A DNA stretch of 64,000 nucleotides from an uncultured Spirochaetota bacterium (lineage in GTDB: Bacteria; Spirochaetota; Brachyspiria; Brachyspirales; Brachyspiraceae): NCBI GenBank assembly GCA_944390575.1, contig CALXQJ010000001.1, positions 124,001 through 188,000 of the forward strand, given 5' to 3'. Every line of letters begins with the position of its first letter. The stretch's first letter is position 1. Shown here in pieces: positions 1 to 64,000 of the stretch. Below the pieces are notes generated by a model. The model did no database searches. It was given only the letters and a program-made list of their open reading frames with translations, and had not been told where the DNA came from. The translations under genes were made by a program, and so were the position numbers.

Positions 1-1
1 T

Positions 2-457
2 AAAACTGTAGAACTTAAGTCGGTTAAAGTAAATATTAATAGTATTGAATTATTAGAGTATAATTACCCATACTTTACTATTAAAGTATCTGTTAGTAAA
101 GGCACATATATACGCTCTATAATAAGAGATATTGGAATTATTACTAATAATTTAGCATATACAAAAGACTTAAAAAGAACTGCAATAGGTGAGTTTACAA
201 TAAATAATAGCATTTCAATAGATAAAATATTTGAAGAGAATATATTATCATTTTTTGATATGTTTAACAAAATAAAAAAAGAAGTAGTAGAAGATAAAAG
301 TGATATAAGACAAATATTATGTGGAAACACTAAGTTAATAGAACATTATAATTTTGATGATAAGCATATTGCATTAGTAGATAATTCTAATAATTTATTA
401 GCACTAATAACTAAAAATAATAAAAATGAAAATGTATTTTCTTTTGTAAACTCTTAA
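2..457 (+). CDS. truB: tRNA pseudouridine(55) synthase TruB, C-terminal part (5' end outside window)
   Basis: The frame is open from the first bases of the window and stops at 455-457, so only about 151 C-terminal residues are visible. TruB makes pseudouridine-55 in the T-loop of elongator tRNAs. The visible part holds the conserved block reading VSKGTYIRSIIRDIG, followed about 15 residues later by LKRTAIGEF. Both match the end of the TruB catalytic domain, where the Arg-Ser pair contacts the tRNA. The catalytic Asp lies upstream and cannot be checked. An internal ATG at 260 is not the start, because coding similarity continues well before it. The next gene begins 14 bases downstream on the same strand, so the two are probably cotranscribed. 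Confidence 0.85.
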   Translation, partial: KTVELKSVKVNINSIELLEYNYPYFTIKVSVSKGTYIRSIIRDIGIITNNLAYTKDLKRTAIGEFTINNSISIDKIFEENILSFFDMFNKIKKEVVEDKSDIRQILCGNTKLIEHYNFDDKHIALVDNSNNLLALITKNNKNENVFSFVNS

Positions 458-471
458 AAGAAGGTATATAT

Positions 472-1152
472 ATGAAAAATATATCTGTTATACTAGCAAG
501 TAGAATATCATCTACAAGGTTACCACAAAAAGCATTAAAACCTATTGCAAACTGTGAATCTATGCTTGAACTTATAATAAAAAGACTTAGAAAAAGCAAA
601 ACTATTCATAATATAATAGTTGCTACTGATTCTAAGTCTTTTGAGTATTTTAATCCTATATTAAAAAAAGTTAATTGTGATTATTTTATAGGTAGTGAAA
701 ATGATGTTTTAGACAGGTATGTAAAAGCATCAAAAGAGTACAATGTAGATATTGTTGTGAGAGCAACTGGAGATAATCCACTTGTTGGTATTAAAGCATT
801 AGATATGATTGTAGATTATCATATAAAAAGCAACAGTGACTTAAGTCATTATAATTTACTACCTTATGGAAGTGGAGTAGAAGTAATAAACTATAATATA
901 TTAGAAATAGCAAATCAAAACTCAAAAGATCCTTTTGAACATGAGCATATCACACAGTATCATTATAGAAATAATACTCAATTCAAAGTATCATATCCAG
1001 ATGCTCCTAATGACTTTAATATGCCAGAATTAAGATTAACGGTAGATACATTGGAAGACTATAATAATGTTATTAAAATATTTGATAAATATAATAATAA
1101 TATATATATAGATATAGATGAAATAATTTCTGATATAAGAAATAATAAATAA
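472..1152 (+). CDS. SpsF-like cytidylyltransferase / glycosyltransferase family protein
   Basis: This 226-residue protein opens with the nucleotidyltransferase signature ILASRISSTRLPQKALKPI, the ARxxSTRLPGK-type loop of the CMP-sugar synthetase fold. A later VRATGDNPLVG carries the acidic metal-binding motif. This pattern is typical of the SpsF (spore coat polysaccharide) family, which in non-sporulating bacteria often makes activated sugars for surface or flagellin glycosylation. The sugar cannot be told from sequence. An AGAAGG ribosome-binding site lies about 7 bases before the ATG. The gene sits between truB and a GIY-YIG gene with almost no spacing, which suggests cotranscription but no shared function. 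Confidence 0.75.
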   Translation: MKNISVILASRISSTRLPQKALKPIANCESMLELIIKRLRKSKTIHNIIVATDSKSFEYFNPILKKVNCDYFIGSENDVLDRYVKASKEYNVDIVVRATGDNPLVGIKALDMIVDYHIKSNSDLSHYNLLPYGSGVEVINYNILEIANQNSKDPFEHEHITQYHYRNNTQFKVSYPDAPNDFNMPELRLTVDTLEDYNNVIKIFDKYNNNIYIDIDEIISDIRNNK

Positions 1153-1153
1153 A

Positions 1154-1510
1154 ATGCCAAAAGAAGATAAATACTATGTATATATTATACTATGTGATAA
1201 TAATTCTCTATATACAGGTATAACCAACAATTTAATAGATAGATTTAAAAAACATAAAACTAACAAAGGTGCCAACTATACCAAAATATATAAACCTGTA
1301 AAGTATCTATCAGCTTGGTATGTAAAAAATAAAAGTATAGCTCTTAGCCTAGAACATTTTATAAAAAAACAAAATAAATCAAAAAAAATAGATTTTATAA
1401 ATAAAACTTCTCTATTAAAAAAAGAATACTCTCAGTATAAAATGAAAAATATAGATATAAAAAAAGTTTATAAAAACACTATTAACAAGATTAATTCAAA
1501 CTTTATTTAA
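1154..1510 (+). CDS. GIY-YIG domain protein (UPF0213/YhbQ-like)
   Basis: This small protein (118 residues) has a single GIY-YIG nuclease domain. YYVYIILC and the following LYTGIT form the two halves of the motif, DRFKKH supplies the conserved Arg, and ALSLEHFIKK supplies the candidate metal-binding Glu. Stand-alone proteins of this kind (UPF0213) are common and mostly uncharacterised, with proposed roles in DNA structure or repair. The C-terminal 40 residues are lysine-rich and longer than in most family members. The start codon lies two bases after the stop of the preceding gene, so translation is probably coupled. A hairpin follows at 1521-1546. Confidence 0.8.
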   Translation: MPKEDKYYVYIILCDNNSLYTGITNNLIDRFKKHKTNKGANYTKIYKPVKYLSAWYVKNKSIALSLEHFIKKQNKSKKIDFINKTSLLKKEYSQYKMKNIDIKKVYKNTINKINSNFI

Positions 1511-1520
1511 AATAATAAAA

Positions 1521-1546
1521 CCGCTTTTTTGGGATGAGAAAAGCGG
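1521..1546. terminator. Hairpin between convergent genes
   Basis: An eight-base stem (CCGCTTTT at 1521-1528 pairing with AAAAGCGG at 1539-1546) encloses a 10-base loop. Read on the minus strand, the stem is followed by TTTTATTATT, so it best terminates the SAM-hydrolase gene transcript coming from the right. It lies just after the GIY-YIG stop codon and may act in both directions. Confidence 0.6.
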
Positions 1547-1652
1547 CTTATTACAAATATAGTTATTGGGGGGTAGTCCAATCAACTAATAATATTATCG
1601 TTTATTTGTTTTTTTACTTTAGTATTTTTTATACTTTTTTATTTTAAAATAC

Positions 1653-2558
1653 TTATTTCTTTATAACTTCTATTCTCCAAGAAGGTCCACTAAATACTTG
1701 ATATCTTTGAGAGAAATTTCCAATATTAACAGCAAGAGCAAAGTTAAGCTCAGAATTAAAATATGCTAAATTATCATTTTCTTTCACATCCCCAAATGTA
1801 TTAACTAAAGGTACATCTCCAGTCCATACAAGCATATCTGAATTATATATCTTAATATTCAACATATCTCCAACTTTTATACCATTATCAATCATTAACT
1901 GACGAGGTAAAGAAGTCCATACATTACCATACTGAATATCTAAAATAGGAATATTAGCGTAGAAAACCCCATTTTCAAATTTTGCTTTAACATAATCTAT
2001 CATAGTAACATTAGTACCAAGAGATTTACCAACCTGCTCAAATGTAATTTTATTAGCAGCAAGCTTAGCTCCAGTATATACATATACATCTCTACCGTGA
2101 AAAGTATATGATTCCTGAGAATTAGTAAGTCTATTAACCGCCTCATCTATCTCACGTACTTCTTCAACTCCCATACTGTCAGCAATAAAAGTTAAAGTTC
2201 CATTATCAGGAGTAACAAAATAATGTCCTGTCTTTGTTTTAAGTACAACAGATTTTCTATCAGTACCAACACCAGGATCTACTACAGAAACAAATACTGT
2301 ACCCTTAGGCCAATATCTTGCTGTTTCATTAAGTCTCAAAGCTCCTTCCCAAATATTAAAAGGTGGTATTTCATGTGTTAAGTCATATATTCTTAATTTT
2401 GGATCAACTCCAACAGCAACACCATACATACTGGCAACAGCACTATCCTTTAATGAAAAATCTGTTTGCAAAACTAAAGGTGAATAATTAGATTCTTTCT
2501 CCTTACAAGAAATTATAAAAGTTAATAGTAGAATAAAAAATAATAAATATTTTTTCAT
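1653..2558 (-). CDS. SAM hydroxide adenosyltransferase (DUF62) with lipoprotein signal
   Basis: This 301-residue protein belongs to the S-adenosyl-L-methionine hydrolase (adenosine-forming) family, also called DUF62, which splits SAM into adenosine and methionine. The catalytic Asp-Arg-His set of the family is intact: D94 and R101 in VVDPGVGTDRK, and H154 in FHGRD. The N-terminal metal or substrate loop QTDFSLKD is also present. The N-terminus is unusual, with KK, a hydrophobic stretch and the lipobox-like IISC at residues 15-18. This predicts export and lipid anchoring, whereas most family members are cytoplasmic. The gene is flanked by hairpins on both sides and is probably monocistronic. 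Confidence 0.82.
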   Translation of the reverse strand: MKKYLLFFILLLTFIISCKEKESNYSPLVLQTDFSLKDSAVASMYGVAVGVDPKLRIYDLTHEIPPFNIWEGALRLNETARYWPKGTVFVSVVDPGVGTDRKSVVLKTKTGHYFVTPDNGTLTFIADSMGVEEVREIDEAVNRLTNSQESYTFHGRDVYVYTGAKLAANKITFEQVGKSLGTNVTMIDYVKAKFENGVFYANIPILDIQYGNVWTSLPRQLMIDNGIKVGDMLNIKIYNSDMLVWTGDVPLVNTFGDVKENDNLAYFNSELNFALAVNIGNFSQRYQVFSGPSWRIEVIKK

Positions 2559-2590
2559 ATTTATAATCCTTATATTTTTTTATAAAAAAT

Positions 2591-2629
2591 AAAAAAGGGT
2601 ATAGCTTTAACACTATCCCCTTTTTTTTT
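2591..2629 (-). terminator. Rho-independent terminator after fba and the small basic gene
   Basis: The stem GGGTATAG at 2597-2604 pairs with CTATCCCC at 2613-2620 with one mismatch and an eight-base loop. It is flanked by six A on the left and nine T on the right, so it has a U-tract in either direction. Both neighbouring genes are on the minus strand, so its natural use is to end the aldolase operon transcript. Confidence 0.75.
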
Positions 2630-2634
2630 AATAT

Positions 2635-2727
2635 TTATTTTTTGTTAGCATTTAGAGCTTCTTTTTGTCTCTTAATTCTTCTTAAAGCTCTCTTACGCTT
2701 TACAACTCTTCTATGCTGTTTTCCCAC
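2635..2727 (-). CDS. 30-residue basic protein, possibly ribosome-associated
   Basis: This short gene has a GTG start and a strong AAGGAG ribosome-binding site about seven bases upstream. The product starts MGKQHRRVVKRKRAL and ends EALNANKK, and nearly half its residues are Arg or Lys. It sits 30 bases after the aldolase gene on the same strand and just before a good terminator, so it is clearly part of a transcript. Tiny Arg/Lys-rich proteins beginning MGK are known as minor ribosomal or RNA-binding proteins in several phyla (for example bS22 and Thx). The resemblance here is in composition and size only. Confidence 0.7.
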   Translation of the reverse strand: MGKQHRRVVKRKRALRRIKRQKEALNANKK

Positions 2728-2757
2728 AGAAAATTCTCCTTAATAATTTATTTAATA

Positions 2758-3720
2758 TTATATTCTATTATTAGAACCTAATACATTATTAATTTTATGC
2801 ATATAAAGCTTTTTCATTTCATCACGAGCAGGTCCTAAATATTTTCTAGGATCAAACTCTTTAGGATCTTCTGCAAATATTTTTCTAATAGCAGCAGTCA
2901 TAGCAAGACGAGAATCACTATCTATATTAATCTTACAAACAGCACTCTTAGCAGCTTCTCTTAATTGATCTTCAGAAATACCTATAGCATCATCTAATTT
3001 ACCACCATAAGAATTAATCATCTTAACATACTCTTGAGGTACAGAAGAAGCACCGTGTAATACAATAGGGAATCCAGGAATCTTTTTTTCTATTTCTCTT
3101 AAAATATCTAATCTAATTTCAGGATTTTGACCTGGTTTAAACTTATAAGCACCATGACTAGTACCAATAGAAATAGCAAGAGAATCTACACCAGTCTTTT
3201 TAACGAAGTCTTCAACTTCTTCAGGCTGAGTATATGTATGATGCTCAGCTACAACATCATCCTCAACACCAGCTAAAACACCTAATTCACCTTCAACAGT
3301 AACATCATACTTATGAGCATATTCTACTACTTCAGCAGTAATATCCACATTCTTATTATATTCATGATGACTACCATCTATCATAACAGAAGAAAAACCA
3401 TACTCTACACAACTTTTTACAGTCTCTAAACTATCGCCATGATCTAAGTGTAATACTATAGGTACTTTAACACCTAATTCTTCTGCATATTTAGTAGCAC
3501 CTTGAGCCATGTACTGTAATAAAGTTTTATTAGCATATTTACGAGCTCCAGCTGATACTTGTAAAATAACAGGGCTTTTAGTCTCTACACAAGCTTGTAT
3601 TATAGCTTGAAGTTGTTCCATATTATTAAAGTTAAACGCAGGTATAGCATAACCACCAGTTACAGCCTTAGCGAATAGATCTCTACTATTTACTAAGCCT
3701 AAGTCTGAAAATTTTATCAT
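2758..3720 (-). CDS. fba: Class II fructose-1,6-bisphosphate aldolase
   Basis: This 320-residue protein is a zinc-dependent aldolase of glycolysis and gluconeogenesis that cleaves fructose-1,6-bisphosphate to DHAP and glyceraldehyde-3-phosphate. HLDHGDSLE (residues 91-99) carries the catalytic Asp and a zinc His. GTSHGAYK and VLHGASSVP supply the remaining zinc ligands and the phosphate-binding region. NIDSD near the C-terminus matches the substrate-binding NVDTD motif. The length is normal for the family. A GGGAG ribosome-binding site precedes the ATG, and a near-consensus promoter lies at 3759-3787. The small basic gene downstream appears cotranscribed. Confidence 0.96.
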   Translation of the reverse strand: MIKFSDLGLVNSRDLFAKAVTGGYAIPAFNFNNMEQLQAIIQACVETKSPVILQVSAGARKYANKTLLQYMAQGATKYAEELGVKVPIVLHLDHGDSLETVKSCVEYGFSSVMIDGSHHEYNKNVDITAEVVEYAHKYDVTVEGELGVLAGVEDDVVAEHHTYTQPEEVEDFVKKTGVDSLAISIGTSHGAYKFKPGQNPEIRLDILREIEKKIPGFPIVLHGASSVPQEYVKMINSYGGKLDDAIGISEDQLREAAKSAVCKINIDSDSRLAMTAAIRKIFAEDPKEFDPRKYLGPARDEMKKLYMHKINNVLGSNNRI

Positions 3721-3758
3721 ATTATTACTCCCTTACATAGAATATAAATAACTCAATT

Positions 3759-3787
3759 ATGATATATTAAATATAATATTTTGTCAA
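3759..3787 (-). promoter_or_regulatory. Sigma-70 type promoter of fba
   Basis: Read on the minus strand, TTGACA (3787-3782) and TATCAT (3764-3759) are separated by exactly 17 bases. The -35 box is perfect and the -10 box has one mismatch. The aldolase start codon lies about 40 bases further on. Confidence 0.8.
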
Positions 3788-3889
3788 TTTTTTTACATAT
3801 ATTAGTGTATATTAAACTTAATGTAGTTTACATTATTTATATTTTATATTATTATTGTAATTATTAAAATTAAATGGAATTAAAATAAA

Positions 3890-4406
3890 ATGAAAAATTT
3901 TTTGTTATTACTATATTAACTTTATTAAAATTAAATCTATTTTCAATGTATGGAGATAAAAAATAACGTATGATACTTCATTAAATGCTAAGAATATGAT
4001 AATAACTGATCAAATTAGATATAATATTACAGCTGGAACACAAGCATTAGGTCGTGAACATCCTTATGTACCGTATGATGACCTTATATTTACTGATAAT
4101 CCATATGTTCCATACTTAGTAACAGTAGTTCCTTCTTTAGGATTATCTTCTAAATCAGACATAGTAGAATTATATTTAGAACCTTCTTTAGGTTTCGCTA
4201 TGAAAAACTATGATGTAAAAGATACAAAAAAGGCTACTTATTATTTAGCTTGGAATGCGTATGGAGAGATTTATATAAGACCTATTCAAAATTTAGAGTT
4301 TTACTTTGAAGTAGAAGTGGGTAATAATAATGAAAACAATACTTTCACTCAAGAAGTTCAATTTAATACAACAACAGGAATTACTTGGTATTTACCTAAA
4401 TTTTAA
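3890..4406 (+). pseudogene. Vsp-like variable surface protein, internally deleted and frameshifted
   Basis: The C-terminal part (open from 3996 or slightly earlier) ends TTTGITWYLPKF after NAYGEIYIRPIQNLEFYFEV. From memory, this closely resembles the C-terminus of the Brachyspira variable surface (Vsp) outer-membrane proteins. An ATG at 3890 begins MKNFLLLL, then runs into a stop. In the next frame the signal peptide continues as LTLLKLNLFSMYGDKK, and MYGD resembles the mature Vsp N-terminus. A further shift leads to TYDTSLNAKNM and the C-terminal barrel part. Full-length Vsp proteins are over 300 residues, so well over half of the middle is missing. The remnant ends directly against the convergent gene at 4407. 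It is non-functional unless restarted internally without a signal peptide. Confidence 0.7.
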
Positions 4407-5099
4407 TTAATTATATAAATTAAGATAATAGCTATATAGCTCTCTTTTAGTGCTATATAGCGTTATTCCCTTTATAGGACTACGTTTTAATGTAAGCGTT
4501 GCTATTTTTACTTTGTTATTATTAACTCTAATAATTCTTTCTCTAATAGAACTTATTATTTCATTAGATAACTTATTATTATATATATTATTAACATCAA
4601 AACTATCTAATATAGAATAATCTATATTATTTATTATCTTAAAAAAATGATTCTCTGTAAATCTACTTGTAAATATAATTAACTTAAGAGTATTATAACT
4701 TAGTAGTACATCAGATAATATTTTATTATACTCAACAATAATAAGGTCTGTATCCTTAGAACTATTTTTATCTTTTCTTCTACACTTCAAAAAAACATCA
4801 GCTATACCTACTTTATTATTAGTAAATAATTCCTTTTTTAGCTTTTTATTTTGTATAAAAAAAGATTTTTCTTCCTGTATTTTATCTTGAAATGAATCAT
4901 ATATAAGTTTCCAAAATTCACTTCTACTACTTGAATAATACCAAGCATTTTCTTTTTTATCTTTAGGTAAAGTATTAAACTTATCAACTTGAGAATATAG
5001 TGGAATAGGAAAGCTACCAAGAATTAAAATTTTCATATCATCAGGAAAAAAATTAATATCTTTAAAAACTCTTGATTCTATTTCATTATCAATCATCAC
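4407..5099 (-). CDS. Uracil-DNA-glycosylase-fold protein
   Basis: This 230-residue protein resembles the UDG superfamily, closest to the hypoxanthine/uracil glycosylases of family 6 type. ILGSFP at residues 26-31 matches the substrate-pocket motif. WYYSSSRSEFW (53-63) matches the YYxxxRNxFW block, and VGIADVFLKCRRKDKNSSKD matches the central segment. The Asn of RNxFW is Ser here, so the exact substrate is uncertain. A base-excision role is inferred from the fold only. The start overlaps the stop of the HNH nuclease gene (ATGA at 5099-5096), giving translational coupling. It is the last gene of a four-gene minus-strand operon. Confidence 0.65.
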   Translation of the reverse strand: MMIDNEIESRVFKDINFFPDDMKILILGSFPIPLYSQVDKFNTLPKDKKENAWYYSSSRSEFWKLIYDSFQDKIQEEKSFFIQNKKLKKELFTNNKVGIADVFLKCRRKDKNSSKDTDLIIVEYNKILSDVLLSYNTLKLIIFTSRFTENHFFKIINNIDYSILDSFDVNNIYNNKLSNEIISSIRERIIRVNNNKVKIATLTLKRSPIKGITLYSTKRELYSYYLNLYN

Positions 5100-5695
5100 T
5101 TACCCCTACATACCATATTTGATACAGCATCAAAACCATCTTCAATAGTAAGTCCCCATTCTTTTTTTATCTTATACCAAGTACGAACATACTCACACTG
5201 ATATTCTTTATTAGGAGGAAGCCATTCAACTGGAGATTTATGACCTTTAGAACGATTTATAGTTTTAGAAACAGCAATTAAATGATTTTTATCTTTTAAA
5301 TAATTATAATACTTATACTTTTTTCTTTTACTCCAATTAGATGCACCACTTTCATAAGCATTTTTTAAAGGTACAAAATGATCTATATCTAAATACTTAG
5401 GGTCAGAAAAATACTCACCACTAAAAACATCATACCATTTGCCATATATAACTTTATTACTCTTTATTATAGGTTCTATTAAAGATTCTTCTATTAAAAC
5501 TTCTTGTCTTGTATTAAATCCATCTCCATCCTCATCTATCCACTTTCCCCATTCTTTTCTATTGTATGAACTTTCTTTTTCTGCATCTTCATAAATTCTC
5601 TTTATATTTCTATAAAAATACAAAGAAAGAAAAACAATGATAACTATAAAAAGTAATATACTAGATTTTCTATTTTTTTTATTAAAATAACTCAT
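5096..5695 (-). CDS. Membrane-anchored HNH nuclease (DUF1524/GmrSD C-terminal-like)
   Basis: This 199-residue protein has one N-terminal membrane helix (about residues 12-28), placing the rest outside the cytoplasm. The nuclease part contains LDIDHFVPLKNAYESGASNW, with D105 and H106 as the likely metal and base residues. It is followed by NHLIAVSKTINRSKGHKSP (N147, K150) and VEWLPP. This is the DUF1524 layout seen in secreted nucleases and in the C-terminus of GmrSD enzymes. A DEDGDGF acidic loop precedes it. The likely job is extracellular or periplasmic DNA or RNA breakdown for nutrient use. The gene overlaps both neighbours by four bases (ATGA), so expression is tied to the M24 peptidase and the UDG-like protein. 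Confidence 0.78.
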   Translation of the reverse strand: MSYFNKKNRKSSILLFIVIIVFLSLYFYRNIKRIYEDAEKESSYNRKEWGKWIDEDGDGFNTRQEVLIEESLIEPIIKSNKVIYGKWYDVFSGEYFSDPKYLDIDHFVPLKNAYESGASNWSKRKKYKYYNYLKDKNHLIAVSKTINRSKGHKSPVEWLPPNKEYQCEYVRTWYKIKKEWGLTIEDGFDAVSNMVCRGK

Positions 5696-6807
5696 AAAAC
5701 TATTAAATCAATAGGGGTATTATTTAATATACTACATCCATCTTTAGTGACAACAGCCATATTCTCTATTCTAACACCCCCAATATTAGGTATATATATA
5801 CCAGGCTCTATAGTTACAACATTTCCACTTTGAAGAGTATTATCCCAAAATGGAGATAAACGTGGAAGTTCATGTATCTCTATACCAACACCATGCCCCA
5901 AGCTATGACCAAAATATTCTCCATATCCATTTGTTTTTATAATATCTCTTGCTATTAAATCTATACTCTTACCGCTAACTGAATGTTTAATTGCTTCTAC
6001 AGATTTTTCATTTGCATCTTTAACAATATTATATATTTTAGACATTCTATCAAAATTATTACCACGTCCAAAAAATAAAGTTCTTGTAATATCACTTTGA
6101 TACCCATTTTTAGAAAGTCCAAAATCTATCAATATATTATCTCCAAATTTAAGCTTTCTCTCAGTTGGCACCCCATGAGGAAGAGAACTTCTCTCCCCAA
6201 ACAATAATATAGTATCAAAAGAAGTTTTATCTCCACCTTCTTTTCTCATTTGATATTCTAACTCTGCTGCTAATTCTTGTTCGGATACACCTTCTTTTAT
6301 AAATGCTAATGTTTTTGTTAATGCTACTTCAGCTTTATTTAAATTTTCTTTTATTATTTTTATTTCTTCTTTTTCTTTTGTAGATCTAATAATATCAATA
6401 TCTATATTAGTTGTACTTACTTTTATAGAATGAGAAGTCATCTTTGATACTATATTATCATATTCATTTAGATAAAGAGAATTTTTTGCTATAGTAAATT
6501 GTTTAATGGATAATTCTTCTAATAATAAATAAAGAGTATCTTCATATAGATTTGCAACCAAAACTACATTTGTATTATCAGTAACTTGACTAGCTACCTC
6601 AAAATATCTAGAATCTACAAGTAAATATTTTTGAGCATTAGAAATAAATAGCCACCCAGCACTACCTTTAAAGCCTGTTAGATAAAATATATTTTCTAAT
6701 TTTGTTATTAATATATTTTCTGTTGTAAGATTTAATAATTTTTCTAATCTACTTTTATAATTAAACTGCTGTTTTTCACTACTTTTTTCTATTTTAATCT
6801 TACCCAT
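5692..6807 (-). CDS. M24 family aminopeptidase P-like peptidase (Xaa-Pro)
   Basis: This 371-residue two-domain peptidase has a creatinase-like N-terminal domain (about 1-135) and a pita-bread catalytic domain. The five metal ligands can be placed: Asp in LIDFGLSKNGYQSD and again at the end of that block, His in GHSLGHGVGIEIHE, Glu in IEPGIYIP, and Glu in GVRIENMAVV. Such enzymes remove N-terminal residues preceding proline. The length fits PepQ/YpdF-type proteins. It starts 12 bases after the AroQ-like gene and overlaps the next gene by four bases, so it is the second member of the operon. Confidence 0.9.
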   Translation of the reverse strand: MGKIKIEKSSEKQQFNYKSRLEKLLNLTTENILITKLENIFYLTGFKGSAGWLFISNAQKYLLVDSRYFEVASQVTDNTNVVLVANLYEDTLYLLLEELSIKQFTIAKNSLYLNEYDNIVSKMTSHSIKVSTTNIDIDIIRSTKEKEEIKIIKENLNKAEVALTKTLAFIKEGVSEQELAAELEYQMRKEGGDKTSFDTILLFGERSSLPHGVPTERKLKFGDNILIDFGLSKNGYQSDITRTLFFGRGNNFDRMSKIYNIVKDANEKSVEAIKHSVSGKSIDLIARDIIKTNGYGEYFGHSLGHGVGIEIHELPRLSPFWDNTLQSGNVVTIEPGIYIPNIGGVRIENMAVVTKDGCSILNNTPIDLIVL

Positions 6808-6819
6808 TTATTATTTATC

Positions 6820-7266
6820 CTACTTATTTGTATTATTAGCTTTAATAGAAAGTATATGTGCTAATGCTAATATATAACTATTAACACCAAATCCTGATAT
6901 AACGCCAATAGCAATATCGGATAAATAACTATGTTTTCTATATTCCTCTCTAGCATAAATATTACTAATACTCACTTCAATAAAAGGAATAGCCGTAGCA
7001 AGAAAAGCATCTCTTATAGCAATAGAAGTATGAGCATAAGCTCCTGCATTTATAATAATATATTTAATATTTTCATCATAAGCCCTATGTATTCTATCTA
7101 TTATGGCACCTTCATAATTAGATTGAAAAAAAGATACTTTAACACCATCTATAATAGCTTCTTTTATCTTATTTTCTATTTCACCAAGAGTAGCAGAACC
7201 TAATATATTTGTTTGTGAAACTCCAAGCATATTAGAGTTAGGACCATTTATAACAAGAATATTCAT
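6820..7266 (-). CDS. Type II 3-dehydroquinate dehydratase homologue lacking catalytic residues
   Basis: The 148-residue protein aligns over its full length with AroQ, the type II dehydroquinase of the shikimate pathway: NGPNSNMLG, QSNYEGAIIDRI, INAGAYAHTSIAIRDA, FIEVSISN, GVISGFGVNSYILAL. The active site is altered. In the family pattern GxREPxxYG the Arg is S17 and the catalytic Tyr is L22. The catalytic His in SNxHARExFR is Y104, and the His of SNHEG is Y51. N73 and E97 are kept. The bases were read directly and confirm these changes. The fold is probably retained while dehydratase activity is doubtful. The protein could bind a ligand or act as a scaffold, or the gene may be drifting. It is the first gene of the operon. 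Confidence 0.8.
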   Translation of the reverse strand: MNILVINGPNSNMLGVSQTNILGSATLGEIENKIKEAIIDGVKVSFFQSNYEGAIIDRIHRAYDENIKYIIINAGAYAHTSIAIRDAFLATAIPFIEVSISNIYAREEYRKHSYLSDIAIGVISGFGVNSYILALAHILSIKANNTNK

Positions 7267-7354
7267 AATTACACAACTTTATTTTTTGATATAGAACTTT
7301 ATTATTATATATTTTAATAAAAAAATCAAACAATAAAATAATAATAGTATTTTA

Positions 7355-7383
7355 TTGAAATAAAGATTGTTTTTTATTATAAT
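7355..7383 (+). promoter_or_regulatory. Sigma-70 type promoter of dxs
   Basis: TTGAAA at 7355-7360 and a perfect TATAAT at 7378-7383 are separated by 17 bases. The predicted transcript starts near 7390, about 30 bases before the dxs ATG. Confidence 0.8.
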
Positions 7384-7420
7384 GTATCTATCGTTTATTA
7401 AAAATTAAGTTTAGAGTATT

Positions 7421-9265
7421 ATGTATTTAGAGAATATAAATAGTCCAGAAGATTTAAAGAAATTAAATGTAGAAGAACTTCCTATACTTGCAGAAGAAAT
7501 CAGAGATTTTTTACTCAACAATATATCAAAAACAGGTGGACATTTAGGTAGTAACTTAGGAGTTGTAGATTTAACCATAATTCTACATTATTTATTTAAC
7601 TCTCCAAATGATGCATTTATTTTTGATGTGGGGCATCAATCATATACTCATAAAATTCTAACAGGAAGAAAAGATAAATTTCATACTCTAAGACAATATA
7701 ATGGAATATCAGGTTTTCCAAAAAGAGAAGAATCAAAACATGATATAGAAGAAACAGGACATGCATCTACTTCAATATCATTTGGATATGGTTTATCCAT
7801 TGCTAAAAAATTAAATAATAATGATGGTGAAGTTATATGTATTATAGGTGATGGTGCTATGACTGGAGGTATGGCATTAGAAGCTCTTAATAATATATCT
7901 AATAGTAATATTATAATTATATTAAATAATAATGATATGTCTATAGGAGAAAATATAGGTGCTGTTTCTAAATTTCTTAATAAAAAACTTAATGAGAAGT
8001 TTGTACAAGATGCCTCAAATAAAGTTAGAGATATATTATCCAATTTTCCTTTTGGTGATTTAGCAAATGAAATAATAGATAGAGGTAAAGGAGCTATTAG
8101 AACTTTTTTAGAACCAGGTATTATTTTTAGAAATATGGGTATAAAATACTTTGGTCCTATAGATGGACATAATTATTCAGAATTAATAGATACTTTCACT
8201 ACAATAAAAACAATAAGAGGTCCTAAGATAGTTCATATTAACACTATAAAAGGAAAGGGATATAAATTAGCTGAAGAATATCCTCTTAAATTTCATGGTA
8301 TTACCCCTTTTAATATAGAAACTGGTGATATTATTAATAAGTCAAACGAAAAAACATTCTCTCAATTAGCTGGAGAATGTATGATAGATGAAGCTAAAAA
8401 TAATGATAAGGTAGTTGCAATAACTGCTGCTATGACATCTGGAACTGGTTTAACTCAATATGCAGAAAGTTTTAATGATAGATTCTTTGATGTTGGTATA
8501 GCAGAACAACATGCTGTAACTTTTGCTGTTGGACTTTCTCAAAATAATATTATACCTTTTGTATTTTTATATTCTACTTTCTTGCAAAGGGCATACGATC
8601 AAGTTATACATGATGTGGGTATAATGAATGCTAATGTTAAATTTATGATAGATAGAGCTGGTTTAGTTCCAGATGATGGAGATACACATCAAGGGGTTTT
8701 TGATATTTCTTTTCTACGTATTATACCTAATTTAGTTATAATGGCTCCTGTAGAAGAAAAAGATTTTAGAATGATGTATAAAAAATCAGTAGAACATATT
8801 GGTCCTAAATTTATAAGATATAATAAATCATCTATAAAAACTACAAATAATAATATTATTCCAAGTAGCTTTGAAATAGGTAAAGCACATATTATTAGAG
8901 AAGGAAGTGAATATTGTATTATAAGTTATGGACCTACTTTAATTGATATTATAGATGCTGTAGATGAATTAAAATATAATATAACTGTTATAAATCTACA
9001 AACTATAAAACCATTAGATGAAAAAACAATTTTAGAGAATATAAAAAAACATAATAAAACACTAGTAATAGAAGAGAGTATAAAAAAGGGTGGAGTAGGA
9101 AGTAGTATTTTAGAATTATTATCAGAAAATGAAATATATAAGGCTGTAAAAATACATGCTCTACCAGATAAATTTTTTGAAGTAGCAACAAGAAATCAAC
9201 TATTAAAATTATATAAATTAGATAAAGAAGGATTAAAAGAAGTTATATCAAACTTTTTTAATTAA
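7421..9265 (+). CDS. dxs: 1-deoxy-D-xylulose-5-phosphate synthase
   Basis: This 614-residue, thiamine-diphosphate-dependent enzyme condenses pyruvate and glyceraldehyde-3-phosphate in the first step of the MEP isoprenoid pathway. SKTGGHLGSNLG and FDVGHQSYTHKILTGR are the N-terminal active-site blocks. GDGAMTGGMALEALNN is the ThDP/Mg motif with its downstream Asn, and DVGIAEQHAVTFAVGL contains the catalytic Glu. LVPDDGDTHQGVFDISFL is the pyrimidine-domain signature. The length is normal. The gene stands alone with its own promoter at 7355-7383 and a hairpin after the stop. The start is the first ATG after the promoter. Confidence 0.97.
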   Translation: MYLENINSPEDLKKLNVEELPILAEEIRDFLLNNISKTGGHLGSNLGVVDLTIILHYLFNSPNDAFIFDVGHQSYTHKILTGRKDKFHTLRQYNGISGFPKREESKHDIEETGHASTSISFGYGLSIAKKLNNNDGEVICIIGDGAMTGGMALEALNNISNSNIIIILNNNDMSIGENIGAVSKFLNKKLNEKFVQDASNKVRDILSNFPFGDLANEIIDRGKGAIRTFLEPGIIFRNMGIKYFGPIDGHNYSELIDTFTTIKTIRGPKIVHINTIKGKGYKLAEEYPLKFHGITPFNIETGDIINKSNEKTFSQLAGECMIDEAKNNDKVVAITAAMTSGTGLTQYAESFNDRFFDVGIAEQHAVTFAVGLSQNNIIPFVFLYSTFLQRAYDQVIHDVGIMNANVKFMIDRAGLVPDDGDTHQGVFDISFLRIIPNLVIMAPVEEKDFRMMYKKSVEHIGPKFIRYNKSSIKTTNNNIIPSSFEIGKAHIIREGSEYCIISYGPTLIDIIDAVDELKYNITVINLQTIKPLDEKTILENIKKHNKTLVIEESIKKGGVGSSILELLSENEIYKAVKIHALPDKFFEVATRNQLLKLYKLDKEGLKEVISNFFN

Positions 9266-9298
9266 AAAGAGAATTACTATTTTTTAGCACTTCTCTTT
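9266..9298. terminator. Bidirectional hairpin between dxs and the convergent lipoprotein gene
   Basis: AAAGAGAA at 9266-9273 pairs with TTCTCTTT at 9291-9298. The pairing can be extended inward with two mismatches to leave a seven-base T-rich loop. There is no long U-tract, so termination strength is uncertain, but the position between two converging stop codons fits. Confidence 0.5.
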
Positions 9299-9318
9299 AT
9301 ATACTACAACTTTTAATA

Positions 9319-10215
9319 TTATCTATCATCTCTCTTATGATGTACCCAAGGACGCTCTGGAATCAGTTCCTTATATATTTTATTATATACAAATTCTGGA
9401 TCATAATAATACATAACATTAAATCCTGCATTGTATCTATTAATAATATATCCGCTACCACCGTGTCCTATATACCATCTTTTTGTAAGAACTATAATTT
9501 CATAAGCACCAACTGGAAGAGAATTATCTCTCTGTACAAGATTTTTATATAATCCACCAACAACATATTTTCCTTCAAAACCATTACCGCCACCAACACC
9601 ACCATAAGGCATTTTTAATATAATAGCTTTTACATACTCTTTGTCTTGAACATTTTGTATCATACCATGATATCTATGATAATAAAGATGAGGCTTATTA
9701 GGTACTCTATCATCAAATCTATATACTCTATGTCCACCATAATTATCAATAATCCACATAGTAGAAGGCTTTATTTGATCATAAAATGCTTTCTCTAATG
9801 TAGGATTATAAGCTGCAAAATTTCCATTAGTTACTTTTACAGTAATGCTTCCAGATGGTAGCTCTACTTGCACTGTTTGTACAAATTCTGTAGGCTTATT
9901 ATTTCCTCCACCATTATTACCACCATTTCCATTATTTCCGCTATTATTATCACCACCATTGTTTCCACCGTTTACATTATTACCACCATTTCCATAATCT
10001 CCGCCATTATTGCCACCACTATTATCACCACCATTACTATTTGTAATAGCAGGTGTTAATTCAAAAGCTGGAATAGATGAACTATCATTAGTAATAGTAT
10101 TAGTATTCAATACAGAGTCTTTAGGCAAGGTAGGAAATTTACCACCGCCACAAGAAGATATAAATATTAATAACAATAGTAATGATGAAATTAATAATAT
10201 AAATTTCTTAATCAT
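9319..10215 (-). CDS. Lipoprotein with Gly/Asn-rich low-complexity linker
   Basis: This 298-residue protein is predicted to be exported and lipidated: after MIKK comes a hydrophobic stretch ending FISSC. A linker of about 45 residues made almost only of Gly, Asn and Asp (repeats of the GGNN/GNNG type) joins the N-terminus to a folded C-terminal domain of about 190 residues. That domain is rich in Tyr, His and Gly. I do not recognise the domain. The start is placed at the second ATG (10215), because a G-rich ribosome-binding site (GGGGG) sits inside the four codons before it. It is probably a surface or periplasmic protein. The A/T-poor repeat stands out against the local base composition. Confidence 0.75.
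   Translation of the reverse strand: MIKKFILLISSLLLLLIFISSCGGGKFPTLPKDSVLNTNTITNDSSSIPAFELTPAITNSNGGDNSGGNNGGDYGNGGNNVNGGNNGGDNNSGNNGNGGNNGGGNNKPTEFVQTVQVELPSGSITVKVTNGNFAAYNPTLEKAFYDQIKPSTMWIIDNYGGHRVYRFDDRVPNKPHLYYHRYHGMIQNVQDKEYVKAIILKMPYGGVGGGNGFEGKYVVGGLYKNLVQRDNSLPVGAYEIIVLTKRWYIGHGGSGYIINRYNAGFNVMYYYDPEFVYNKIYKELIPERPWVHHKRDDR
9899..10045 (-). repeat. Short-unit coding repeat (GGN/AAY codons) in the lipoprotein linker
   Basis: Tandem, imperfect units encode Gly-Gly-Asn-Asn type peptides, read on the plus strand as repeated combinations of CCACC, ATTATT and ATTTCC. This short-unit array is open to slippage in multiples of three or out of frame, so linker length may vary between strains. 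Confidence 0.7.
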
Positions 10216-10306
10216 AAAAACCCCCATAACAATAAAAATAAAGTTACTATATATATCAATATAATATATTTATTTTTGATAATCAACATAATATATCATA
10301 TAAAAA

Positions 10307-11686
10307 TTAAATTCCAAGTTTTTTTATACACTCTGATATATGTTCAACACCTATAATCTTTATATCATCAATATTTTTATAATTTTTAATCTCTTTTAAA
10401 GATCGTTTTGATATATAGATCTCACTTACAGAGAATTTTTTTAACTCTTTTATACGTCTATCCAAAAAGCGTACAGGTCGAACTTCCCCAGAAAGTCCAA
10501 GTTCTCCTATATATGCCGTAGTTCTTTGTATAGCTATTCCTGTCATACTTGAAGCTATAGCCATTGCTATAGACATATCACTTGCTGTTTCTTTTATATT
10601 AAGCCCATTAGCAATATTAATATATACATCCTGATTAGAAAGGTTTAAATGTGCTCTCTTTTCAAGTATTGCTATTATTAATAAAAGTCTATGTTGTTCA
10701 TATCCCATAGTAAGTCTTCTTGGATAGCCAAACGCACTACTACCAACTAAAGCCTCTTGCTCTACACAAAAAACCCTACTACCTTCTATAACAGGACTTA
10801 TAATACTTCCTGCAAAAATAGGTTCATTATTAGATCTTGCAAATATTCTTGAAGGATCTTTAATTTCATAAAGACCATCTCCTTTCATCTCAAATATACC
10901 AACCTCATCAACTGCACCATATCTATTTTTTACAGCCCTAAGTATTCTATATACACCCTTATCATCACCTTCAAAATATAATACACAATCTACTATATGT
11001 TCTAATATCTTAGGACCTGCTATAGTACCTTCTTTAGTGATATGACCTACTAAAATAATAGTTATATTTTTTAGCTTTGCTACTTGCATTAAAGCCCAGG
11101 CACAATTTTTTATCTGAGCTGGAGAGCCTGCTATACTATTTGTAGAAGAACTATATACTGTTTGAATAGAGTCTATTATTGCTAAACTTGGTGGATTTTC
11201 CATTAATGTATTTATTATATTATCACAATTAGACTCTGAAGATACTAATAAATTACTATTTTCTAAGTTTAATCTTTCAGCTCTTAATTTTATTTGTTCT
11301 AAAGATTCTTCTCCTGTAAAATAATAAACTTTTTCATTTCTTGATAAAAATGATGATACCTGTAGAAGTAGAGTAGATTTACCAATACCAGGCTCACCAC
11401 CTATAAGAATAACAGAACCAGATACTATTCCGCCACCTAATACTCTATCAAGTTCATCTATATTTGTAGATAATCTTATGTTTTTATTTGTCTTTATATC
11501 ATTTATAGAAGTTAAAGAAGACTCTGTTATACTGTCTTTAACATTGTTAATAGGTGTATTATCTTTTGGTTCTGTAAAAGGTTTTAATGTATTCCAAGAG
11601 TTACAGTTTGGACATTTACCCATCCAATTAATAGTAGTTTCACCACAATTATCACATAAAAATACTGTATTACTTTTCTTTGCCAT
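10307..11686 (-). CDS. radA: DNA repair protein RadA (Sms)
   Basis: This 459-residue protein is a RecA-like helicase that promotes branch migration in homologous recombination. An N-terminal C4 zinc finger (CDNCGETT then CPNCNSW) is followed by Walker A GGEPGIGKST. The RadA-specific KNRYGAVDEVGIFEM block and a Lon-like C-terminal domain with GLSGEVRPV complete it. An upstream in-frame start would add 21 residues, but homologues begin MAKKSN, so the ATG at 11686 is chosen. This leaves a 17-base overlap with the preceding GldG-like gene, suggesting translational coupling. Confidence 0.95.
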   Translation of the reverse strand: MAKKSNTVFLCDNCGETTINWMGKCPNCNSWNTLKPFTEPKDNTPINNVKDSITESSLTSINDIKTNKNIRLSTNIDELDRVLGGGIVSGSVILIGGEPGIGKSTLLLQVSSFLSRNEKVYYFTGEESLEQIKLRAERLNLENSNLLVSSESNCDNIINTLMENPPSLAIIDSIQTVYSSSTNSIAGSPAQIKNCAWALMQVAKLKNITIILVGHITKEGTIAGPKILEHIVDCVLYFEGDDKGVYRILRAVKNRYGAVDEVGIFEMKGDGLYEIKDPSRIFARSNNEPIFAGSIISPVIEGSRVFCVEQEALVGSSAFGYPRRLTMGYEQHRLLLIIAILEKRAHLNLSNQDVYINIANGLNIKETASDMSIAMAIASSMTGIAIQRTTAYIGELGLSGEVRPVRFLDRRIKELKKFSVSEIYISKRSLKEIKNYKNIDDIKIIGVEHISECIKKLGI

Positions 11687-13634
11687 TATTAAAAATCTCG
11701 TATATTCTTTTTTTTCTTTTTTTATCTTTCTTATATAATATAAAACCAAATATTATAACAAATAATGGAACTAATACTATATTAAAAACTCTAACTAAAG
11801 TTTTTACACTTTCAGATACTTGAAAAGGTGGATTATATATATTACCTTTTCTTCTTATAGAAATAATATCCTTATCTCCAAGCATATAATCTATAATATT
11901 AGCCAAAAATACATTATTAGCAGGGTATGCTGTATTTTTAAGCATATCAACAGAACCAAGTACTATTACTGTTCCATTTGTAGTAGATAATAATTTATTT
12001 GCAAATATATCATTATTATAAAAAGCACTTCTAAAATTACCCTCAGATATCACAGATATTAACTTTCTATCATAATTTTTATTATCTATATTATCCTGAG
12101 GTATAGTTATAGAATCATTCTCTAAAAGACTCCAACTTTTACTACTACTAAAAAATAATGGAGTTATTTTTGTACCTTTAGAATAGTCTACAACTATTTC
12201 AGAACTCATAGGAGTTAGTAATGTAGATATACTTTTAGTTATATCATTCTTATTATTAATATTTTCTGCTAGTATAATAGGAATATAGTATATTGTTTGT
12301 TCTGCTGGCATTTCTAATTTATATGCACTTCTATCTAATATAATATTTGTGGCAATAGAAACTCCATAATTCGTTAATATATTATTTAATCTATTATCTA
12401 TAGGAACTAATCTATTTTCTGATATATCTAAACCATTTAGTACAAAAAATACAGGTTTACCACTCATAATAAACTGATCTATCTTAAACAACTCTTCTTC
12501 ACTATAAAGAGTAGTACTTCCAACTATCATCAAAGCATTTATATTGTTATTTATACTATCTCTTTTTAAATTAATAGCTTCTATATTATAATTAATTTCA
12601 ATATCTGATATATACTTACTAATACTCTCATAATCATCTATATTATTATTTATAAACTGTTGTGGAATTTCTTCTATTTCTGCTTCATTATGTCCTTGAA
12701 TATATCCTATAGTAGGTTTTAATTCTAATATTATATCTATTGCTTTTAATATTTCTTTTTGTATTAATTCAAAATTTCCATATAATATATATGATATTGG
12801 TATTTCTCTAATAGTATTTTTATTTTCTAAATATAATGAAAAATAGGCACTTCCAGCATCTGCTATAATATTACCTTCTTCATCGGTTATAGTATCCCAG
12901 TTTATTTTATCTGTGTTAAATTTCTTAATCAATATCTCACTATACCTTGTTGGGTTTGTCATATCTATTGGAATAAAATTAACTTTATCTATTAATTTCT
13001 TATTAGCCTCGTCTACAGCTTTAGAAATATATTCAGGTATAAGTTCATTAGCTCCTATTGGTAAAAGAGAATAAATATCATCAGAAAAAATATAATAAAT
13101 ATTTAAACTATCATTTAAGGTAGATAACTTATTATTTTTATTAATTAATCTTTTAATAATAGTATCTATATTATATTCTAATCCTTCTGTAGATTCTATA
13201 AACTGAGTTGTTTCTAATGAGTCTTTATATAAAAAAACAAGATTTAAATATGCTATTTTTGTTTGAGTTTGATCTTTCTCTAATACAGATATTTGTGTTG
13301 GGTTAAGTCCATATTCATTTATTAAATCTTCATTCTTATTAGCATCTAATACTTCAAATATAATTTTTTTTCTAGAGTATTTCTTATACTGTAAAATAAT
13401 ATCTTTTATATATTTTTGATATATTGAAAATGGTGGTGGGAGATTTGGTGTTGCAATAAGTTTTATTGTTATAGGTTCTTCTAATTTTTGTACTAAAGAT
13501 TTACTTGCCTTGTTTAGAGAATATAGTCTATCCTTAGTAAAATCTATACTAAAATTAAAATTATTTAATAATATATTTACTAAAATAATAATAAAAACAA
13601 CTATAATAAAAACTATAAATCTCTTCTTATTCAT
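11670..13634 (-). CDS. GldG-like ABC-transporter auxiliary membrane protein
   Basis: This 654-residue protein has an N-terminal membrane helix (about 5-25), a large extracytoplasmic region and a second helix near the C-terminus (about 625-645) followed by a lysine-rich tail. The opening NFSIDFTKDRLYSLNKASKSLVQKLEEPI is typical of the ABC_transp_aux/GldG family. In gliding bacteria this family partners GldA and GldF, and elsewhere it accompanies uncharacterised ABC exporters. No ATPase or permease gene is adjacent here, which is unusual. The ATG nine codons into the longest frame is preferred because the signal anchor MNKKRF follows it directly. A consensus promoter lies at 13666-13693. Confidence 0.75.
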   Translation of the reverse strand: MNKKRFIVFIIVVFIIILVNILLNNFNFSIDFTKDRLYSLNKASKSLVQKLEEPITIKLIATPNLPPPFSIYQKYIKDIILQYKKYSRKKIIFEVLDANKNEDLINEYGLNPTQISVLEKDQTQTKIAYLNLVFLYKDSLETTQFIESTEGLEYNIDTIIKRLINKNNKLSTLNDSLNIYYIFSDDIYSLLPIGANELIPEYISKAVDEANKKLIDKVNFIPIDMTNPTRYSEILIKKFNTDKINWDTITDEEGNIIADAGSAYFSLYLENKNTIREIPISYILYGNFELIQKEILKAIDIILELKPTIGYIQGHNEAEIEEIPQQFINNNIDDYESISKYISDIEINYNIEAINLKRDSINNNINALMIVGSTTLYSEEELFKIDQFIMSGKPVFFVLNGLDISENRLVPIDNRLNNILTNYGVSIATNIILDRSAYKLEMPAEQTIYYIPIILAENINNKNDITKSISTLLTPMSSEIVVDYSKGTKITPLFFSSSKSWSLLENDSITIPQDNIDNKNYDRKLISVISEGNFRSAFYNNDIFANKLLSTTNGTVIVLGSVDMLKNTAYPANNVFLANIIDYMLGDKDIISIRRKGNIYNPPFQVSESVKTLVRVFNIVLVPLFVIIFGFILYKKDKKRKKRIYEIFNNGKEK

Positions 13635-13665
13635 AAGAACACCATATAAAATAGAAAACAATAGA

Positions 13666-13693
13666 ATTATATAATAATATAATCATTTGTCAA
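13666..13693 (-). promoter_or_regulatory. Consensus promoter of the GldG-like/radA operon
   Basis: On the minus strand, a perfect TTGACA (13693-13688) and a perfect TATAAT (13671-13666) are spaced by 16 bases. It is back to back with the tRNA-Phe promoter, and the two -35 boxes are about 40 bases apart. Confidence 0.85.
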
Positions 13694-13735
13694 AAAATAA
13701 AATTTTGATTTTTTTATATTTTATAAAATATATCC

Positions 13736-13764
13736 TTGACATTTTTATTATAATAGGTTATTAT
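13736..13764 (+). promoter_or_regulatory. Promoter of tRNA-Phe
   Basis: TTGACA at 13736-13741 and TATTAT at 13759-13764 are separated by 17 bases. The predicted start is a few bases before the mature tRNA 5' end at 13775. Confidence 0.75.
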
Positions 13765-13774
13765 AAAACCACTT

Positions 13775-13847
13775 GCCGAGTTAGCTCAGTTGGTAGAGCA
13801 AAGGACTGAAAATCCTTGTGTCCAGAGTTCGATTCTCTGACTCGGCA
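13775..13847 (+). tRNA. tRNA-Phe (anticodon GAA)
   Basis: This 73-base cloverleaf has acceptor stem GCCGAGT paired with ACTCGGC and discriminator A. The D-arm contains AGCTCAGTTGGTAGAGC. The anticodon stem AAGGA/TCCTT encloses loop CTGAAAA with anticodon GAA, and the T-arm contains GTTCGATTC. CCA is not encoded (CAT follows), so the end must be added post-transcriptionally. The RluA-type gene starts about 30 bases downstream and may share its transcript. Confidence 0.96.
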
Positions 13848-13879
13848 CATTTCTAAAATGACATATCAATTTTTCATTT

Positions 13880-14602
13880 ATGCTTAACTCCTTAAAAGAA
13901 TTAGAAGAATATATAAATCCAATATATGAAGATAATCATCTTATAGTAGCTATAAAACCTCCAAATATACCAACTCAAGCTGATATATCAGGTGATACAT
14001 CATTTTTTGAAAATATTAAAGATTATATAAAATTAAAATATAATAAAACAGGAAATGTTTTTTTAGGACTCGTTCATAGATTAGATAGACCAGTATCTGG
14101 TGTAATGGTATTTGCAAAAACTTCTAAAGCTGCATCAAGGCTAAGTGAATATATAAGAGATAGAAAATTTGATAAAACATACTATACTGTAGTTAAAGGT
14201 ATACTATATGAAAAAGAAGCTATATTAGAAAATTATATTATAAAAAAGACTAATAAAATGGGAAATATAGCTCAAATAGTTTTTGAAAATACAAAAAATG
14301 CTAAAAAAGCAAAATTAAAATACTACGTAATAGAAGAGAATATAATCAAAAATCTTAGTTTATTAAAAGTAGAATTAGAAACAGGGCGTTTTCATCAAAT
14401 AAGAGTACAACTATCAAATACAGGACATCCTATATATGGAGATAGAAAATATGGAAGCTATATAAAATATGATAGAGATGATGTTCCATTAGCACTATTT
14501 GCAAAACAATTAAAATTTCCACATCCAACAAAAGATGAAATTATTAATATAGAAGTAGATTTACCTGATTATAATCCATTTAATATATTTACAAATAAAT
14601 AG
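13880..14602 (+). CDS. RluA-family rRNA/tRNA pseudouridine synthase
   Basis: This 240-residue protein consists of the RluA-type catalytic domain only, with no S4 domain in front. HRLDRPVSGVMVFAKT contains the catalytic Asp. LETGRFHQIRVQL and GHPIYGDRKYG are the other conserved blocks. The exact uridine modified cannot be assigned. The gene begins just after tRNA-Phe and has no obvious promoter of its own, so it may be transcribed by read-through from the tRNA. Confidence 0.88.
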   Translation: MLNSLKELEEYINPIYEDNHLIVAIKPPNIPTQADISGDTSFFENIKDYIKLKYNKTGNVFLGLVHRLDRPVSGVMVFAKTSKAASRLSEYIRDRKFDKTYYTVVKGILYEKEAILENYIIKKTNKMGNIAQIVFENTKNAKKAKLKYYVIEENIIKNLSLLKVELETGRFHQIRVQLSNTGHPIYGDRKYGSYIKYDRDDVPLALFAKQLKFPHPTKDEIINIEVDLPDYNPFNIFTNK

Positions 14603-14655
14603 AAAATAGTATAATACTTTAAAGTTATTTAGTATGTATTTTTAAGGATATTTTG

Positions 14656-15450
14656 ATGATTAAAGCTGCGTTTTTTGATGTAGATGGAACAATAGTAAGT
14701 TTTAAAGATCATAAACTTATACCTTCTGCTATAGAAGCTATTAATAAACTTAAAGAAAAAAATATTAAAGTTTTTGTAGCTACTGGTAGAGCATTATTTC
14801 AATTAGATTATATTTTAGATAATCTAAAATTGGATGGTCTTGTAACTTTAAATGGATGTAATTCTTTTATAGATTCTGAGGAAATATTTAGAGCTCATCT
14901 TCATAAGGATGACTTATATAGATTATATGAGTATTTGGAAAAAAATAATAATCCTTTTTCTTGTAATCTAATCACTAAAAATAATATTTATATTAATGCT
15001 TTTACAAAAGAAGTTTTAGATATGTATAGAGAGTTTAATATTACTGTACCTAAAATAGTAAATTTTAAAGAATATATTAATAAAAACTACTCTGATATTT
15101 TACAAATAAATCTATTTGTAAATAAAGAAAAAGAAGAAGAATTAATGAAAGAAATTTTTATTAATTCAGAAGCTACAAGATGGGCAGACAGTTTTGCAGA
15201 TATTAACTGTAAAGGTATAACAAAAATTACTGGAGTATTAAAAATTATAGAACACTTTAATATAGATATTTCAGAGACTATTGCATTTGGTGATGGTGGT
15301 AATGATTTTACTATGATACAAAATGTTGGTATTGGTGTTGCTATGGGAAATGCAAATGAGCATTTAAAAGAGGTAGCAGACTATATTACAGATAATGTAG
15401 ATGATGATGGTGTTTATAAAGCTCTTAAACACTTTAATATTATAGAATAA
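14656..15450 (+). CDS. HAD-superfamily Cof-type phosphatase (first of tandem pair)
   Basis: This protein of 264 residues has the HAD motifs in order: FFDVDGTIV (nucleophile Asp), ATGR, the Lys region before the end, and FGDGGNDFTMI (metal-binding Asp). Between them lies a type IIB (Cof) cap. Such enzymes dephosphorylate sugar phosphates, FMN or PLP, and specificity cannot be read from sequence. The ATG at 14656 follows an AAGGA ribosome-binding site, and the in-frame TTG one codon earlier is not preferred. It is followed after 27 bases by a clear paralogue. Confidence 0.88.
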   Translation: MIKAAFFDVDGTIVSFKDHKLIPSAIEAINKLKEKNIKVFVATGRALFQLDYILDNLKLDGLVTLNGCNSFIDSEEIFRAHLHKDDLYRLYEYLEKNNNPFSCNLITKNNIYINAFTKEVLDMYREFNITVPKIVNFKEYINKNYSDILQINLFVNKEKEEELMKEIFINSEATRWADSFADINCKGITKITGVLKIIEHFNIDISETIAFGDGGNDFTMIQNVGIGVAMGNANEHLKEVADYITDNVDDDGVYKALKHFNIIE

Positions 15451-15477
15451 AGTAATTTAAACAATAAGGAAATAAAA

Positions 15478-16263
15478 ATGATTAGAGCAATATTTTTTGA
15501 TATAGATGGTACTTTAGTTAGTTTTAGAAGTCATAAATTAGTTAATTCTGCTAAAGAGGCTATATTAGAACTTAAAAAAAAAGGTATTAAAGTATTTATT
15601 GCTACTGGTAGAATAAAAGCACATATTAATAATTTAGATGATTTAGAATTTGATGGTTATATTACTACTAATGGTTTTAATGTTCATACTGAAAATAAAG
15701 AGATATATAAAAATGTTATCTCAAAAGAAGAATTAGATGCTTTTTTATATTATTTAGAAAATAAAGAGTGTTTTACTTGTTCTGTTATGACTAAGGATGG
15801 TACTTTTATTAATAGATATGATGATAATGTAGCTGAAGTAGAAAAAGCTGTTAATTTAAAATTTACTCTCTCTAACAACTTTGCAGAGTTTGTTCAAGAA
15901 AATATGAATGAAGTTTTACAAATTAATTTATTTGTAGATGAAGAAAAAGAAAAGAAAATAATGAATCAAATATTTAAAAACTCTGAAGCTACTCGTTGGC
16001 ATCCACTATTTGCAGATATTAACACTAAAGGTGGTGGAAAGCATATAGGTGTATCTAAGATATTAGAATATTATAATATAGACTTATCCGAAACTATGGC
16101 TTTTGGTGATGGTGGTAATGATATTAGTATGATAAAATATGTGAATATTGGTGTTGCTATGGGTAATGCTAATGAACACCTAAAAGAGGTTGCAGACTAT
16201 ATTACAGATGATGTTGATAATGATGGAATAGTGAAGGCATTAAAACATTTTAATTTACTGTAA
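15478..16263 (+). CDS. HAD-superfamily Cof-type phosphatase (second of tandem pair)
   Basis: This 261-residue paralogue of the preceding gene matches it along the whole length. The starts (FFDIDGTLVSF against FFDVDGTIVSF) and the endings (GVAMGNANEHLKEVADYIT) are almost identical, with more change in the cap. The likely origin is tandem duplication followed by divergence of the substrate-recognising cap. The nucleophile Asp in FFDIDGT and the metal site FGDGGNDISMI are intact. An AAGGA ribosome-binding site precedes the ATG. Confidence 0.88.
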   Translation: MIRAIFFDIDGTLVSFRSHKLVNSAKEAILELKKKGIKVFIATGRIKAHINNLDDLEFDGYITTNGFNVHTENKEIYKNVISKEELDAFLYYLENKECFTCSVMTKDGTFINRYDDNVAEVEKAVNLKFTLSNNFAEFVQENMNEVLQINLFVDEEKEKKIMNQIFKNSEATRWHPLFADINTKGGGKHIGVSKILEYYNIDLSETMAFGDGGNDISMIKYVNIGVAMGNANEHLKEVADYITDDVDNDGIVKALKHFNLL

Positions 16264-16349
16264 ATAGTATTATTTAGTTGTAGAAAACTATAAAAATTGT
16301 TATACTCTTTCATAGTATTTAATAGTTTATAATATATGGAGGGAGTATT

Positions 16350-17789
16350 ATGCAAAGTAATACACAAAGAGCAAAGAAGAAACCTACTTTTATTCAAGGT
16401 CTTTTTCCTTTAGTTTTCATGATTTTGTCTTTAATAATAGGATATGGTTATTTTAAACTTAGAGCAGAACCATTACTTATACTTTCTACTTTTATATCAG
16501 GAATAATTGCAATAAAACTTGGATATACTTGGAATGATATGCAAGATGCAATTATAGAAAAAATTTCCAAAACTATGCCATCAATACTTGTACTTTGGAG
16601 TGTTGGATTTTTAATAGGTTCTTGGATGTTTTCTGGGACTGTACCTATGATTATATATTATGGTATTCAAATAGCAAATCCTAAATTTTTTTTAGTATCA
16701 TCATTTATAATAACAGCTATAGTATCAACAGTAACAGGATCATCTTGGGGTAGTGTAGGTACTATTGGAGTTGCACTTATTGGTATTGCTTCTGGACTTG
16801 GTATCAATTTATCTGCTGCTGCTGGTGCTATTATAGCGGGTTCATATTTTGGGGATAAAATTTCTCCATTATCAGACACTACAAATTTAGCACCTATAGT
16901 TTCAGGAAGTAATTTATACGAACATATAAGACATATGCTATATACAACAATTCCAGCTACAATAGTATCAATCATAGTATATTTAATAGCAGGATTTAAT
17001 AATACAAACACAAACATATCATCAGAAAAAGTAGATATGCTATTAACACAATTAGATGCTATATTTAATTGGAATATACTATTATTTCTACCAGCTATAT
17101 TAGTATTATATGGTTCTATACGTAAATGGCCTGCTATTCCTACTATGCTTATTGCAAGTTTTTTCTCTATTATACTTGGAATGATTTTTCAAGGATTTAG
17201 TTTAAAAGATGGATTTGTTTCTATGGTTAAGGGTTTTTCTATATCTATGACATCTTATAGTGGGGAAGTGAGTGATGATATAATTAAACTAATAAATAGA
17301 GGTGGGGTTTCATCTGTAACAGAAACTACTGTTTTGATATTTTCTGCTATGGGATTTGCAGGAATAGTAACAACTACTGGAATGTTGGATGTTGTTCTTG
17401 AAACTATATTAAAAAAAGTAAAATCAACTGCAGGTATAATATGTTCTACTATTATATCTTGTATAACTATGGCAATAGCTACAGGAAGTTCATATCTTAC
17501 TATTATAATTCCTGGTGAATTATTTAAAGATGTATATATAAAAAATTATTTACATCCTAAAAATCTATCAAGAACATTAGAAGATTCAGGAACAGTTATA
17601 GTGCCATTAATACCATGGGCGGCAGCTGCTGCATATATGAGCTCTACATTGGGAGTTGCTACACTAGATTATTTACCTTGGACAGTGTTTAACTACATAG
17701 GTATAATTTTTGCTATAATATTCTCATTTATAGGAATTGGAATAACAAAATTAACAGAAGAAGAGAAAAATATTTTAGAAAAAAATTAA
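16350..17789 (+). CDS. NhaC-type Na+/H+ antiporter family protein
   Basis: This 479-residue inner-membrane protein has about ten to twelve predicted hydrophobic helices. The segment VTGSSWGSVGTIGVA and the block AGSYFGDKISPLSDTTNLAP are the NhaC-family signature, with polar residues inside the membrane. These transporters exchange sodium (or an organic cation or acid pair, as in MleN) for protons. The substrate is not certain. A strong GGAGGGAG ribosome-binding site precedes the ATG. No operon partner is obvious. Confidence 0.85.
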   Translation: MQSNTQRAKKKPTFIQGLFPLVFMILSLIIGYGYFKLRAEPLLILSTFISGIIAIKLGYTWNDMQDAIIEKISKTMPSILVLWSVGFLIGSWMFSGTVPMIIYYGIQIANPKFFLVSSFIITAIVSTVTGSSWGSVGTIGVALIGIASGLGINLSAAAGAIIAGSYFGDKISPLSDTTNLAPIVSGSNLYEHIRHMLYTTIPATIVSIIVYLIAGFNNTNTNISSEKVDMLLTQLDAIFNWNILLFLPAILVLYGSIRKWPAIPTMLIASFFSIILGMIFQGFSLKDGFVSMVKGFSISMTSYSGEVSDDIIKLINRGGVSSVTETTVLIFSAMGFAGIVTTTGMLDVVLETILKKVKSTAGIICSTIISCITMAIATGSSYLTIIIPGELFKDVYIKNYLHPKNLSRTLEDSGTVIVPLIPWAAAAAYMSSTLGVATLDYLPWTVFNYIGIIFAIIFSFIGIGITKLTEEEKNILEKN

Positions 17790-17815
17790 TAAAAATCATA
17801 TTTTTATATAAAATA

Positions 17816-17843
17816 TTGAAAACTCTATAATTTATATTATACT
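17816..17843 (+). promoter_or_regulatory. Promoter of glgC overlapping a perfect palindrome
   Basis: TTGAAA at 17816-17821 and TATACT at 17838-17843 are 16 bases apart. The -10 box is the left end of a perfect 16-base palindrome (17838-17853) that covers the expected transcription start and could be an operator. Confidence 0.65.
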
Positions 17844-17879
17844 ATATAGTATAATTTAAGTTATGGGGTTTTTCATTTT

Positions 17880-19166
17880 ATGAGATTACAAAATACTGTT
17901 GCTTTAATATTAGGAGGAGGAAGAGGTACAAGACTTTATCCATTAGTTAAGGATAGATCTAAACCTGCTGTATCTCTTGGTGGACAGTATAGAATGATAG
18001 ATATTCCTATATCAAATTGTATTAATAGTGGTATTAGAAATATACATGTCATTACACAGTTTAATAGTGCTTCTTTAAATAATCATATTTATAATGCTTA
18101 TAGATTTGATAATTTTTCTCCAGGACATGTTAGTATATTAGCTGCAGAACAAACTGATACTAATGCAGATTGGTATCAAGGTACAGCTGATGCTGTTAGA
18201 AGAAATATACTACATTTTGATAATGAGTTTATTAATAATGTTTTAATTTTATCTGGAGATCAGGTATATCGTATGGATTATAATCTAATGATGAGGCATA
18301 TGCTTGAAACTGGGGCTGATATTGTTGTTGGTACTGTACCTGTTATTCGTGATGATGCAAAGGGTTTTGGTGTTATGCTTGTAAATAAAAGAGGGCAAAT
18401 CACTAATTTCTATGAAAAACCTAAAGAAGATGAACTATTAGATTCATTAAAACTATCAAATGAACAAAAAAAGATGTTTAGTATAGATAATCCCAAAAAA
18501 GAATATTTAGCTTCTATGGGTATATATATTTTTAGAAGAAATGTATTAAAAGAATTATTATCAAATGAAAGTATGATGGATTTTGGTAAGGATATTATAC
18601 CTGAGGCTATAAAAAGGTATAAAGTATTTAGCTATGCTTTTCAAGGTTATTGGGAAGATGTTGGTACTATAAAGGCTTATTTTGATGCTAATATATCTTT
18701 TGGTAGTAAAAATCCACCTTTTGATTTTTATGATGAAGATGCACCTATTTACACACATATTAGATATTTATCTGCATCTAAAATAGATAAAGCTAATATT
18801 ACTTCTAGTATTATTTCTGATGGATGTAAAATAGAAAATTCTACTATTAAAGAATCTGTAATAGGGCTTCGTTCTATAATACAATCTGGATGTAGTTTGG
18901 AAAAAGTTATTATGATGGGTGCTGACTATTATGAAAATAGTAGCGATATTGAAAAACTAAATGTACGTAATTTACCAAAATTAGGTATTGGAAAAAAATG
19001 TGTGTTAAAAAATGTAATTATAGATAAGAATGTTCGAATTGGTAATAATGTTAGTATTTTAAATAAAAAGAAAGTACAAAATGAAGATAGTCAATTTTAT
19101 TGTATAAGAGATGGTATAGTAATAATACCTAAAGGTACTGTTATAAAAAGTAATACTATAATATAA
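17880..19166 (+). CDS. glgC: Glucose-1-phosphate adenylyltransferase
   Basis: This 428-residue enzyme makes ADP-glucose for glycogen synthesis. The N-terminal nucleotidyltransferase loop ILGGGRGTRLYPLVKDRSKP is followed by the glucose-1-phosphate and activator region. WYQGTADAVRRN and LSGDQVYRMDY (catalytic Asp) come next, and the C-terminal part is a left-handed beta-helix. Length and motifs resemble the plant/cyanobacterial-like GlgC seen in some spirochaetes. The reading frame ends 11 bases inside the convergent gene from the right. Confidence 0.94.
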   Translation: MRLQNTVALILGGGRGTRLYPLVKDRSKPAVSLGGQYRMIDIPISNCINSGIRNIHVITQFNSASLNNHIYNAYRFDNFSPGHVSILAAEQTDTNADWYQGTADAVRRNILHFDNEFINNVLILSGDQVYRMDYNLMMRHMLETGADIVVGTVPVIRDDAKGFGVMLVNKRGQITNFYEKPKEDELLDSLKLSNEQKKMFSIDNPKKEYLASMGIYIFRRNVLKELLSNESMMDFGKDIIPEAIKRYKVFSYAFQGYWEDVGTIKAYFDANISFGSKNPPFDFYDEDAPIYTHIRYLSASKIDKANITSSIISDGCKIENSTIKESVIGLRSIIQSGCSLEKVIMMGADYYENSSDIEKLNVRNLPKLGIGKKCVLKNVIIDKNVRIGNNVSILNKKKVQNEDSQFYCIRDGIVIIPKGTVIKSNTII

Positions 19167-19635
19167 TAATGCTATATTCTTTATTATCTACTATAATAGT
19201 ATAGTTACCTTTTTTCTCTAAATGAGTAGAATATGTACTGTTTGATGTTTCTACTAATATATCATTGTTATACTTTATAATACAACTTTTTATAATAGAC
19301 TTTATATTTATATATGTTTTAGTATCCATAACACTTACTTCTACATTATCACTAATATAAGTAGTATTTGAATTATTTCCTCTTGCAAGTAGTGGAGTAT
19401 TTCTAAAAAATAGAGTAAAAGACTCTATAATATTATCTTTTACTACAATTTCTGGCTTTTTATAAGTATTTAAAAACATATCAGAATCTGAAATATTTTC
19501 CATTATAAAAAGGTCATTTTTTAAATTTGTAACTTCAATCTGTAAATCTTTATTAACCTCTAACTCATTTAGAAAATCTTTAGATACCTATAAATTACTA
19601 ACATATCTTAATATTTCATCTTTCTCTATACTCAT
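19156..19635 (-). pseudogene. Partner gene of the sigma-like factor, interrupted by an in-frame amber codon
   Basis: The start ATG at 19635 overlaps the stop of the sigma-like gene (ATGA), the classic layout for a coupled anti-sigma or regulator gene. Codon 16 (19590-19588) is TAG. After it, the same frame stays open with coding character (VSKDFLNELEVNKDLQIEV and onward) to the stop at 19156, for about 158 residues. A restart at the ATG at 19503 could give 115 residues, but no good ribosome-binding site is seen before it. I do not recognise the domain. It could be a recent nonsense mutation, a sequencing error or a suppressed codon. Confidence 0.65.
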
Positions 19636-20483
19636 ATTTCAAACTCTAACTTTATTTTATTTTTTATCTTTTGTATTACTTTTGTTACAGTATTAACAGT
19701 TGTTTCAAAAAGAGTTGCTATAAATAAATGAGGTACATTGAGCTTTATAGCATTTAACTTTGATAGATTATTTTTCTTTTTTAATTCTAATAATTTTGTA
19801 GATTTATTTTTTGATTGATTTATAGATATATCAATAGTAATTTTAGATATTCTATCTTGAAGCTTTAATATTTGTTCATATTTATGAATATATGTATTAC
19901 GAGCTTTTTCTATTATACTATAAGCCTCTTCATAAGTACAATTAAAAAATAGCATAATAGGGTTTATTAAATATGATAGAAAAATCTCTAAGTTATGTAT
20001 AAAAAAGAAAAGAGAATCTCTATTTTTAAATGATATAGATACAAAATTAAATATTTTTGATGACAAATCATCTATATTATCATTATACAAATCATAATAT
20101 TTTTTACTATCATATAAAACATCATGAAGAGTAAGTGCATTATCATAATCTAAAGGACTATCTAAGGAAACTTCACTTTTTTTATATTTTGATTTTCTTT
20201 TGATACTAACAGTATAATTAATATAGCTATTTCTAAGAGTATATGTAAACCAAGTTATAAACTTAACTTCACTCTCTTCATATTTTAATATAATATCTTC
20301 AAGTCTTTCTAAGTAATAAGAGTAAAAATCAATAGCAATCTCATTGTTTACTCTAAAAACTTTTCTAGGATAATTATAAATATACATAGATAAATGTTCA
20401 TTAATATCTTTTAAAGTATCAATACTTCTCGTAGATTTATATAAAGAAATAGCTTTCTTAATAAAACAATCATCTATCAACAT
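19632..20483 (-). CDS. Sigma-70-family-like RNA polymerase sigma factor (divergent)
   Basis: This 283-residue protein has a layout like a group 3/4 sigma factor. A region-2-like helix block near residues 60-95 (FITWFTYTLRNSYINYT) is followed by SLDSPLDYDNALTLHDVLYD, the linker seen after region 2. A C-terminal helix-turn-helix-like stretch (FETTVNTVTKVIQKIKNKIK) stands for region 4. The similarity is weak and judged by eye. It is the fourth gene of a five-gene operon and overlaps the broken downstream gene by four bases. That gene may be its antagonist. Promoter specificity is unknown. Confidence 0.6.
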   Translation of the reverse strand: MLIDDCFIKKAISLYKSTRSIDTLKDINEHLSMYIYNYPRKVFRVNNEIAIDFYSYYLERLEDIILKYEESEVKFITWFTYTLRNSYINYTVSIKRKSKYKKSEVSLDSPLDYDNALTLHDVLYDSKKYYDLYNDNIDDLSSKIFNFVSISFKNRDSLFFFIHNLEIFLSYLINPIMLFFNCTYEEAYSIIEKARNTYIHKYEQILKLQDRISKITIDISINQSKNKSTKLLELKKKNNLSKLNAIKLNVPHLFIATLFETTVNTVTKVIQKIKNKIKLEFEI

Positions 20484-20484
20484 A

Positions 20485-20934
20485 TTAATTCTCTTTAGTA
20501 TAAAGCAATATATTATAAAATAATTCTTCTAATTTTTTATCTTCTATATGAGACTCATCAATAACAGAACTAACCCAACTTATATGCTCTTTACTTAAAT
20601 CTTTTGACTTAATAATATCTTCATTAGAGTTTACTTTATTAAATGCCTCTTCATCAACCCTTGTTCTAAGTTCATTAACTATAATATTTGTTTCTTTTTT
20701 AATATTCTCAAAAATACTAAGCTTCTTCATAGAAATCTCATAAGCCCATATAGAATCAATAACATTTATAGTAAGTACACCATTAAGAAAAAAAGAAGGC
20801 ATACAAATAGAAGATAAAGCTTCTCCTATAATTGAAGTCCATTTCTGAGAAATCTTTAAATAACAAGATAGATTTTTATTAAAATATCCACTACGATTAG
20901 AATACTCATTTAGAGTGTTTGATAATGTATACAT
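20485..20934 (-). CDS. DUF721 (DciA-like) domain protein
   Basis: This 149-residue protein has the DUF721 pattern KWTSIIGEALSSICMP followed by GVLTINVIDSIWAYEISMKK. The domain occurs in DciA, the ancestral loader of the replicative helicase, and in many small proteins encoded near recF/gyrB. Here it stands in an operon with a TPR protein and a sigma-like factor, so a replication role is possible but not supported by context. It ends one base before the sigma-like gene start region. Confidence 0.7.
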   Translation of the reverse strand: MYTLSNTLNEYSNRSGYFNKNLSCYLKISQKWTSIIGEALSSICMPSFFLNGVLTINVIDSIWAYEISMKKLSIFENIKKETNIIVNELRTRVDEEAFNKVNSNEDIIKSKDLSKEHISWVSSVIDESHIEDKKLEELFYNILLYTKEN

Positions 20935-20939
20935 AAATA

Positions 20940-21710
20940 TTAATTATTATTGTCTTCTTCATTATTATTAGTGTCTATATTTTCATTAGTGTTAACAAAT
21001 TCTATAGGACGCACTTCAGTATCTTCATTATAATTATAAATATCATCATTAATTTGATTATTATCATCTGTATAATTACTATATCCTAAATATCCCTTAA
21101 CTCTTTTTATAGATTCTTGAATATTTCTATAGTTTTTATCTATACTATATATATTCTCATATACTCTAAGTGCATTATCAAAATTTTTATCCCTCTCATA
21201 AGTAGCACCTAAATTCATAAGATAAACAACATTATCAGGGCTATATATATTAGCTCTTAAAAAAGAAGCCTCAGCCAATTTATAATTTTCACTATATAAA
21301 TATAATAACCCAAGATAATTATTAACATAAGGATCATTAGGATTCAATGCAACAGAATTTCTAATAGCATCTATAGCACTATTAGTATAACCTAACTTAT
21401 ATAAAGCATACCCCTTTTGAAAATATAATTTAGGAGAAAATCTATTAACTATAATACCACTTCTTGTAGTTTTAAGCATATTCTCATAGTCTTTCAAATA
21501 CATATAAGAATTAGCAAGCATTTCAAAATATTCTACTTTTAGAATAGGACTAACTTGAATTTCATATTCTAACAACTCAGAAGCTTTTTTATAATTTTTA
21601 GCTTTATAAAAATTATAAGCACTAATAATATTATTTTTATTATAAGCTATATTTGTATTTTGAGCATACAAAGATAAATATAAAATAATATATATAAATA
21701 ATATTTTCAT
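20940..21710 (-). CDS. Exported TPR-repeat protein
   Basis: The 256-residue product begins with a signal peptide (hydrophobic residues 2-15, ending around YAQN). It then has about four tetratricopeptide-like repeats, clearest at VNNYLGLLYLYSENYKLAEA and VYLMNLGATYERDKNFDNAL. The C-terminal 50 residues are Asp/Asn/Glu-rich. It is likely a periplasmic scaffold for protein-protein contacts. The start overlaps the stop of the upstream gene by four bases (ATGA, 21710-21707), so the two are translationally coupled. Confidence 0.82.
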   Translation of the reverse strand: MKILFIYIILYLSLYAQNTNIAYNKNNIISAYNFYKAKNYKKASELLEYEIQVSPILKVEYFEMLANSYMYLKDYENMLKTTRSGIIVNRFSPKLYFQKGYALYKLGYTNSAIDAIRNSVALNPNDPYVNNYLGLLYLYSENYKLAEASFLRANIYSPDNVVYLMNLGATYERDKNFDNALRVYENIYSIDKNYRNIQESIKRVKGYLGYSNYTDDNNQINDDIYNYNEDTEVRPIEFVNTNENIDTNNNEEDNNN

Positions 21711-22543
21711 ACTTTCTTGAAACTTTGTAATCTAAAATCATTAATCATAGCAATGGCATAAGATAGGGTAGCATTATATATTTCTTCTTTAGTCTTACCT
21801 TTAAAGAAAGAAAATACTCTAGGCGACTGTACACTTAAATATTCAGGTAATATTAATTGATTGTCAAAACTCTTTTTCAATGCAATAGCCTTAATATCTT
21901 CCATTTTTGTAACAAAAGAGTGTAGAAAAAAACCTGCTTCTTTTAATATAAACTGCTCAGCTCTACTAGAACTCTCTTTTTTATTTATAGCAAAAATATA
22001 ATCTTCAAATACCTCAGGAACTTTAGATTCTGTATGTGGTAGAATAAATTTCTGAAACTTATTATCAAAATCTTTAATAGCAGTCTCTACAACATAATCA
22101 GAAGCATTTCCACAAGAAAAAAAACGAATAACAGAAAAACAATTATACAACTCTTTAAAAGCACCATACAAATGTTTAAGTTCATCATCAGCATTACTTG
22201 GCAATTCTTCTATAGGATATTTTTCTACAGCACTTTTAAATTTTTCTATCATAGCATCCACCTTATTCATAAAAGAATTTTCTTTCATTTTTTCTTCTTC
22301 AGCTTTTCTTCTTTCTTGCTCTATTTCTCTATCTCTCAAAGTAGTTTTAATATCCTCTAATATTTGAAGTTCCAAAAGTAGAAAACTAGATAAATCTTGT
22401 CTATTTTCTAAAGCCTCTCTATATCTATTATTAAAAGCATCTATATTATAAATTTTATCGCCATATTTTTCAGCACCTTCCATATAAGAAGTTCTAATTT
22501 TATTTAAAGTAGTATTTATTTCTTTATTACTTAAGTTAGGCAT
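21707..22543 (-). CDS. Conserved-type hypothetical protein, operon leader
   Basis: This 278-residue, apparently cytoplasmic protein has no signal peptide or membrane helix. It has a charged coiled-coil stretch around residues 65-100 (RDREIEQERRKAEEEKMKE) and mostly helical, acidic and basic sequence elsewhere. I do not recognise a family. It is the first gene of the five-gene operon that continues with the TPR protein, the DUF721 protein, the sigma-like factor and the broken gene. A GTAGGAG ribosome-binding site precedes the ATG. An inverted repeat at 22571-22589 overlaps its likely -10 box. Confidence 0.75.
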   Translation of the reverse strand: MPNLSNKEINTTLNKIRTSYMEGAEKYGDKIYNIDAFNNRYREALENRQDLSSFLLLELQILEDIKTTLRDREIEQERRKAEEEKMKENSFMNKVDAMIEKFKSAVEKYPIEELPSNADDELKHLYGAFKELYNCFSVIRFFSCGNASDYVVETAIKDFDNKFQKFILPHTESKVPEVFEDYIFAINKKESSSRAEQFILKEAGFFLHSFVTKMEDIKAIALKKSFDNQLILPEYLSVQSPRVFSFFKGKTKEEIYNATLSYAIAMINDFRLQSFKKV

Positions 22544-22570
22544 ACTAACAACTCCTACAATACAAAAATA

Positions 22571-22589
22571 GTATTATAACCTATAATAC
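22571..22589 (-). promoter_or_regulatory. Inverted repeat over the -10 region of the sigma-like operon
   Basis: GTATTATA (22571-22578) and TATAATAC (22582-22589) form a perfect eight-base inverted repeat with a three-base centre. On the minus strand a TATAAT lies inside it, about 30 bases before the first gene. It could be an operator, or a weak hairpin ending nothing upstream. Confidence 0.4.
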
Positions 22590-22625
22590 AAAAAAAGAAA
22601 TAATTTAACATAATTTTTATATAGA

Positions 22626-23900
22626 TTATTTACCAATCATAATTTTAAGTATCTCAACATCCGTAGACTTCATACCATCTTTAGCCATTCTACCAATATT
22701 AGCAATAGTATCTTCTACATTATCAGAAGCAAGTCCATCTCCAGCCTTAAATACTTTATTATCACTAGCCATATTAAATCCTAAAATAGCACAATCTAAA
22801 GCCTCAGCAATCTTAGAAGCACAAGACTCCTTAGCACCATCACATACAACACCACCAATAGTACATAAAGTATTTATAATAGTTTTTGCAATAGTATCAA
22901 AATCTTTATCATGTAAATATGCTATACCAGCGGCAGAACCTGCTGAAGCAGAAACTACGCCACAAAAAGCTGATAATTTACCTATATATCTTTTTTGTAA
23001 AATAGAAGTAAGATTAGAAATAACTAATGCTCTATAAAGTTTTTCTTTACCTATATTCATACTTTTAGCATACTCTATAACAGGTATAGAAACTGTAATA
23101 CCTTGATTTCCACTACCAGAATTAGTAACAACAGGCATAGAACAACCACCCATACGAGCATCAGACCCAGCAGCTGCCATAGCCTTAGCTTTATTATGAA
23201 TACTATATCCATAATACTTTAATAAAGTACGTCCAATAGAAGAACCATACTCATTTTTTATACCTTCTTCAGATATAGCAGTATTCATTTCTATTTGTCT
23301 AGTTATAATAAAATCAACATCTTCTATATCTACAATATTTGCAAATTCAAGAATTCCTTTAACAGTAAGAAGATCTCTATTAGCTTTATTATCACTTTCT
23401 AATAAACTATCATCCTTACTAAAAATAACTTCATCATTTTTAGTTATTTTAGTAACATTAGTATGAGAATACTTTATTTCAACTGTAGCATTATCATTTT
23501 TATATTTTGCTTCTATTATAATGTACAAATTATCAACATTTTCTATAAGCTCACAATTACAGAAATTATTTTCAAGAAGCTCCTTAGCTTTTTTAATATC
23601 TTCTTCTGATACAGTAGATAAAACCTCCAGTTTCTTATCACTATCACCACCTAATATACCCAAAGTAGCAGAAACATCTATACCCTTAAGTCCACCAGAG
23701 TTTGGCACAGTAACTCCAATAACATTTTTAATAATATTACCACTACATCTAACAGTTATATGTTCAGGTATATTTCCCAAAGTTTTTCTAACTAAAGCAC
23801 CAGCATAAGCTATAGCAATAGGCTCGGTACATCCCATTGCAGGTACTAATTCTTCTTTTAGAATATTTAAATAATTATTATATAAATCCCTATTCATCAT
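22626..23900 (-). CDS. L-cysteine desulfidase family protein (UPF0597)
   Basis: This 424-residue protein is of the serine-dehydratase-alpha-like UPF0597/CdsB family, which in methanogens breaks L-cysteine into pyruvate, ammonia and sulfide using a 4Fe-4S cluster. Candidate ligands are the Cys in PAMGCTEP near residue 24 and the later Cys residues in GKLSAFCGVV, INTLCTIGG and GGVVCDGAK. The glycine-rich CSMPVVTNSGSGNQG is the other family hallmark. Cysteine degradation would release sulfide in an anaerobe. Either of two adjacent ATGs could be the start. A 14-base inverted repeat lies in the leader at 23922-23958. Confidence 0.85.
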   Translation of the reverse strand: MMNRDLYNNYLNILKEELVPAMGCTEPIAIAYAGALVRKTLGNIPEHITVRCSGNIIKNVIGVTVPNSGGLKGIDVSATLGILGGDSDKKLEVLSTVSEEDIKKAKELLENNFCNCELIENVDNLYIIIEAKYKNDNATVEIKYSHTNVTKITKNDEVIFSKDDSLLESDNKANRDLLTVKGILEFANIVDIEDVDFIITRQIEMNTAISEEGIKNEYGSSIGRTLLKYYGYSIHNKAKAMAAAGSDARMGGCSMPVVTNSGSGNQGITVSIPVIEYAKSMNIGKEKLYRALVISNLTSILQKRYIGKLSAFCGVVSASAGSAAGIAYLHDKDFDTIAKTIINTLCTIGGVVCDGAKESCASKIAEALDCAILGFNMASDNKVFKAGDGLASDNVEDTIANIGRMAKDGMKSTDVEILKIMIGK

Positions 23901-23921
23901 TATATATCACCTAACTATTAA

Positions 23922-23958
23922 ATTTTGTATAAAATTATATATATATTTTATACAAAAT
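23922..23958 (-). promoter_or_regulatory. Long inverted repeat in the leader of the desulfidase gene
   Basis: Two perfect 14-base arms (23922-23935 and 23945-23958) flank a nine-base AT-only centre. The arms carry TTGTAT/ATACAA at their outer ends. The element starts about 22 bases upstream of the gene and lies in the divergent region shared with the galactokinase-like gene. It could be a repressor operator or an RNA hairpin. Confidence 0.5.
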
Positions 23959-24074
23959 CAATATCTTTATTCAATTTTAGCAAATAGATAATAAATAAAA
24001 CAAATATCACTATTGATTTTTTTTTATTTTTATGCTATCTATTGACAAATGATTTAAATAGAGAGAAAAATTGT

Positions 24075-25250
24075 ATGGCACCTAAACTACACTTGAGATT
24101 AGTAGAGAGATTTAGAGAAATATTTGGACATAAAGGCGATATAAAGCTTTTTTTCGCACCTGGTAGGGTAACTATAATAGGTGAATTAATAGATTACTCA
24201 GGTGGAGACACTATAACTACGGCTATAGATAGAGGAACTTACATAGTAGCAAGAAAAAGACCAGACTCTAAAGTTAATATATATGCACATTCTTTTAAAT
24301 CAAGAAAGTCTTTTACTTTAGATAATACAGAAAAAGAAAAAGATGATGAGTGGGCTATTTATTTTAAAGGTATATTTTCTACTTTTATGGATAAAGAGTA
24401 TAAAATTAATGGTGCAGATATGTATGTATATACAGATCTACCTTTTAATACATCTTTAGCTTCTTCAAGCTCATTATCTTGTTGTATAACGTATGCTATT
24501 TTTAATATGAATGCTATAGAAGCAGATGAAATTGAAATGGCTACTGTATCGTATGAAGGTGAAAAAAAATATGCTTCTCATAAAACTTCATTAACAGATC
24601 ATATTACAATATTCTTATCTAAAGCAAATACATTTTTATCTTTAAATATGACTTCATTAAAATATGAACATCTACCTATAGAGTTAGGTGAATATTGTAT
24701 GGCTGTTGTTAATAGCAATAAAAAAAGAACATCAAGTGATAGTGAATATAATGCAAGAAAAAGAGAGTGTGAAAATGCTTTCAAAAAATTAAAAGAGAAA
24801 AAAAATAACTTAAAATATCTATCAGATTTGAAAATAAAAGATATAGAATTAATTAATTCTACTTTACAAAACAAAGAACTAAGAAGAGCTTTATATGTAT
24901 GTGAAGAGCAAGATAGAGTATCGTCTGCATTAAAAGCCATAAAAAAAGGATCTATAAAAGACTTGTCAGCATTAATACTAAAAACACATGATGGGCTAAG
25001 TAAGCTATATGAGGTATCTACTGCAGAACTTGATATTTTGGTAGAAGAAGCTATGGTACTTGATGGAGTACTTGGTGTTCGTATGATAGGTACTGGTTTT
25101 GGTGGTGGAGTTCTTATGTTTTTAAAAAAGACAGAAGTTGAAAATGTTATTGAAAATCTATACACTAAGTATAAAGAAAAAACTAAAAGAGATGCTGATC
25201 TTTATATAATAAAACCATCTGATGGTGTTAGAATATTACCTTTAGAATAA
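24075..25250 (+). CDS. Galactokinase-like GHMP kinase, divergent substrate motif
   Basis: This 391-residue protein shows the three GHMP-kinase motifs: APGRVTIIGELIDY (26-41 region), SLASSSSLSCC (ATP loop) and GTGFGGGVLMFL. The catalytic Arg of APGR and the Asp of SLTDH are present. The galactokinase signature normally reads GRVNLIGEHTDYNGG. Here the Asn is T33 and the galactose-contacting His is L38, while the Glu and Asp are kept. The ATP loop also departs from the usual GLSSSA. The overall length fits GalK, but galactose may not be the substrate. The ATG at 24075 is chosen over an upstream TTG because AGAGAG precedes it and homologues start near there. Confidence 0.75.
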   Translation: MAPKLHLRLVERFREIFGHKGDIKLFFAPGRVTIIGELIDYSGGDTITTAIDRGTYIVARKRPDSKVNIYAHSFKSRKSFTLDNTEKEKDDEWAIYFKGIFSTFMDKEYKINGADMYVYTDLPFNTSLASSSSLSCCITYAIFNMNAIEADEIEMATVSYEGEKKYASHKTSLTDHITIFLSKANTFLSLNMTSLKYEHLPIELGEYCMAVVNSNKKRTSSDSEYNARKRECENAFKKLKEKKNNLKYLSDLKIKDIELINSTLQNKELRRALYVCEEQDRVSSALKAIKKGSIKDLSALILKTHDGLSKLYEVSTAELDILVEEAMVLDGVLGVRMIGTGFGGGVLMFLKKTEVENVIENLYTKYKEKTKRDADLYIIKPSDGVRILPLE

Positions 25251-25285
25251 TTATTAAAATATAAAAAATAAAATGGAAAATTATT

Positions 25286-26390
25286 ATGACTTTATCTGAG
25301 ATAAAAAATATAGTTTCAAATATTAAAGAACAGGCTGTTATTTTAAGGGGGTATCTTTAACCCAGATTCTATTAATAAGCGTTTAGAAGAGATAGAAGAA
25401 ATATCTTCAAAGGATGATTTTTGGAATGATAATATCAAAGCTCAAAAAATTATGAAAGAGAGAATGCTTCTACTTGATAAAATAGAACCTGTTGATAGAT
25501 TAATTAAGAACTCTGAAAATATATATGATTTAGTTATAATGGCTATAGAATCTAATGATGAAGATATGACATTAGAGCTTGAAAAAGAGTGCTTAGAACT
25601 TCAAGAATTATTTAATGAACTTGAAACTAAAAACTTATTCTCTGGTGAGTTTGATAGTAAAAATGCTTATATTACATTAAACTCTGGTGCGGGTGGTACA
25701 GAAAGCTGTGACTGGGCTTCTATGCTTTCTAGAATGTATGTACGTTTTTGTGAGAGAAAAGGATTTACTGTAGAAATTACTGATGAACAACCTGGTGATG
25801 AAGCTGGAATAAAACAAATAAGCTTTTATGTACAAGGTTTATATGCTTATGGATATTTAAGATCTGAAATAGGTATACATAGACTTGTTAGAATATCTCC
25901 TTTTGATGCAAATGCTAAGAGGCATACTTCTTTTGTTGCTGTTTCTGTTATGCCAGATATTGATGAAGATATAGAAATAGAAATTAATCAGGCTGATTTA
26001 AGAATAGATACTTATAGGGCTTCTGGGGCAGGTGGACAGCACGTTAATAAAACTTCTTCTGCTATTAGAATTACTCATATACCTACTAATATTGTAGTAC
26101 AATGTCAAAATGAAAGAAGTCAGCATAATAATAAAGATATGGCTATGAAAATGCTAAAAGCTAAACTTTATCAATTAGAAAAAGAAAAATTAGATAAAGA
26201 AAAGCAAAAAATAGCAGGTGAAAAAAGTGATATAGCCTGGGGTAATCAAATAAGAAGTTATGTGTTTCACCCTTATCAAATGGTAAAAGATCTTAGAACT
26301 GGTTATGAAAGTGGAAATATGAACTCTGTTATGGATGGAAATATTGATGAGTTTATATCTGCATTTTTGAAGAAACAGATTAAAAGTTAA
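25286..26390 (+). CDS. prfB: Peptide chain release factor 2, programmed +1 frameshift with UAA stop
   Basis: RF2 ends translation at UGA and UAA. Codons 1-24 begin at the ATG at 25286 and run into TAA at 25358-25360. A +1 shift at CTT-T (25355-25358) continues as LNPDSINKRLEEIEE to the stop at 26390, for 367 residues, the normal RF2 length. The shift site has the internal Shine-Dalgarno AGGGGG at 25346-25351, then TATCTTTAAC, like the canonical prfB site except that the stop is TAA instead of TGA. The RF2 anticodon-like SPF motif (RISPFDANAKR) and the catalytic GGQ (GAGGQHVNKTS) are intact. Annotation from the ATG at 25452 would lose the N-terminal 55 residues. Confidence 0.95.
25346..25361 (+). 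promoter_or_regulatory. RF2 programmed +1 frameshift site
   Basis: The anti-ribosomal AGGGGG, the spacer TAT, the slippery codon CTT, the in-frame stop TAA and a following C make up the recoding signal. The usual stop here is UGA, which only RF2 reads. UAA is read by both RF1 and RF2. Confidence 0.92.
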
Positions 26391-26416
26391 TTAGTAAAAT
26401 ATTTTTATAGAAAGTG

Positions 26417-26444
26417 TTGACTTTTTTTTACTTTAATGTAAAAT
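26417..26444 (+). promoter_or_regulatory. Promoter of the outer-membrane barrel gene
   Basis: TTGACT at 26417-26422 and TAAAAT at 26439-26444 are separated by 16 bases, about 30 bases upstream of the ATG. Confidence 0.7.
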
Positions 26445-26476
26445 TATCATAATTCAATAAAAATGGAGAATATTTT

Positions 26477-27043
26477 ATGTTAAAAAAGTTTTTACTTTCT
26501 ATAGCATTAGTAGCATCTCTATCAGTTGTAGTAGCTCCAAAGGTTCATGCAGCTTATTCTGATGGTGCAGCTATAGGTGTTGCTCTTCTTGGAGGTTTTC
26601 CTGCTCATGCTTCTTTAGGTATAACAGGACAATTCAACGGTCTACCTTTAATGTTTGGACTAAGCGGTAGAGCAAGCTTTGGTAACAACTACAACTATTT
26701 CGGTGTTGGGCTTACTGCTGATTGGTGGGGATTAAAAATACCTTTAGCTCAAGGAAATGTTGGAGTTCATTTCTACTTAGGACCTGGTGGAGCTTTAGAT
26801 GCTGACTTTGGTAGCAACTACTGGAGCATAAATCTTGCTCTTAGAATGCCTATCGGTTTCTCATTTGTTTTTGCTAAAAGCTGGGAATTATTCGTAGAAT
26901 TAGCACCTAGTATTAATCTTGTACATGCTGGTAGCTATGGTTTACAAGTTCTTGGTTTATACATTGGTGACGGTAGAAGTGGATGGGGCTTTGACGGATT
27001 TTTTGGATTCGGTGGAGCTTTAGGATTCAGATACTGGTTCTAA
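26477..27043 (+). CDS. BAPKO_0422-like outer-membrane beta-barrel protein
   Basis: This 188-residue protein has a classical signal peptide with likely cleavage after KVHA at about residue 26. The remaining 160 residues are Gly- and aromatic-rich with alternating hydrophobic residues, and the protein ends GFRYWF. A terminal Phe after alternating aromatics is the outer-membrane assembly signal. The pattern resembles the small barrel family named after Borrelia BAPKO_0422 (DUF3996), common in spirochaetes. It has its own promoter, an ATGGAGA ribosome-binding site and a perfect terminator. Its sequence is less AT-rich than its neighbours, as expected for a highly expressed gene. Confidence 0.82.
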   Translation: MLKKFLLSIALVASLSVVVAPKVHAAYSDGAAIGVALLGGFPAHASLGITGQFNGLPLMFGLSGRASFGNNYNYFGVGLTADWWGLKIPLAQGNVGVHFYLGPGGALDADFGSNYWSINLALRMPIGFSFVFAKSWELFVELAPSINLVHAGSYGLQVLGLYIGDGRSGWGFDGFFGFGGALGFRYWF

Positions 27044-27060
27044 TTTTTTTAATTGAAAAC

Positions 27061-27091
27061 AAAAAGTCACACTTAATAGTGTGGCTTTTTT
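27061..27091. terminator. Strong bidirectional terminator
   Basis: A 13-base stem (27061-27073 with 27078-27090, including one G-T pair) closes a TAAT loop, with A- and T-tracts on either side. It serves the barrel gene on the plus strand and sits at the end of nadD on the minus strand. Confidence 0.9.
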
Positions 27092-27677
27092 ATTTGTATA
27101 AATCATTAGAAACTATGTAATTATAAACATCATTATATAAGAAATATCTAAAACTAGAATTACTTTTTATTTGATTTCTAATAAAACTTGATGATATATC
27201 TATATTTGGTATATTTACTTTTTTCATTTTATAGTAAGAAAAATTATATTCTTCTTCTATAGGTAAATTATTTCTATTTACAACTACTATATTTGAAATA
27301 GATGCTATATCTTTCGCACATTTCCACTTATCAAAAGTACTTACTAAATCAGCACCTATTATTAAAGCTATCTTATCATCCAAAATACTATCATATTTAG
27401 AATAAAGATATTTAAGTGTATCAATAGAGTAGGATATTCTATCATTATTAATTTCGCATTCTTCAAGCAAAAATCTATTATCACTTTTTATCATTAACTT
27501 TAACATATTAACTCTATCATTATCTGTAGCTCCAGACTCTATAACTTTATAAAGATGTTTCTTTGCAGGAATAAACAAAATATTATCATAATTTATACTT
27601 TTTAACACTAAATCAGCTACTATTAAATGCCCTATATGTGGAGGATTAAAACTACCACCATACATTGCTATTTTCAT
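27090..27677 (-). CDS. nadD: Nicotinate-nucleotide adenylyltransferase
   Basis: This 195-residue protein forms deamido-NAD from nicotinate mononucleotide and ATP. The N-terminal MYGGSFNPPHIGHL is the adenylyltransferase GxFxPxHxGH motif. The C-terminal ISSSFIRNQI is the ISxTxIR motif that binds ATP phosphates. GADLVSTFDKW matches the family block GxDxxxxLxxW. The length is typical. The gene has no close same-strand neighbour and ends in the strong terminator at 27061-27091. Confidence 0.95.
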   Translation of the reverse strand: MKIAMYGGSFNPPHIGHLIVADLVLKSINYDNILFIPAKKHLYKVIESGATDNDRVNMLKLMIKSDNRFLLEECEINNDRISYSIDTLKYLYSKYDSILDDKIALIIGADLVSTFDKWKCAKDIASISNIVVVNRNNLPIEEEYNFSYYKMKKVNIPNIDISSSFIRNQIKSNSSFRYFLYNDVYNYIVSNDLYK

Positions 27678-27761
27678 ATAAAAAATCTCCTCTCTAAAAT
27701 CATTCTATTACTTATTTTTATAATTTGCAACTACTAAAAAAATACCATATAATATTCAAAT

Positions 27762-28106
27762 ATGGTTCATTTTAATTTAGAGATAGAAATAAAAAATAAT
27801 TCTATAATTATTATATATATAAATAATAATATCTTTATAGAAGATCTACCAAAATTAAAATATATAATAAAAAACTCAATAAATAAAAATATAAATAAAA
27901 TAATTTTAAATTTACAAAATTGTAAGTTTATAGAAAAAAATATATGGGAATATTTTATAAATTTAAAAAAAGAATTATTAATAAATAATGGGGATATAGT
28001 TATAACAAATATATCTTCAAACTTAGAAAAAGATTACAATATCTTAGAAATATATAATAATATTTTATTATATCAAGATATAAAAGATGCTATATATAGT
28101 ATTTAA
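27762..28106 (+). CDS. STAS-domain-like protein without the phosphorylatable serine
   Basis: This 114-residue protein fits the single STAS domain of anti-sigma-factor antagonists: a strand pair at the start, INKIILNLQNCKFIE in the middle and an amphipathic end (YQDIKDAIYSI). In SpoIIAA-type proteins the segment after the central strand reads DSSG, with the first Ser phosphorylated. Here it reads EKNI, so that control is absent. The similarity is weak and by pattern only. No kinase or phosphatase partner gene is adjacent. Confidence 0.5.
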   Translation: MVHFNLEIEIKNNSIIIIYINNNIFIEDLPKLKYIIKNSINKNINKIILNLQNCKFIEKNIWEYFINLKKELLINNGDIVITNISSNLEKDYNILEIYNNILLYQDIKDAIYSI

Positions 28107-28113
28107 AATATTT

Positions 28114-29814
28114 CTATACTCTTTTTAACAAAGTAAATATAATAGAAATTGATAATATAAAAATCTCTAATAATATTATTAATAAAAATATATTATCATC
28201 TCTATTATAAATAACTTTCAAATCTTCACTATCTATTAATAAATTAACAATATTCTTATATAAAGTCTTATTAGCATTATTAATAATTAAACTCTCATTA
28301 TATGGAGAGGATATACCTTCTTTTATATATAAAAAGTTATACATTGTATCTAAAGATGATATTATAGCAAAGTTCTTATCTTCTATATCAAAAATACCAG
28401 AAACAGTAAAATATAATGTATCAAGCCAGCCTCTTGAAGATCTTGCAAGTATAGATACAACATCATTAACTTTGATATTTAAATACTCTGCTAAATTCTT
28501 ACCTATTATAATTTCTCTTTTACTATTATCAAAAATATCTCCATCTATAATATTTGATAAAATACTGCTTCCATTTTCTAAAGTATTATTTTCATAAGAA
28601 TATATACGCGAATATATATTACCTGTCCTTATTACTATTAAAGCTGGAAAACTAATAGAGGTATTTACTATATTATTATTTATATTACTCTTTATATATT
28701 CTTTATTAGATATTCTACCATTAAATAAGAATGTATTATCAGATGAGTTTAACCTTACTATCTTAATCGTATTAATATTATTCTTACTATAAATACTATA
28801 TACAAAATATAATATTAATATATATAAAATTGTCATAAATGAATATAAAACAATTTTCTTTTTAGATATTAAGTTAAATATCTTATAAAATATAAATGAA
28901 ATAAGTATAGAAATAAAATTTATAATAAACATTATTAAATAAGTAATGTCTAATAGACTATCAAAACCATATAAAAATAAATATATAGTAAAAGTTATAA
29001 TAAAACTAATAAAAGAATATAAACTTATATTAAGAATACTATAATTAGAAACTAAATAAAAATATATAGATAATAATGCTAAGAAATATATTATAAGAAT
29101 ATATAATCGAAAACCTTTTATAACTTTATTATTTTTATACTCATTGTTGTAAAAATAATCAGAAGTATAAACATCTAATTCTTCATCATTTAATTGTTCT
29201 TTTATTAAATTAGATTTATAGAACTTCTTACTTTTAATATATATTTCACTAGAAACATTTTCTAAGTTTAATAATTTTTGCAAATTATCAATATTAACAA
29301 GTGCATAGTCATATTCAAGTCTATCATTAATAGATATAATTCTATATTCATTAGCATTATAATATCCATTTTTATCTACAATCTTTAATATAATATTATC
29401 ACCAATATCAACACCTAATGCCTTAGCAGTAGAATCACTAATGATTATAGAATTATCATACATATTCATCTCATTAACTTCATCATTATTAATAATAGTA
29501 AAAACATACTTATCATTTTTAGGGTAAATACCATTAACTATAATTTCTTCTTCTGCAGTATGAGATATTAATGTAGCTTTATATTTAAGTCTTGATGTTA
29601 TTTTATCTTTTTCAAATATATTTTCTAAGATATTTATTTTTTCTTTATTATTATAAATAAAATATAATGGTGGTGCTTCATCTCTTAAATCTATATAATT
29701 TTTATTTATAATATTAATATATGATATATTTGTTTTATTATAAGAGATATTATAAAAATACACTGATAATATAAAAACTATAAATGAGAGAATAAGTATT
29801 CTTTTCATTAACAA
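28114..29814 (-). CDS. Degenerate FtsX/MacB-type permease-like membrane protein
   Basis: This 566-residue membrane protein has one N-terminal helix (about 5-22), an extracytoplasmic domain of about 210 residues and four closely spaced helices (about 235-345). A second extracytoplasmic domain follows (about 350-540), then one terminal helix. Both outer domains have MacB-core-like features such as IISDSTAKALGVDIGDNIIL and IIIGKNLAEYLNIKVNDVVSI, which resemble each other. LolE/MacB permeases instead have four helices with two periplasmic loops and a partner ATPase. None is encoded nearby and the final helices are reduced. The function is unknown, possibly lipoprotein or lipid handling. Confidence 0.6.
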   Translation of the reverse strand: MLMKRILILSFIVFILSVYFYNISYNKTNISYINIINKNYIDLRDEAPPLYFIYNNKEKINILENIFEKDKITSRLKYKATLISHTAEEEIIVNGIYPKNDKYVFTIINNDEVNEMNMYDNSIIISDSTAKALGVDIGDNIILKIVDKNGYYNANEYRIISINDRLEYDYALVNIDNLQKLLNLENVSSEIYIKSKKFYKSNLIKEQLNDEELDVYTSDYFYNNEYKNNKVIKGFRLYILIIYFLALLSIYFYLVSNYSILNISLYSFISFIITFTIYLFLYGFDSLLDITYLIMFIINFISILISFIFYKIFNLISKKKIVLYSFMTILYILILYFVYSIYSKNNINTIKIVRLNSSDNTFLFNGRISNKEYIKSNINNNIVNTSISFPALIVIRTGNIYSRIYSYENNTLENGSSILSNIIDGDIFDNSKREIIIGKNLAEYLNIKVNDVVSILARSSRGWLDTLYFTVSGIFDIEDKNFAIISSLDTMYNFLYIKEGISSPYNESLIINNANKTLYKNIVNLLIDSEDLKVIYNRDDNIFLLIILLEIFILSISIIFTLLKRV

Positions 29815-29928
29815 TCCTAATAAAAATTTGAGAAAATTATATATTACTATATTTTTTTGTAAATAGTTTTTAAATTTTTAATAAATAAAGTCGATACTAT
29901 GATATAGTATATTTTAGGATAGTAAATA

Positions 29929-30939
29929 GTGGAAGAAAATTTAAATAAAGATATATTAGCTATACAATTTAAAGCAGAATATACAGAAACATCTGGATAT
30001 ATATACTTTATATTCTTTTTGGATAAAAATAGCCTAAAAATTATAGATAAGATCTTAATTATCTCAAAAAATAAAAAACTATCAGCTTTAATAAATAGCA
30101 AAAATAATATATTAGAAACATATAAATCATTAGTAGCATCATATAGTATAAATGCTAGAGTAAAATCAGAATCAGACAAAGTATTAGAAGAAGTTAATAA
30201 ACTATTAGAAGATAAAAATAATATACAAACTATTATAGAATCTATTAATATTGGTAAAATTATACCTATAATAGATATATTCTCAGATACACTAAATATG
30301 TTTATGGAAGATCATATAGGTATATATGATGTACAATATAAATTCTTAAGCCTAGAAAATTTCCACTCATTTATAGATAATCTAAATGAAGATGTAGATA
30401 CAAGCACATATCATGATATTTTAAATAATCATGATGTATATAGTAGTAGTATATATGGTTTTGATGAAGAGGAAATTATAAATAATAAAACTATAGTTGA
30501 AACTGCCCTTTTAGTATCTCCTATAAAGGGAACTAGTATATTAGATATTTTAGTTGGAGAAAAAATTATATTAAGTATCGATAATTACCTTTTTGATGAA
30601 AGTATGAATAGTATAGGTACTTCTTCTAAAAATGATAAAGTATTTATAATTGCTGATATTATGAAAAAAGAGTTTGATAGCGGTGTAATAAAACTGGTAT
30701 TAAGATTAAGTAATGAACATTATTCTATAATTGAAGAAACAGAACCTATAAAAATTAGAATATATAATCCAGATATAGATCATAGTTCCCAGAGAATAGA
30801 AGAAGAAGAGGAAAGTGAAATTTCTTTTGCTGATAAATTTATGAATTTTAAAATTATCAAAGTAGCTCTATATGGTGTTGGAATTATAGGTTTAATACTA
30901 ACAGCATATATTTTATATATAACAAATTTAAAAAACTAA
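29929..30939 (+). CDS. Unknown tail-anchored membrane protein
   Basis: This 336-residue protein starts with GTG behind an AGGAT ribosome-binding site. The bulk is soluble and cytoplasmic in composition. A single hydrophobic helix near the C-terminus (about 312-332) follows a Glu-rich stretch (IEEEEESE). The middle contains VETALLVSPIKGTSILDILVG, which looks like a conserved structural motif, but I do not recognise the family. It lies seven bases upstream of the 2-hydroxyacid dehydrogenase gene, so the two are probably cotranscribed. Confidence 0.7.
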   Translation: MEENLNKDILAIQFKAEYTETSGYIYFIFFLDKNSLKIIDKILIISKNKKLSALINSKNNILETYKSLVASYSINARVKSESDKVLEEVNKLLEDKNNIQTIIESINIGKIIPIIDIFSDTLNMFMEDHIGIYDVQYKFLSLENFHSFIDNLNEDVDTSTYHDILNNHDVYSSSIYGFDEEEIINNKTIVETALLVSPIKGTSILDILVGEKIILSIDNYLFDESMNSIGTSSKNDKVFIIADIMKKEFDSGVIKLVLRLSNEHYSIIEETEPIKIRIYNPDIDHSSQRIEEEEESEISFADKFMNFKIIKVALYGVGIIGLILTAYILYITNLKN

Positions 30940-30945
30940 GTAAAA

Positions 30946-31935
30946 ATGAAAATAATAGCATATTCAGTAATAGATGATGAAATAAAATATTTTGATATTA
31001 TATCTAAAAAATATAATATAGAGTTTAAGCTTAATAAGTACAAGTTAGATATTAGTAATGTAGAAGAAACTAAAGGGTTTGATTCTGTTGTATTTAAGGC
31101 AAGAGATGATATATCTAAAGATGTATTAAATAAATTAAAAAGTTTTAATATAAAATATATATCTACTAGGGCGGCAGGATTTGATAAAATAGATATTGAA
31201 TATGCCAAAGAAATAGGAATTAAAGTAGCTAATGTTCCTGATTATTCACCCAATTCTGTTAGTGAGTTTACAATACTATCATTATTAGCATTAATTAGAA
31301 ATTACAATAGTATACTTATAAATGGTTATAATAGAAATTATATTTGGACTGGTCATATAGGTAAAGAAATAAGAAATTTAAATATAGGTATAATTGGAAG
31401 TGGTAGAATAGGTAGTCTAATTATTAAGCACTTATCTGGATTTATGCCTAAAAATATATTTGTATATTCTAGAAGTATAAAAAATGAATTATTAGATATT
31501 GCAAAATATGTATCTTTGGATGAGATATATTCTAATAGTGACGTTTTAATATATGCTATACCTTGTAATGATGAAACTAAAAATATAATATGCAAAGAAA
31601 ATATAGAAAAAATGAAAAAAGGAGTTCTTATTATAAATACTAGTAGGGGAGAACTAGTTAATAATAATGACCTATTAGAATATTTAGAAAATAATCATAT
31701 AGCAGGTATTGCATTAGATGTATATACTAATGAACATTTATATACACAAAAGAATATTTCTAATATAGTATTAGAAGATAATATAATAGAAAAACTAATG
31801 AAAATGCCTAATGTAATACTAACACCTCATATAGCATTCTATACAGATGAAGCTGTAAAAAATATGGTATATATTAGTATAGAAAATATATTAGAATTAA
31901 TGAAAAATGATACATGTAAAAATATCCTAACATAG
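30946..31935 (+). CDS. D-2-hydroxyacid dehydrogenase (D-lactate dehydrogenase-like)
   Basis: This 329-residue NAD-dependent enzyme resembles LdhA/VanH-type D-lactate dehydrogenases, which reduce pyruvate to D-lactate in fermentation. The NAD fold has GIIGSGRIGS. Catalytic residues are visible: Arg in NTSRGELV, Glu in ALDVYTNEH and His in LTPHIAFYTDEA. The substrate loop TRAAGFDKID is typical of the D-lactate group. The stop codon is embedded in the terminator hairpin at 31921-31953. Confidence 0.9.
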   Translation: MKIIAYSVIDDEIKYFDIISKKYNIEFKLNKYKLDISNVEETKGFDSVVFKARDDISKDVLNKLKSFNIKYISTRAAGFDKIDIEYAKEIGIKVANVPDYSPNSVSEFTILSLLALIRNYNSILINGYNRNYIWTGHIGKEIRNLNIGIIGSGRIGSLIIKHLSGFMPKNIFVYSRSIKNELLDIAKYVSLDEIYSNSDVLIYAIPCNDETKNIICKENIEKMKKGVLIINTSRGELVNNNDLLEYLENNHIAGIALDVYTNEHLYTQKNISNIVLEDNIIEKLMKMPNVILTPHIAFYTDEAVKNMVYISIENILELMKNDTCKNILT

Positions 31936-31953
31936 TAAATATATTAGGATATT
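31921..31953. terminator. Bidirectional terminator overlapping the dehydrogenase stop codon
   Basis: A perfect ten-base stem (31921-31930 with 31944-31953) encloses a 13-base loop containing the TAG stop. It is followed by TTTATTTATT on the plus strand. It separates the dehydrogenase gene from the convergent rpmA. Confidence 0.75.
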
Positions 31954-31960
31954 TTATTTA

Positions 31961-32215
31961 TTATTCAGTTACAACGCTAATAGCCTTTTTTCCAAACTTA
32001 TTAGTATGAAACTTAACAGTTCCTTCAGCAGTAGCAAATATAGTGTGATCACGTCCTATCTCTACATTTTTACCAGGATGAAATTTAGTACCTCTTTGTC
32101 TTACTATAATATTTCCTGATATCACTTTTTGTCCACCGTAAACTTTAACTCCAAGACGCTTAGAATTACTATCACGTCCATTTTTAGAGCTTCCACCACC
32201 TTTCTTATGTGCCAT
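31961..32215 (-). CDS. rpmA: 50S ribosomal protein L27
   Basis: This 84-residue protein begins [16 protein letters not shown], the flexible N-terminus that reaches the peptidyl-transferase centre. The core [20 protein letters not shown] and the end [11 protein letters not shown] follow. No N-terminal extension is possible, because an in-frame stop (that of the upstream Prp gene) lies two codons before the ATG. It is the third gene of the rplU-prp-rpmA operon. Confidence 0.98.
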
Positions 32216-32218
32216 TTT

Positions 32219-32560
32219 TTACTCCTCTTTATATTTGATAAAATCTGGATACTCTTTAATCAAAGACTTTATAGCTATTAAATATCCATCACTAACAATT
32301 TTATATTCATTTTGCTTATTATAATCAAGTTCATCAAAATTATCTATTTTTAGGTTTATAAAAGCATCATCTTTCTTAAGAAGCAAATACTTTTTACCAA
32401 CAATATTTAGTAAAGAGATATACATAGCTTGAGTAAGAGCACTTATAGCTATACAAACTTCATATCCCTCACCACTTTTTTTAATACCTGCATGCCCACA
32501 AACAGTTATAGACTCTAAAATATTATTAGAGTTATATACAACCGTAATAGTAGAAGACAT
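32219..32560 (-). CDS. prp: Ribosomal-processing cysteine protease Prp
   Basis: This 113-residue member of the YsxB/Prp family is encoded between L21 and L27 as in Firmicutes. The catalytic His (H23) in VCGHAGIKK and Cys (C36) in GYEVCIAISALTQA are both present. In Staphylococcus, Prp removes a short N-terminal extension from L27 before ribosome assembly. The L27 encoded three bases downstream lacks such an extension, so another target or a residual role must be considered. The start overlaps the rplU stop (TAATG), and the gene is in the same frame as rpmA. Confidence 0.88.
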   Translation of the reverse strand: MSSTITVVYNSNNILESITVCGHAGIKKSGEGYEVCIAISALTQAMYISLLNIVGKKYLLLKKDDAFINLKIDNFDELDYNKQNEYKIVSDGYLIAIKSLIKEYPDFIKYKEE

Positions 32561-32868
32561 TAAACAGCTATATTTTCTATAGTTATTTTATGATACTTAT
32601 GTCTATGTCCAGTAATTCTTCTATAGTCTTTTCTTCTTTTATGCTTTCCAATAACTACTTTATCTCCTTTTAAGCTTTCAACTGCTTTTGATGTAACTTT
32701 AACTCCTTCAACATAAGGAGTACCAACTAATACAGTATCATCATCTTTTTTTAGAAGAAGAGTTTTAATTTCAGGTTCTTTAGCTTCTTCACCTAAGTAT
32801 TCGATTAAAATATCTTGTCCTTTTTCTACTTTATATTGTTTACCTTTTACTTCTACTATTGCGTACAT
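32560..32868 (-). CDS. rplU: 50S ribosomal protein L21
   Basis: This 102-residue ribosomal protein begins MYAIVEVKGKQYKVEKGQ and ends with the RNA-binding block KHKRRKDYRRITGHRHKYHKITI. Both are diagnostic of L21. It is the first gene of the ribosomal operon, with a consensus promoter at 32915-32943 and a leader of about 40 bases. Its stop shares one base with the start of prp. Confidence 0.98.
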   Translation of the reverse strand: MYAIVEVKGKQYKVEKGQDILIEYLGEEAKEPEIKTLLLKKDDDTVLVGTPYVEGVKVTSKAVESLKGDKVVIGKHKRRKDYRRITGHRHKYHKITIENIAV

Positions 32869-32914
32869 TTTTAATCTCCAAAAATATTAATAAAGCATTC
32901 TAACACGAGAGATT

Positions 32915-32943
32915 AGTATATCATATTACAAATTTTATGTCAA
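32915..32943 (-). promoter_or_regulatory. Consensus promoter of the rplU-prp-rpmA operon
   Basis: On the minus strand, a perfect TTGACA (32943-32938) and TATACT (32920-32915) are separated by 17 bases. Confidence 0.85.
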
Positions 32944-33027
32944 TCTTATATCTCATGGAATTCGGAAATTAGCACTATTTTTTTAGCAAAAAATAAAAAA
33001 TAGTTACTATTAATATTTTTAAATCGC

Positions 33028-33055
33028 TTGCAATTATTCTATAATAATATATAGT
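33028..33055 (+). promoter_or_regulatory. Likely promoter of the HEAT-repeat gene
   Basis: TTGCAA at 33028-33033 and TATAGT at 33050-33055 are spaced by 16 bases, about 30 bases before the ATG. Other A/T-rich -10 candidates nearby make the choice uncertain. Confidence 0.5.
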
Positions 33056-33085
33056 TATATACAACATATATCAAGGGGTTAAATA

Positions 33086-33784
33086 ATGCTAAAGAAAATA
33101 TTTATTCTTACATTAGTATTTGCATTTTCTCTAACATCAATTTTTGCTCAAGAAAGTAATACTAATTCTGAATCAGAATCTAATGGTAATAAACCAAGAG
33201 AAGAATTATCAAAAAACTTTATAGATGCTTTAGCAAGTCAAGATGAAAATCTTTTAGTAGAAGCTATAGAAAGCGGTAGTCCTCGTGTTAAGGCTTTAGC
33301 ATTTGAAGCTTTAGCAAAAAAAGGATCTTCAAGTGAAGCTTTAGTTAATGCTGTAAACAGATATGTAACTTATGGATTGAATAATACTGCTAGCCAAAAT
33401 TCAGATTCAGAAGTTAGATACCAAGCTTTAAAAGCTGCTAAAGTTGCTAAATCAGAGACTTCTGTTTCTGCTATTTCGCAAGTATTATACGCTGAACAAG
33501 AAACTTTTAATATTATAGCTGCTGTTCAAGCATTAGGTGAAATAGGTAGTTCTAAGGCTGTACCTGCTTTATTGTTCCAATTAAGATTAGGAAAAACTCA
33601 GGGAATAGTTTATGAAGTAGCTGTAGCTTTAGGAAAAATAGGGGATAAGCTTGCTTTAAGTGATTTAATAGATTTATCACAAGATGATAGATATTTTGTA
33701 GCTGTTAGACAGGCTGCTGTAGATGCTATTAAAAATATAAAGCCTTCTTCATCTTCTTCTGAAAGTAGTTCTAGCGAACAATAA
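33086..33784 (+). CDS. Exported HEAT-repeat protein
   Basis: This 232-residue protein has a signal peptide (residues 1-21, cleavage after IFAQ or just before). A Ser/Asn/Glu-rich linker follows, then about four HEAT-like helical repeats: PRVKALAFEALAKKGSSSEA, SEVRYQALKAAKVAKSETSV, FNIIAAVQALGEIGSSKAV and YFVAVRQAAVDAIKNI. The tail is poly-Ser. HEAT arrays mediate protein binding, and this one is likely periplasmic. An AAGGGG ribosome-binding site and a perfect terminator make it a single-gene unit. Confidence 0.82.
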   Translation: MLKKIFILTLVFAFSLTSIFAQESNTNSESESNGNKPREELSKNFIDALASQDENLLVEAIESGSPRVKALAFEALAKKGSSSEALVNAVNRYVTYGLNNTASQNSDSEVRYQALKAAKVAKSETSVSAISQVLYAEQETFNIIAAVQALGEIGSSKAVPALLFQLRLGKTQGIVYEVAVALGKIGDKLALSDLIDLSQDDRYFVAVRQAAVDAIKNIKPSSSSSESSSSEQ

Positions 33785-33804
33785 TATTATTTATAGTTAA
33801 AATT

Positions 33805-33838
33805 AAAAGTCTAACTAATTATTTAGTTAGACTTTTTT
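33805..33838 (+). terminator. Perfect rho-independent terminator
   Basis: A 14-base perfect stem (33805-33818 with 33823-33836) closes a TTAT loop with a T-tract. It ends the HEAT-repeat gene and also faces the end of the small minus-strand gene at 33860. Confidence 0.92.
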
Positions 33839-33859
33839 ATTATACTTAAAAAACAAATT

Positions 33860-34024
33860 TTAAGCATAAGTATTCAAATTAGCTCCAAGATTAATATCTG
33901 AACTTGAAATAATTTTCTCTACAGCCATACTCTGAGTATCTAAGCTTTTTTTAAGCATACTAATAGATACATCTTGTTTAAGCATACTAGAAGCATAATT
34001 ACTACTATAAGATGATATTTCCAT
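33860..34024 (-). CDS. YjfB-like putative motility protein (54 residues)
   Basis: This small gene has an excellent AGGAGG ribosome-binding site. The product starts MEISSYSSNYASSMLKQDVS and continues ISMLKKSLDTQSMAVEKII. This matches the pattern of the YjfB family (xxVSxxVLKKAMDTQ), small proteins associated with motility genes in Firmicutes and others and of unknown mechanism. It lies between the HEAT-repeat terminator and dusB, about 55 bases after the dusB stop, and could be transcribed with ruvX-dusB or alone. Confidence 0.72.
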   Translation of the reverse strand: MEISSYSSNYASSMLKQDVSISMLKKSLDTQSMAVEKIISSSDINLGANLNTYA

Positions 34025-34077
34025 TTTTGATTATCCTCCTAATATTATAAAACAGTTTTTTAAATAATAAGTGATAT

Positions 34078-35058
34078 CTATACAAAAACTTTATCTAATA
34101 ATTTAAACAACTCCTCTTTACTTTCACACTTCATAAACTCTATTTTCTCTTCTTTTCTAAAACCATTTAAATACTTCATAACAAATTTTCTCATAAAATG
34201 AATACCAGAAACCTCACCATAAATATCACAACACTCATTAGTATGTTCTATTATAACAGATTTTATAGTATCATTTTTAATACTAACAACATCAACACTA
34301 TCATCAGAAAAAATAGTATTTAATTCTTCAAATATCCAAGGATTTCCAATAGCACCTCTTCCAACCATTATTCCATCAACATTAGAAATATCAAAAGCCC
34401 TAATAGCATCCTCTTTAGATTTAATATCCCCATTACCTATAAGAATATAATCATCTCCAAGTGCCTCTTTTATTTTAGCAATAGCCTCCCAGTCAGAAAA
34501 ACCTTTATATAAGTCACTCGCATATCTACCATGAAGAGTTAAATAACAAGCTCCATTTTCTTTTAATGCCAAAGCTCTCTCTATCTCACCACCACAACCA
34601 CGATTAAATCCAAGTCTAATTTTAACACTAACAGGTAAAGGAGAAACACTCTTAGTCGCTCTAAGTATAGAAATCATTTTTTCAGTATCAACAAGAAGTC
34701 CAGCACCACCATTCTTTTTTACAACCTTTTTAGTAGGACAGCCCATATTAATATCTATAAATGAAAAACCTGTTAGATCTGTAACCTCTATTGCCTTTTT
34801 AAAATCATCCTCATCAGCTCCAAATATCTGTAAAGAAACAGGATGTTCATCTTCAGTATTTTTTATATATTTTTTAGTCTTTTTAATCTCTCGAGATAAA
34901 GCAGCAGCAGAAACAAACTCAGTAACAACAAGACCAGCACCAAAACGTCTAGCAAGTCTTCTAAATGCATAATCTGTATATCCAGCCATAGGTGCTAAAA
35001 AAAACCTAGAAGGAATATCAACATTTTCTATAACAATATTTTTAGTCATTTTTTTCAT
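34078..35058 (-). CDS. dusB: tRNA-dihydrouridine synthase (DusB-like)
   Basis: This FMN-dependent enzyme (326 residues) reduces uridine in tRNA D-loops. The N-terminal APMAGYTDYAFRRLARRFGA binds FMN. DINMGCPTKKVVKKNGGAGLL contains the catalytic Cys. KIRLGFN, THGR-like LHGRYASDLYKG and GNGDIKS with VGRGAIGNPWIF complete the Dus signature. The start may be the first or the fourth codon (both ATG). Either way it overlaps the end of ruvX, so the two are translationally coupled. Confidence 0.94.
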   Translation of the reverse strand: MKKMTKNIVIENVDIPSRFFLAPMAGYTDYAFRRLARRFGAGLVVTEFVSAAALSREIKKTKKYIKNTEDEHPVSLQIFGADEDDFKKAIEVTDLTGFSFIDINMGCPTKKVVKKNGGAGLLVDTEKMISILRATKSVSPLPVSVKIRLGFNRGCGGEIERALALKENGACYLTLHGRYASDLYKGFSDWEAIAKIKEALGDDYILIGNGDIKSKEDAIRAFDISNVDGIMVGRGAIGNPWIFEELNTIFSDDSVDVVSIKNDTIKSVIIEHTNECCDIYGEVSGIHFMRKFVMKYLNGFRKEEKIEFMKCESKEELFKLLDKVFV

Positions 35059-35494
35059 TTATATCCTCAATAACTTTCTTATTTTCTTTTAATCTTAACA
35101 TATTTAAATAGTTCTCTAATATTAAAACAGCAGATAAATTATCAGTATTATTCTTTTTGACACTTTTCTTTTTCCCTCTAAGAATAAACTCAGCTTCCTT
35201 AGAAGTGCCGTATTCATCTACAAAAATAACATCAACATTAACACTCTTAAGTAAAAATTCAGAAAAACGCCTAATCTCAAAACACCATTCACTCTCAACA
35301 CCGCTATCAGATAAAGGAAGTCCAAATACTACAGTTTTAATATTTTTTTCTTCTATAATATCCATTAAAGCTCTTTTCACTTTTCTAGCATTACTTTCTT
35401 CTATAAGTTTAAGAGTAAAAGGTATTTTTATTTCCATATCTACATAAGCAGTACCAGTACGCTTTTTACCAAAATCTACACCAAGCACAATCAT
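35042..35494 (-). CDS. ruvX: YqgF/RuvX-family putative Holliday junction resolvase / pre-16S rRNA nuclease
   Basis: This 150-residue RNase-H-fold protein starts GVDFGKKRTGTAYVD, carrying the first catalytic Asp. VFGLPLSDSG and FVDEYGTSKEAEFIL follow, and NNTDNLSAVLILENYL brings the final Asp. In E. coli, YqgF processes the 5' end of 16S rRNA. A resolvase role has also been proposed. The Arg of the usual DERLTT motif is Tyr here. The gene is the upstream partner of dusB. Confidence 0.88.
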   Translation of the reverse strand: MIVLGVDFGKKRTGTAYVDMEIKIPFTLKLIEESNARKVKRALMDIIEEKNIKTVVFGLPLSDSGVESEWCFEIRRFSEFLLKSVNVDVIFVDEYGTSKEAEFILRGKKKSVKKNNTDNLSAVLILENYLNMLRLKENKKVIEDINEKND

Positions 35495-35609
35495 AAAAAA
35501 CTCACAAATATATTATATAGTAATTTTAATTTTTTTTACAATTTTTTTGACTATTTTTTTAATTTCAACTAGAATGAATGTTAAAAATAACAAATAGGAA
35601 GATTATACA

Positions 35610-37779
35610 ATGAAACTACTACTTATTTTATTATTATTATTTATAATATCCTGCAATACAAACTCTCAAAAAAACGTATATAAAATTTCAGAAACAAGAC
35701 TTATGTACTCAAACATAATAAATATGTCTGGAGCACCTACAAATACTTTTCCAAAAACAGAACATGAGTTTTTTCCATTTGTAGATAAAGGGGCTTGGCA
35801 CGCACATTATTTACCTACTAAAGAGGATAATACAGTTTGGGGTGCTTTTACAGGACCATTATTTATAGCAGAAGAATATGGTGTTTATCTAAGTAAGGCT
35901 TTTGCAATACTTGATATATATACAAATGAAAGCTATATAGATTTAAAATATAGTACAGATCATTTACTCAAATACCAGGTGGTCTATTACAAGAATACGA
36001 CTTTGAAAATATAAATATTAAACAAGAATTAATATTTATAAATAATAGAACATCTTTAATAAAAGTAGAAATAGAAAATAAAACTACAGATAAAATAAAT
36101 GCAAATATAAACATAAAAGGAACTATCAATTCATACGAAAATGACTCTTATCTAACTGCAATAGAAGATGGAGTAAGAGTTAATTTCAAAGGTAGAAGAG
36201 AAATTTGGAAATATTTAACAACTACTAATGAGCAATTTACTCTAACAACATCATACAAATCAACATCTACAGTTGATAATGCCTCATACTTAAATAAGGC
36301 TGATGAAATATTAACTATAAATCCATCTTCAAAAACAGTATTTTACTATGCTATGACTCATACATTTAATAGTAAAGAATTAGATGAAGCAAATATAAAA
36401 TTAAAAGAAGCATTTAAAAATCCTACAAAACTATTTATAGAAAATGATACTAGATGGAATGAATATATAGCAAAAATAACAAAACCAAATGATAAAGAAT
36501 ATAATATAGTATCAGTAAAAGGGTTAGAAACTTTAATTGTAAATTGGAGAAGTGGAGCAGGTGCTATACCTTCGGATGGTATTACTCCAGCTCTTGCTGT
36601 ACAGTGGTTTAATGGTTTTTGGCCTTGGGATTCTTGGAAACAGGTTGTAGCTACTACTTTATTTGATGAAGAGTTAGCAAAAGCAAATATGAGAGTATTA
36701 TTTGACTTACAAATTACAAGTAATGATACAGTGAGACCACAAGATGCTGGTATGATTATAGATGCTGTATTTTTTAATAAAGATGCTCAAAGAGGTGGAG
36801 ATGGTGGAAACTGGAATGAACGTAATTCTAAACCTCCTTTATCTGCTTGGGCTGTTTGGGCTATTTATGAAGAACATAAGGATAAGGCTTTTGTAGATGA
36901 AATGTATGATAAAATAAAAGCTTATCATTATTGGTGGTATAGTAATAGAGATTTTAATAAGAATGGTATTGCTGAATATGGAGCTACTGTTCACCCTTTA
37001 AATACTAATGAAAAAGAAAAGGTATTAGCTGCTGCTTGGGATAGTGGTATGGATAATGCACCTAGATTTGATTTATCTGGATATGGTGCTGATGATATTG
37101 GGGTAAAAACTTTTACTATTACTAATTCTAATGGAGAAGATATTGCATATACTATTAATCAGGAATCTGTAGACCTAAATGCTTATCTTTATGCTGAAAA
37201 AATTTATTTATCTAAAATGGCTGATCTACTTGGTAAAAATAATGAAAAAGAAGTATTTATTAAAGATGCAGAAGTTATTAAAGAATATATAGTAAATAAT
37301 ATGTTTGATGATGAAACTGGAGCTTTTTATGATTTACAGTTTGATGAAAATGGTAATACTAAATTATTAGTAAATAGAGGAAAAGCTGCTGAAACTTATA
37401 TACCTCTTTGGGCTAATGTAGCTACCGAATATCAAGCTAAAAGGTTAAGAGATCTAATAATGGATGAAAATGTATTTAATACATTCGTGCCACTTCCAAC
37501 TGTAGCAAAAGACAATCCTTCATACGATCATAAAGCATATTGGAGAGGTCCTGTTTGGCTCGATCAAAGCTATTTTGCAATAAAAGGTCTTAGAAATTAT
37601 GGATTACTAATGAAGCTAATGAACTTACAAAAAAGATTTTTCACAATCTTAAAGGTTTATTAAACGATATCCCTATTAATGAAAATTATAGTCCTGAAAC
37701 TGGTGAACCACTAAATGCACCTGGATTTAGTGGGTCTTCTTCTATGCTTATATTAATGCATCATGATTTAGATGAATAA
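35610..37779 (+). pseudogene. GH63-type glucosidase lipoprotein with two -1 frameshifts
   Basis: Three successive frames form one protein of about 720 residues resembling the YgjK/GH63 alpha-glucosidase family. The first frame (35610 to about 35970) has a lipoprotein signal (FIISC) and GAWHAHYLP. The second (about 35970-37605) has the sugar-binding and barrel parts, including WFNGFWPWDSWK, PQDAGMIIDAVFF and YWRGPVWLDQSYFAIKGL. The third (to 37779) has FTNEANELTKKIFHNL and the end SGSSSMLILMHHDLDE. Each junction fits loss of one T from a short T-run just before ACT. Products would be truncated to 134 residues, so the enzyme is lost unless these are sequencing errors. Confidence 0.8.
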
Positions 37780-37803
37780 TATACAAAAATAAATATATAA
37801 TAA

Positions 37804-37840
37804 AAGGTGATATTAATAAAACTTAATATCACCTTAATTT
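37804..37840. terminator. Bidirectional terminator
   Basis: A perfect 13-base stem (37804-37816 with 37823-37835) has a six-base loop and a downstream AATTTTATTT. It lies between the GH63 remnant and the convergent U32 gene. Confidence 0.85.
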
Positions 37841-37859
37841 TATTTATAATTAAGATATT

Positions 37860-39104
37860 TTATTCTTCTACAGTTAAAATATCATATTTGCTAAAGTTAT
37901 GTACTGAAGATTTTATATAAGCATTATCTATTTGACGTATTTGATCTACTTGATAAAAATTACCTTCATCATCTTTTGTAAATAACTCAAAATTTTCATC
38001 AGTATAGTTTAAAAAGTCACGACCTATATATATAAGCTTATCACCTTTTTTAATAGTATTATAAACATTTATTTTAGAATATCCACTATCCTTATCAACA
38101 TCATCAGCTATCATACCCATCAATCTTCTTCCCTTTAGATAGCCTTTATCTGTAGACTTTATATCTTTTTTATCTTCAAAATAAAAACCAGTATCACTTT
38201 CACGTCTACTAATAGTGTCTAATTCTTCTAAATAATTAATAACAGGCTCTTTTCTAATAGCCTCTTCAAAATTATCAATCCCAACATCATTTAAAGTATC
38301 TAATAATTTCCTATAAACACGAACAACACCTGCAACATAATAGACACTTTTCATCCTACCTTCAATCTTAATAGAGTTGATTCCAGCACCCTGAAGTAAA
38401 TGTATATACTCAGCCATTCTTAAATCTTTTGCACTAAGAATAGTAGTATAATTTCCATCAGTCTCAACTTCCATCATCTCACCAGGTCTTGTTTTCTCTT
38501 CTATATAAGTTTTAAAATTCCATCTGCAAACTTGAGAACAATCACCCTTATTTGCATCTCTATCATTTAGAGTATTCGAAAGCATACATCTACCAGAATA
38601 AGCCATACAAACAGCACCATGTACAAAAGTTTCTAACTCTAATGAAGTATTATCTCTAATCTTTTTTATCTCATCTAATGAACATTCTCTAGCTAATATA
38701 ATTCTACTAGCTCCAAGACTCTCATACATCTTACAAGAATAACTATTAGTAACAGAAGCCTGTGTACTTATATGTATCTCAGCATCAGGTATTACTTCCT
38801 TTACAATAGCAAGTGAACCTAAATCTGATACTATATAAGCATCTAAACCTATATGTTTAATCTCTTTTAAATATGATTTTAAATTCTCAGTATCATCCTC
38901 ATGTAAAAAAGCATTAAGAGTTAAATACATCTTCTTACCTAAACTCTTAGCTAAATTAGCTGCCTCAGCAAGCTCTTCTGTAGTAGTATTCTTACTCTGA
39001 TGTCTTAAATTAAATAAAGCACCACCAATATAAGCAGCATCAGCTCCATAATGATATGCAACTTCTAATTTTTCTTTGTTCCCTGCGGGGGCTAATAATT
39101 CCAT
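37860..39104 (-). CDS. Peptidase U32 family protein (TrhP/YegQ-like)
   Basis: This protein of 414 residues begins MELLAPAGNKEKLEVAYHYG and has the U32 signature ETFVHGAVCMAYSGRCMLSN with the later Cys of GDCSQVCRW. These Cys residues bind an iron-sulfur cluster in studied members. Despite the peptidase name, the YegQ/TrhP subgroup hydroxylates uridine-34 of tRNAs using prephenate, and RlhA acts on 23S rRNA. The C-terminal domain with KGDKLIYIGRD fits the TrhP layout. The exact substrate is inferred only. Confidence 0.88.
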   Translation of the reverse strand: MELLAPAGNKEKLEVAYHYGADAAYIGGALFNLRHQSKNTTTEELAEAANLAKSLGKKMYLTLNAFLHEDDTENLKSYLKEIKHIGLDAYIVSDLGSLAIVKEVIPDAEIHISTQASVTNSYSCKMYESLGASRIILARECSLDEIKKIRDNTSLELETFVHGAVCMAYSGRCMLSNTLNDRDANKGDCSQVCRWNFKTYIEEKTRPGEMMEVETDGNYTTILSAKDLRMAEYIHLLQGAGINSIKIEGRMKSVYYVAGVVRVYRKLLDTLNDVGIDNFEEAIRKEPVINYLEELDTISRRESDTGFYFEDKKDIKSTDKGYLKGRRLMGMIADDVDKDSGYSKINVYNTIKKGDKLIYIGRDFLNYTDENFELFTKDDEGNFYQVDQIRQIDNAYIKSSVHNFSKYDILTVEE

Positions 39105-39190
39105 AATTTAATCCTTTATTTTTATTTTAAAAAGTATTCTACACTATAAAAATAAAAAATCAAATAATATACAATACAAAGAAAATAAAA

Positions 39191-39227
39191 AATAATTTAA
39201 AGTGACTACAAACAACTTTAAATTATT
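39191..39227 (-). terminator. Terminator of selD overlapping its stop codon
   Basis: A perfect 13-base stem (39191-39203 with 39215-39227) encloses an 11-base loop. On the minus strand it is followed by TTTTTATTTTC. The selD stop codon at 39225-39223 lies within the first arm. Confidence 0.8.
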
Positions 39228-40272
39228 TTCTTAAATAAAGATAATGTTCCTGTTTACTATAAACCCTGCCTATAATAGAAGCACAGTCTATACCTTCTCG
39301 CCAAAGATCTGCTAAAATATTCTCAGTATCCTCTTTTTTTATACACATAAAAATACCACCAGAAGTTTGAGGATCAAAAGAAAGCATTTGTAAATTATAA
39401 TCTATATTAGAATCAATTTTTATATTGGAACCAACATAACGCATATTAGTAAATGAAGCTCCAGGAATACACCCCATATCTAAAACTTCATAAGTCTTTT
39501 CAAACATAGGTAGACTTTCAACATTAATTTCTATAGATACATCACTAGAAATAGCCATCTTATAAGCATGCCCTAATAATCCAAAACCTGTAACATCTGT
39601 AGCACAAGAAACATTATATTTATTCATAATATAAGAAGCTTTTTTATTTAATGTAATCATAGAATTATAAACATCATTAATAGAACTCTCACTTATAATC
39701 CCCTGTCTCATAGCAGCCAGACAAGCTCCTGTACCAATAGGCTTAGTTAGAATAATAATATCTCCATCTTTAGCAGTTGAGTTCTTAGTTATTTTATTAG
39801 GATTAGCAAAACCAATAACAGACATACCATATTTAACTGTAGTGTCAGCAATAGTATGACCACCAACAACTAATACACCTGCTTCTGTAGCTTTATCCTG
39901 TCCACCTCTTAAAATATTTGCAAGTATATTTAGAGAATCATCTTTTGGAAACATATTAATATTTAATGCTAATTTTGGCTCTGCACCCATAGCATAAATA
40001 TCACTTATAGAGTTACAAGCTGCTATTTGACCAAAAAGATATGGATCGGCCACAATAGGAGGAAAAAAATCTACTGTAAATATAATAGCAGAATCATCTG
40101 ATATCTTATAAACACCCGCATCATCTCCAATATCAACATCCGAAAGAAGATTTGAATCTATTTTAGTTTGAAGTAGTGGAGAAAGAGTTTTCTCAAGTAA
40201 ATCTGGAGGTATCTTTGCACTACATCCGCCCTCTAATGCACAGGTAAGCAGTTCTATTTTCTCTTCACTCAT
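39223..40272 (-). CDS. selD: Selenide, water dikinase (selenophosphate synthetase)
   Basis: This 349-residue enzyme makes selenophosphate from selenide and ATP, the selenium donor for selenocysteine and 2-selenouridine. Catalytic C17 and K20 are in GGCSAKIPP. VDIGDDAGVY carries the metal and ATP-binding Asp residues, and GGHTIADTTVKYG and DPQTSGG are conserved. The active residue is Cys, not Sec. No selenoprotein, selA, selB or tRNA-Sec was seen in the window, so the selenium pathway must be completed elsewhere. Its promoter carries an inverted repeat at 40291-40317. Confidence 0.93.
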   Translation of the reverse strand: MSEEKIELLTCALEGGCSAKIPPDLLEKTLSPLLQTKIDSNLLSDVDIGDDAGVYKISDDSAIIFTVDFFPPIVADPYLFGQIAACNSISDIYAMGAEPKLALNINMFPKDDSLNILANILRGGQDKATEAGVLVVGGHTIADTTVKYGMSVIGFANPNKITKNSTAKDGDIIILTKPIGTGACLAAMRQGIISESSINDVYNSMITLNKKASYIMNKYNVSCATDVTGFGLLGHAYKMAISSDVSIEINVESLPMFEKTYEVLDMGCIPGASFTNMRYVGSNIKIDSNIDYNLQMLSFDPQTSGGIFMCIKKEDTENILADLWREGIDCASIIGRVYSKQEHYLYLRK

Positions 40273-40290
40273 ATATAATACCTATATACT

Positions 40291-40330
40291 TTTTTTGTTA
40301 AATTATATAACAAAAAATGATAAAAAACAA
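40291..40330 (-). promoter_or_regulatory. selD promoter with an inverted repeat over the -10 box
   Basis: On the minus strand, TTGTTT (just left of 40331) and TATAAT (40307-40302) are 17 bases apart. The -10 lies in the centre of a perfect ten-base inverted repeat (40291-40300 and 40308-40317), which fits a repressor site. Confidence 0.5.
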
Positions 40331-40338
40331 TATTTTTA

Positions 40339-40366
40339 TTGACTTATATCACTATTATAATATAAT
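40339..40366 (+). promoter_or_regulatory. Promoter of the TetR-family gene
   Basis: TTGACT at 40339-40344 and TATAAT at 40361-40366 are 16 bases apart. The operator-like repeat at 40376-40390 begins at the expected transcription start. Confidence 0.75.
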
Positions 40367-40375
40367 AATATTTAC

Positions 40376-40390
40376 TGACTGAGTTAGTCA
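40376..40390 (+). promoter_or_regulatory. Probable TetR-family self-operator
   Basis: TGACT (40376-40380) and AGTCA (40386-40390) form a 15-base inverted repeat with a five-base centre. It lies directly downstream of the -10 box and 28 bases before the regulator gene. This spacing fits autorepression. Confidence 0.6.
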
Positions 40391-40417
40391 AAAAATATAA
40401 TACGTATATTAAAGAAA

Positions 40418-40822
40418 ATGATAAAAGAAAATATAAATATAAGTAGTGATAAATTAACAAAAATAATGAGAGCATCATTAGATGAATTTGCTAAGTTTAA
40501 TTATAAAAATGCTATATTAGAAAATATAGCAAAAAATGCAAATATATCAAAATCATTGATATTATATCACTTCAAAACTAAAAAGACATTATACCTATAC
40601 ACATATAATTATTTTTATTCATATACAAAATCAAAAATATTAGATGATAATGTATACAAGATTAATGACTTCTTTGAACTTATGGAATATATTTTTTATA
40701 AAAAAGTCAGTCTTATTAAAGAATATCATAATATATTTGATTTTTACTTAAAAGTATATTTTGAAAAAGATAATAGCGTATTTGAAGATATACAAAAATT
40801 AATTATATATAATTATAAGTGA
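40418..40822 (+). CDS. TetR-family regulator, C-terminally truncated
   Basis: The 134-residue product has a full N-terminal TetR DNA-binding domain. FAKFNYKNAILENIAKNANISKSLILYHFKTKKTLYLY is the helix-turn-helix with its typical YHF-x-K element. The ligand-binding domain stops early: family members are usually about 190-210 residues. The gene is followed after four bases by the C-terminal part of an ABC permease, so a deletion probably removed the regulator's end and the transporter's front. DNA binding may persist without normal dimerisation. Confidence 0.72.
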   Translation: MIKENINISSDKLTKIMRASLDEFAKFNYKNAILENIAKNANISKSLILYHFKTKKTLYLYTYNYFYSYTKSKILDDNVYKINDFFELMEYIFYKKVSLIKEYHNIFDFYLKVYFEKDNSVFEDIQKLIIYNYK

Positions 40823-40826
40823 GTTA

Positions 40827-41186
40827 ATGTTTAGAGGAGAGTTAAATATTATAAAAATGATAATTATAAATTTTTCTCTTTTTTCTTTATGGTATGCACT
40901 ACTTGGAATATGTTTTTTAAGTTCTGTATTATTTAAATCTACATCTCTATCACTTTGGGTTGGAGCTTCTGTTTGTATAATATCTATACTATTTCAAATG
41001 CTATCTAGAATTAATGATAAAGCTAATATTTTTAAGTATATAAGTATCATTAGTTTATTTAATCCTTTAGAATATTCAAACAATAAAAATATTTTTATAA
41101 TAGGTACTGTAATATTATTCTTTATAGGAATTGTAACATCTATTATTACTATTATTATATTTAATAAGAAAGATATTTATGCATAA
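40827..41186 (+). pseudogene. C-terminal fragment of an ABC-2 type permease
   Basis: The 119-residue fragment holds four hydrophobic segments (about 12-34, 38-58, 66-80 and 88-110) and ends IIIFNKKDIYA. This is the usual close of ABC-2 permeases (last helix, then Phe-x-x-x-Asp-Ile/Leu). No ATPase gene or N-terminal permease half is present. It sits directly behind the truncated TetR gene, as expected if a TetR-ATPase-permease cluster suffered an internal deletion. Confidence 0.6.
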
Positions 41187-41254
41187 ATAAAATTATTGAT
41201 ATAAATATTTTTTTAATATATATTTTATTTATAAATAAATTTAAAGGATATTTT

Positions 41255-41620
41255 ATGATACATATACATACAATAAATGATACAGATATGCAAAATATTA
41301 TAGATAATAAAGATATACCAGACAGTATAAAAAATAAATCAGAAAATGTAATAGCTATTTTTACACAAGATTGGTGTGGAGATTGGCATAGAGTACAAAA
41401 CGAATTAGAAAAAAACAAAGATATTAATGATATTGATATTGATGTTTTTATTTGTGTTTATAATCAAAGTGCATTACATGAACCTTTTATGAATTTTAAA
41501 GAAAGTGTATGGAATAATGATCTTATACCTTATTTAAGATTTTATAAAAATGGAAATTTTATTAAAGATTCAAATATTATTGCATTCTTTAAGATTTTAG
41601 AAATTTTTAAGAATGCTTAA
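41255..41620 (+). CDS. Thioredoxin-fold protein with single active-site Cys (WCGDW)
   Basis: This 121-residue protein contains AIFTQDWCGDWHRVQNELE, where a thioredoxin would have WCxxC. Only C41 remains and the second Cys is W44, so dithiol redox chemistry is not possible. Similar WCGDW proteins are annotated as thioredoxin-like and of unknown role. The C-terminal strand pattern (LIPYLRFYKNGNFI) fits the fold. A ribosome-binding site AAAGGA precedes the ATG. The end overlaps the GNAT gene by eight bases. Confidence 0.7.
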   Translation: MIHIHTINDTDMQNIIDNKDIPDSIKNKSENVIAIFTQDWCGDWHRVQNELEKNKDINDIDIDVFICVYNQSALHEPFMNFKESVWNNDLIPYLRFYKNGNFIKDSNIIAFFKILEIFKNA

Positions 41621-42047
41621 AATTATAAATAAAGATACAGTTGTAGATTATATATATAATATTGTATTAAAAAACAACTATATTACTATATCAAAAGATA
41701 ACATCATTAAATATATAAATGATAAATATCATAAAGTAGTAGTAAAATTAGATAGTAATAATAGTATAGTAGGGTTTGCTATTTATTTTATTCTATATCC
41801 AGAAATAGATATATTATTTATAGCTACATATCCAAATAATAATGGGTATGGTAGAGAAATAATAGATTATATATTTAATGATGCTAAAAAAAATAAAATA
41901 TCAAGTATAAAGTTAGAATTAGATATAACAAATACAAAAGCATTAAGTTTCTATAAAAAAAATGGATTTTCAGAAATAGCTATAAGAAAAAAATATTATA
42001 ATAATAAAAGTGATGCTATTATTATGGAAAAAACATTTATATATTAA
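41613..42047 (+). CDS. GNAT-family N-acetyltransferase
   Basis: This 144-residue protein ends in the GNAT fold. The acetyl-CoA loop is the NNNGYGREIIDYIF stretch (Q/RxxGxG-type), and IKLELDITNTKALSFYKKNGFSE is the conserved strand and helix before the end. The substrate is unknown, though RimI-like protein acetylation is possible. It overlaps the thioredoxin-like gene by eight bases, and its stop overlaps the convergent LptF/G gene end by four bases. Confidence 0.82.
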   Translation: MLKIINKDTVVDYIYNIVLKNNYITISKDNIIKYINDKYHKVVVKLDSNNSIVGFAIYFILYPEIDILFIATYPNNNGYGREIIDYIFNDAKKNKISSIKLELDITNTKALSFYKKNGFSEIAIRKKYYNNKSDAIIMEKTFIY

Positions 42048-43114
42048 TAGAATTTCTTAAATGCAATTCTACATAAAACAGCAAATACAATATTTGGTAT
42101 CCAAGCAGCGATTAGAGGATTTATAACACCACCATCACCCAAAGATCTAAATAACATCAAAATAGAATAGTACAATAAGGCAACTACTATAACAAGAACC
42201 AAACTAACTACAAGAACACTGTGAGTAGAGAATTTACAAAATAATGAAGCAAGTAATACAATAATAAATCCAGAAAAACAATAAGATATTCTATAATGAA
42301 AGTCTGTTTCAAGCTTATTTGTATTTATATTAACTTCCTTTTGTAGTTTTATTAGTTCTCTCTCTTCTGAAAGACTCATACTATCTAAATGAGGTCTTTT
42401 TTTAAAATGATCTGGTCTTTCTATAACTTCAAGTGGATAATGTTTTATGACATCAATATTAACATCTCCATCTCTCTCAAAGTTTACTAAAATACCATTT
42501 TCTACATACCACTTTCTTTCATCATCATACCACTGAACATATGGAGTAGATATTCTAAATTGAACACCTTGATTTTCTGCTAACTTCATTATGACAACAT
42601 TTGTCATATACTTATCTTGATAATAATAATCATCTATAAAATATACATAATTATTAGCACCAAAAATATTAATACTACCACTATTTATAGAAGTAGATTC
42701 TCCTCTAGCAGTTCTATCAGCCTCAAAAGATATTTTATTAGTATGAGAAGCAACAAACTCCCAGAAAAAAACAAGTCCTAAACATAAAAAAACTACTATA
42801 ATAAACATTGGAGTAGAAAATTTGAATAAACTAATACCGGAATTTTGTATAGCTATCATTTCTTTATTTTTTACAAAATTACCAAGAACATAAGTAGATG
42901 AAAACATTAAAGAAATAGGAAACAAATAATATATATTATGTGGAATACGTGCCAAATGATATATGATAAAATACTTCATACGATCAGAATTTTGTACATA
43001 ATAATTAAGTTTAGCACTAAGTTCTGCAATAGTTACTAATATAACAAATAAAAGAAGAGAACCTATAAAAAATGATAAGAATTCCTTTAATAAATATATA
43101 TTTAATTTCTTCAT
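42044..43114 (-). CDS. LptF/LptG (YjgP/YjgQ) family permease
   Basis: This 356-residue inner-membrane protein has three N-terminal helices (about 12-32, 52-75 and 98-122), a periplasmic domain of about 140 residues and three C-terminal helices. The opening YLLKEFLSFFIGSLLLF and the early IPHNIYYLFPISLMFSSTYVLGNFVKNKEMIAIQ region match LptF/LptG. These proteins extract lipopolysaccharide or related lipids toward the outer membrane with the LptB ATPase. A second LptF/G partner is not seen next to it. It follows the DUF2225 gene by nine bases. Confidence 0.85.
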   Translation of the reverse strand: MKKLNIYLLKEFLSFFIGSLLLFVILVTIAELSAKLNYYVQNSDRMKYFIIYHLARIPHNIYYLFPISLMFSSTYVLGNFVKNKEMIAIQNSGISLFKFSTPMFIIVVFLCLGLVFFWEFVASHTNKISFEADRTARGESTSINSGSINIFGANNYVYFIDDYYYQDKYMTNVVIMKLAENQGVQFRISTPYVQWYDDERKWYVENGILVNFERDGDVNIDVIKHYPLEVIERPDHFKKRPHLDSMSLSEERELIKLQKEVNINTNKLETDFHYRISYCFSGFIIVLLASLFCKFSTHSVLVVSLVLVIVVALLYYSILMLFRSLGDGGVINPLIAAWIPNIVFAVLCRIAFKKFY

Positions 43115-43123
43115 TATAATATT

Positions 43124-44002
43124 CTAATTAATATCAACACCATATTCTTTATGTAAATGTTCTAATTCTTCTGTAATATTTTGATATAGTTCTTTAATTT
43201 TCTCTAGCAATGCAGAAGGTTTAGATTTACTGCTTTTACCAGCACCAAATACTTTACTTATTTTTCTTTTAGATAAAATTAACACATTTGCTTTTACTTT
43301 ATAGTCGGGTATAAATCTTGAAGAGCGAAATCCAAGTAATGCTCCCATATAAAGCATGCCCTCATAACCAAAATTATTATCTATATCTGGACCATAACTC
43401 TTTAGCTTATCAAAAGTCTCCTTACCAGTAGCCATATGATCAATAGCATCAGAATAAAGTGTACTTGCCTTATATTGAAAAAATGGAATTAATTTTTCAT
43501 AATTATCATTAGGATACATTTTTGATAAATCTTCTAAAACCCAAGTAAGTCTAATAGAACATAAAGCTTTCTTTAGAGTAGGTGCTGTTTCTTTAGTATG
43601 ATAATGATATCCATCCAAAGCTAAAAAATAACTAGCAGCACCAGATAGTAAATTTCTATTTTTTCTAAAATCTATACCACTACCAAAAAAATCTTCCATA
43701 TACTTTTTACGCTCATCAAGTGAAAACATAATATCTTTCATTCTTTTAGTATCTATACTATTAAAATCTTCAGGGAATGAAGCATATAAACATTCAGGAC
43801 AAACTAATACAACATAAATAAGAGGATAAATAATACCATACTTAGAGCTTTTTTCATACATTCTTCTCAAATCAGTTCTTAACTCACCAGCTATAAGTCT
43901 ACCACCACCTGTAAGTAATGTTTCATGATGAAATTCTGAAGAACATACAGGACATACTCTTGGATTTTTTTCAAAAAAAGATATTTTTAACTCTTCACTC
44001 AT
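43124..44002 (-). CDS. DUF2225 family protein
   Basis: This 292-residue protein has two Cys pairs, CPVC near residues 17-20 and CPECLYA near 69-75, forming a probable zinc site. The intervening DLRRMYEKSSKYGIIYPLIYVVLV pattern is typical of DUF2225. The C-terminal part is helical and ends with a possible coiled coil. The family is common in spirochaetes and Firmicutes and its function is unknown. The gene starts the operon with LptF/G. Confidence 0.8.
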   Translation of the reverse strand: MSEELKISFFEKNPRVCPVCSSEFHHETLLTGGGRLIAGELRTDLRRMYEKSSKYGIIYPLIYVVLVCPECLYASFPEDFNSIDTKRMKDIMFSLDERKKYMEDFFGSGIDFRKNRNLLSGAASYFLALDGYHYHTKETAPTLKKALCSIRLTWVLEDLSKMYPNDNYEKLIPFFQYKASTLYSDAIDHMATGKETFDKLKSYGPDIDNNFGYEGMLYMGALLGFRSSRFIPDYKVKANVLILSKRKISKVFGAGKSSKSKPSALLEKIKELYQNITEELEHLHKEYGVDIN

Positions 44003-44072
44003 ATTCTTATCTTCCTAAACATTTAAAAATATTTTAATATTATAGAAATAATATGTCAAATGAATTATCGAC

Positions 44073-45170
44073 TTATTTTTGTATATCTCTCAAATTAATT
44101 TTGCTTACTCTCAACTCATTAAATAAACTATTGTAATATATAATGTAATAGTATGGATAACGTGCAGAAACAACTCTAAGAATACCGTCTACACTCCCTA
44201 AACGAGATAAATCTAAAGTATTATCTATTGTATAAAAAGAAAGAATATTATTATAATTTCTATAAAAAATAACATTATTAGCCGAATAATCTAAAATAGA
44301 ATTAAAATATAATATATTTTCATTATTTTCAATTATAGTATCATTATAAAAAACTCCATCATAAAACTTCTTACTCAAAATAGAGTTTTTATTCTCTCTA
44401 TTAATATACATAATAGAAAATCTATTATGTGCCTCATAATTTATATCATAATTATTTACATTTTGTATTAATGGGCTTTTATCAAAAAATTTAAACCTTG
44501 TGTTAGTCTTTCTTGAAGCATAAAATATATCTCCAGTATTATATTCTTTAAAAAACATAGTATATCCATCATTTTCAGCAATAGGGTATACACTATCTAC
44601 TAATCTATTTGTATATATGGCTTCTGAAAAAAAATTATATTGAAAAAATCTTGAAACAGAAAGTGTACCTTTATTATCGATAAAAAATAAAATAGGGGAA
44701 TTAAAAACAGAAACTACTAATTTTAAATCTATAATTTTTTTTATTTTACTATCTAAAACTAATGGATAATTCTTAAAGCTACCAGAATTATTATTTGCAT
44801 AATAGATTTTATTATCTTTTGTATATGCTAAATGAATATCATTAGAAACAATATACAATGACACCAAATTCCCAATTCCAGAATCTATAACAGCTTTATT
44901 AAAATTTCCATCTTTACCATAAACATATAAATAAGAATTAATAGTATTATCATAATATGCAAAGTGTAGGGTGTCAGTACTATCAACAAAAGCCTCACTA
45001 ATATAAGGAGGTTTTCTAACAGAAGCAATACTCCAAGTATATACACTTTCAAAACTACTTAAACGATAATAAGTCTCAGAGTTATTATAATTATCAATAG
45101 AATATAAAAATCTATAAGAAGAAATAAAAAATACTATAAATAAAAAATTAACTCTTCTTCTTTTTAACAT
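44073..45170 (-). CDS. Exported protein of unknown function (possible beta-propeller)
   Basis: This 365-residue protein has an N-terminal signal (RRR followed by a hydrophobic stretch, residues 2-25). The rest is rich in Tyr, Asn and Asp with repeated strand-like units such as TLHFAYYDNTINSYLYVYGKD and DIHLAYTKDNKIYYANN. The recurring pattern of aromatic strands every 45 or so residues suggests a beta-propeller, but I cannot name the family. The start overlaps the end of the GlmU-like gene by 23 bases, so translation is coupled. Confidence 0.7.
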   Translation of the reverse strand: MLKRRRVNFLFIVFFISSYRFLYSIDNYNNSETYYRLSSFESVYTWSIASVRKPPYISEAFVDSTDTLHFAYYDNTINSYLYVYGKDGNFNKAVIDSGIGNLVSLYIVSNDIHLAYTKDNKIYYANNNSGSFKNYPLVLDSKIKKIIDLKLVVSVFNSPILFFIDNKGTLSVSRFFQYNFFSEAIYTNRLVDSVYPIAENDGYTMFFKEYNTGDIFYASRKTNTRFKFFDKSPLIQNVNNYDINYEAHNRFSIMYINRENKNSILSKKFYDGVFYNDTIIENNENILYFNSILDYSANNVIFYRNYNNILSFYTIDNTLDLSRLGSVDGILRVVSARYPYYYIIYYNSLFNELRVSKINLRDIQK

Positions 45171-46677
45171 TTTCTACTGTACTCACAGACTCTAATCCCT
45201 CTTCTTTAGGGCGTATAAATCTACACTTTAATACTTTACCATTATCATCAAATATAGCTTTAATATGAGAATAGTAGAATATACAATGCTCTATATAAGC
45301 ATAATCATCAACTATACTACCATATAAATAGCTAACACCTTTTATTAGTACATTTTGTCCAATAATAACAGGATGCTTATCACTACCAGTAACATTTACT
45401 CCACGTTCTAAAATAGTATCTTTTTTAATATGAACATTTCCTTTTATTTGATTAGACTCATATACTTTAACATTATCTTCCAATACAACCTTTTGCTTAT
45501 CTAAACAAGTAAGAAGAACATTATCACCAATATATACATTTTCTCCAAGTTCAATATTACCATCTAATTTAGCACCATTAGAAATGATAACCCCATAATT
45601 AATCTTAACATTCCTACCAATATAAGCACCTTTACCTATATAAATATCAAGTGGTTTTTCATCTTTATCTATTTCAAGAATCTGATTTACTATACTCTCA
45701 TCAATGAAAAAATCATCAGCATCAGCAATAGTAATTATATTTTTTAATTTATTATAAATATTATGACGAGCAATACCTTCCATCTCTTTTAATACAGTCT
45801 TATCATTAAAACCTAAAACAACCCTATGATCTTTAGGCATATAAGTAGATATAGAAAGATTATTATCTATAAATATTTCTATTAAATCAGTTAAATACAA
45901 TTCATTTTGAGCATTATTAGCCTTTAATTCTTCTATTAAGTTTCTTAAAGGCTCCATCTTAAATCCATAAATACCAGCAACATACTCATTAAAGTCTTCT
46001 AACAATTCATCTTTCTCATAAGAATACTTTTCATCTCTATATTCTTTATATAATTTCTCATCATCCTTCATTGCAAGTATATCTTTATACTCAATAACCC
46101 CTACAACTTCTCCTAATTCTTTTTTCTTATAAAGACTAGGTGTTCCATTATATGTAAGCCCTCTGCTTCTTAATATTCTACCATAATAATTAGAACCTTT
46201 AGGGCCATCATATAATGCTGTCATTACTATCATATCAGTTTTAGACTTTTTAAACTCTTCACTAAACTCTCTCATAGTATCAGCATCAATAAGTCCCATA
46301 TCTGCATATAAAACATAACAATACTTAATATTATCTAAATTACTCTTTTCAAGACCAATCTTTACAGCATGACCAGTACCATTTTGTTCTTCTTGATAAG
46401 CAAAATGAGTATGAGGCTTCTTTCCTATAGCATTAGCAACATCCAAAGCCTTAATACCAACAACTATGGTAACATTACTCTTAGAAATTCCATTTTCAAC
46501 AGCAAGTCTAACTCTCTCTATACTAGGAACTCCCCATATAGTATGAAGCATTTTAGATGTAGAACTTCTTATTCTCTTTCCATGCCCAGCAGCAAGTATT
46601 ATGACCAATGTATCATTTTTAGAAAATTTAGAAGATAATTCTGAAAGTTTTTCTTCTATACTTATTTCTTTTTTCAT
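45148..46677 (-). CDS. GlmU-like UDP-N-acetylglucosamine pyrophosphorylase with beta-helix
   Basis: This 509-residue protein opens with the sugar-nucleotidyltransferase loop LAAGHGKRIRSSTSKMLH, then YQEEQNGTGHAV and YADMGLID. These match the uridylyltransferase domain of GlmU, as does NNAQNELYLTDLIEI. The C-terminal part has hexapeptide repeats (IGKGAYIGRNVKI, IELGENVYIGDNV). The acetyltransferase active-site block of bifunctional GlmU (catalytic His and the GAGTITCNYDG loop) is not recognisable, so this enzyme may only make UDP-GlcNAc or a related nucleotide sugar. A separate acetyltransferase would then be required. Confidence 0.8.
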   Translation of the reverse strand: MKKEISIEEKLSELSSKFSKNDTLVIILAAGHGKRIRSSTSKMLHTIWGVPSIERVRLAVENGISKSNVTIVVGIKALDVANAIGKKPHTHFAYQEEQNGTGHAVKIGLEKSNLDNIKYCYVLYADMGLIDADTMREFSEEFKKSKTDMIVMTALYDGPKGSNYYGRILRSRGLTYNGTPSLYKKKELGEVVGVIEYKDILAMKDDEKLYKEYRDEKYSYEKDELLEDFNEYVAGIYGFKMEPLRNLIEELKANNAQNELYLTDLIEIFIDNNLSISTYMPKDHRVVLGFNDKTVLKEMEGIARHNIYNKLKNIITIADADDFFIDESIVNQILEIDKDEKPLDIYIGKGAYIGRNVKINYGVIISNGAKLDGNIELGENVYIGDNVLLTCLDKQKVVLEDNVKVYESNQIKGNVHIKKDTILERGVNVTGSDKHPVIIGQNVLIKGVSYLYGSIVDDYAYIEHCIFYYSHIKAIFDDNGKVLKCRFIRPKEEGLESVSTVENVKKKKS

Positions 46678-46710
46678 TATAAGAAATCCTCCAGTATTAT
46701 AAAAATAGAA

Positions 46711-47190
46711 TTATTCTTTTTTTAGAGAAGTTACTCTTTTAAATACAGGCTTCTTTATATTAAGAGCATTAGAGTAAAATTGTTCTTTTATAGAAGTATC
46801 TGTATTATCATTTGTTTTATTATTAAAATTATTAATAGCATTAAGTCCATTTTGTATAGATTTTCTCTTTTTCACATCTTCTGTAAAACTACTATCTTCA
46901 TCAAGCCATTTTCTTAATACTTTAATTACAGATTTTGATAGAGAATCAAGTTTCGATTTTGCACGAATATTTCCACCTAAGTTAGAATCTTCTTTTAAGA
47001 TAAACTTATATAATTGCATTGCTTTTATAATATTTTTTTTTTCAAAATTATAATAATCTGCAATCTTTTCTATACCGGCAAAATAGTTAGCAGTTATATA
47101 ACATCTATAGGCAGAATCTATATCCTTATTATTAAAAAGCTCATTACCTTTTCTTATTAGAGCTATTTTTGTAGATTCATCTATTTTCAT
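46711..47190 (-). CDS. Unknown small helical protein
   Basis: This protein of 159 residues starts MKIDESTKIALIRKGNELFN. A longer frame with a TTG start exists, but that TTG is part of a -35 box (see 47201-47229), so the ATG at 47190 is used. The N-terminal half looks like one or two TPR-type helix pairs (DSAYRCYITANYFAGIEKIA), and the C-terminus is basic. The family is not recognised. It precedes the GlmU-like gene by about 34 bases and probably leads its operon. Confidence 0.65.
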   Translation of the reverse strand: MKIDESTKIALIRKGNELFNNKDIDSAYRCYITANYFAGIEKIADYYNFEKKNIIKAMQLYKFILKEDSNLGGNIRAKSKLDSLSKSVIKVLRKWLDEDSSFTEDVKKRKSIQNGLNAINNFNNKTNDNTDTSIKEQFYSNALNIKKPVFKRVTSLKKE

Positions 47191-47200
47191 AATACTACTA

Positions 47201-47229
47201 ATTATACTATATAAAATCTTAAACTTCAA
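47201..47229 (-). promoter_or_regulatory. Consensus promoter giving a near-leaderless mRNA
   Basis: On the minus strand, TTGAAG (47229-47224) and a perfect TATAAT (47206-47201) are 17 bases apart. Only ten bases separate the -10 box from the ATG at 47190, so the transcript would begin within about four bases of the start codon. Confidence 0.7.
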
Positions 47230-47320
47230 GTAATAGATTTTTTTTAATAATAAATATTTACATATATATTATTTATTGTTAAAATAAAAGCATATCTAAA
47301 AGGTAGATGGTATAAAACAT

Positions 47321-48412
47321 ATGAAAAAACTATTGATGATTATATTAGCTCTTTCTATATTATCTTGTAATAATAAAAATAATCAAAATATACAATATAT
47401 AAATCAAGGTAATAATGAAACTATAAATTATTATAATGTTATATATTTAGCAAATACAAATTCTGGAGAATATGTAAATGCTGAAATATCTTATGATAAT
47501 ACTAATAATTTAGGATACATAATATACTCAGATACTAATCAAGATACTGTTTTATACAACATAGAAAAAATAGGTGAAATAGATGAAGGCAGTATATATG
47601 CAAAATCAACAGATAATAGAATATTAGAAGGAAATCTACCTAGTATATCATATACATTTAAAGCTAAAATTGATGGAATGGAACATTACTTCAACACTGT
47701 AAATACAAATATTAAAGAAATAAATATTATAGAATATTCTTTTTCTGATACATCTACAAATAATAAAGAAGATAGAAGTTTTAATTATAAAAACTCTATT
47801 TTTATTATAAAAAATGATAAAAATGATAATATTATAAACAAAATAAATATGGATATAAATAAACATTTCAATATAAAAGATGTATCTATTCTAAATGATG
47901 ATTCAAAAAGAAATGATATATATACATACATAAAAAGAGATATGGAAAATGAGTATAATATATGGAACAATGAACAGAACATATATAATATGGAAATATT
48001 AGCAAATAGATATGCTATAGACTATATAAGTGATGATATAATATCAATTAATAATTTTGTATACAAATACTCAGGTGGTGCACATGGTAATTACTCTACA
48101 ATATATAAAGTATATTCTCTAAAAACTGGGGATAAAATTAATATAGAAGATATTATCATAGATGTAAATAATCAAGATTTAATAAATATAATCAAACAAA
48201 AACTACTACAAATTAGAGATAATAAATTATACTTTAATTTAGATGATATTTCTCTTGAAGGAAATAATTTTTATATAACAGCTAAAGGTATAGTTTTTAC
48301 TTGGGGTATATATGAAATAGCACCATACTCAGAAGGAGAAACTAGAATATTGTTATCTAAAAATGAAATAAACAATTTCCTTAAAGAAGAATATAAAAGT
48401 ATAATTAAATAA
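47321..48412 (+). CDS. Lipoprotein with DUF3298-like domain
   Basis: This 363-residue protein has a lipoprotein signal (KKLLMIILALSILSC, Cys at 16). The C-terminal third contains NNFVYKYSGGAHGNYSTIYKVYSL followed by LKTGDKINIEDI, the GGAHG motif of DUF3298/RsiV-type domains. The preceding residues resemble the DUF4163 half that usually accompanies it. RsiV-like proteins bind lysozyme or peptidoglycan-related ligands in Firmicutes. In lipoproteins such as this one the role is unknown. The start is supported by an AGGTAG element and by the signal peptide. Confidence 0.75.
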   Translation: MKKLLMIILALSILSCNNKNNQNIQYINQGNNETINYYNVIYLANTNSGEYVNAEISYDNTNNLGYIIYSDTNQDTVLYNIEKIGEIDEGSIYAKSTDNRILEGNLPSISYTFKAKIDGMEHYFNTVNTNIKEINIIEYSFSDTSTNNKEDRSFNYKNSIFIIKNDKNDNIINKINMDINKHFNIKDVSILNDDSKRNDIYTYIKRDMENEYNIWNNEQNIYNMEILANRYAIDYISDDIISINNFVYKYSGGAHGNYSTIYKVYSLKTGDKINIEDIIIDVNNQDLINIIKQKLLQIRDNKLYFNLDDISLEGNNFYITAKGIVFTWGIYEIAPYSEGETRILLSKNEINNFLKEEYKSIIK

Positions 48413-48492
48413 TAAAAACTTTACAATAATATATTTAATATTATTAAAATTTTATATTAAAACTCTTTTTTAGAAAAAAAATACTTATTTTA

Positions 48493-48520
48493 TTGATTTT
48501 ATATTAATAATTACTATACT
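48493..48520 (+). promoter_or_regulatory. Promoter of the symporter/alpha-galactosidase operon
   Basis: TTGATT at 48493-48498 and TATACT at 48515-48520 are 16 bases apart. Transcription would start near 48527, just upstream of the operator at 48535-48554. Confidence 0.65.
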
Positions 48521-48534
48521 AAAATTTTATAGGG

Positions 48535-48554
48535 TAATGAAACCGATTACATTA
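48535..48554 (+). promoter_or_regulatory. cre-like / LacI-family operator
   Basis: The central 14 bases (48538-48551, TGAAACCGATTACA) match every fixed position of the catabolite-responsive consensus TGWNANCGNTNWCA. With TAATG and CATTA ends, the element is a 20-base palindrome with two mismatched pairs around a central CG, the hallmark of LacI-family sites. It lies between the promoter and the first gene, where a bound repressor would block elongation. Confidence 0.7.
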
Positions 48555-48581
48555 ATCTAAAATCAATATAGGAGTTTTGAT

Positions 48582-50267
48582 ATGGCTATAATATCTTTTA
48601 TATTCTTTTCTGCATTAGTAGGGATAATTACATTCATAAAAACTAAAAAAAGCAATCTTGCTACTACTGATGGATATTTCCTAGGTGGAAGAAGTTTAAC
48701 ATCTGGTATTATAACAGGCTCATTAATGCTTACAAATTTAAGTGCATTAAATTTTATAGGTATGTCTGCTCAAGCATATTCTCATAATATGTCTGTAATG
48801 GGATGGGAGGTATGTTCTGCTATTATTTTAATTGTAGTAGCATTATTCTTATTACCAAGATATCTAAAACAAGGTATTACTACTATTCCTGAATTTATAG
48901 AAGCAAGATTTGATAAAGGCACTTCAAAATTTATTACTATTTTATTTCTTGTAAGCTATGTTGTAAATGCTTTACCTGTAACATTATATGCTGGATCTGT
49001 AGCTATTAGTGAAATGTTTAGAGTAGAAGAACTTTTAAATATTGGATATGTAGAAAGTATATGGATATGTGGGGCTATTATAGGAAGTGTAGGAGCAATA
49101 TATGCTATTTGTGGTGGACTTAGAGCTGTTGCCATTTCTGATAGTATAAATGGAATTATATTAGTAATATCAGGATTATTAATACCATTTTTTGCATTAT
49201 TATATATGGGAAAAGGAAATATAATAGATGGATTTGAAATGTTAGGAAATATCCCACATAGTAAATTTAATGCTATAGGAAGCAATACTGATCCACTACC
49301 TTTTTCTACATTATTTACAGGACTATTATTAGTAAATCTATATTATTGGGGTACTGATCAGTGTATTATACAAAGAGCATTAGCTGCTGTAAATCTAAAA
49401 GAAGGACAAAAAGGGGTTATTTGGGCTGGTTTCTTTAAGATATTAACACCATTTATTGTAATTATTCCTGGTCTTATGGCTTATGAAATATTTGGAGATA
49501 GTGTACAAAATCCAGATACTGCATATCCAAAATTAGTAAACTTAGTATTACCAACTTCATTAATAGGATTATTTGCTACTGCTATGATTGGTGCTATACT
49601 AAGTTCTTTTAATAGTGTACTTAATAGCGTAGCGACACTATTTGCATTAAACATATATAAACCTATGTTTGGAAAAAATAAAAATGATGATGAAGTAGTA
49701 AAAATAGGAAAGATATTTGCAATTATCATAGCAATAATCGCAATAGTTACTTCACCTTTTATTATGTATGCTCCTAAGGGATTATTAGATTATTTACAAA
49801 CTATAAATGGTTTTTTTAATGTACCAATATTTACTATCATATTTATGGGATATGTAGCAAAAAGAACTCCTCCAATAGCTGCTAAAATAGCTATTACATT
49901 CTTTGTTATAACTTATGGTATAACACAATTATTTTGGGATACTGGATTACATTTCTTACATATATCTGCTATACTATTTATAATATCTTGTTTAATTATG
50001 TATATAATAGGAAAAATGTATCCTACAAAAGATGAGTTTCATTTGGAAGAAAAACATATTGTAGAAATAAAGCCATGGGATAAGAGATTTAGAGCAAGTG
50101 GTTTTATAATATTTGTAATGGTATCTATGTATATTATTTTTTCACCTATAGGACTTGCTTCTGAAAGTGGATTTAATATAAAAACAATAGTAGCATTAAT
50201 AATAAATGCAATTATATGTTTCATAGGTGCTATATTATTTGAAAAGAAATTTGTAAAGGAGAAATAA
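48582..50267 (+). CDS. Sodium:solute symporter (SSS family), likely sugar uptake
   Basis: This 561-residue membrane protein has about 13-14 helices. The opening DGYFLGGRSLTSGIITGSLMLTNLSALNF is the SSS signature, and GITTIPEFIEARF, CGGLRAVAISDSINGIIL and YYWGTDQCIIQRALAA are further family blocks of the SGLT-type sugar subgroup. With an alpha-galactosidase gene starting one base after its stop, the probable substrates are alpha-galactosides or galactose. A TAGGAG ribosome-binding site precedes the ATG. A LacI-type operator upstream suggests induction by the sugar. Confidence 0.9.
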   Translation: MAIISFIFFSALVGIITFIKTKKSNLATTDGYFLGGRSLTSGIITGSLMLTNLSALNFIGMSAQAYSHNMSVMGWEVCSAIILIVVALFLLPRYLKQGITTIPEFIEARFDKGTSKFITILFLVSYVVNALPVTLYAGSVAISEMFRVEELLNIGYVESIWICGAIIGSVGAIYAICGGLRAVAISDSINGIILVISGLLIPFFALLYMGKGNIIDGFEMLGNIPHSKFNAIGSNTDPLPFSTLFTGLLLVNLYYWGTDQCIIQRALAAVNLKEGQKGVIWAGFFKILTPFIVIIPGLMAYEIFGDSVQNPDTAYPKLVNLVLPTSLIGLFATAMIGAILSSFNSVLNSVATLFALNIYKPMFGKNKNDDEVVKIGKIFAIIIAIIAIVTSPFIMYAPKGLLDYLQTINGFFNVPIFTIIFMGYVAKRTPPIAAKIAITFFVITYGITQLFWDTGLHFLHISAILFIISCLIMYIIGKMYPTKDEFHLEEKHIVEIKPWDKRFRASGFIIFVMVSMYIIFSPIGLASESGFNIKTIVALIINAIICFIGAILFEKKFVKEK

Positions 50268-50268
50268 T

Positions 50269-52476
50269 ATGAATATTATTTTTAATGAAAAAACTAAAGA
50301 ATTTCATTTATATAATGATTATATTAGTTATATTTTCACTATATTAGAAAATAATCAACTAGGTCAATTATATTTTGGAAAAAGAATAATACATAAAGAC
50401 TCATTTGAGTATATGTTAGAAATTAGATCTTGTAGTTTAACTTGCTGTACTTTTAAAAATAATCTTCATTTTTCATTAGAGACAATAAAACAAGAATACC
50501 CAGCATATGGAACAGGAGATTTTAGAGATCCTGCATATAAGATTACACAAGAAAATGGAAGTAGTATTACAAATTTTGAATATGTATCACATAATATCTA
50601 TAAAGGTAAAAAAAAGTTAGAAAATCTTCCTGCAACTTATGCTAATGAAGATGATGTTATGACTTTGGATATTACTTTATCAGACAAACTTATAAATGCT
50701 GAAATAGTATTATCATATAGCATATTTAAAAATATACCTATAATAACAAGAAATGTTAAGTTTATAAACAATAGTAATGACACATTAAAACTAGATAGAG
50801 CAATGTCATTATCTTTAGATTTACCAGACTACGACTTTGAAATGATACAGCTAAATGGTGCTTGGAGTAGGGAAAGACATATACATAAAAGAAAATTAGA
50901 AAAAGGAATACAATCTATAGGAAGTTTACGTGGTGCAAGTAGTGCATCTTCAAATCCATTTATAGCATTAAAAAGAGAAAATACTAATGAGAATAATGGA
51001 GAATGCTATGGTTTTAGCATTATTTATAGTGGTAATTTCTTAGCACAAGTAGAGGTTGATTCTTATGATACTAGTAGGGTATTATTAGGTATACATCCTG
51101 AAGAATTTTCTTGGAAATTAGAAGGAAAAGAATCATTTCAAACTCCAGAAGCTATAATGGTATATAGTGATAATGGTACTAATGATATGAGTCAATCTTT
51201 TCATAATTTATTTAATAATCATTTAGTAAGAGGTATATGGAAAAATAATAAAAGACCTATACTCATTAATAATTGGGAAGCTACTTATTTTGATTTTACA
51301 GAAGAGAAAATAGAAACTTTGGCAAAAAAAGCAAAAGAACTTGGAATAGAATTATTTGTATTGGATGATGGATGGTTTGGCGAGAGAGATGATGACTATA
51401 GATCTTTAGGTGATTGGGATGTTTATGAGAAAAAACTACCTAATGGTATATCTGGATTATCTAAAAAAATAAATGAGATAGGATTAAAATTTGGACTTTG
51501 GTTTGAACCTGAGATGGTTAATGAAATTAGTAAATTATACGAATCTCATCCTGAATGGACTATTGCAACTCCAAATAGAAATAAATCTCATGGTAGAAAT
51601 CAATATGTGTTAGATTTTTCTAATAATGAAGTTGTTGATTATATATTTAATAAAATGGATGCTATATTATCTTCTGCAAATATAGAATATATAAAATGGG
51701 ATATGAATAGAAATATTACAGAAGCATATTCTAACAAATTAGATAAAAGTAGACAAAAAGAATTCTTCCATAGATATATTTTAGGTGTATACTCATTATA
51801 TGAAAGATTAATAGAAAAATATCCTAATATATTATTTGAGTCTTGTGCATCTGGTGGTGGAAGATTTGATGCTGGACTATTATACTATGCTCCACAAACT
51901 TGGTGTAGTGATAATACTGATGCTATAGAAAGATTAGAAATTCAATACGGTACAACAATGCTATATCCTATATCATCTATAGGTTCACATGTATCAGCAA
52001 TTCCAAATCATCAAGTACTTAGAAATACACCTATAAAAACAAGAGCAAATGTAGCATATTTTGGAACTTTTGGATATGAACTTGATTTAAATAAATTATC
52101 AAAAGAAGAATTAGAAGAAATAAAAGAACAAATTAATTTCTTTAATGAAAATAGAGATGTTATTCAGTATGGAGATTTTTATAGATTAAAAAGAAATTAT
52201 AAAAATATTTATAGCTGGATGTCTGTAAGCAAAGACAAATCAAAAGCAGTTGTTGCATATTATAAAGTATTAGCAAGTCCAAATCCAAGTTTAAAAAAGA
52301 TAAAACTATCAGGATTAGATTATAGTGCAAATTACTATTGTAAAGAAAAAGATCTAACTTTCTCTGGTAGTGAATTAATGAATTATGGTCTACCTTGCGA
52401 AATACAATTTACAGGTTCTGTAGGTATAGATAAAGGAGATTTTACTTCTTATATTTATACATTAATAAAAAAATAA
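50269..52476 (+). CDS. Alpha-galactosidase (glycoside hydrolase family 36)
   Basis: This 735-residue enzyme of the RafA/AgaA/MelA-like GH36 group hydrolyses terminal alpha-1,6-galactose from melibiose, raffinose and related sugars. An N-terminal beta-sandwich is followed by a barrel with LFVLDDGWFGERDDDYRSLGDW. The nucleophile Asp is in YIKWDMNRNITE and the acid/base Asp in TWCSDNTDAIERL. SCASGGGRFDAG is also diagnostic. There is no signal peptide, so it acts in the cytoplasm on imported sugar. It overlaps the symporter unit closely (GAAATAATATG junction). Confidence 0.95.
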   Translation: MNIIFNEKTKEFHLYNDYISYIFTILENNQLGQLYFGKRIIHKDSFEYMLEIRSCSLTCCTFKNNLHFSLETIKQEYPAYGTGDFRDPAYKITQENGSSITNFEYVSHNIYKGKKKLENLPATYANEDDVMTLDITLSDKLINAEIVLSYSIFKNIPIITRNVKFINNSNDTLKLDRAMSLSLDLPDYDFEMIQLNGAWSRERHIHKRKLEKGIQSIGSLRGASSASSNPFIALKRENTNENNGECYGFSIIYSGNFLAQVEVDSYDTSRVLLGIHPEEFSWKLEGKESFQTPEAIMVYSDNGTNDMSQSFHNLFNNHLVRGIWKNNKRPILINNWEATYFDFTEEKIETLAKKAKELGIELFVLDDGWFGERDDDYRSLGDWDVYEKKLPNGISGLSKKINEIGLKFGLWFEPEMVNEISKLYESHPEWTIATPNRNKSHGRNQYVLDFSNNEVVDYIFNKMDAILSSANIEYIKWDMNRNITEAYSNKLDKSRQKEFFHRYILGVYSLYERLIEKYPNILFESCASGGGRFDAGLLYYAPQTWCSDNTDAIERLEIQYGTTMLYPISSIGSHVSAIPNHQVLRNTPIKTRANVAYFGTFGYELDLNKLSKEELEEIKEQINFFNENRDVIQYGDFYRLKRNYKNIYSWMSVSKDKSKAVVAYYKVLASPNPSLKKIKLSGLDYSANYYCKEKDLTFSGSELMNYGLPCEIQFTGSVGIDKGDFTSYIYTLIKK

Positions 52477-52484
52477 ATAATAAA

Positions 52485-52522
52485 AAATGTGCTAATTATA
52501 ATAAGAAATAGTTAGCACATTT
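52485..52522. terminator. Bidirectional terminator between the galactosidase and uvrA genes
   Basis: A perfect 11-base stem (52485-52495 with 52512-52522) has a 16-base loop. The A-tract to its left becomes a U-tract in the uvrA transcript. The right arm touches the uvrA stop codon. Confidence 0.75.
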
Positions 52523-55500
52523 AAATATATTTCCAAGTATATCCTTTTTTCTCTCTCAATATATCTTCTACACTTCCAAAAGATATAATTTCACCGCCAT
52601 TATATCCACCATCTAAACCTAAATCTATAATATAGTCAGCACTTCTTATAACATCAGGATTATGTTCTATAATAATAACAGAATGCCCATTATCTACAAG
52701 CTTATTTAATGCTATAAGTAATTTATGAACATCATCAAAATGTAAACCAGTAGTAGGCTCATCTAATATATATACTATATGACTATCATTACTTTTCTTT
52801 GAAAGCTCAGTAGCAAGTTTTAACCTTTGCAACTCTCCACCAGAAAAGGTATCAAGCCTCTGAGATAGTTTAATATACCCAAGACCAACTTCCGACATAA
52901 TAGAGAGAGTTTTTACAATAGACTTATCAAACTCAAAAAACTCTAACGCCTCATCAACCGTAAGATTTAATACCTCAGCAATATTAAGACCTTTAAATCT
53001 TACAGATAATGTTTCATCATTATAACGCTTACCATTACAATTTTCACATACAATTTCCATATCAGATAAGAAATGCATAGAGATTTTTCTAACACCCTTA
53101 CCATCACATATATTACATCTACCTTCTTTAGCATTATAAGAAAAACGACTAGCAGAAAAAGCCTTAGCCTTAGCAGTATTAGTTTTAGCAAATATATTTC
53201 TAATTTTATCAAATATTTTACTATAACTAATTAATGTACTTCTAATAGAACCTACTATAGAAATTTGATCAACTAAAATAGTATCAGAAACTATATCAGG
53301 TATATCAATACTATCAAACTTAGAAATATTATTAAGCTTACGCTTTTTAAGTGCAGGATATAAAGTGTCAATAACTAAAGAAGATTTACCAGAACCAGAT
53401 ACACCAGTAAATACAACAAGTTTTTTTAATGGTATTTTTACATCTATATTTTTTAAATTATTAGTAGAAACATTTTTAATAAAAATATACTCACTATCTT
53501 CTATACGATTATACTCTTTATCAAATACTTTTTTTCTTCCACTTAAATATTCTCCTGTAAGAGAAGTATTACTTTTTAAAATATTTTCATAAGAGCCTTC
53601 AAAAATAATTTCACCACCAAAAGCACCAGCCTTAGGACCAATATCAACTATATTATCAGCAATCTGCATAGTATCTCTATCATGTTCTACTATAACCAAT
53701 GTATTTTTTAAATCTCTAAGTTCTTTTAATGTATCAAGCAAATGATTTGTATCTTTAGGATGAAGTCCAACTGTAGGTTCATCAAGAACATATAAAACGC
53801 CTGTTAATTTAGAACCTAATTGACTTGCAAGCCTTATTCTTTGAGATTCACCTCCAGAAAGAGTAGAATATCTTCTACTAAGTTCCAAATAGTTAAGCCC
53901 AACTTTATTTAAAAATCCAAGTCTTATATTAATCTCTTTTATAGCTTCATAACAAATACTATTTTCTCTCTCTGTAAGTAGAGTAGGTAGCTTTTCAAAA
54001 AATTTAATAGCCTCTTCAACAGTAAAATTACAAACCTCACTAATATTTTTATTATCTATAACATAAGAACGAACAACTCTATTTAATCTCTCACCATTAC
54101 AAGAAGAACATTTCTTATCTATAAAAAATCTATTAAAAGTTTCATCTTTCCACTTAGAATAATCATCACTTGTAATATCATTATTTAAATGCCAATTTGA
54201 AATCATACTACCAATAGAGTATTCACTGCCAAAGAAAATAGTTTGAATAATTCCCTCAGATAAATCATTAAATGGAGTTTGATACAACTCTTTTTTTGTT
54301 ATTTTTTCTTTCTTTAAGAATCTATGAAAAGGCTCTGTATAGTTTTTTCCAGTTATAGCAAACATATTATGTAAGCTGTCATCTAATGCACCATCAAATA
54401 AAGGTTTTGTAGAATCTTTTATAGCCAAATCAATACTAAACTCTTTTTTTACTCCAATACCCTTACAGTCCTCACAATATCCCCAGTGAGAATTGAATGA
54501 AAAATGTCTTGGGGTAATTTCTTCTCTAAATGATATACCGTGCTCTAAGCAAGCTGGAAACTTAGTATAATACTCTTCTACAACACTTTCTTCTTTATTA
54601 GCCTTTATATAAGCAACACCATCAGATATATTCATAGCATTCTCTAAAGCATCAGATATTCTCGCACGCTTATCAGAAGATATGATTACTCTATCTATTA
54701 TAATTCCAATAAAAAATATATCTTCTTTCGATAATCTTTTTATATCATCATCAGTAATATCATCAATAATATAATAATCATCATTAATAATAATTCTTAA
54801 AAAAGATGACTCACGAACAAAACTTATAATACTTTTTATATCATTACAATTACTATTATTAAAAGTAAATTCATACTCAAAATGAGCATTATATAAAGGA
54901 GATATAATAACAAGTTTATAAGAATCAAATTTTGAAACTAACTCTTTTGAAATAATAGAAGGAGTTTTAGATAATAATAAATTATCATTATTACAATTAG
55001 GACACTTAGCAGTAGAAATTCTTGCAAAAATGAGTCTAAAATAATCATATATCTCAGTTACAGTAGCTACAGTAGAGCGAGGATTTCTACTAACATTTTT
55101 TTGGTCAATAGCAATAGCAGGAGCAAGTCCTTCTATTTTTTCTACATTAGCATCATCAAAACGTCCCAAAAATCTACGAGCATAAGTAGAAAGTGATTCT
55201 ACAAATCGACGTTGTCCCTCTTTAAAAATAGTTTCAAAAGCAAGAGATGTTTTACCACTACCAGATACACCAGTTATAACATTAATCTTATTTTTTGGTA
55301 ATGTTAAACTAATATTTTTAAGATTATGCTTATTAGCACCCTTTATTATTAATTTACTATCTTCTATAGAGTTTATACTATTAGACTTATCATTTTTTAT
55401 TTCTTTTTTAGTAGGGTATAATACTTGTTTTAGTTCTTTAGCAGTAAGAGAGTTTTCTACTTCACAAACTTCTTCAGGAGTACCAGATGCTACTACCTCC

Positions 55501-58325
55501 CCACCTTTATAACCACTCATAGGCCCCATATCAATAATATAATCAGCACACTTTATAACATCAAGATTATGTTCTACAACAATAATAGAATTTCCTTTAT
55601 CAACTAATTTATTCAAAGCATTAATCAAACGTTTAATATCTTCAAAATGAAGACCAGTAGTAGGTTCATCAAGTATATAAAGAGTTCTACCAGTAGAAAC
55701 TTTATGAAGCTCACTTGCAAGTTTTATTCTCTGAGCTTCTCCACCAGATAAAGTAGTAGAAGGTTGTCCTAATTTAATATATCCAAGTCCAACTTCTTTC
55801 ATAATATTTAATATTCTTGTTATAGAAGTAATACCATCAAAAAACTCTATAGCCTCATATACACTCATCTCTAAAACATCATATATAGTTTTATCTCTAT
55901 ACTTAATATCTAAAGTTTCAGCATTAAATCTCTTACCACCACACTCTTCACAAGGAACAAGCACATTAGATAAAAATTGCATCTCAAGTTCTAATACGCC
56001 GGCACCCTCACAAGTAGGACATCTACCTGTTTTCACATTAAAAGAAAAACGTCCCTTATCATATCCACGCATTTTAGCTAACTTAGTAGAAGCAAATAAA
56101 TCTCTAATAGGAGAAAGAACTTTAGTATATGTAGCAGGATTACTACGAGGTGTACGACCTATAGGAGATTGATCAACTTCTATTATTTTATCAATATTCT
56201 CTAATCCCTCTATAGATTTATAACTTCCAACTTTTAAGTTAGATTTATAAAAATGATTATGCAAAGCACGCATTAAAATATTTTCTATAAGAGTAGATTT
56301 TCCAGATCCAGAAAGACCTGTTACTACTAAAAATACTCCAAGAGGAAACTCAACATCTATATTTTTTAAGTTAAATTGACTTGCTCCTATAATCTTTAAA
56401 AATAAACCGTTACCACTACGCCTATCTTTTGGTATTTCAATATCATCATCCCCACGTAAATATTTTGCAGTATAAGATCTTTCACTTTTTATAAACTCTT
56501 CAAAATTACCAATCCCAACAACATCACCACCAAAAACACCCGCATCAGGACCAATATCAATTAAATAATCAGACTCCTCCATAGTCTCCTTATCATGCTC
56601 AACAACAATCACAGTATTATTTTTATCTCTAAGTGCTTTTAGTGAATCTATTAATTTTTTATTATCAGACTGATGAAGTCCTATAGAAGGTTCATCTAAA
56701 ACATATAAAACACCCTCAAGTCCACTACCAATTTGAGATGCAAGCCTAATTCTCTGTGATTCACCACCGGATAGTGTAGGTGATGCTCTATTAAGAGTAA
56801 GATATGTAAGACCAACTTTTACTAAAAATGTTAATCTATATATAATTTCTTTTATTATAGGAGTTCCTATAACTTCTTCATTTTCTTTTAATTTTAAATT
56901 AATAAAATAATTATAAAGTTCCTCAATAGTCATAGAAGAAAAATCTGCTATAGTTTTATCATAAAATCTTACTGCTAAAGCATCATAATTTATCCTATAG
57001 CCTTTACACTTTTCACACTCTACTTCATCCATAAAAGAAGTATAATAATTATTCTTATAAGTTTCATAATCATATTTTAAACGAGTTAATATTCCAGGTA
57101 CTTTCTCTTCTACAATCTTACTACTATACCAAAACTTCTTTCTACATTTAATAGCTCTATCAGTGCCATAAAGTAAATAATCTCTCTCCTTACGAGATAA
57201 ATCCTTCCAAGGCTTTTTTAAGTTTATATTATAAGTTTTTGCAATTATCTCAAGCTCATCAATTCCATACTCCATATCAAAACCAATATGACCATTAACA
57301 AAACAAGATAAACAACCATCATCATATACACTTAAATTATCATTAGCAACAATATGTTCTTCTGTAAAAATATGCTCAACACCAAGCCCCCCACATACAC
57401 TACAAGCCCCCATAGGATTATTAAAAGAAAATAAATTAGGTTCAATATCTGCAATAGAATGACCACAATTAGCACAAGAACGCTCTGTAGTATAAAGTTT
57501 ATAATAATTATCTATCTCTGATTGTATATTAATTTTAGTTTTTTGTTTTTTTGATTTATCATCATTACTATTAATTTCTTCTAATTTAGAATCAAACTCT
57601 TCATCATAAAAAGCAACTAATCCTTTTGTTATTCTAATAGCTCTTTCTATATCATCTGTTATACGAGATAAATACTTATCTTCAACTTTAATTCTATCAA
57701 TTACAATTTCTATAGTATGCTTCTCATACCTTTCAAGCTCCGGTATATTATCTTCATCAAACTTATAAACAACATTATCTATTCTAATACGATAATACCC
57801 TGCAAGTTTTATATCATCAATCTCTTTTCTATATTCGCCCTTTCTATCACGAACAACCGGTGCAAGAATTAAAATTCTTTTGCCACTAAAATCTCTAAGT
57901 ATAGAGTGTGCTATTTTATCTTCACTTTGTTTAGAAATCTCTATACCACACTTAGAACAATATGGAACTCCAAGACGAGCAAATAAAAGTCTAAAAAAAT
58001 CATATATCTCTGTAACAGTTCCAACAGTAGAGCGAGGATTTTTATTAACACTTTTTTGGTCAATAGAAATAGTAGGAGAGAGTCCTTCTATATGATCAAC
58101 ATCTGCTTTAGACATTACACCTAAAAATTGACGTGCATAAGCTGATAATGATTCTAAATAACGCCTTTGTCCTTCTTTAAAAATAGTATCAAAAGCGAGA
58201 GATGACTTACCAGAACCTGATACACCTGTTAAAGTAGTAAGTGTTTTATGTGGAATAGATAAAGATATATTTTTAAGATTATGTTCTTTAGCTCCAACAA
58301 TCTCTATAGAATCATTTTTACTCAT
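52521..58325 (-). CDS. uvrA: Double-length UvrA (tandem fusion of two UvrA subunits)
   Basis: UvrA detects DNA damage in nucleotide excision repair and normally works as a homodimer of subunits of about 940 residues. This 1934-residue protein contains two complete copies joined near residue 970. All four ATPase sites look intact: Walker A GVSGSGKSSLAF, GLSGSGKSTLIE, GVSGSGKTSLAF and GVSGSGKSSLVI, with signature LSGGESQR, LSGGEAQR, LSGGESQR and FSGGELQR and Walker B LDEP four times. The zinc modules (GRCPTCEGAGV...CEECGGKR and GRCNICDGKGV...CENCNGKR) occur in both halves. In the second half one zinc Cys pair of the insertion region reads CxxH. The layout is a covalent dimer, as reported for Chlamydia. 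Confidence 0.95.
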   Translation of the reverse strand: MSKNDSIEIVGAKEHNLKNISLSIPHKTLTTLTGVSGSGKSSLAFDTIFKEGQRRYLESLSAYARQFLGVMSKADVDHIEGLSPTISIDQKSVNKNPRSTVGTVTEIYDFFRLLFARLGVPYCSKCGIEISKQSEDKIAHSILRDFSGKRILILAPVVRDRKGEYRKEIDDIKLAGYYRIRIDNVVYKFDEDNIPELERYEKHTIEIVIDRIKVEDKYLSRITDDIERAIRITKGLVAFYDEEFDSKLEEINSNDDKSKKQKTKINIQSEIDNYYKLYTTERSCANCGHSIADIEPNLFSFNNPMGACSVCGGLGVEHIFTEEHIVANDNLSVYDDGCLSCFVNGHIGFDMEYGIDELEIIAKTYNINLKKPWKDLSRKERDYLLYGTDRAIKCRKKFWYSSKIVEEKVPGILTRLKYDYETYKNNYYTSFMDEVECEKCKGYRINYDALAVRFYDKTIADFSSMTIEELYNYFINLKLKENEEVIGTPIIKEIIYRLTFLVKVGLTYLTLNRASPTLSGGESQRIRLASQIGSGLEGVLYVLDEPSIGLHQSDNKKLIDSLKALRDKNNTVIVVEHDKETMEESDYLIDIGPDAGVFGGDVVGIGNFEEFIKSERSYTAKYLRGDDDIEIPKDRRSGNGLFLKIIGASQFNLKNIDVEFPLGVFLVVTGLSGSGKSTLIENILMRALHNHFYKSNLKVGSYKSIEGLENIDKIIEVDQSPIGRTPRSNPATYTKVLSPIRDLFASTKLAKMRGYDKGRFSFNVKTGRCPTCEGAGVLELEMQFLSNVLVPCEECGGKRFNAETLDIKYRDKTIYDVLEMSVYEAIEFFDGITSITRILNIMKEVGLGYIKLGQPSTTLSGGEAQRIKLASELHKVSTGRTLYILDEPTTGLHFEDIKRLINALNKLVDKGNSIIVVEHNLDVIKCADYIIDMGPMSGYKGGEVVASGTPEEVCEVENSLTAKELKQVLYPTKKEIKNDKSNSINSIEDSKLIIKGANKHNLKNISLTLPKNKINVITGVSGSGKTSLAFETIFKEGQRRFVESLSTYARRFLGRFDDANVEKIEGLAPAIAIDQKNVSRNPRSTVATVTEIYDYFRLIFARISTAKCPNCNNDNLLLSKTPSIISKELVSKFDSYKLVIISPLYNAHFEYEFTFNNSNCNDIKSIISFVRESSFLRIIINDDYYIIDDITDDDIKRLSKEDIFFIGIIIDRVIISSDKRARISDALENAMNISDGVAYIKANKEESVVEEYYTKFPACLEHGISFREEITPRHFSFNSHWGYCEDCKGIGVKKEFSIDLAIKDSTKPLFDGALDDSLHNMFAITGKNYTEPFHRFLKKEKITKKELYQTPFNDLSEGIIQTIFFGSEYSIGSMISNWHLNNDITSDDYSKWKDETFNRFFIDKKCSSCNGERLNRVVRSYVIDNKNISEVCNFTVEEAIKFFEKLPTLLTERENSICYEAIKEINIRLGFLNKVGLNYLELSRRYSTLSGGESQRIRLASQLGSKLTGVLYVLDEPTVGLHPKDTNHLLDTLKELRDLKNTLVIVEHDRDTMQIADNIVDIGPKAGAFGGEIIFEGSYENILKSNTSLTGEYLSGRKKVFDKEYNRIEDSEYIFIKNVSTNNLKNIDVKIPLKKLVVFTGVSGSGKSSLVIDTLYPALKKRKLNNISKFDSIDIPDIVSDTILVDQISIVGSIRSTLISYSKIFDKIRNIFAKTNTAKAKAFSASRFSYNAKEGRCNICDGKGVRKISMHFLSDMEIVCENCNGKRYNDETLSVRFKGLNIAEVLNLTVDEALEFFEFDKSIVKTLSIMSEVGLGYIKLSQRLDTFSGGELQRLKLATELSKKSNDSHIVYILDEPTTGLHFDDVHKLLIALNKLVDNGHSVIIIEHNPDVIRSADYIIDLGLDGGYNGGEIISFGSVEDILREKKGYTWKYI

Positions 58326-58354
58326 AATAATAAACCCTCTAAAAAAGTTAAACT

Positions 58355-58363
58355 ATTATAACA
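58355..58363 (-). promoter_or_regulatory. Extended -10 promoter element of uvrA
   Basis: On the minus strand the sequence reads TGTTATAAT, an extended -10 (TGnTATAAT), about 30 bases before the uvrA ATG. No convincing -35 box or LexA-type site is visible upstream. Confidence 0.55.
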
Positions 58364-58387
58364 TAAATAGTAAAAAGTATCTATAAA

Positions 58388-59125
58388 TTAAAGTCCATTC
58401 CAAAGAGCTAAATTATTATTATAAGACCATTGATAATTATTAGCACTATCTTTTATCCAAACTTTAGCTAATTGATTTCCATTTTTAAAAACATAAAGAC
58501 CGCCAACAATATATGGTGCACTAGAATCAAAAGCATTTAAATTTGTAATAATAGTAATATCAGTAAAGTTAGTTTGATAACCAAAATACTGTATTGACCA
58601 ACCACTTTCTGGATTAATAATATTTTGTTGAGATATACTTCCAACCTTTCCAACCTTAGTTCCATTATTAACTTTTATCTCAGTACCACTACCTGTTCCC
58701 TCTGGCCTTGGAACAACTTGTACTATTTTACTTATTGCTGTTTCAAAATACCTATCTGTAACTAAATCATTAGTTCCATAAGCTGTTACTGTAACAAAAT
58801 ATCTAGTACCATTTTGAAAAGTATGTGGTATTTCTATAGTCATATTACTTCTTGTGTGAGTTTTATATTCCACTGTAGGCAATACATTATTTGCTCCTAA
58901 TATCGCATCATCAGGTTGTTTAAAAGAATTAACAGTTCCAACATATAAATTAAAACCTGCAAAATCAGAAGCTAATATACCAGAGATAAAACTAATACTT
59001 ACTTTTCCATCACCTGGTATAGCTTTAATATCATAAGGAGCATTATACTCATCAAGAACAGTAATTAATTCATCAGCACAAGAAACTAATAAAAATAATA
59101 AAAGTAGTAAAAATATTTTTCTCAT
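58388..59125 (-). CDS. FN3-like lipoprotein, second of pair
   Basis: This 245-residue lipoprotein (hydrophobic signal ending LLVSC, Cys 16) has a fibronectin type III-like domain: APYDIKAIPGDGKVSISFISG then FAGFNLYVGT and YFVTVTAYGTND. The C-terminal part (PYIVGGLYVFKNGNQLAKVWI) differs and ends in Trp-rich sequence. It is a paralogue of the preceding gene product, with the same order of elements. It is likely anchored in the outer membrane, facing the periplasm or surface. It follows the first lipoprotein gene by five bases and ends the operon. Confidence 0.75.
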   Translation of the reverse strand: MRKIFLLLLLFLLVSCADELITVLDEYNAPYDIKAIPGDGKVSISFISGILASDFAGFNLYVGTVNSFKQPDDAILGANNVLPTVEYKTHTRSNMTIEIPHTFQNGTRYFVTVTAYGTNDLVTDRYFETAISKIVQVVPRPEGTGSGTEIKVNNGTKVGKVGSISQQNIINPESGWSIQYFGYQTNFTDITIITNLNAFDSSAPYIVGGLYVFKNGNQLAKVWIKDSANNYQWSYNNNLALWNGL

Positions 59126-59130
59126 AAATA

Positions 59131-59940
59131 TTAATAACTCAAAATATTAGCACTAATTTGATAGGCATAATCTACAACTATGCTACTAGTACCATTAACA
59201 CTTCTTACAAAAATCTTAGAATAATATGAGTCTCCACCCTCAGTATTTTTTACTAAATATAATCTATTAGCTACAACATCAATATTAGCAGTAGAATAAC
59301 CTTGTTCTGGAGGAATAACAACATCATCTAAAGAATCACCTGCAACACGCATAATACTACCATTAGCAGTATTTTTAAATACCAATTTTCCATTTTCATT
59401 CGTAAGTTCAACAATATCTCTAGTACCTGTTATCTTACCATTAACACTAATCGTTTTATTTAACTCCTCTGGTCTTGGAGTAGCCATTTTAGAAAAATCA
59501 TCAAAATAAGAACTTTCAGCACTAGGTGTTATTTGATATGCAGAAACAAATACATATATAGGTACTCCATTTTGAATATCTGTTGTCGTTAATGTATTTA
59601 CATCATTTCCATTTGTAGAATAATATTCTCCTACCTTTATTGTATATGAATAACTTTGAACTGTTGTTGTTTTTACTTCTATTAAAGTTGGTCTATTTTT
59701 TTGCTGATTATAAAGAGTATATTTACGACGATTAAGATTATCACCAAAGTATATATTATAACCACTAAATGCAGGTTCATTATTTTGAGCATCAAAGTAT
59801 ACTGTAACCTGATTATTTCCAGGAACTACTTTAGTTATAATAGGTTGATTAATTTCTTGAGAAATACCTGTAACATCAGGAAGACCACATGATATACTAA
59901 AAAGTAATATAAAAAATAGTAATAATATACTTCTAAACAT
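59131..59940 (-). CDS. FN3-like lipoprotein, first of pair
   Basis: This 269-residue lipoprotein has a signal ending LFSISC and an FN3-like domain: PIITKVVPGNNQVTVYFDAQ, FSGYNIYFGDN and PIYVFVSAYQITPSAE. A second beta-rich half follows. The ATG at 59940 is preferred over a longer frame because the signal peptide begins right after it. The gene then overlaps the dut stop by eight bases. It is paralogous to the next gene product. Its function is unknown, though it is probably surface-associated. Confidence 0.75.
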   Translation of the reverse strand: MFRSILLLFFILLFSISCGLPDVTGISQEINQPIITKVVPGNNQVTVYFDAQNNEPAFSGYNIYFGDNLNRRKYTLYNQQKNRPTLIEVKTTTVQSYSYTIKVGEYYSTNGNDVNTLTTTDIQNGVPIYVFVSAYQITPSAESSYFDDFSKMATPRPEELNKTISVNGKITGTRDIVELTNENGKLVFKNTANGSIMRVAGDSLDDVVIPPEQGYSTANIDVVANRLYLVKNTEGGDSYYSKIFVRSVNGTSSIVVDYAYQISANILSY

Positions 59941-60367
59941 TAGTGCTACCAAATCCTCCTTCTCCTCTTTCTGTAGAAGAGAGTTCGTCTACTTCATTAA
60001 AAACAACATGCTCAAACTTTGAAAAAACCATTTGAGCTATTCTATCTCCATTATTAATTATAAATGAATCATTATTAAATGAAGCAAGAATAACTTTAAT
60101 TTCACCTCTATAATCACTATCTATAGTTCCAGGAGAATTTAAGCAAAATATACCATTTTTTAATGCTAAAGAACTTCTACTCCTAATTTGAACCTCATAA
60201 CCAATAGGTATTTCTAAATAAATCCCTGTAGGAACTAAAACTATCTCATTCTTTTTAAGAACTATACTTTCATCTAAAAAAGCATATAAATCAAGTCCTG
60301 CAGAACCCGATGTCTGATATTTTGGAATAGGGTTGTTTGATTTATTTATTATTTTTATATTTAACAC
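59933..60367 (-). CDS. dut: dUTP diphosphatase
   Basis: This 144-residue trimeric enzyme converts dUTP to dUMP, keeping uracil out of DNA. All five family motifs are present: AGLDLYAF, RSRSSLALK, GTIDSDYRGEI, NGDRIAQMVF and the C-terminal ERGEGGFGSTNV. The Tyr/Phe and Asp of motif 3 are intact. It shares one base with the stop of the HPr-like gene and overlaps the following lipoprotein gene, so four genes are tightly linked. Confidence 0.97.
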   Translation of the reverse strand: MLNIKIINKSNNPIPKYQTSGSAGLDLYAFLDESIVLKKNEIVLVPTGIYLEIPIGYEVQIRSRSSLALKNGIFCLNSPGTIDSDYRGEIKVILASFNNDSFIINNGDRIAQMVFSKFEHVVFNEVDELSSTERGEGGFGSTNV

Positions 60368-60684
60368 TAATACTCCTCTTCAGGAACCTCTGCCAATTTA
60401 TATCCTTCTTCAAAGAAGTCTAACAATTCTTTTTGAGCATTTTTAGCTATATCGGAATCTTCATCATTTTCATATTCTATTTCTAATATTAAAGTAGCAC
60501 CGCAAAAAGCACCAAGCCCCATAACATTAAAAACACTTTTTAAATCTGCTCTAATACCATTATAAAGTAAAAATATACCTAAATTATAATATTCAGGCTT
60601 ACTTGCTATTTGAGAAAGTATACCTGAAGGTCTTAAATGAAGACCATTTTTGCTCTTTATAGATACGGTATTAGTTAATGTCAT
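60367..60684 (-). CDS. HPr-like phosphocarrier protein
   Basis: This 105-residue protein has the PTS phosphocarrier fold. The phosphorylation site reads NGLHLRPSG (H16, R18), where classical HPr has GLHARPA. The regulatory serine (S50) in LKSVFNVMGLGA is kept, as in HPr that is phosphorylated by HPr kinase. It is 15-20 residues longer than typical HPr, with an acidic C-terminal tail. It may serve regulation more than sugar transport. Its promoter is bracketed by a 15-base inverted repeat at 60714-60771. Confidence 0.82.
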   Translation of the reverse strand: MTLTNTVSIKSKNGLHLRPSGILSQIASKPEYYNLGIFLLYNGIRADLKSVFNVMGLGAFCGATLILEIEYENDEDSDIAKNAQKELLDFFEEGYKLAEVPEEEY

Positions 60685-60713
60685 ATTATTTTCTCCTTAG
60701 AATATAAAGGCAC

Positions 60714-60771
60714 AAATTAACTATATCATATATTAGTCTAATTTCAACTACAAATTTGATATAGTTAATTT
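60714..60771 (-). promoter_or_regulatory. HPr-like operon promoter bracketed by a 15-base inverted repeat
   Basis: TTGAAA (60747-60742) and TATAGT (60725-60720) are spaced by 16 bases on the minus strand. Perfect 15-base arms lie at 60714-60728 and 60757-60771, so one arm covers the -10 box and the other lies upstream of the -35. A repressor bound to both arms could loop the promoter. Confidence 0.6.
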
Positions 60772-60778
60772 AAATTTA

Positions 60779-63700
60779 TTAACCTTTAGACTTATCATCT
60801 TTCCACTTATTTATAACTCGACTAACCTCATCTATAGAGTAAGATGTATTTTTAACTATATCTTCAGGTTTCCAACCTTCTTTATAAAGCTTAATAATTA
60901 TCTCCGTTTTCTTTCTATCATCATTAGATTTTAATCTCTTAGATGTAGGTTTAGCACTTTCTCCAAGATATTGATCTGCATTGCTAAGTAGAGTTTCTAA
61001 ATAACGAACAAAATACTCAGCTCTTTCAAGATTCTTAGTTACAGTATCATTATACTGATCATACTGAGTTTTCATATGTCTTAGATTCTCTCTTTGAATA
61101 CCCATCTCCTCAATAATAATATGAAGCTCTTCTAACTTAGAAAGGAAAGTTTGTACCTTTTTATCACTCTTATTAACTTTCTCCATATCACGTTCTAAAG
61201 AATACACCTTTTCCATAAACTCTTTTCTTATCTCTTTAGCTTCATCCATAGAACTTCTAATACTCTCTACCTTAGCAAGTACATCATTAACATCTACTTC
61301 AGCTCTTCTAATTTCATCTAAAATATTATCAGCATACTCTTCTTTATCTTTAATAATATTTAATTTCTCTTCTATCTGTGAAGCTATATCAATAACAACT
61401 TGTATACCTTCTTGAGTATTTTCTATAGCAGTATTACTTTCTGATATAGTAATAAACTTATTTTGTATATCCTCAGACATCTCCATTAATACTGATACTT
61501 GTTCTTGAGTAGTTCTTAAACTATCTCTCTGAGATTCTATACTATTATAATACTCTAATATCTCATTATACATATCTTTTAAGTTATTAAACTCAGATAT
61601 AGTTTTATTCATATCTACTGTATTAGATTTAGTCTCCTCAACTAAAACTGCAAGTTTAGATACATCCTCTTTGATAAACTCTGCCATCTCTTCAGCTTTA
61701 TCAAATACCTTAACTGTTTCCATATACTGCTCTATATCATGTGCAATATCATTAGCTTGAGACTTTAGAATATCATATTCGCTACTAATATCAGAAGTTT
61801 TTTCATCAAGCATATTATCTATAGAAACAATAGTGTCATTTAGTTTTTCTGTAAGAGCATCTGTTCTTGTTTCTAAGTCTTGAAGAATAATATTAGTTTT
61901 ATCTTCATAAGTTAAATTAATCTCTTCTAAACGAGCATCTATTTCACTTGCATACTTAGAAATATCAGCCTCTAAAGCTTCAACAATACCCTTCATATTT
62001 TCAAGCTTATCATTATACTCACCCAAATTAGCCTCTATCATATCTTCTTTAGCCTTTTGTACAAACTCCTTAGCATCATTCATAAGAAGATATATAGTCT
62101 GTTCTAAATTAGAGTTAAGTCTTGCTATAAACTGTTCATATTTTTCTTTAGAGTTTTCTTCTACAGAAACTAAACTCTCTTCTATTATACTATTAGCCTC
62201 TGATATTTTATCATTAATAGAGTTAGAAATGTTTTCTCTAATTTCTATTAATGAAAGACTAATACTTTCATAGTTAGACTTTAACTCTTCAAATTGATTG
62301 TTCTTTTCTGATAATAAACTATCTATTTTTTCTGTAATATTATTAACTATAGAGTCTATATCAGCAACTTTATTATCTATAGATACTTTAGCAGAATTAG
62401 CAAGCTCCTCCAATCTATTATTAAACTCTAATCCTTGAGCTTCTATATTATTAGAATAATCATTAATTTTATTTTGAAGTTCTAAAGCACGTTCTTCTAT
62501 TAGAGTTTTTAATCTTTCAATAGAAGGAGTAAATTCATTTTCCAAATTATTCATTTTCTCTTCTACATTTTTAAGTTTATCCTTACTATCCTCTAAAGAA
62601 TTTAAGAAATCATCCTTAATCTGTAATGCTACTTGTAGGTCAGCAACAACATCCTCTACAGAAGAAGTTAAAGAAGAACGAGTATTATCTAATTCACTAT
62701 AAAGAGAATTTATTTTATCTTGATACTCTTTATGTGCATCTTCAAATAGAGTAGTAAATGCTTCCTGATTTCTCTCTTGTCTTTCTGTATAGAACTTTTC
62801 TGAAGTTAAATACATATCCTTTAACTTAGATATTTCACTATCATTAATAGATTTAATTTCATCAATAGTCTTTTCTTCACTTAAAAGAATAGACATCTTT
62901 AACTCACCAATAAGTTCTTCTTCATAAGCACCGATTCTTGTTTGAAGTTCTTTCATATTCTTTTCTAATTTTTCATTAATACTGTGGAAAGAATCATTAA
63001 GCTTATCATTAATAGCAAGTTCAATAGAATCTATAGTATTTTTTATATCAGAATACTTCTCAAATCTTTTAGTCTCTTTATTAATAAACTCATTAACATA
63101 AGTCATAATATGAGGTGTTAAGTCAGAAGTCTCTTTTAATATCTCTTCTTTAAATATTTCTATAGAAGAATCAACTGTTTCTTTAGCTTTATTAATATAT
63201 TCATTATTATCATTAACTAATTTTTCTTCTAAAGACAGTATATATTCTTCAATACCTTTAACTCTATTGTTGAACTCAATCTCTTTCTCCGCAATTCTAT
63301 CAGAAGCCTTATTAGCAGCATCAACTACAGCAGAAGTTAAACTATCAAGTTTATTTTTTACATTAATATCGCTAGTATTAACCATCTCAACTAATGCTTC
63401 TTTCTCTCTACGTATATTCTCTATATCCTGAGAAATATATTTTTGAGCCTGACTAAGCATTCTTATCTCATTTTCTTGCTCTTTTATGCTTGCTTTAATA
63501 GTAGAAAGTATAGCATCTATATCATTTTGAGCACTATCTACTTTAGATAATATCTCTTTAACTTTATCCTGTTCAATTAGCTCTATTTTATTTTTAGCAC
63601 TTTCAACTTTATCATTAATATCTATTAAAACTTTAGAAGCATCTGTTTTAATATTCTCTACCTCAACTTCAAGAACATCTTTAAATAATTCTTTAACATT

Positions 63701-64000
63701 ATCAGAAGAAGAATAAGCATCTTCAAAGTAAGCAATTCTACTTTCTATACGCTTTCTAAACTCTTCATTAGATTCTTCAAAAATATTAATAATATCATTT
63801 CTAAATGTATCAGTTAAGTACTTCATATCAACATTTTTAGAATCTGCTTGTAAGCTATCAAATATTTCTATTATTTGATTACGCTCTTCTTCTAAAATAT
63901 GAAGAACTTCTTCTTTACTTATCATATCTGATGATATTTTTTTATTTAAATCTTCTATATTCTCAATAATGCTTAACTTCTCTTCTGTTAGAATATTTAT
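60779..64000 (-). CDS. Large coiled-coil protein with C-terminal HTH-like domain (5' end outside window)
   Basis: Over 1070 residues are visible. The frame stays open from an internal ATG at 63925 to the window edge (ILTEEKLSIIENIEDLNKK upstream), so the true start lies beyond 64000. Nearly the whole length is heptad-patterned, Glu/Lys/Asn/Ser-rich coiled coil without Gly or Pro breaks, resembling cytoskeletal or tethering proteins. No SMC head (Walker motifs) is seen. The last 60 residues are basic and fit a small DNA-binding helix-turn-helix: KTEIIIKLYKEGWKPEDIVK then SYSIDEVSRVINKWK. Long coiled-coil proteins of this sort occur in spirochaetes. The role is unknown. Confidence 0.7.
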   Translation of the reverse strand: MNILTEEKLSIIENIEDLNKKISSDMISKEEVLHILEEERNQIIEIFDSLQADSKNVDMKYLTDTFRNDIINIFEESNEEFRKRIESRIAYFEDAYSSSDNVKELFKDVLEVEVENIKTDASKVLIDINDKVESAKNKIELIEQDKVKEILSKVDSAQNDIDAILSTIKASIKEQENEIRMLSQAQKYISQDIENIRREKEALVEMVNTSDINVKNKLDSLTSAVVDAANKASDRIAEKEIEFNNRVKGIEEYILSLEEKLVNDNNEYINKAKETVDSSIEIFKEEILKETSDLTPHIMTYVNEFINKETKRFEKYSDIKNTIDSIELAINDKLNDSFHSINEKLEKNMKELQTRIGAYEEELIGELKMSILLSEEKTIDEIKSINDSEISKLKDMYLTSEKFYTERQERNQEAFTTLFEDAHKEYQDKINSLYSELDNTRSSLTSSVEDVVADLQVALQIKDDFLNSLEDSKDKLKNVEEKMNNLENEFTPSIERLKTLIEERALELQNKINDYSNNIEAQGLEFNNRLEELANSAKVSIDNKVADIDSIVNNITEKIDSLLSEKNNQFEELKSNYESISLSLIEIRENISNSINDKISEANSIIEESLVSVEENSKEKYEQFIARLNSNLEQTIYLLMNDAKEFVQKAKEDMIEANLGEYNDKLENMKGIVEALEADISKYASEIDARLEEINLTYEDKTNIILQDLETRTDALTEKLNDTIVSIDNMLDEKTSDISSEYDILKSQANDIAHDIEQYMETVKVFDKAEEMAEFIKEDVSKLAVLVEETKSNTVDMNKTISEFNNLKDMYNEILEYYNSIESQRDSLRTTQEQVSVLMEMSEDIQNKFITISESNTAIENTQEGIQVVIDIASQIEEKLNIIKDKEEYADNILDEIRRAEVDVNDVLAKVESIRSSMDEAKEIRKEFMEKVYSLERDMEKVNKSDKKVQTFLSKLEELHIIIEEMGIQRENLRHMKTQYDQYNDTVTKNLERAEYFVRYLETLLSNADQYLGESAKPTSKRLKSNDDRKKTEIIIKLYKEGWKPEDIVKNTSYSIDEVSRVINKWKDDKSKG

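Follow-up and report, generated by a model that had tools for sequence, protein, structure and literature searches.

The window, the whole 64,000-nucleotide stretch of DNA analyzed here, carries a homolog of type II dehydroquinase (AroQ, which acts in the synthesis of aromatic amino acids) in which residues central to catalysis are replaced, and the question it raises is what such a protein, here called AroQ′, is kept for. The nearest named loci to the window are those of Brachyspira, a genus of gut spirochetes, to which the genome belongs. The ORF, profile matches and alignment define aroQ′ as a gene encoding 148 amino acids (6820–7266, minus strand), with S17, L22 and S99 where the family has its catalytic Arg, Tyr and His. 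The preliminary description of this DNA had placed an intact frame at the head of a translationally coupled operon, and our reading agrees: the frame is whole, with its ATG at 7266 and its stop ending at 6820, and aroQ′ leads a tight row of minus-strand genes. A pepP-like M24 aminopeptidase of 371 amino acids (5692–6807, assigned by ORF, Pfam and gene-order comparison) has its ATG at 6807, 12 nt downstream of aroQ′, and is followed at a 4-nt overlap (5692–5695) by a 199-amino acid ORF with a GmrSD_C domain in Pfam (5096–5695). The last member of the row is a 230-amino acid ORF (4407–5099), again with a 4-nt overlap (5096–5099). The head of the row is marked by the divergent upstream neighbor dxs (1-deoxyxylulose-5-phosphate synthase; 7421–9265, plus strand; ORF and Pfam). 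The 230-amino acid ORF had no Pfam match but has a conserved counterpart in at least one further Brachyspira genome (L152:190–879).

Profile and fold searches both place AroQ′ in the type II dehydroquinase family. The sequence matched Pfam PF01220 at 3e-50 and scored 173.3 bits against the TIGR01088 aroQ model, passing the cut-off of 169.85 by 3.5 bits. It aligned end to end with solved type II dehydroquinases, sharing 41–53% identity with intact AroQ from outside the family and 61–73% with AroQ of the sister genera. An AlphaFold2 monomer model built from 32 sequences had a mean pLDDT of 87.9, with the lid and residues 101–110 as its least certain internal parts, and its nearest PDB folds were all type II dehydroquinases, from many species.

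Work on the M. tuberculosis and H. pylori enzymes has assigned roles to the active-site residues (PMC6011038). Essential in the lid are an Arg (Arg19 in M. tuberculosis, Arg17 in H. pylori) and a Tyr (Tyr24 and Tyr22); the neighboring subunit supplies an essential Asp (Asp88′ and 89′), the acid is a His (His101 and His102), and supporting residues are Arg108/109, Arg112/113 and Asn75/76 (PMC6011038). In the numbering of the window protein these positions are S17, L22, D86, S99, R106, R110 and N73. Both essential residues are thus replaced in the lid loop that covers the substrate (codons 17–22, S-Q-T-N-I-L; 7201–7218, minus strand; Arg17 and Tyr22 by alignment, roles from PMC6011038), and codon 99 (6970–6972, minus strand) encodes Ser at the position of the acid-catalyst His (His101 in M. 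tuberculosis). D86, R106, R110 and N73, equivalent to Asp88′, Arg108, Arg112 and Asn75, are kept. For comparison, 86 other AroQ sequences were gathered: a similarity search supplied members of many phyla, and the rest came from the same phylum and from two sister genera. All three of Arg, Tyr and His were invariant in 86/86, in a set that is not exhaustive and misses at least B. subtilis YqhS, in which Phe stands for Tyr. The preliminary description had thus correctly recognized the replacement of Arg and Tyr and the retention of Asn73 and Glu97. It erred in setting the catalytic His against Y104, a column in which 56 of 83 intact enzymes themselves have Tyr; the His aligns to S99.

These losses extend across the genus. 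We compared 18 whole AroQ′ sequences from 17 Brachyspira genomes, one of which (G002, 7% contamination) has two. The lid Arg is A or S and the base Tyr is F or L in 18/18, while the acid His varies (H in 11, S in 4, R in 3) and D86 is present in all. One group (G016, G017 and G024) additionally lacks H79, S101 and R106, whereas most of the pocket is kept in 11/18 sequences, and the lid motif AQT-[KE]-[IV]-FG is conserved across most of the genus. The comparison of orthologs proposed in the preliminary description showed a genus-wide loss of Arg and Tyr, free of random decay, in which the replacements of Tyr and His vary (L or F at 22; S, H or R at 99). Of the 24 family-invariant columns, defined by one residue in at least 97% of intact enzymes, 19 show no change in any Brachyspira sequence, and the five that did change all lie in the active site (P = 0.003 counting nine active-site columns, P = 0.014 counting the seven named in PMC6011038). 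Measured against the active family, the catalytic motif has been lost. Assembly error or chance was rejected as the source of the substitutions, as the Arg and Tyr losses recur in 17 independently assembled genomes.

The window genome (2.0 Mb, 99.8% complete) contains a single PF01220 gene. A search for a second dehydroquinase, as had been suggested, found a type I AroD, so AroQ was rejected as the sole dehydroquinase of the genome. The start of aroD overlaps the end of aroE (L002, 561–1463 for aroE and 1447–2208 for aroD), both products have the expected Pfam domains, and AroB and AroC are also present. AroD keeps the Schiff-base Lys and the catalytic His by which type I enzymes work. It is more diverged than other Brachyspira AroD (L002:1447–2208, plus strand; PF01487 at 6.5e-53, compared with 1e-58 to 1e-65), and its C-terminal ASAPGQ substrate loop contains a two-residue insertion (SLSNNLGQ). 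Full-length AroD was found in 24/26 Brachyspira genomes. The two others are G020, which is 85% complete and also has no pepP match, and G024, in which the gene enters a run of N; G024 was for this reason discarded as a candidate species with a broken AroD.

An AroQ match was found in 18/26 Brachyspira genomes, comprising the 17 with whole frames and B. alvinipulli, whose copy (L039:7980–8433) is frameshifted near codon 35, where the sequence is rich in A; the shift may be a sequencing error. In the remaining eight aroQ′ is absent. The pepP locus could be read in seven of these. Species without aroQ′ retain pepP behind other upstream genes, and tblastn found no aroQ remnants beside it. In three genomes of sister genera (G042, G043 and G044) an intact AroQ, with R, Y and H, lies directly before pepP, and no AroD was found in them at 96–99% completeness; the aroQ-pepP order also occurs in G033. 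The window species branches off first within Brachyspira when pepP is used for the tree, and the species lacking AroQ form two later groups, some inner support being below 75; in the AroQ tree all Brachyspira sequences form one clade (100/99). As Brachyspira has AroD and the sister genera lack it, AroD seems to have taken over from AroQ in the stem of Brachyspira. The simplest history would be a gain of AroD and a catalytic loss in AroQ in that stem, followed by one or two losses of AroQ. Among solved AroD structures the closest in sequence is PDB 3js3, the Clostridioides difficile enzyme, which would fit a Firmicute donor.

Within the AroQ tree, the window and G010 (L021) sequences have S17/L22 in common, where the others carry A17/F22, and they cluster (94/96) although they are far apart by pepP. 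A basal position for the window lineage was not rejected (AU p = 0.149). The likeness may reflect a recent transfer or recombination of aroQ′, or a retained ancestral state.

The preliminary description had also proposed that the gene is selected for something else, and codon analysis bears this out as far as selection goes, the other role being inferred from that selection. The proposal also agrees with each of the checks suggested there that were carried out. Under a one-ratio model for the same 12 genomes, omega was 0.028 for aroQ′, 0.029 for pepP and 0.035 for aroD. Because deep branches are saturated for synonymous changes, shallow pairs were also counted, giving dN/dS of 0.03–0.11 for aroQ′, 0.01–0.10 for pepP and 0.04–0.21 for aroD. 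The pocket-eroded G016/G017/G024 group gave 0.06–0.07 for aroQ′, and the window paired with G010 gave 0.116 (pepP 0.238, aroD 0.270). Purifying selection on aroQ′ is thus strong, at about 0.03 overall and 0.03–0.12 pairwise, as expected of a retained pseudoenzyme; among all copies only that of B. alvinipulli is broken, and random decay was rejected, since all comparisons gave a dN/dS far under 1. Relative to pepP, AroQ′ evolves somewhat faster within Brachyspira (distance ratio 0.46–1.7) than AroQ does between sister genera (0.28–0.62; pairs computed), so its constraint is perhaps mildly relaxed, and far from lost.

We consider it likely that AroQ′ is an ancestral AroQ whose catalytic task passed to an acquired AroD and which was kept as a pseudoenzyme for a non-catalytic role. 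The gene would be the ancestral spirochete aroQ, unmoved from its original site next to pepP. The conversion of 3-dehydroquinate to 3-dehydroshikimate would have been taken over in the Brachyspira stem by AroD, sited with aroE. AroQ would then have lost the lid Arg and Tyr, and abstraction of the C2 proton should have ended: no Tyr would mean no base for that proton, and no Arg would leave a base neither positioned nor activated. The window protein additionally lacks the acid His. With the base, its activating Arg and, in the window, the acid gone, useful dehydroquinase activity is expected to be absent, judging from the residues. The flavodoxin-like subunit, and probably its oligomer, would have been maintained for a scaffold, binding or regulatory role, with His99, His79, Ser101 and Arg106 lost later in separate lineages. 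At least three groups have lost pocket residues while constraint elsewhere persisted, and for this reason we think that the substrate pocket matters less to this role than the body and oligomer of the protein. The role is dispensable, as eight Brachyspira genomes lack the gene and B. alvinipulli has it frameshifted.

A less probable explanation, though one that we take seriously, is that AroQ′ is a changed enzyme, slowly dehydrating dehydroquinate with other residues or performing a new reaction on a related ligand. The pocket (N73, H79, D86′, E97 and R110, with H99 in most species) is largely kept in 11/18 sequences and the lid motif is itself conserved, a pattern that in most Brachyspira AroQ′ would fit ligand binding or changed chemistry as well. 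Some residual activity is possible, because B. subtilis YqhS, with Tyr changed to Phe and Arg kept, is reported to be active. Against catalysis of this kind, no Brachyspira sequence retains the Arg, and both Arg and Tyr are called essential in studies of the S. coelicolor, M. tuberculosis and H. pylori enzymes; moreover, separate lineages, the window (S99) among them, have lost H79, H99, S101 and R106 with no relaxation of selection. It is also conceivable, if rather doubtful, that AroQ has an old second, non-catalytic function tied to the pepP neighborhood, and that Brachyspira separates the two functions. If true, active AroQ of other bacteria would share a hidden role.

There are two further readings, and we hold both to be very improbable. 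On one, aroQ′ is an unselected, redundant relic decaying towards loss. Its absence from eight genomes, the broken B. alvinipulli copy and the progressive erosion of the pocket would suit such a relic, but this is opposed by the low dN/dS throughout and by whole frames in 17 genomes over the full age of the genus, when random substitution at the divergence seen would have put a stop in most copies. On the other, the frame is kept merely for translational coupling to pepP and the genes behind it, as the 12-nt spacing and the 4-nt overlaps might suggest. For coupling, however, an open frame suffices and a conserved protein is not needed, whereas the amino acid constraint on aroQ′ equals that on pepP, and pepP persists behind other upstream genes in species without aroQ′.

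A retained pseudoenzyme would make Brachyspira a natural experiment in which a core metabolic enzyme gave way to an unrelated isozyme, lost its catalytic residues at the base of the genus and yet was kept for the age of that genus, so that it can be tested whether AroQ has a job beyond dehydroquinate. It also calls for caution in annotation, as a probably inactive AroQ′ passes the TIGR01088 equivalog cut-off and is called an enzyme. Metabolic models or target lists that take AroQ as the Brachyspira dehydroquinase would point at the wrong protein. A literature search, covering few subscription papers, found no account of a type II dehydroquinase pseudoenzyme or of Brachyspira aroQ.

Compared with AroQ proper (PF01220, TIGR01088), AroQ′ shares fold, length and the 19 unchanged invariant columns, and with AroQ of the sister genera also its genomic place beside pepP. 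It differs in the lid Arg and Tyr, gone in all Brachyspira, and in the acid His, which the window species has lost along with two further groups. In another spirochete family, G029 has two copies of a 306-amino acid AroQ-AroQ fusion (L195:143–1063, minus strand; L196:208–1113, plus strand), in which the first domain has the full set of Arg, Tyr and His and the second has Phe for the acid His (EVFISN); by its residues this is possibly an independent pairing of an active with an inactive AroQ.

A partial parallel among type II enzymes is B. subtilis YqhS (PDB 1gqo). As in AroQ′ the catalytic Tyr is replaced, by Phe, in a genome that also has a type I AroD, and yqhS adjoins the pepP homolog yqhT, as aroQ′ adjoins pepP. 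Unlike AroQ′, YqhS keeps Arg and His and has reported activity in vitro, with a kcat of 10.5 per s (PMC4314829), for protein isolated from E. coli, a host with an AroD of its own. In PMC4314829, 25 of 391 genomes carry both types, AroD as well as AroQ. Given this report, a change of Tyr to Phe is not decisive by itself, and by analogy loss of Tyr alone need not abolish AroQ activity. For a retained dead dehydroquinase there is one precedent, in reverse: in C. albicans it is the type I domain of Aro1 that is dead and the type II enzyme Dqd1 that is active (PMC9074039). Like AroQ′, the Aro1 domain has active-site substitutions and is kept while the other type carries out the step. Unlike AroQ′, it is part of an essential multi-enzyme (PMC9074039), so that its retention needs no separate function. 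In pairing a lost catalytic motif with a retained fold and continued selection, AroQ′ resembles pseudoenzymes in general (PMC10211241).
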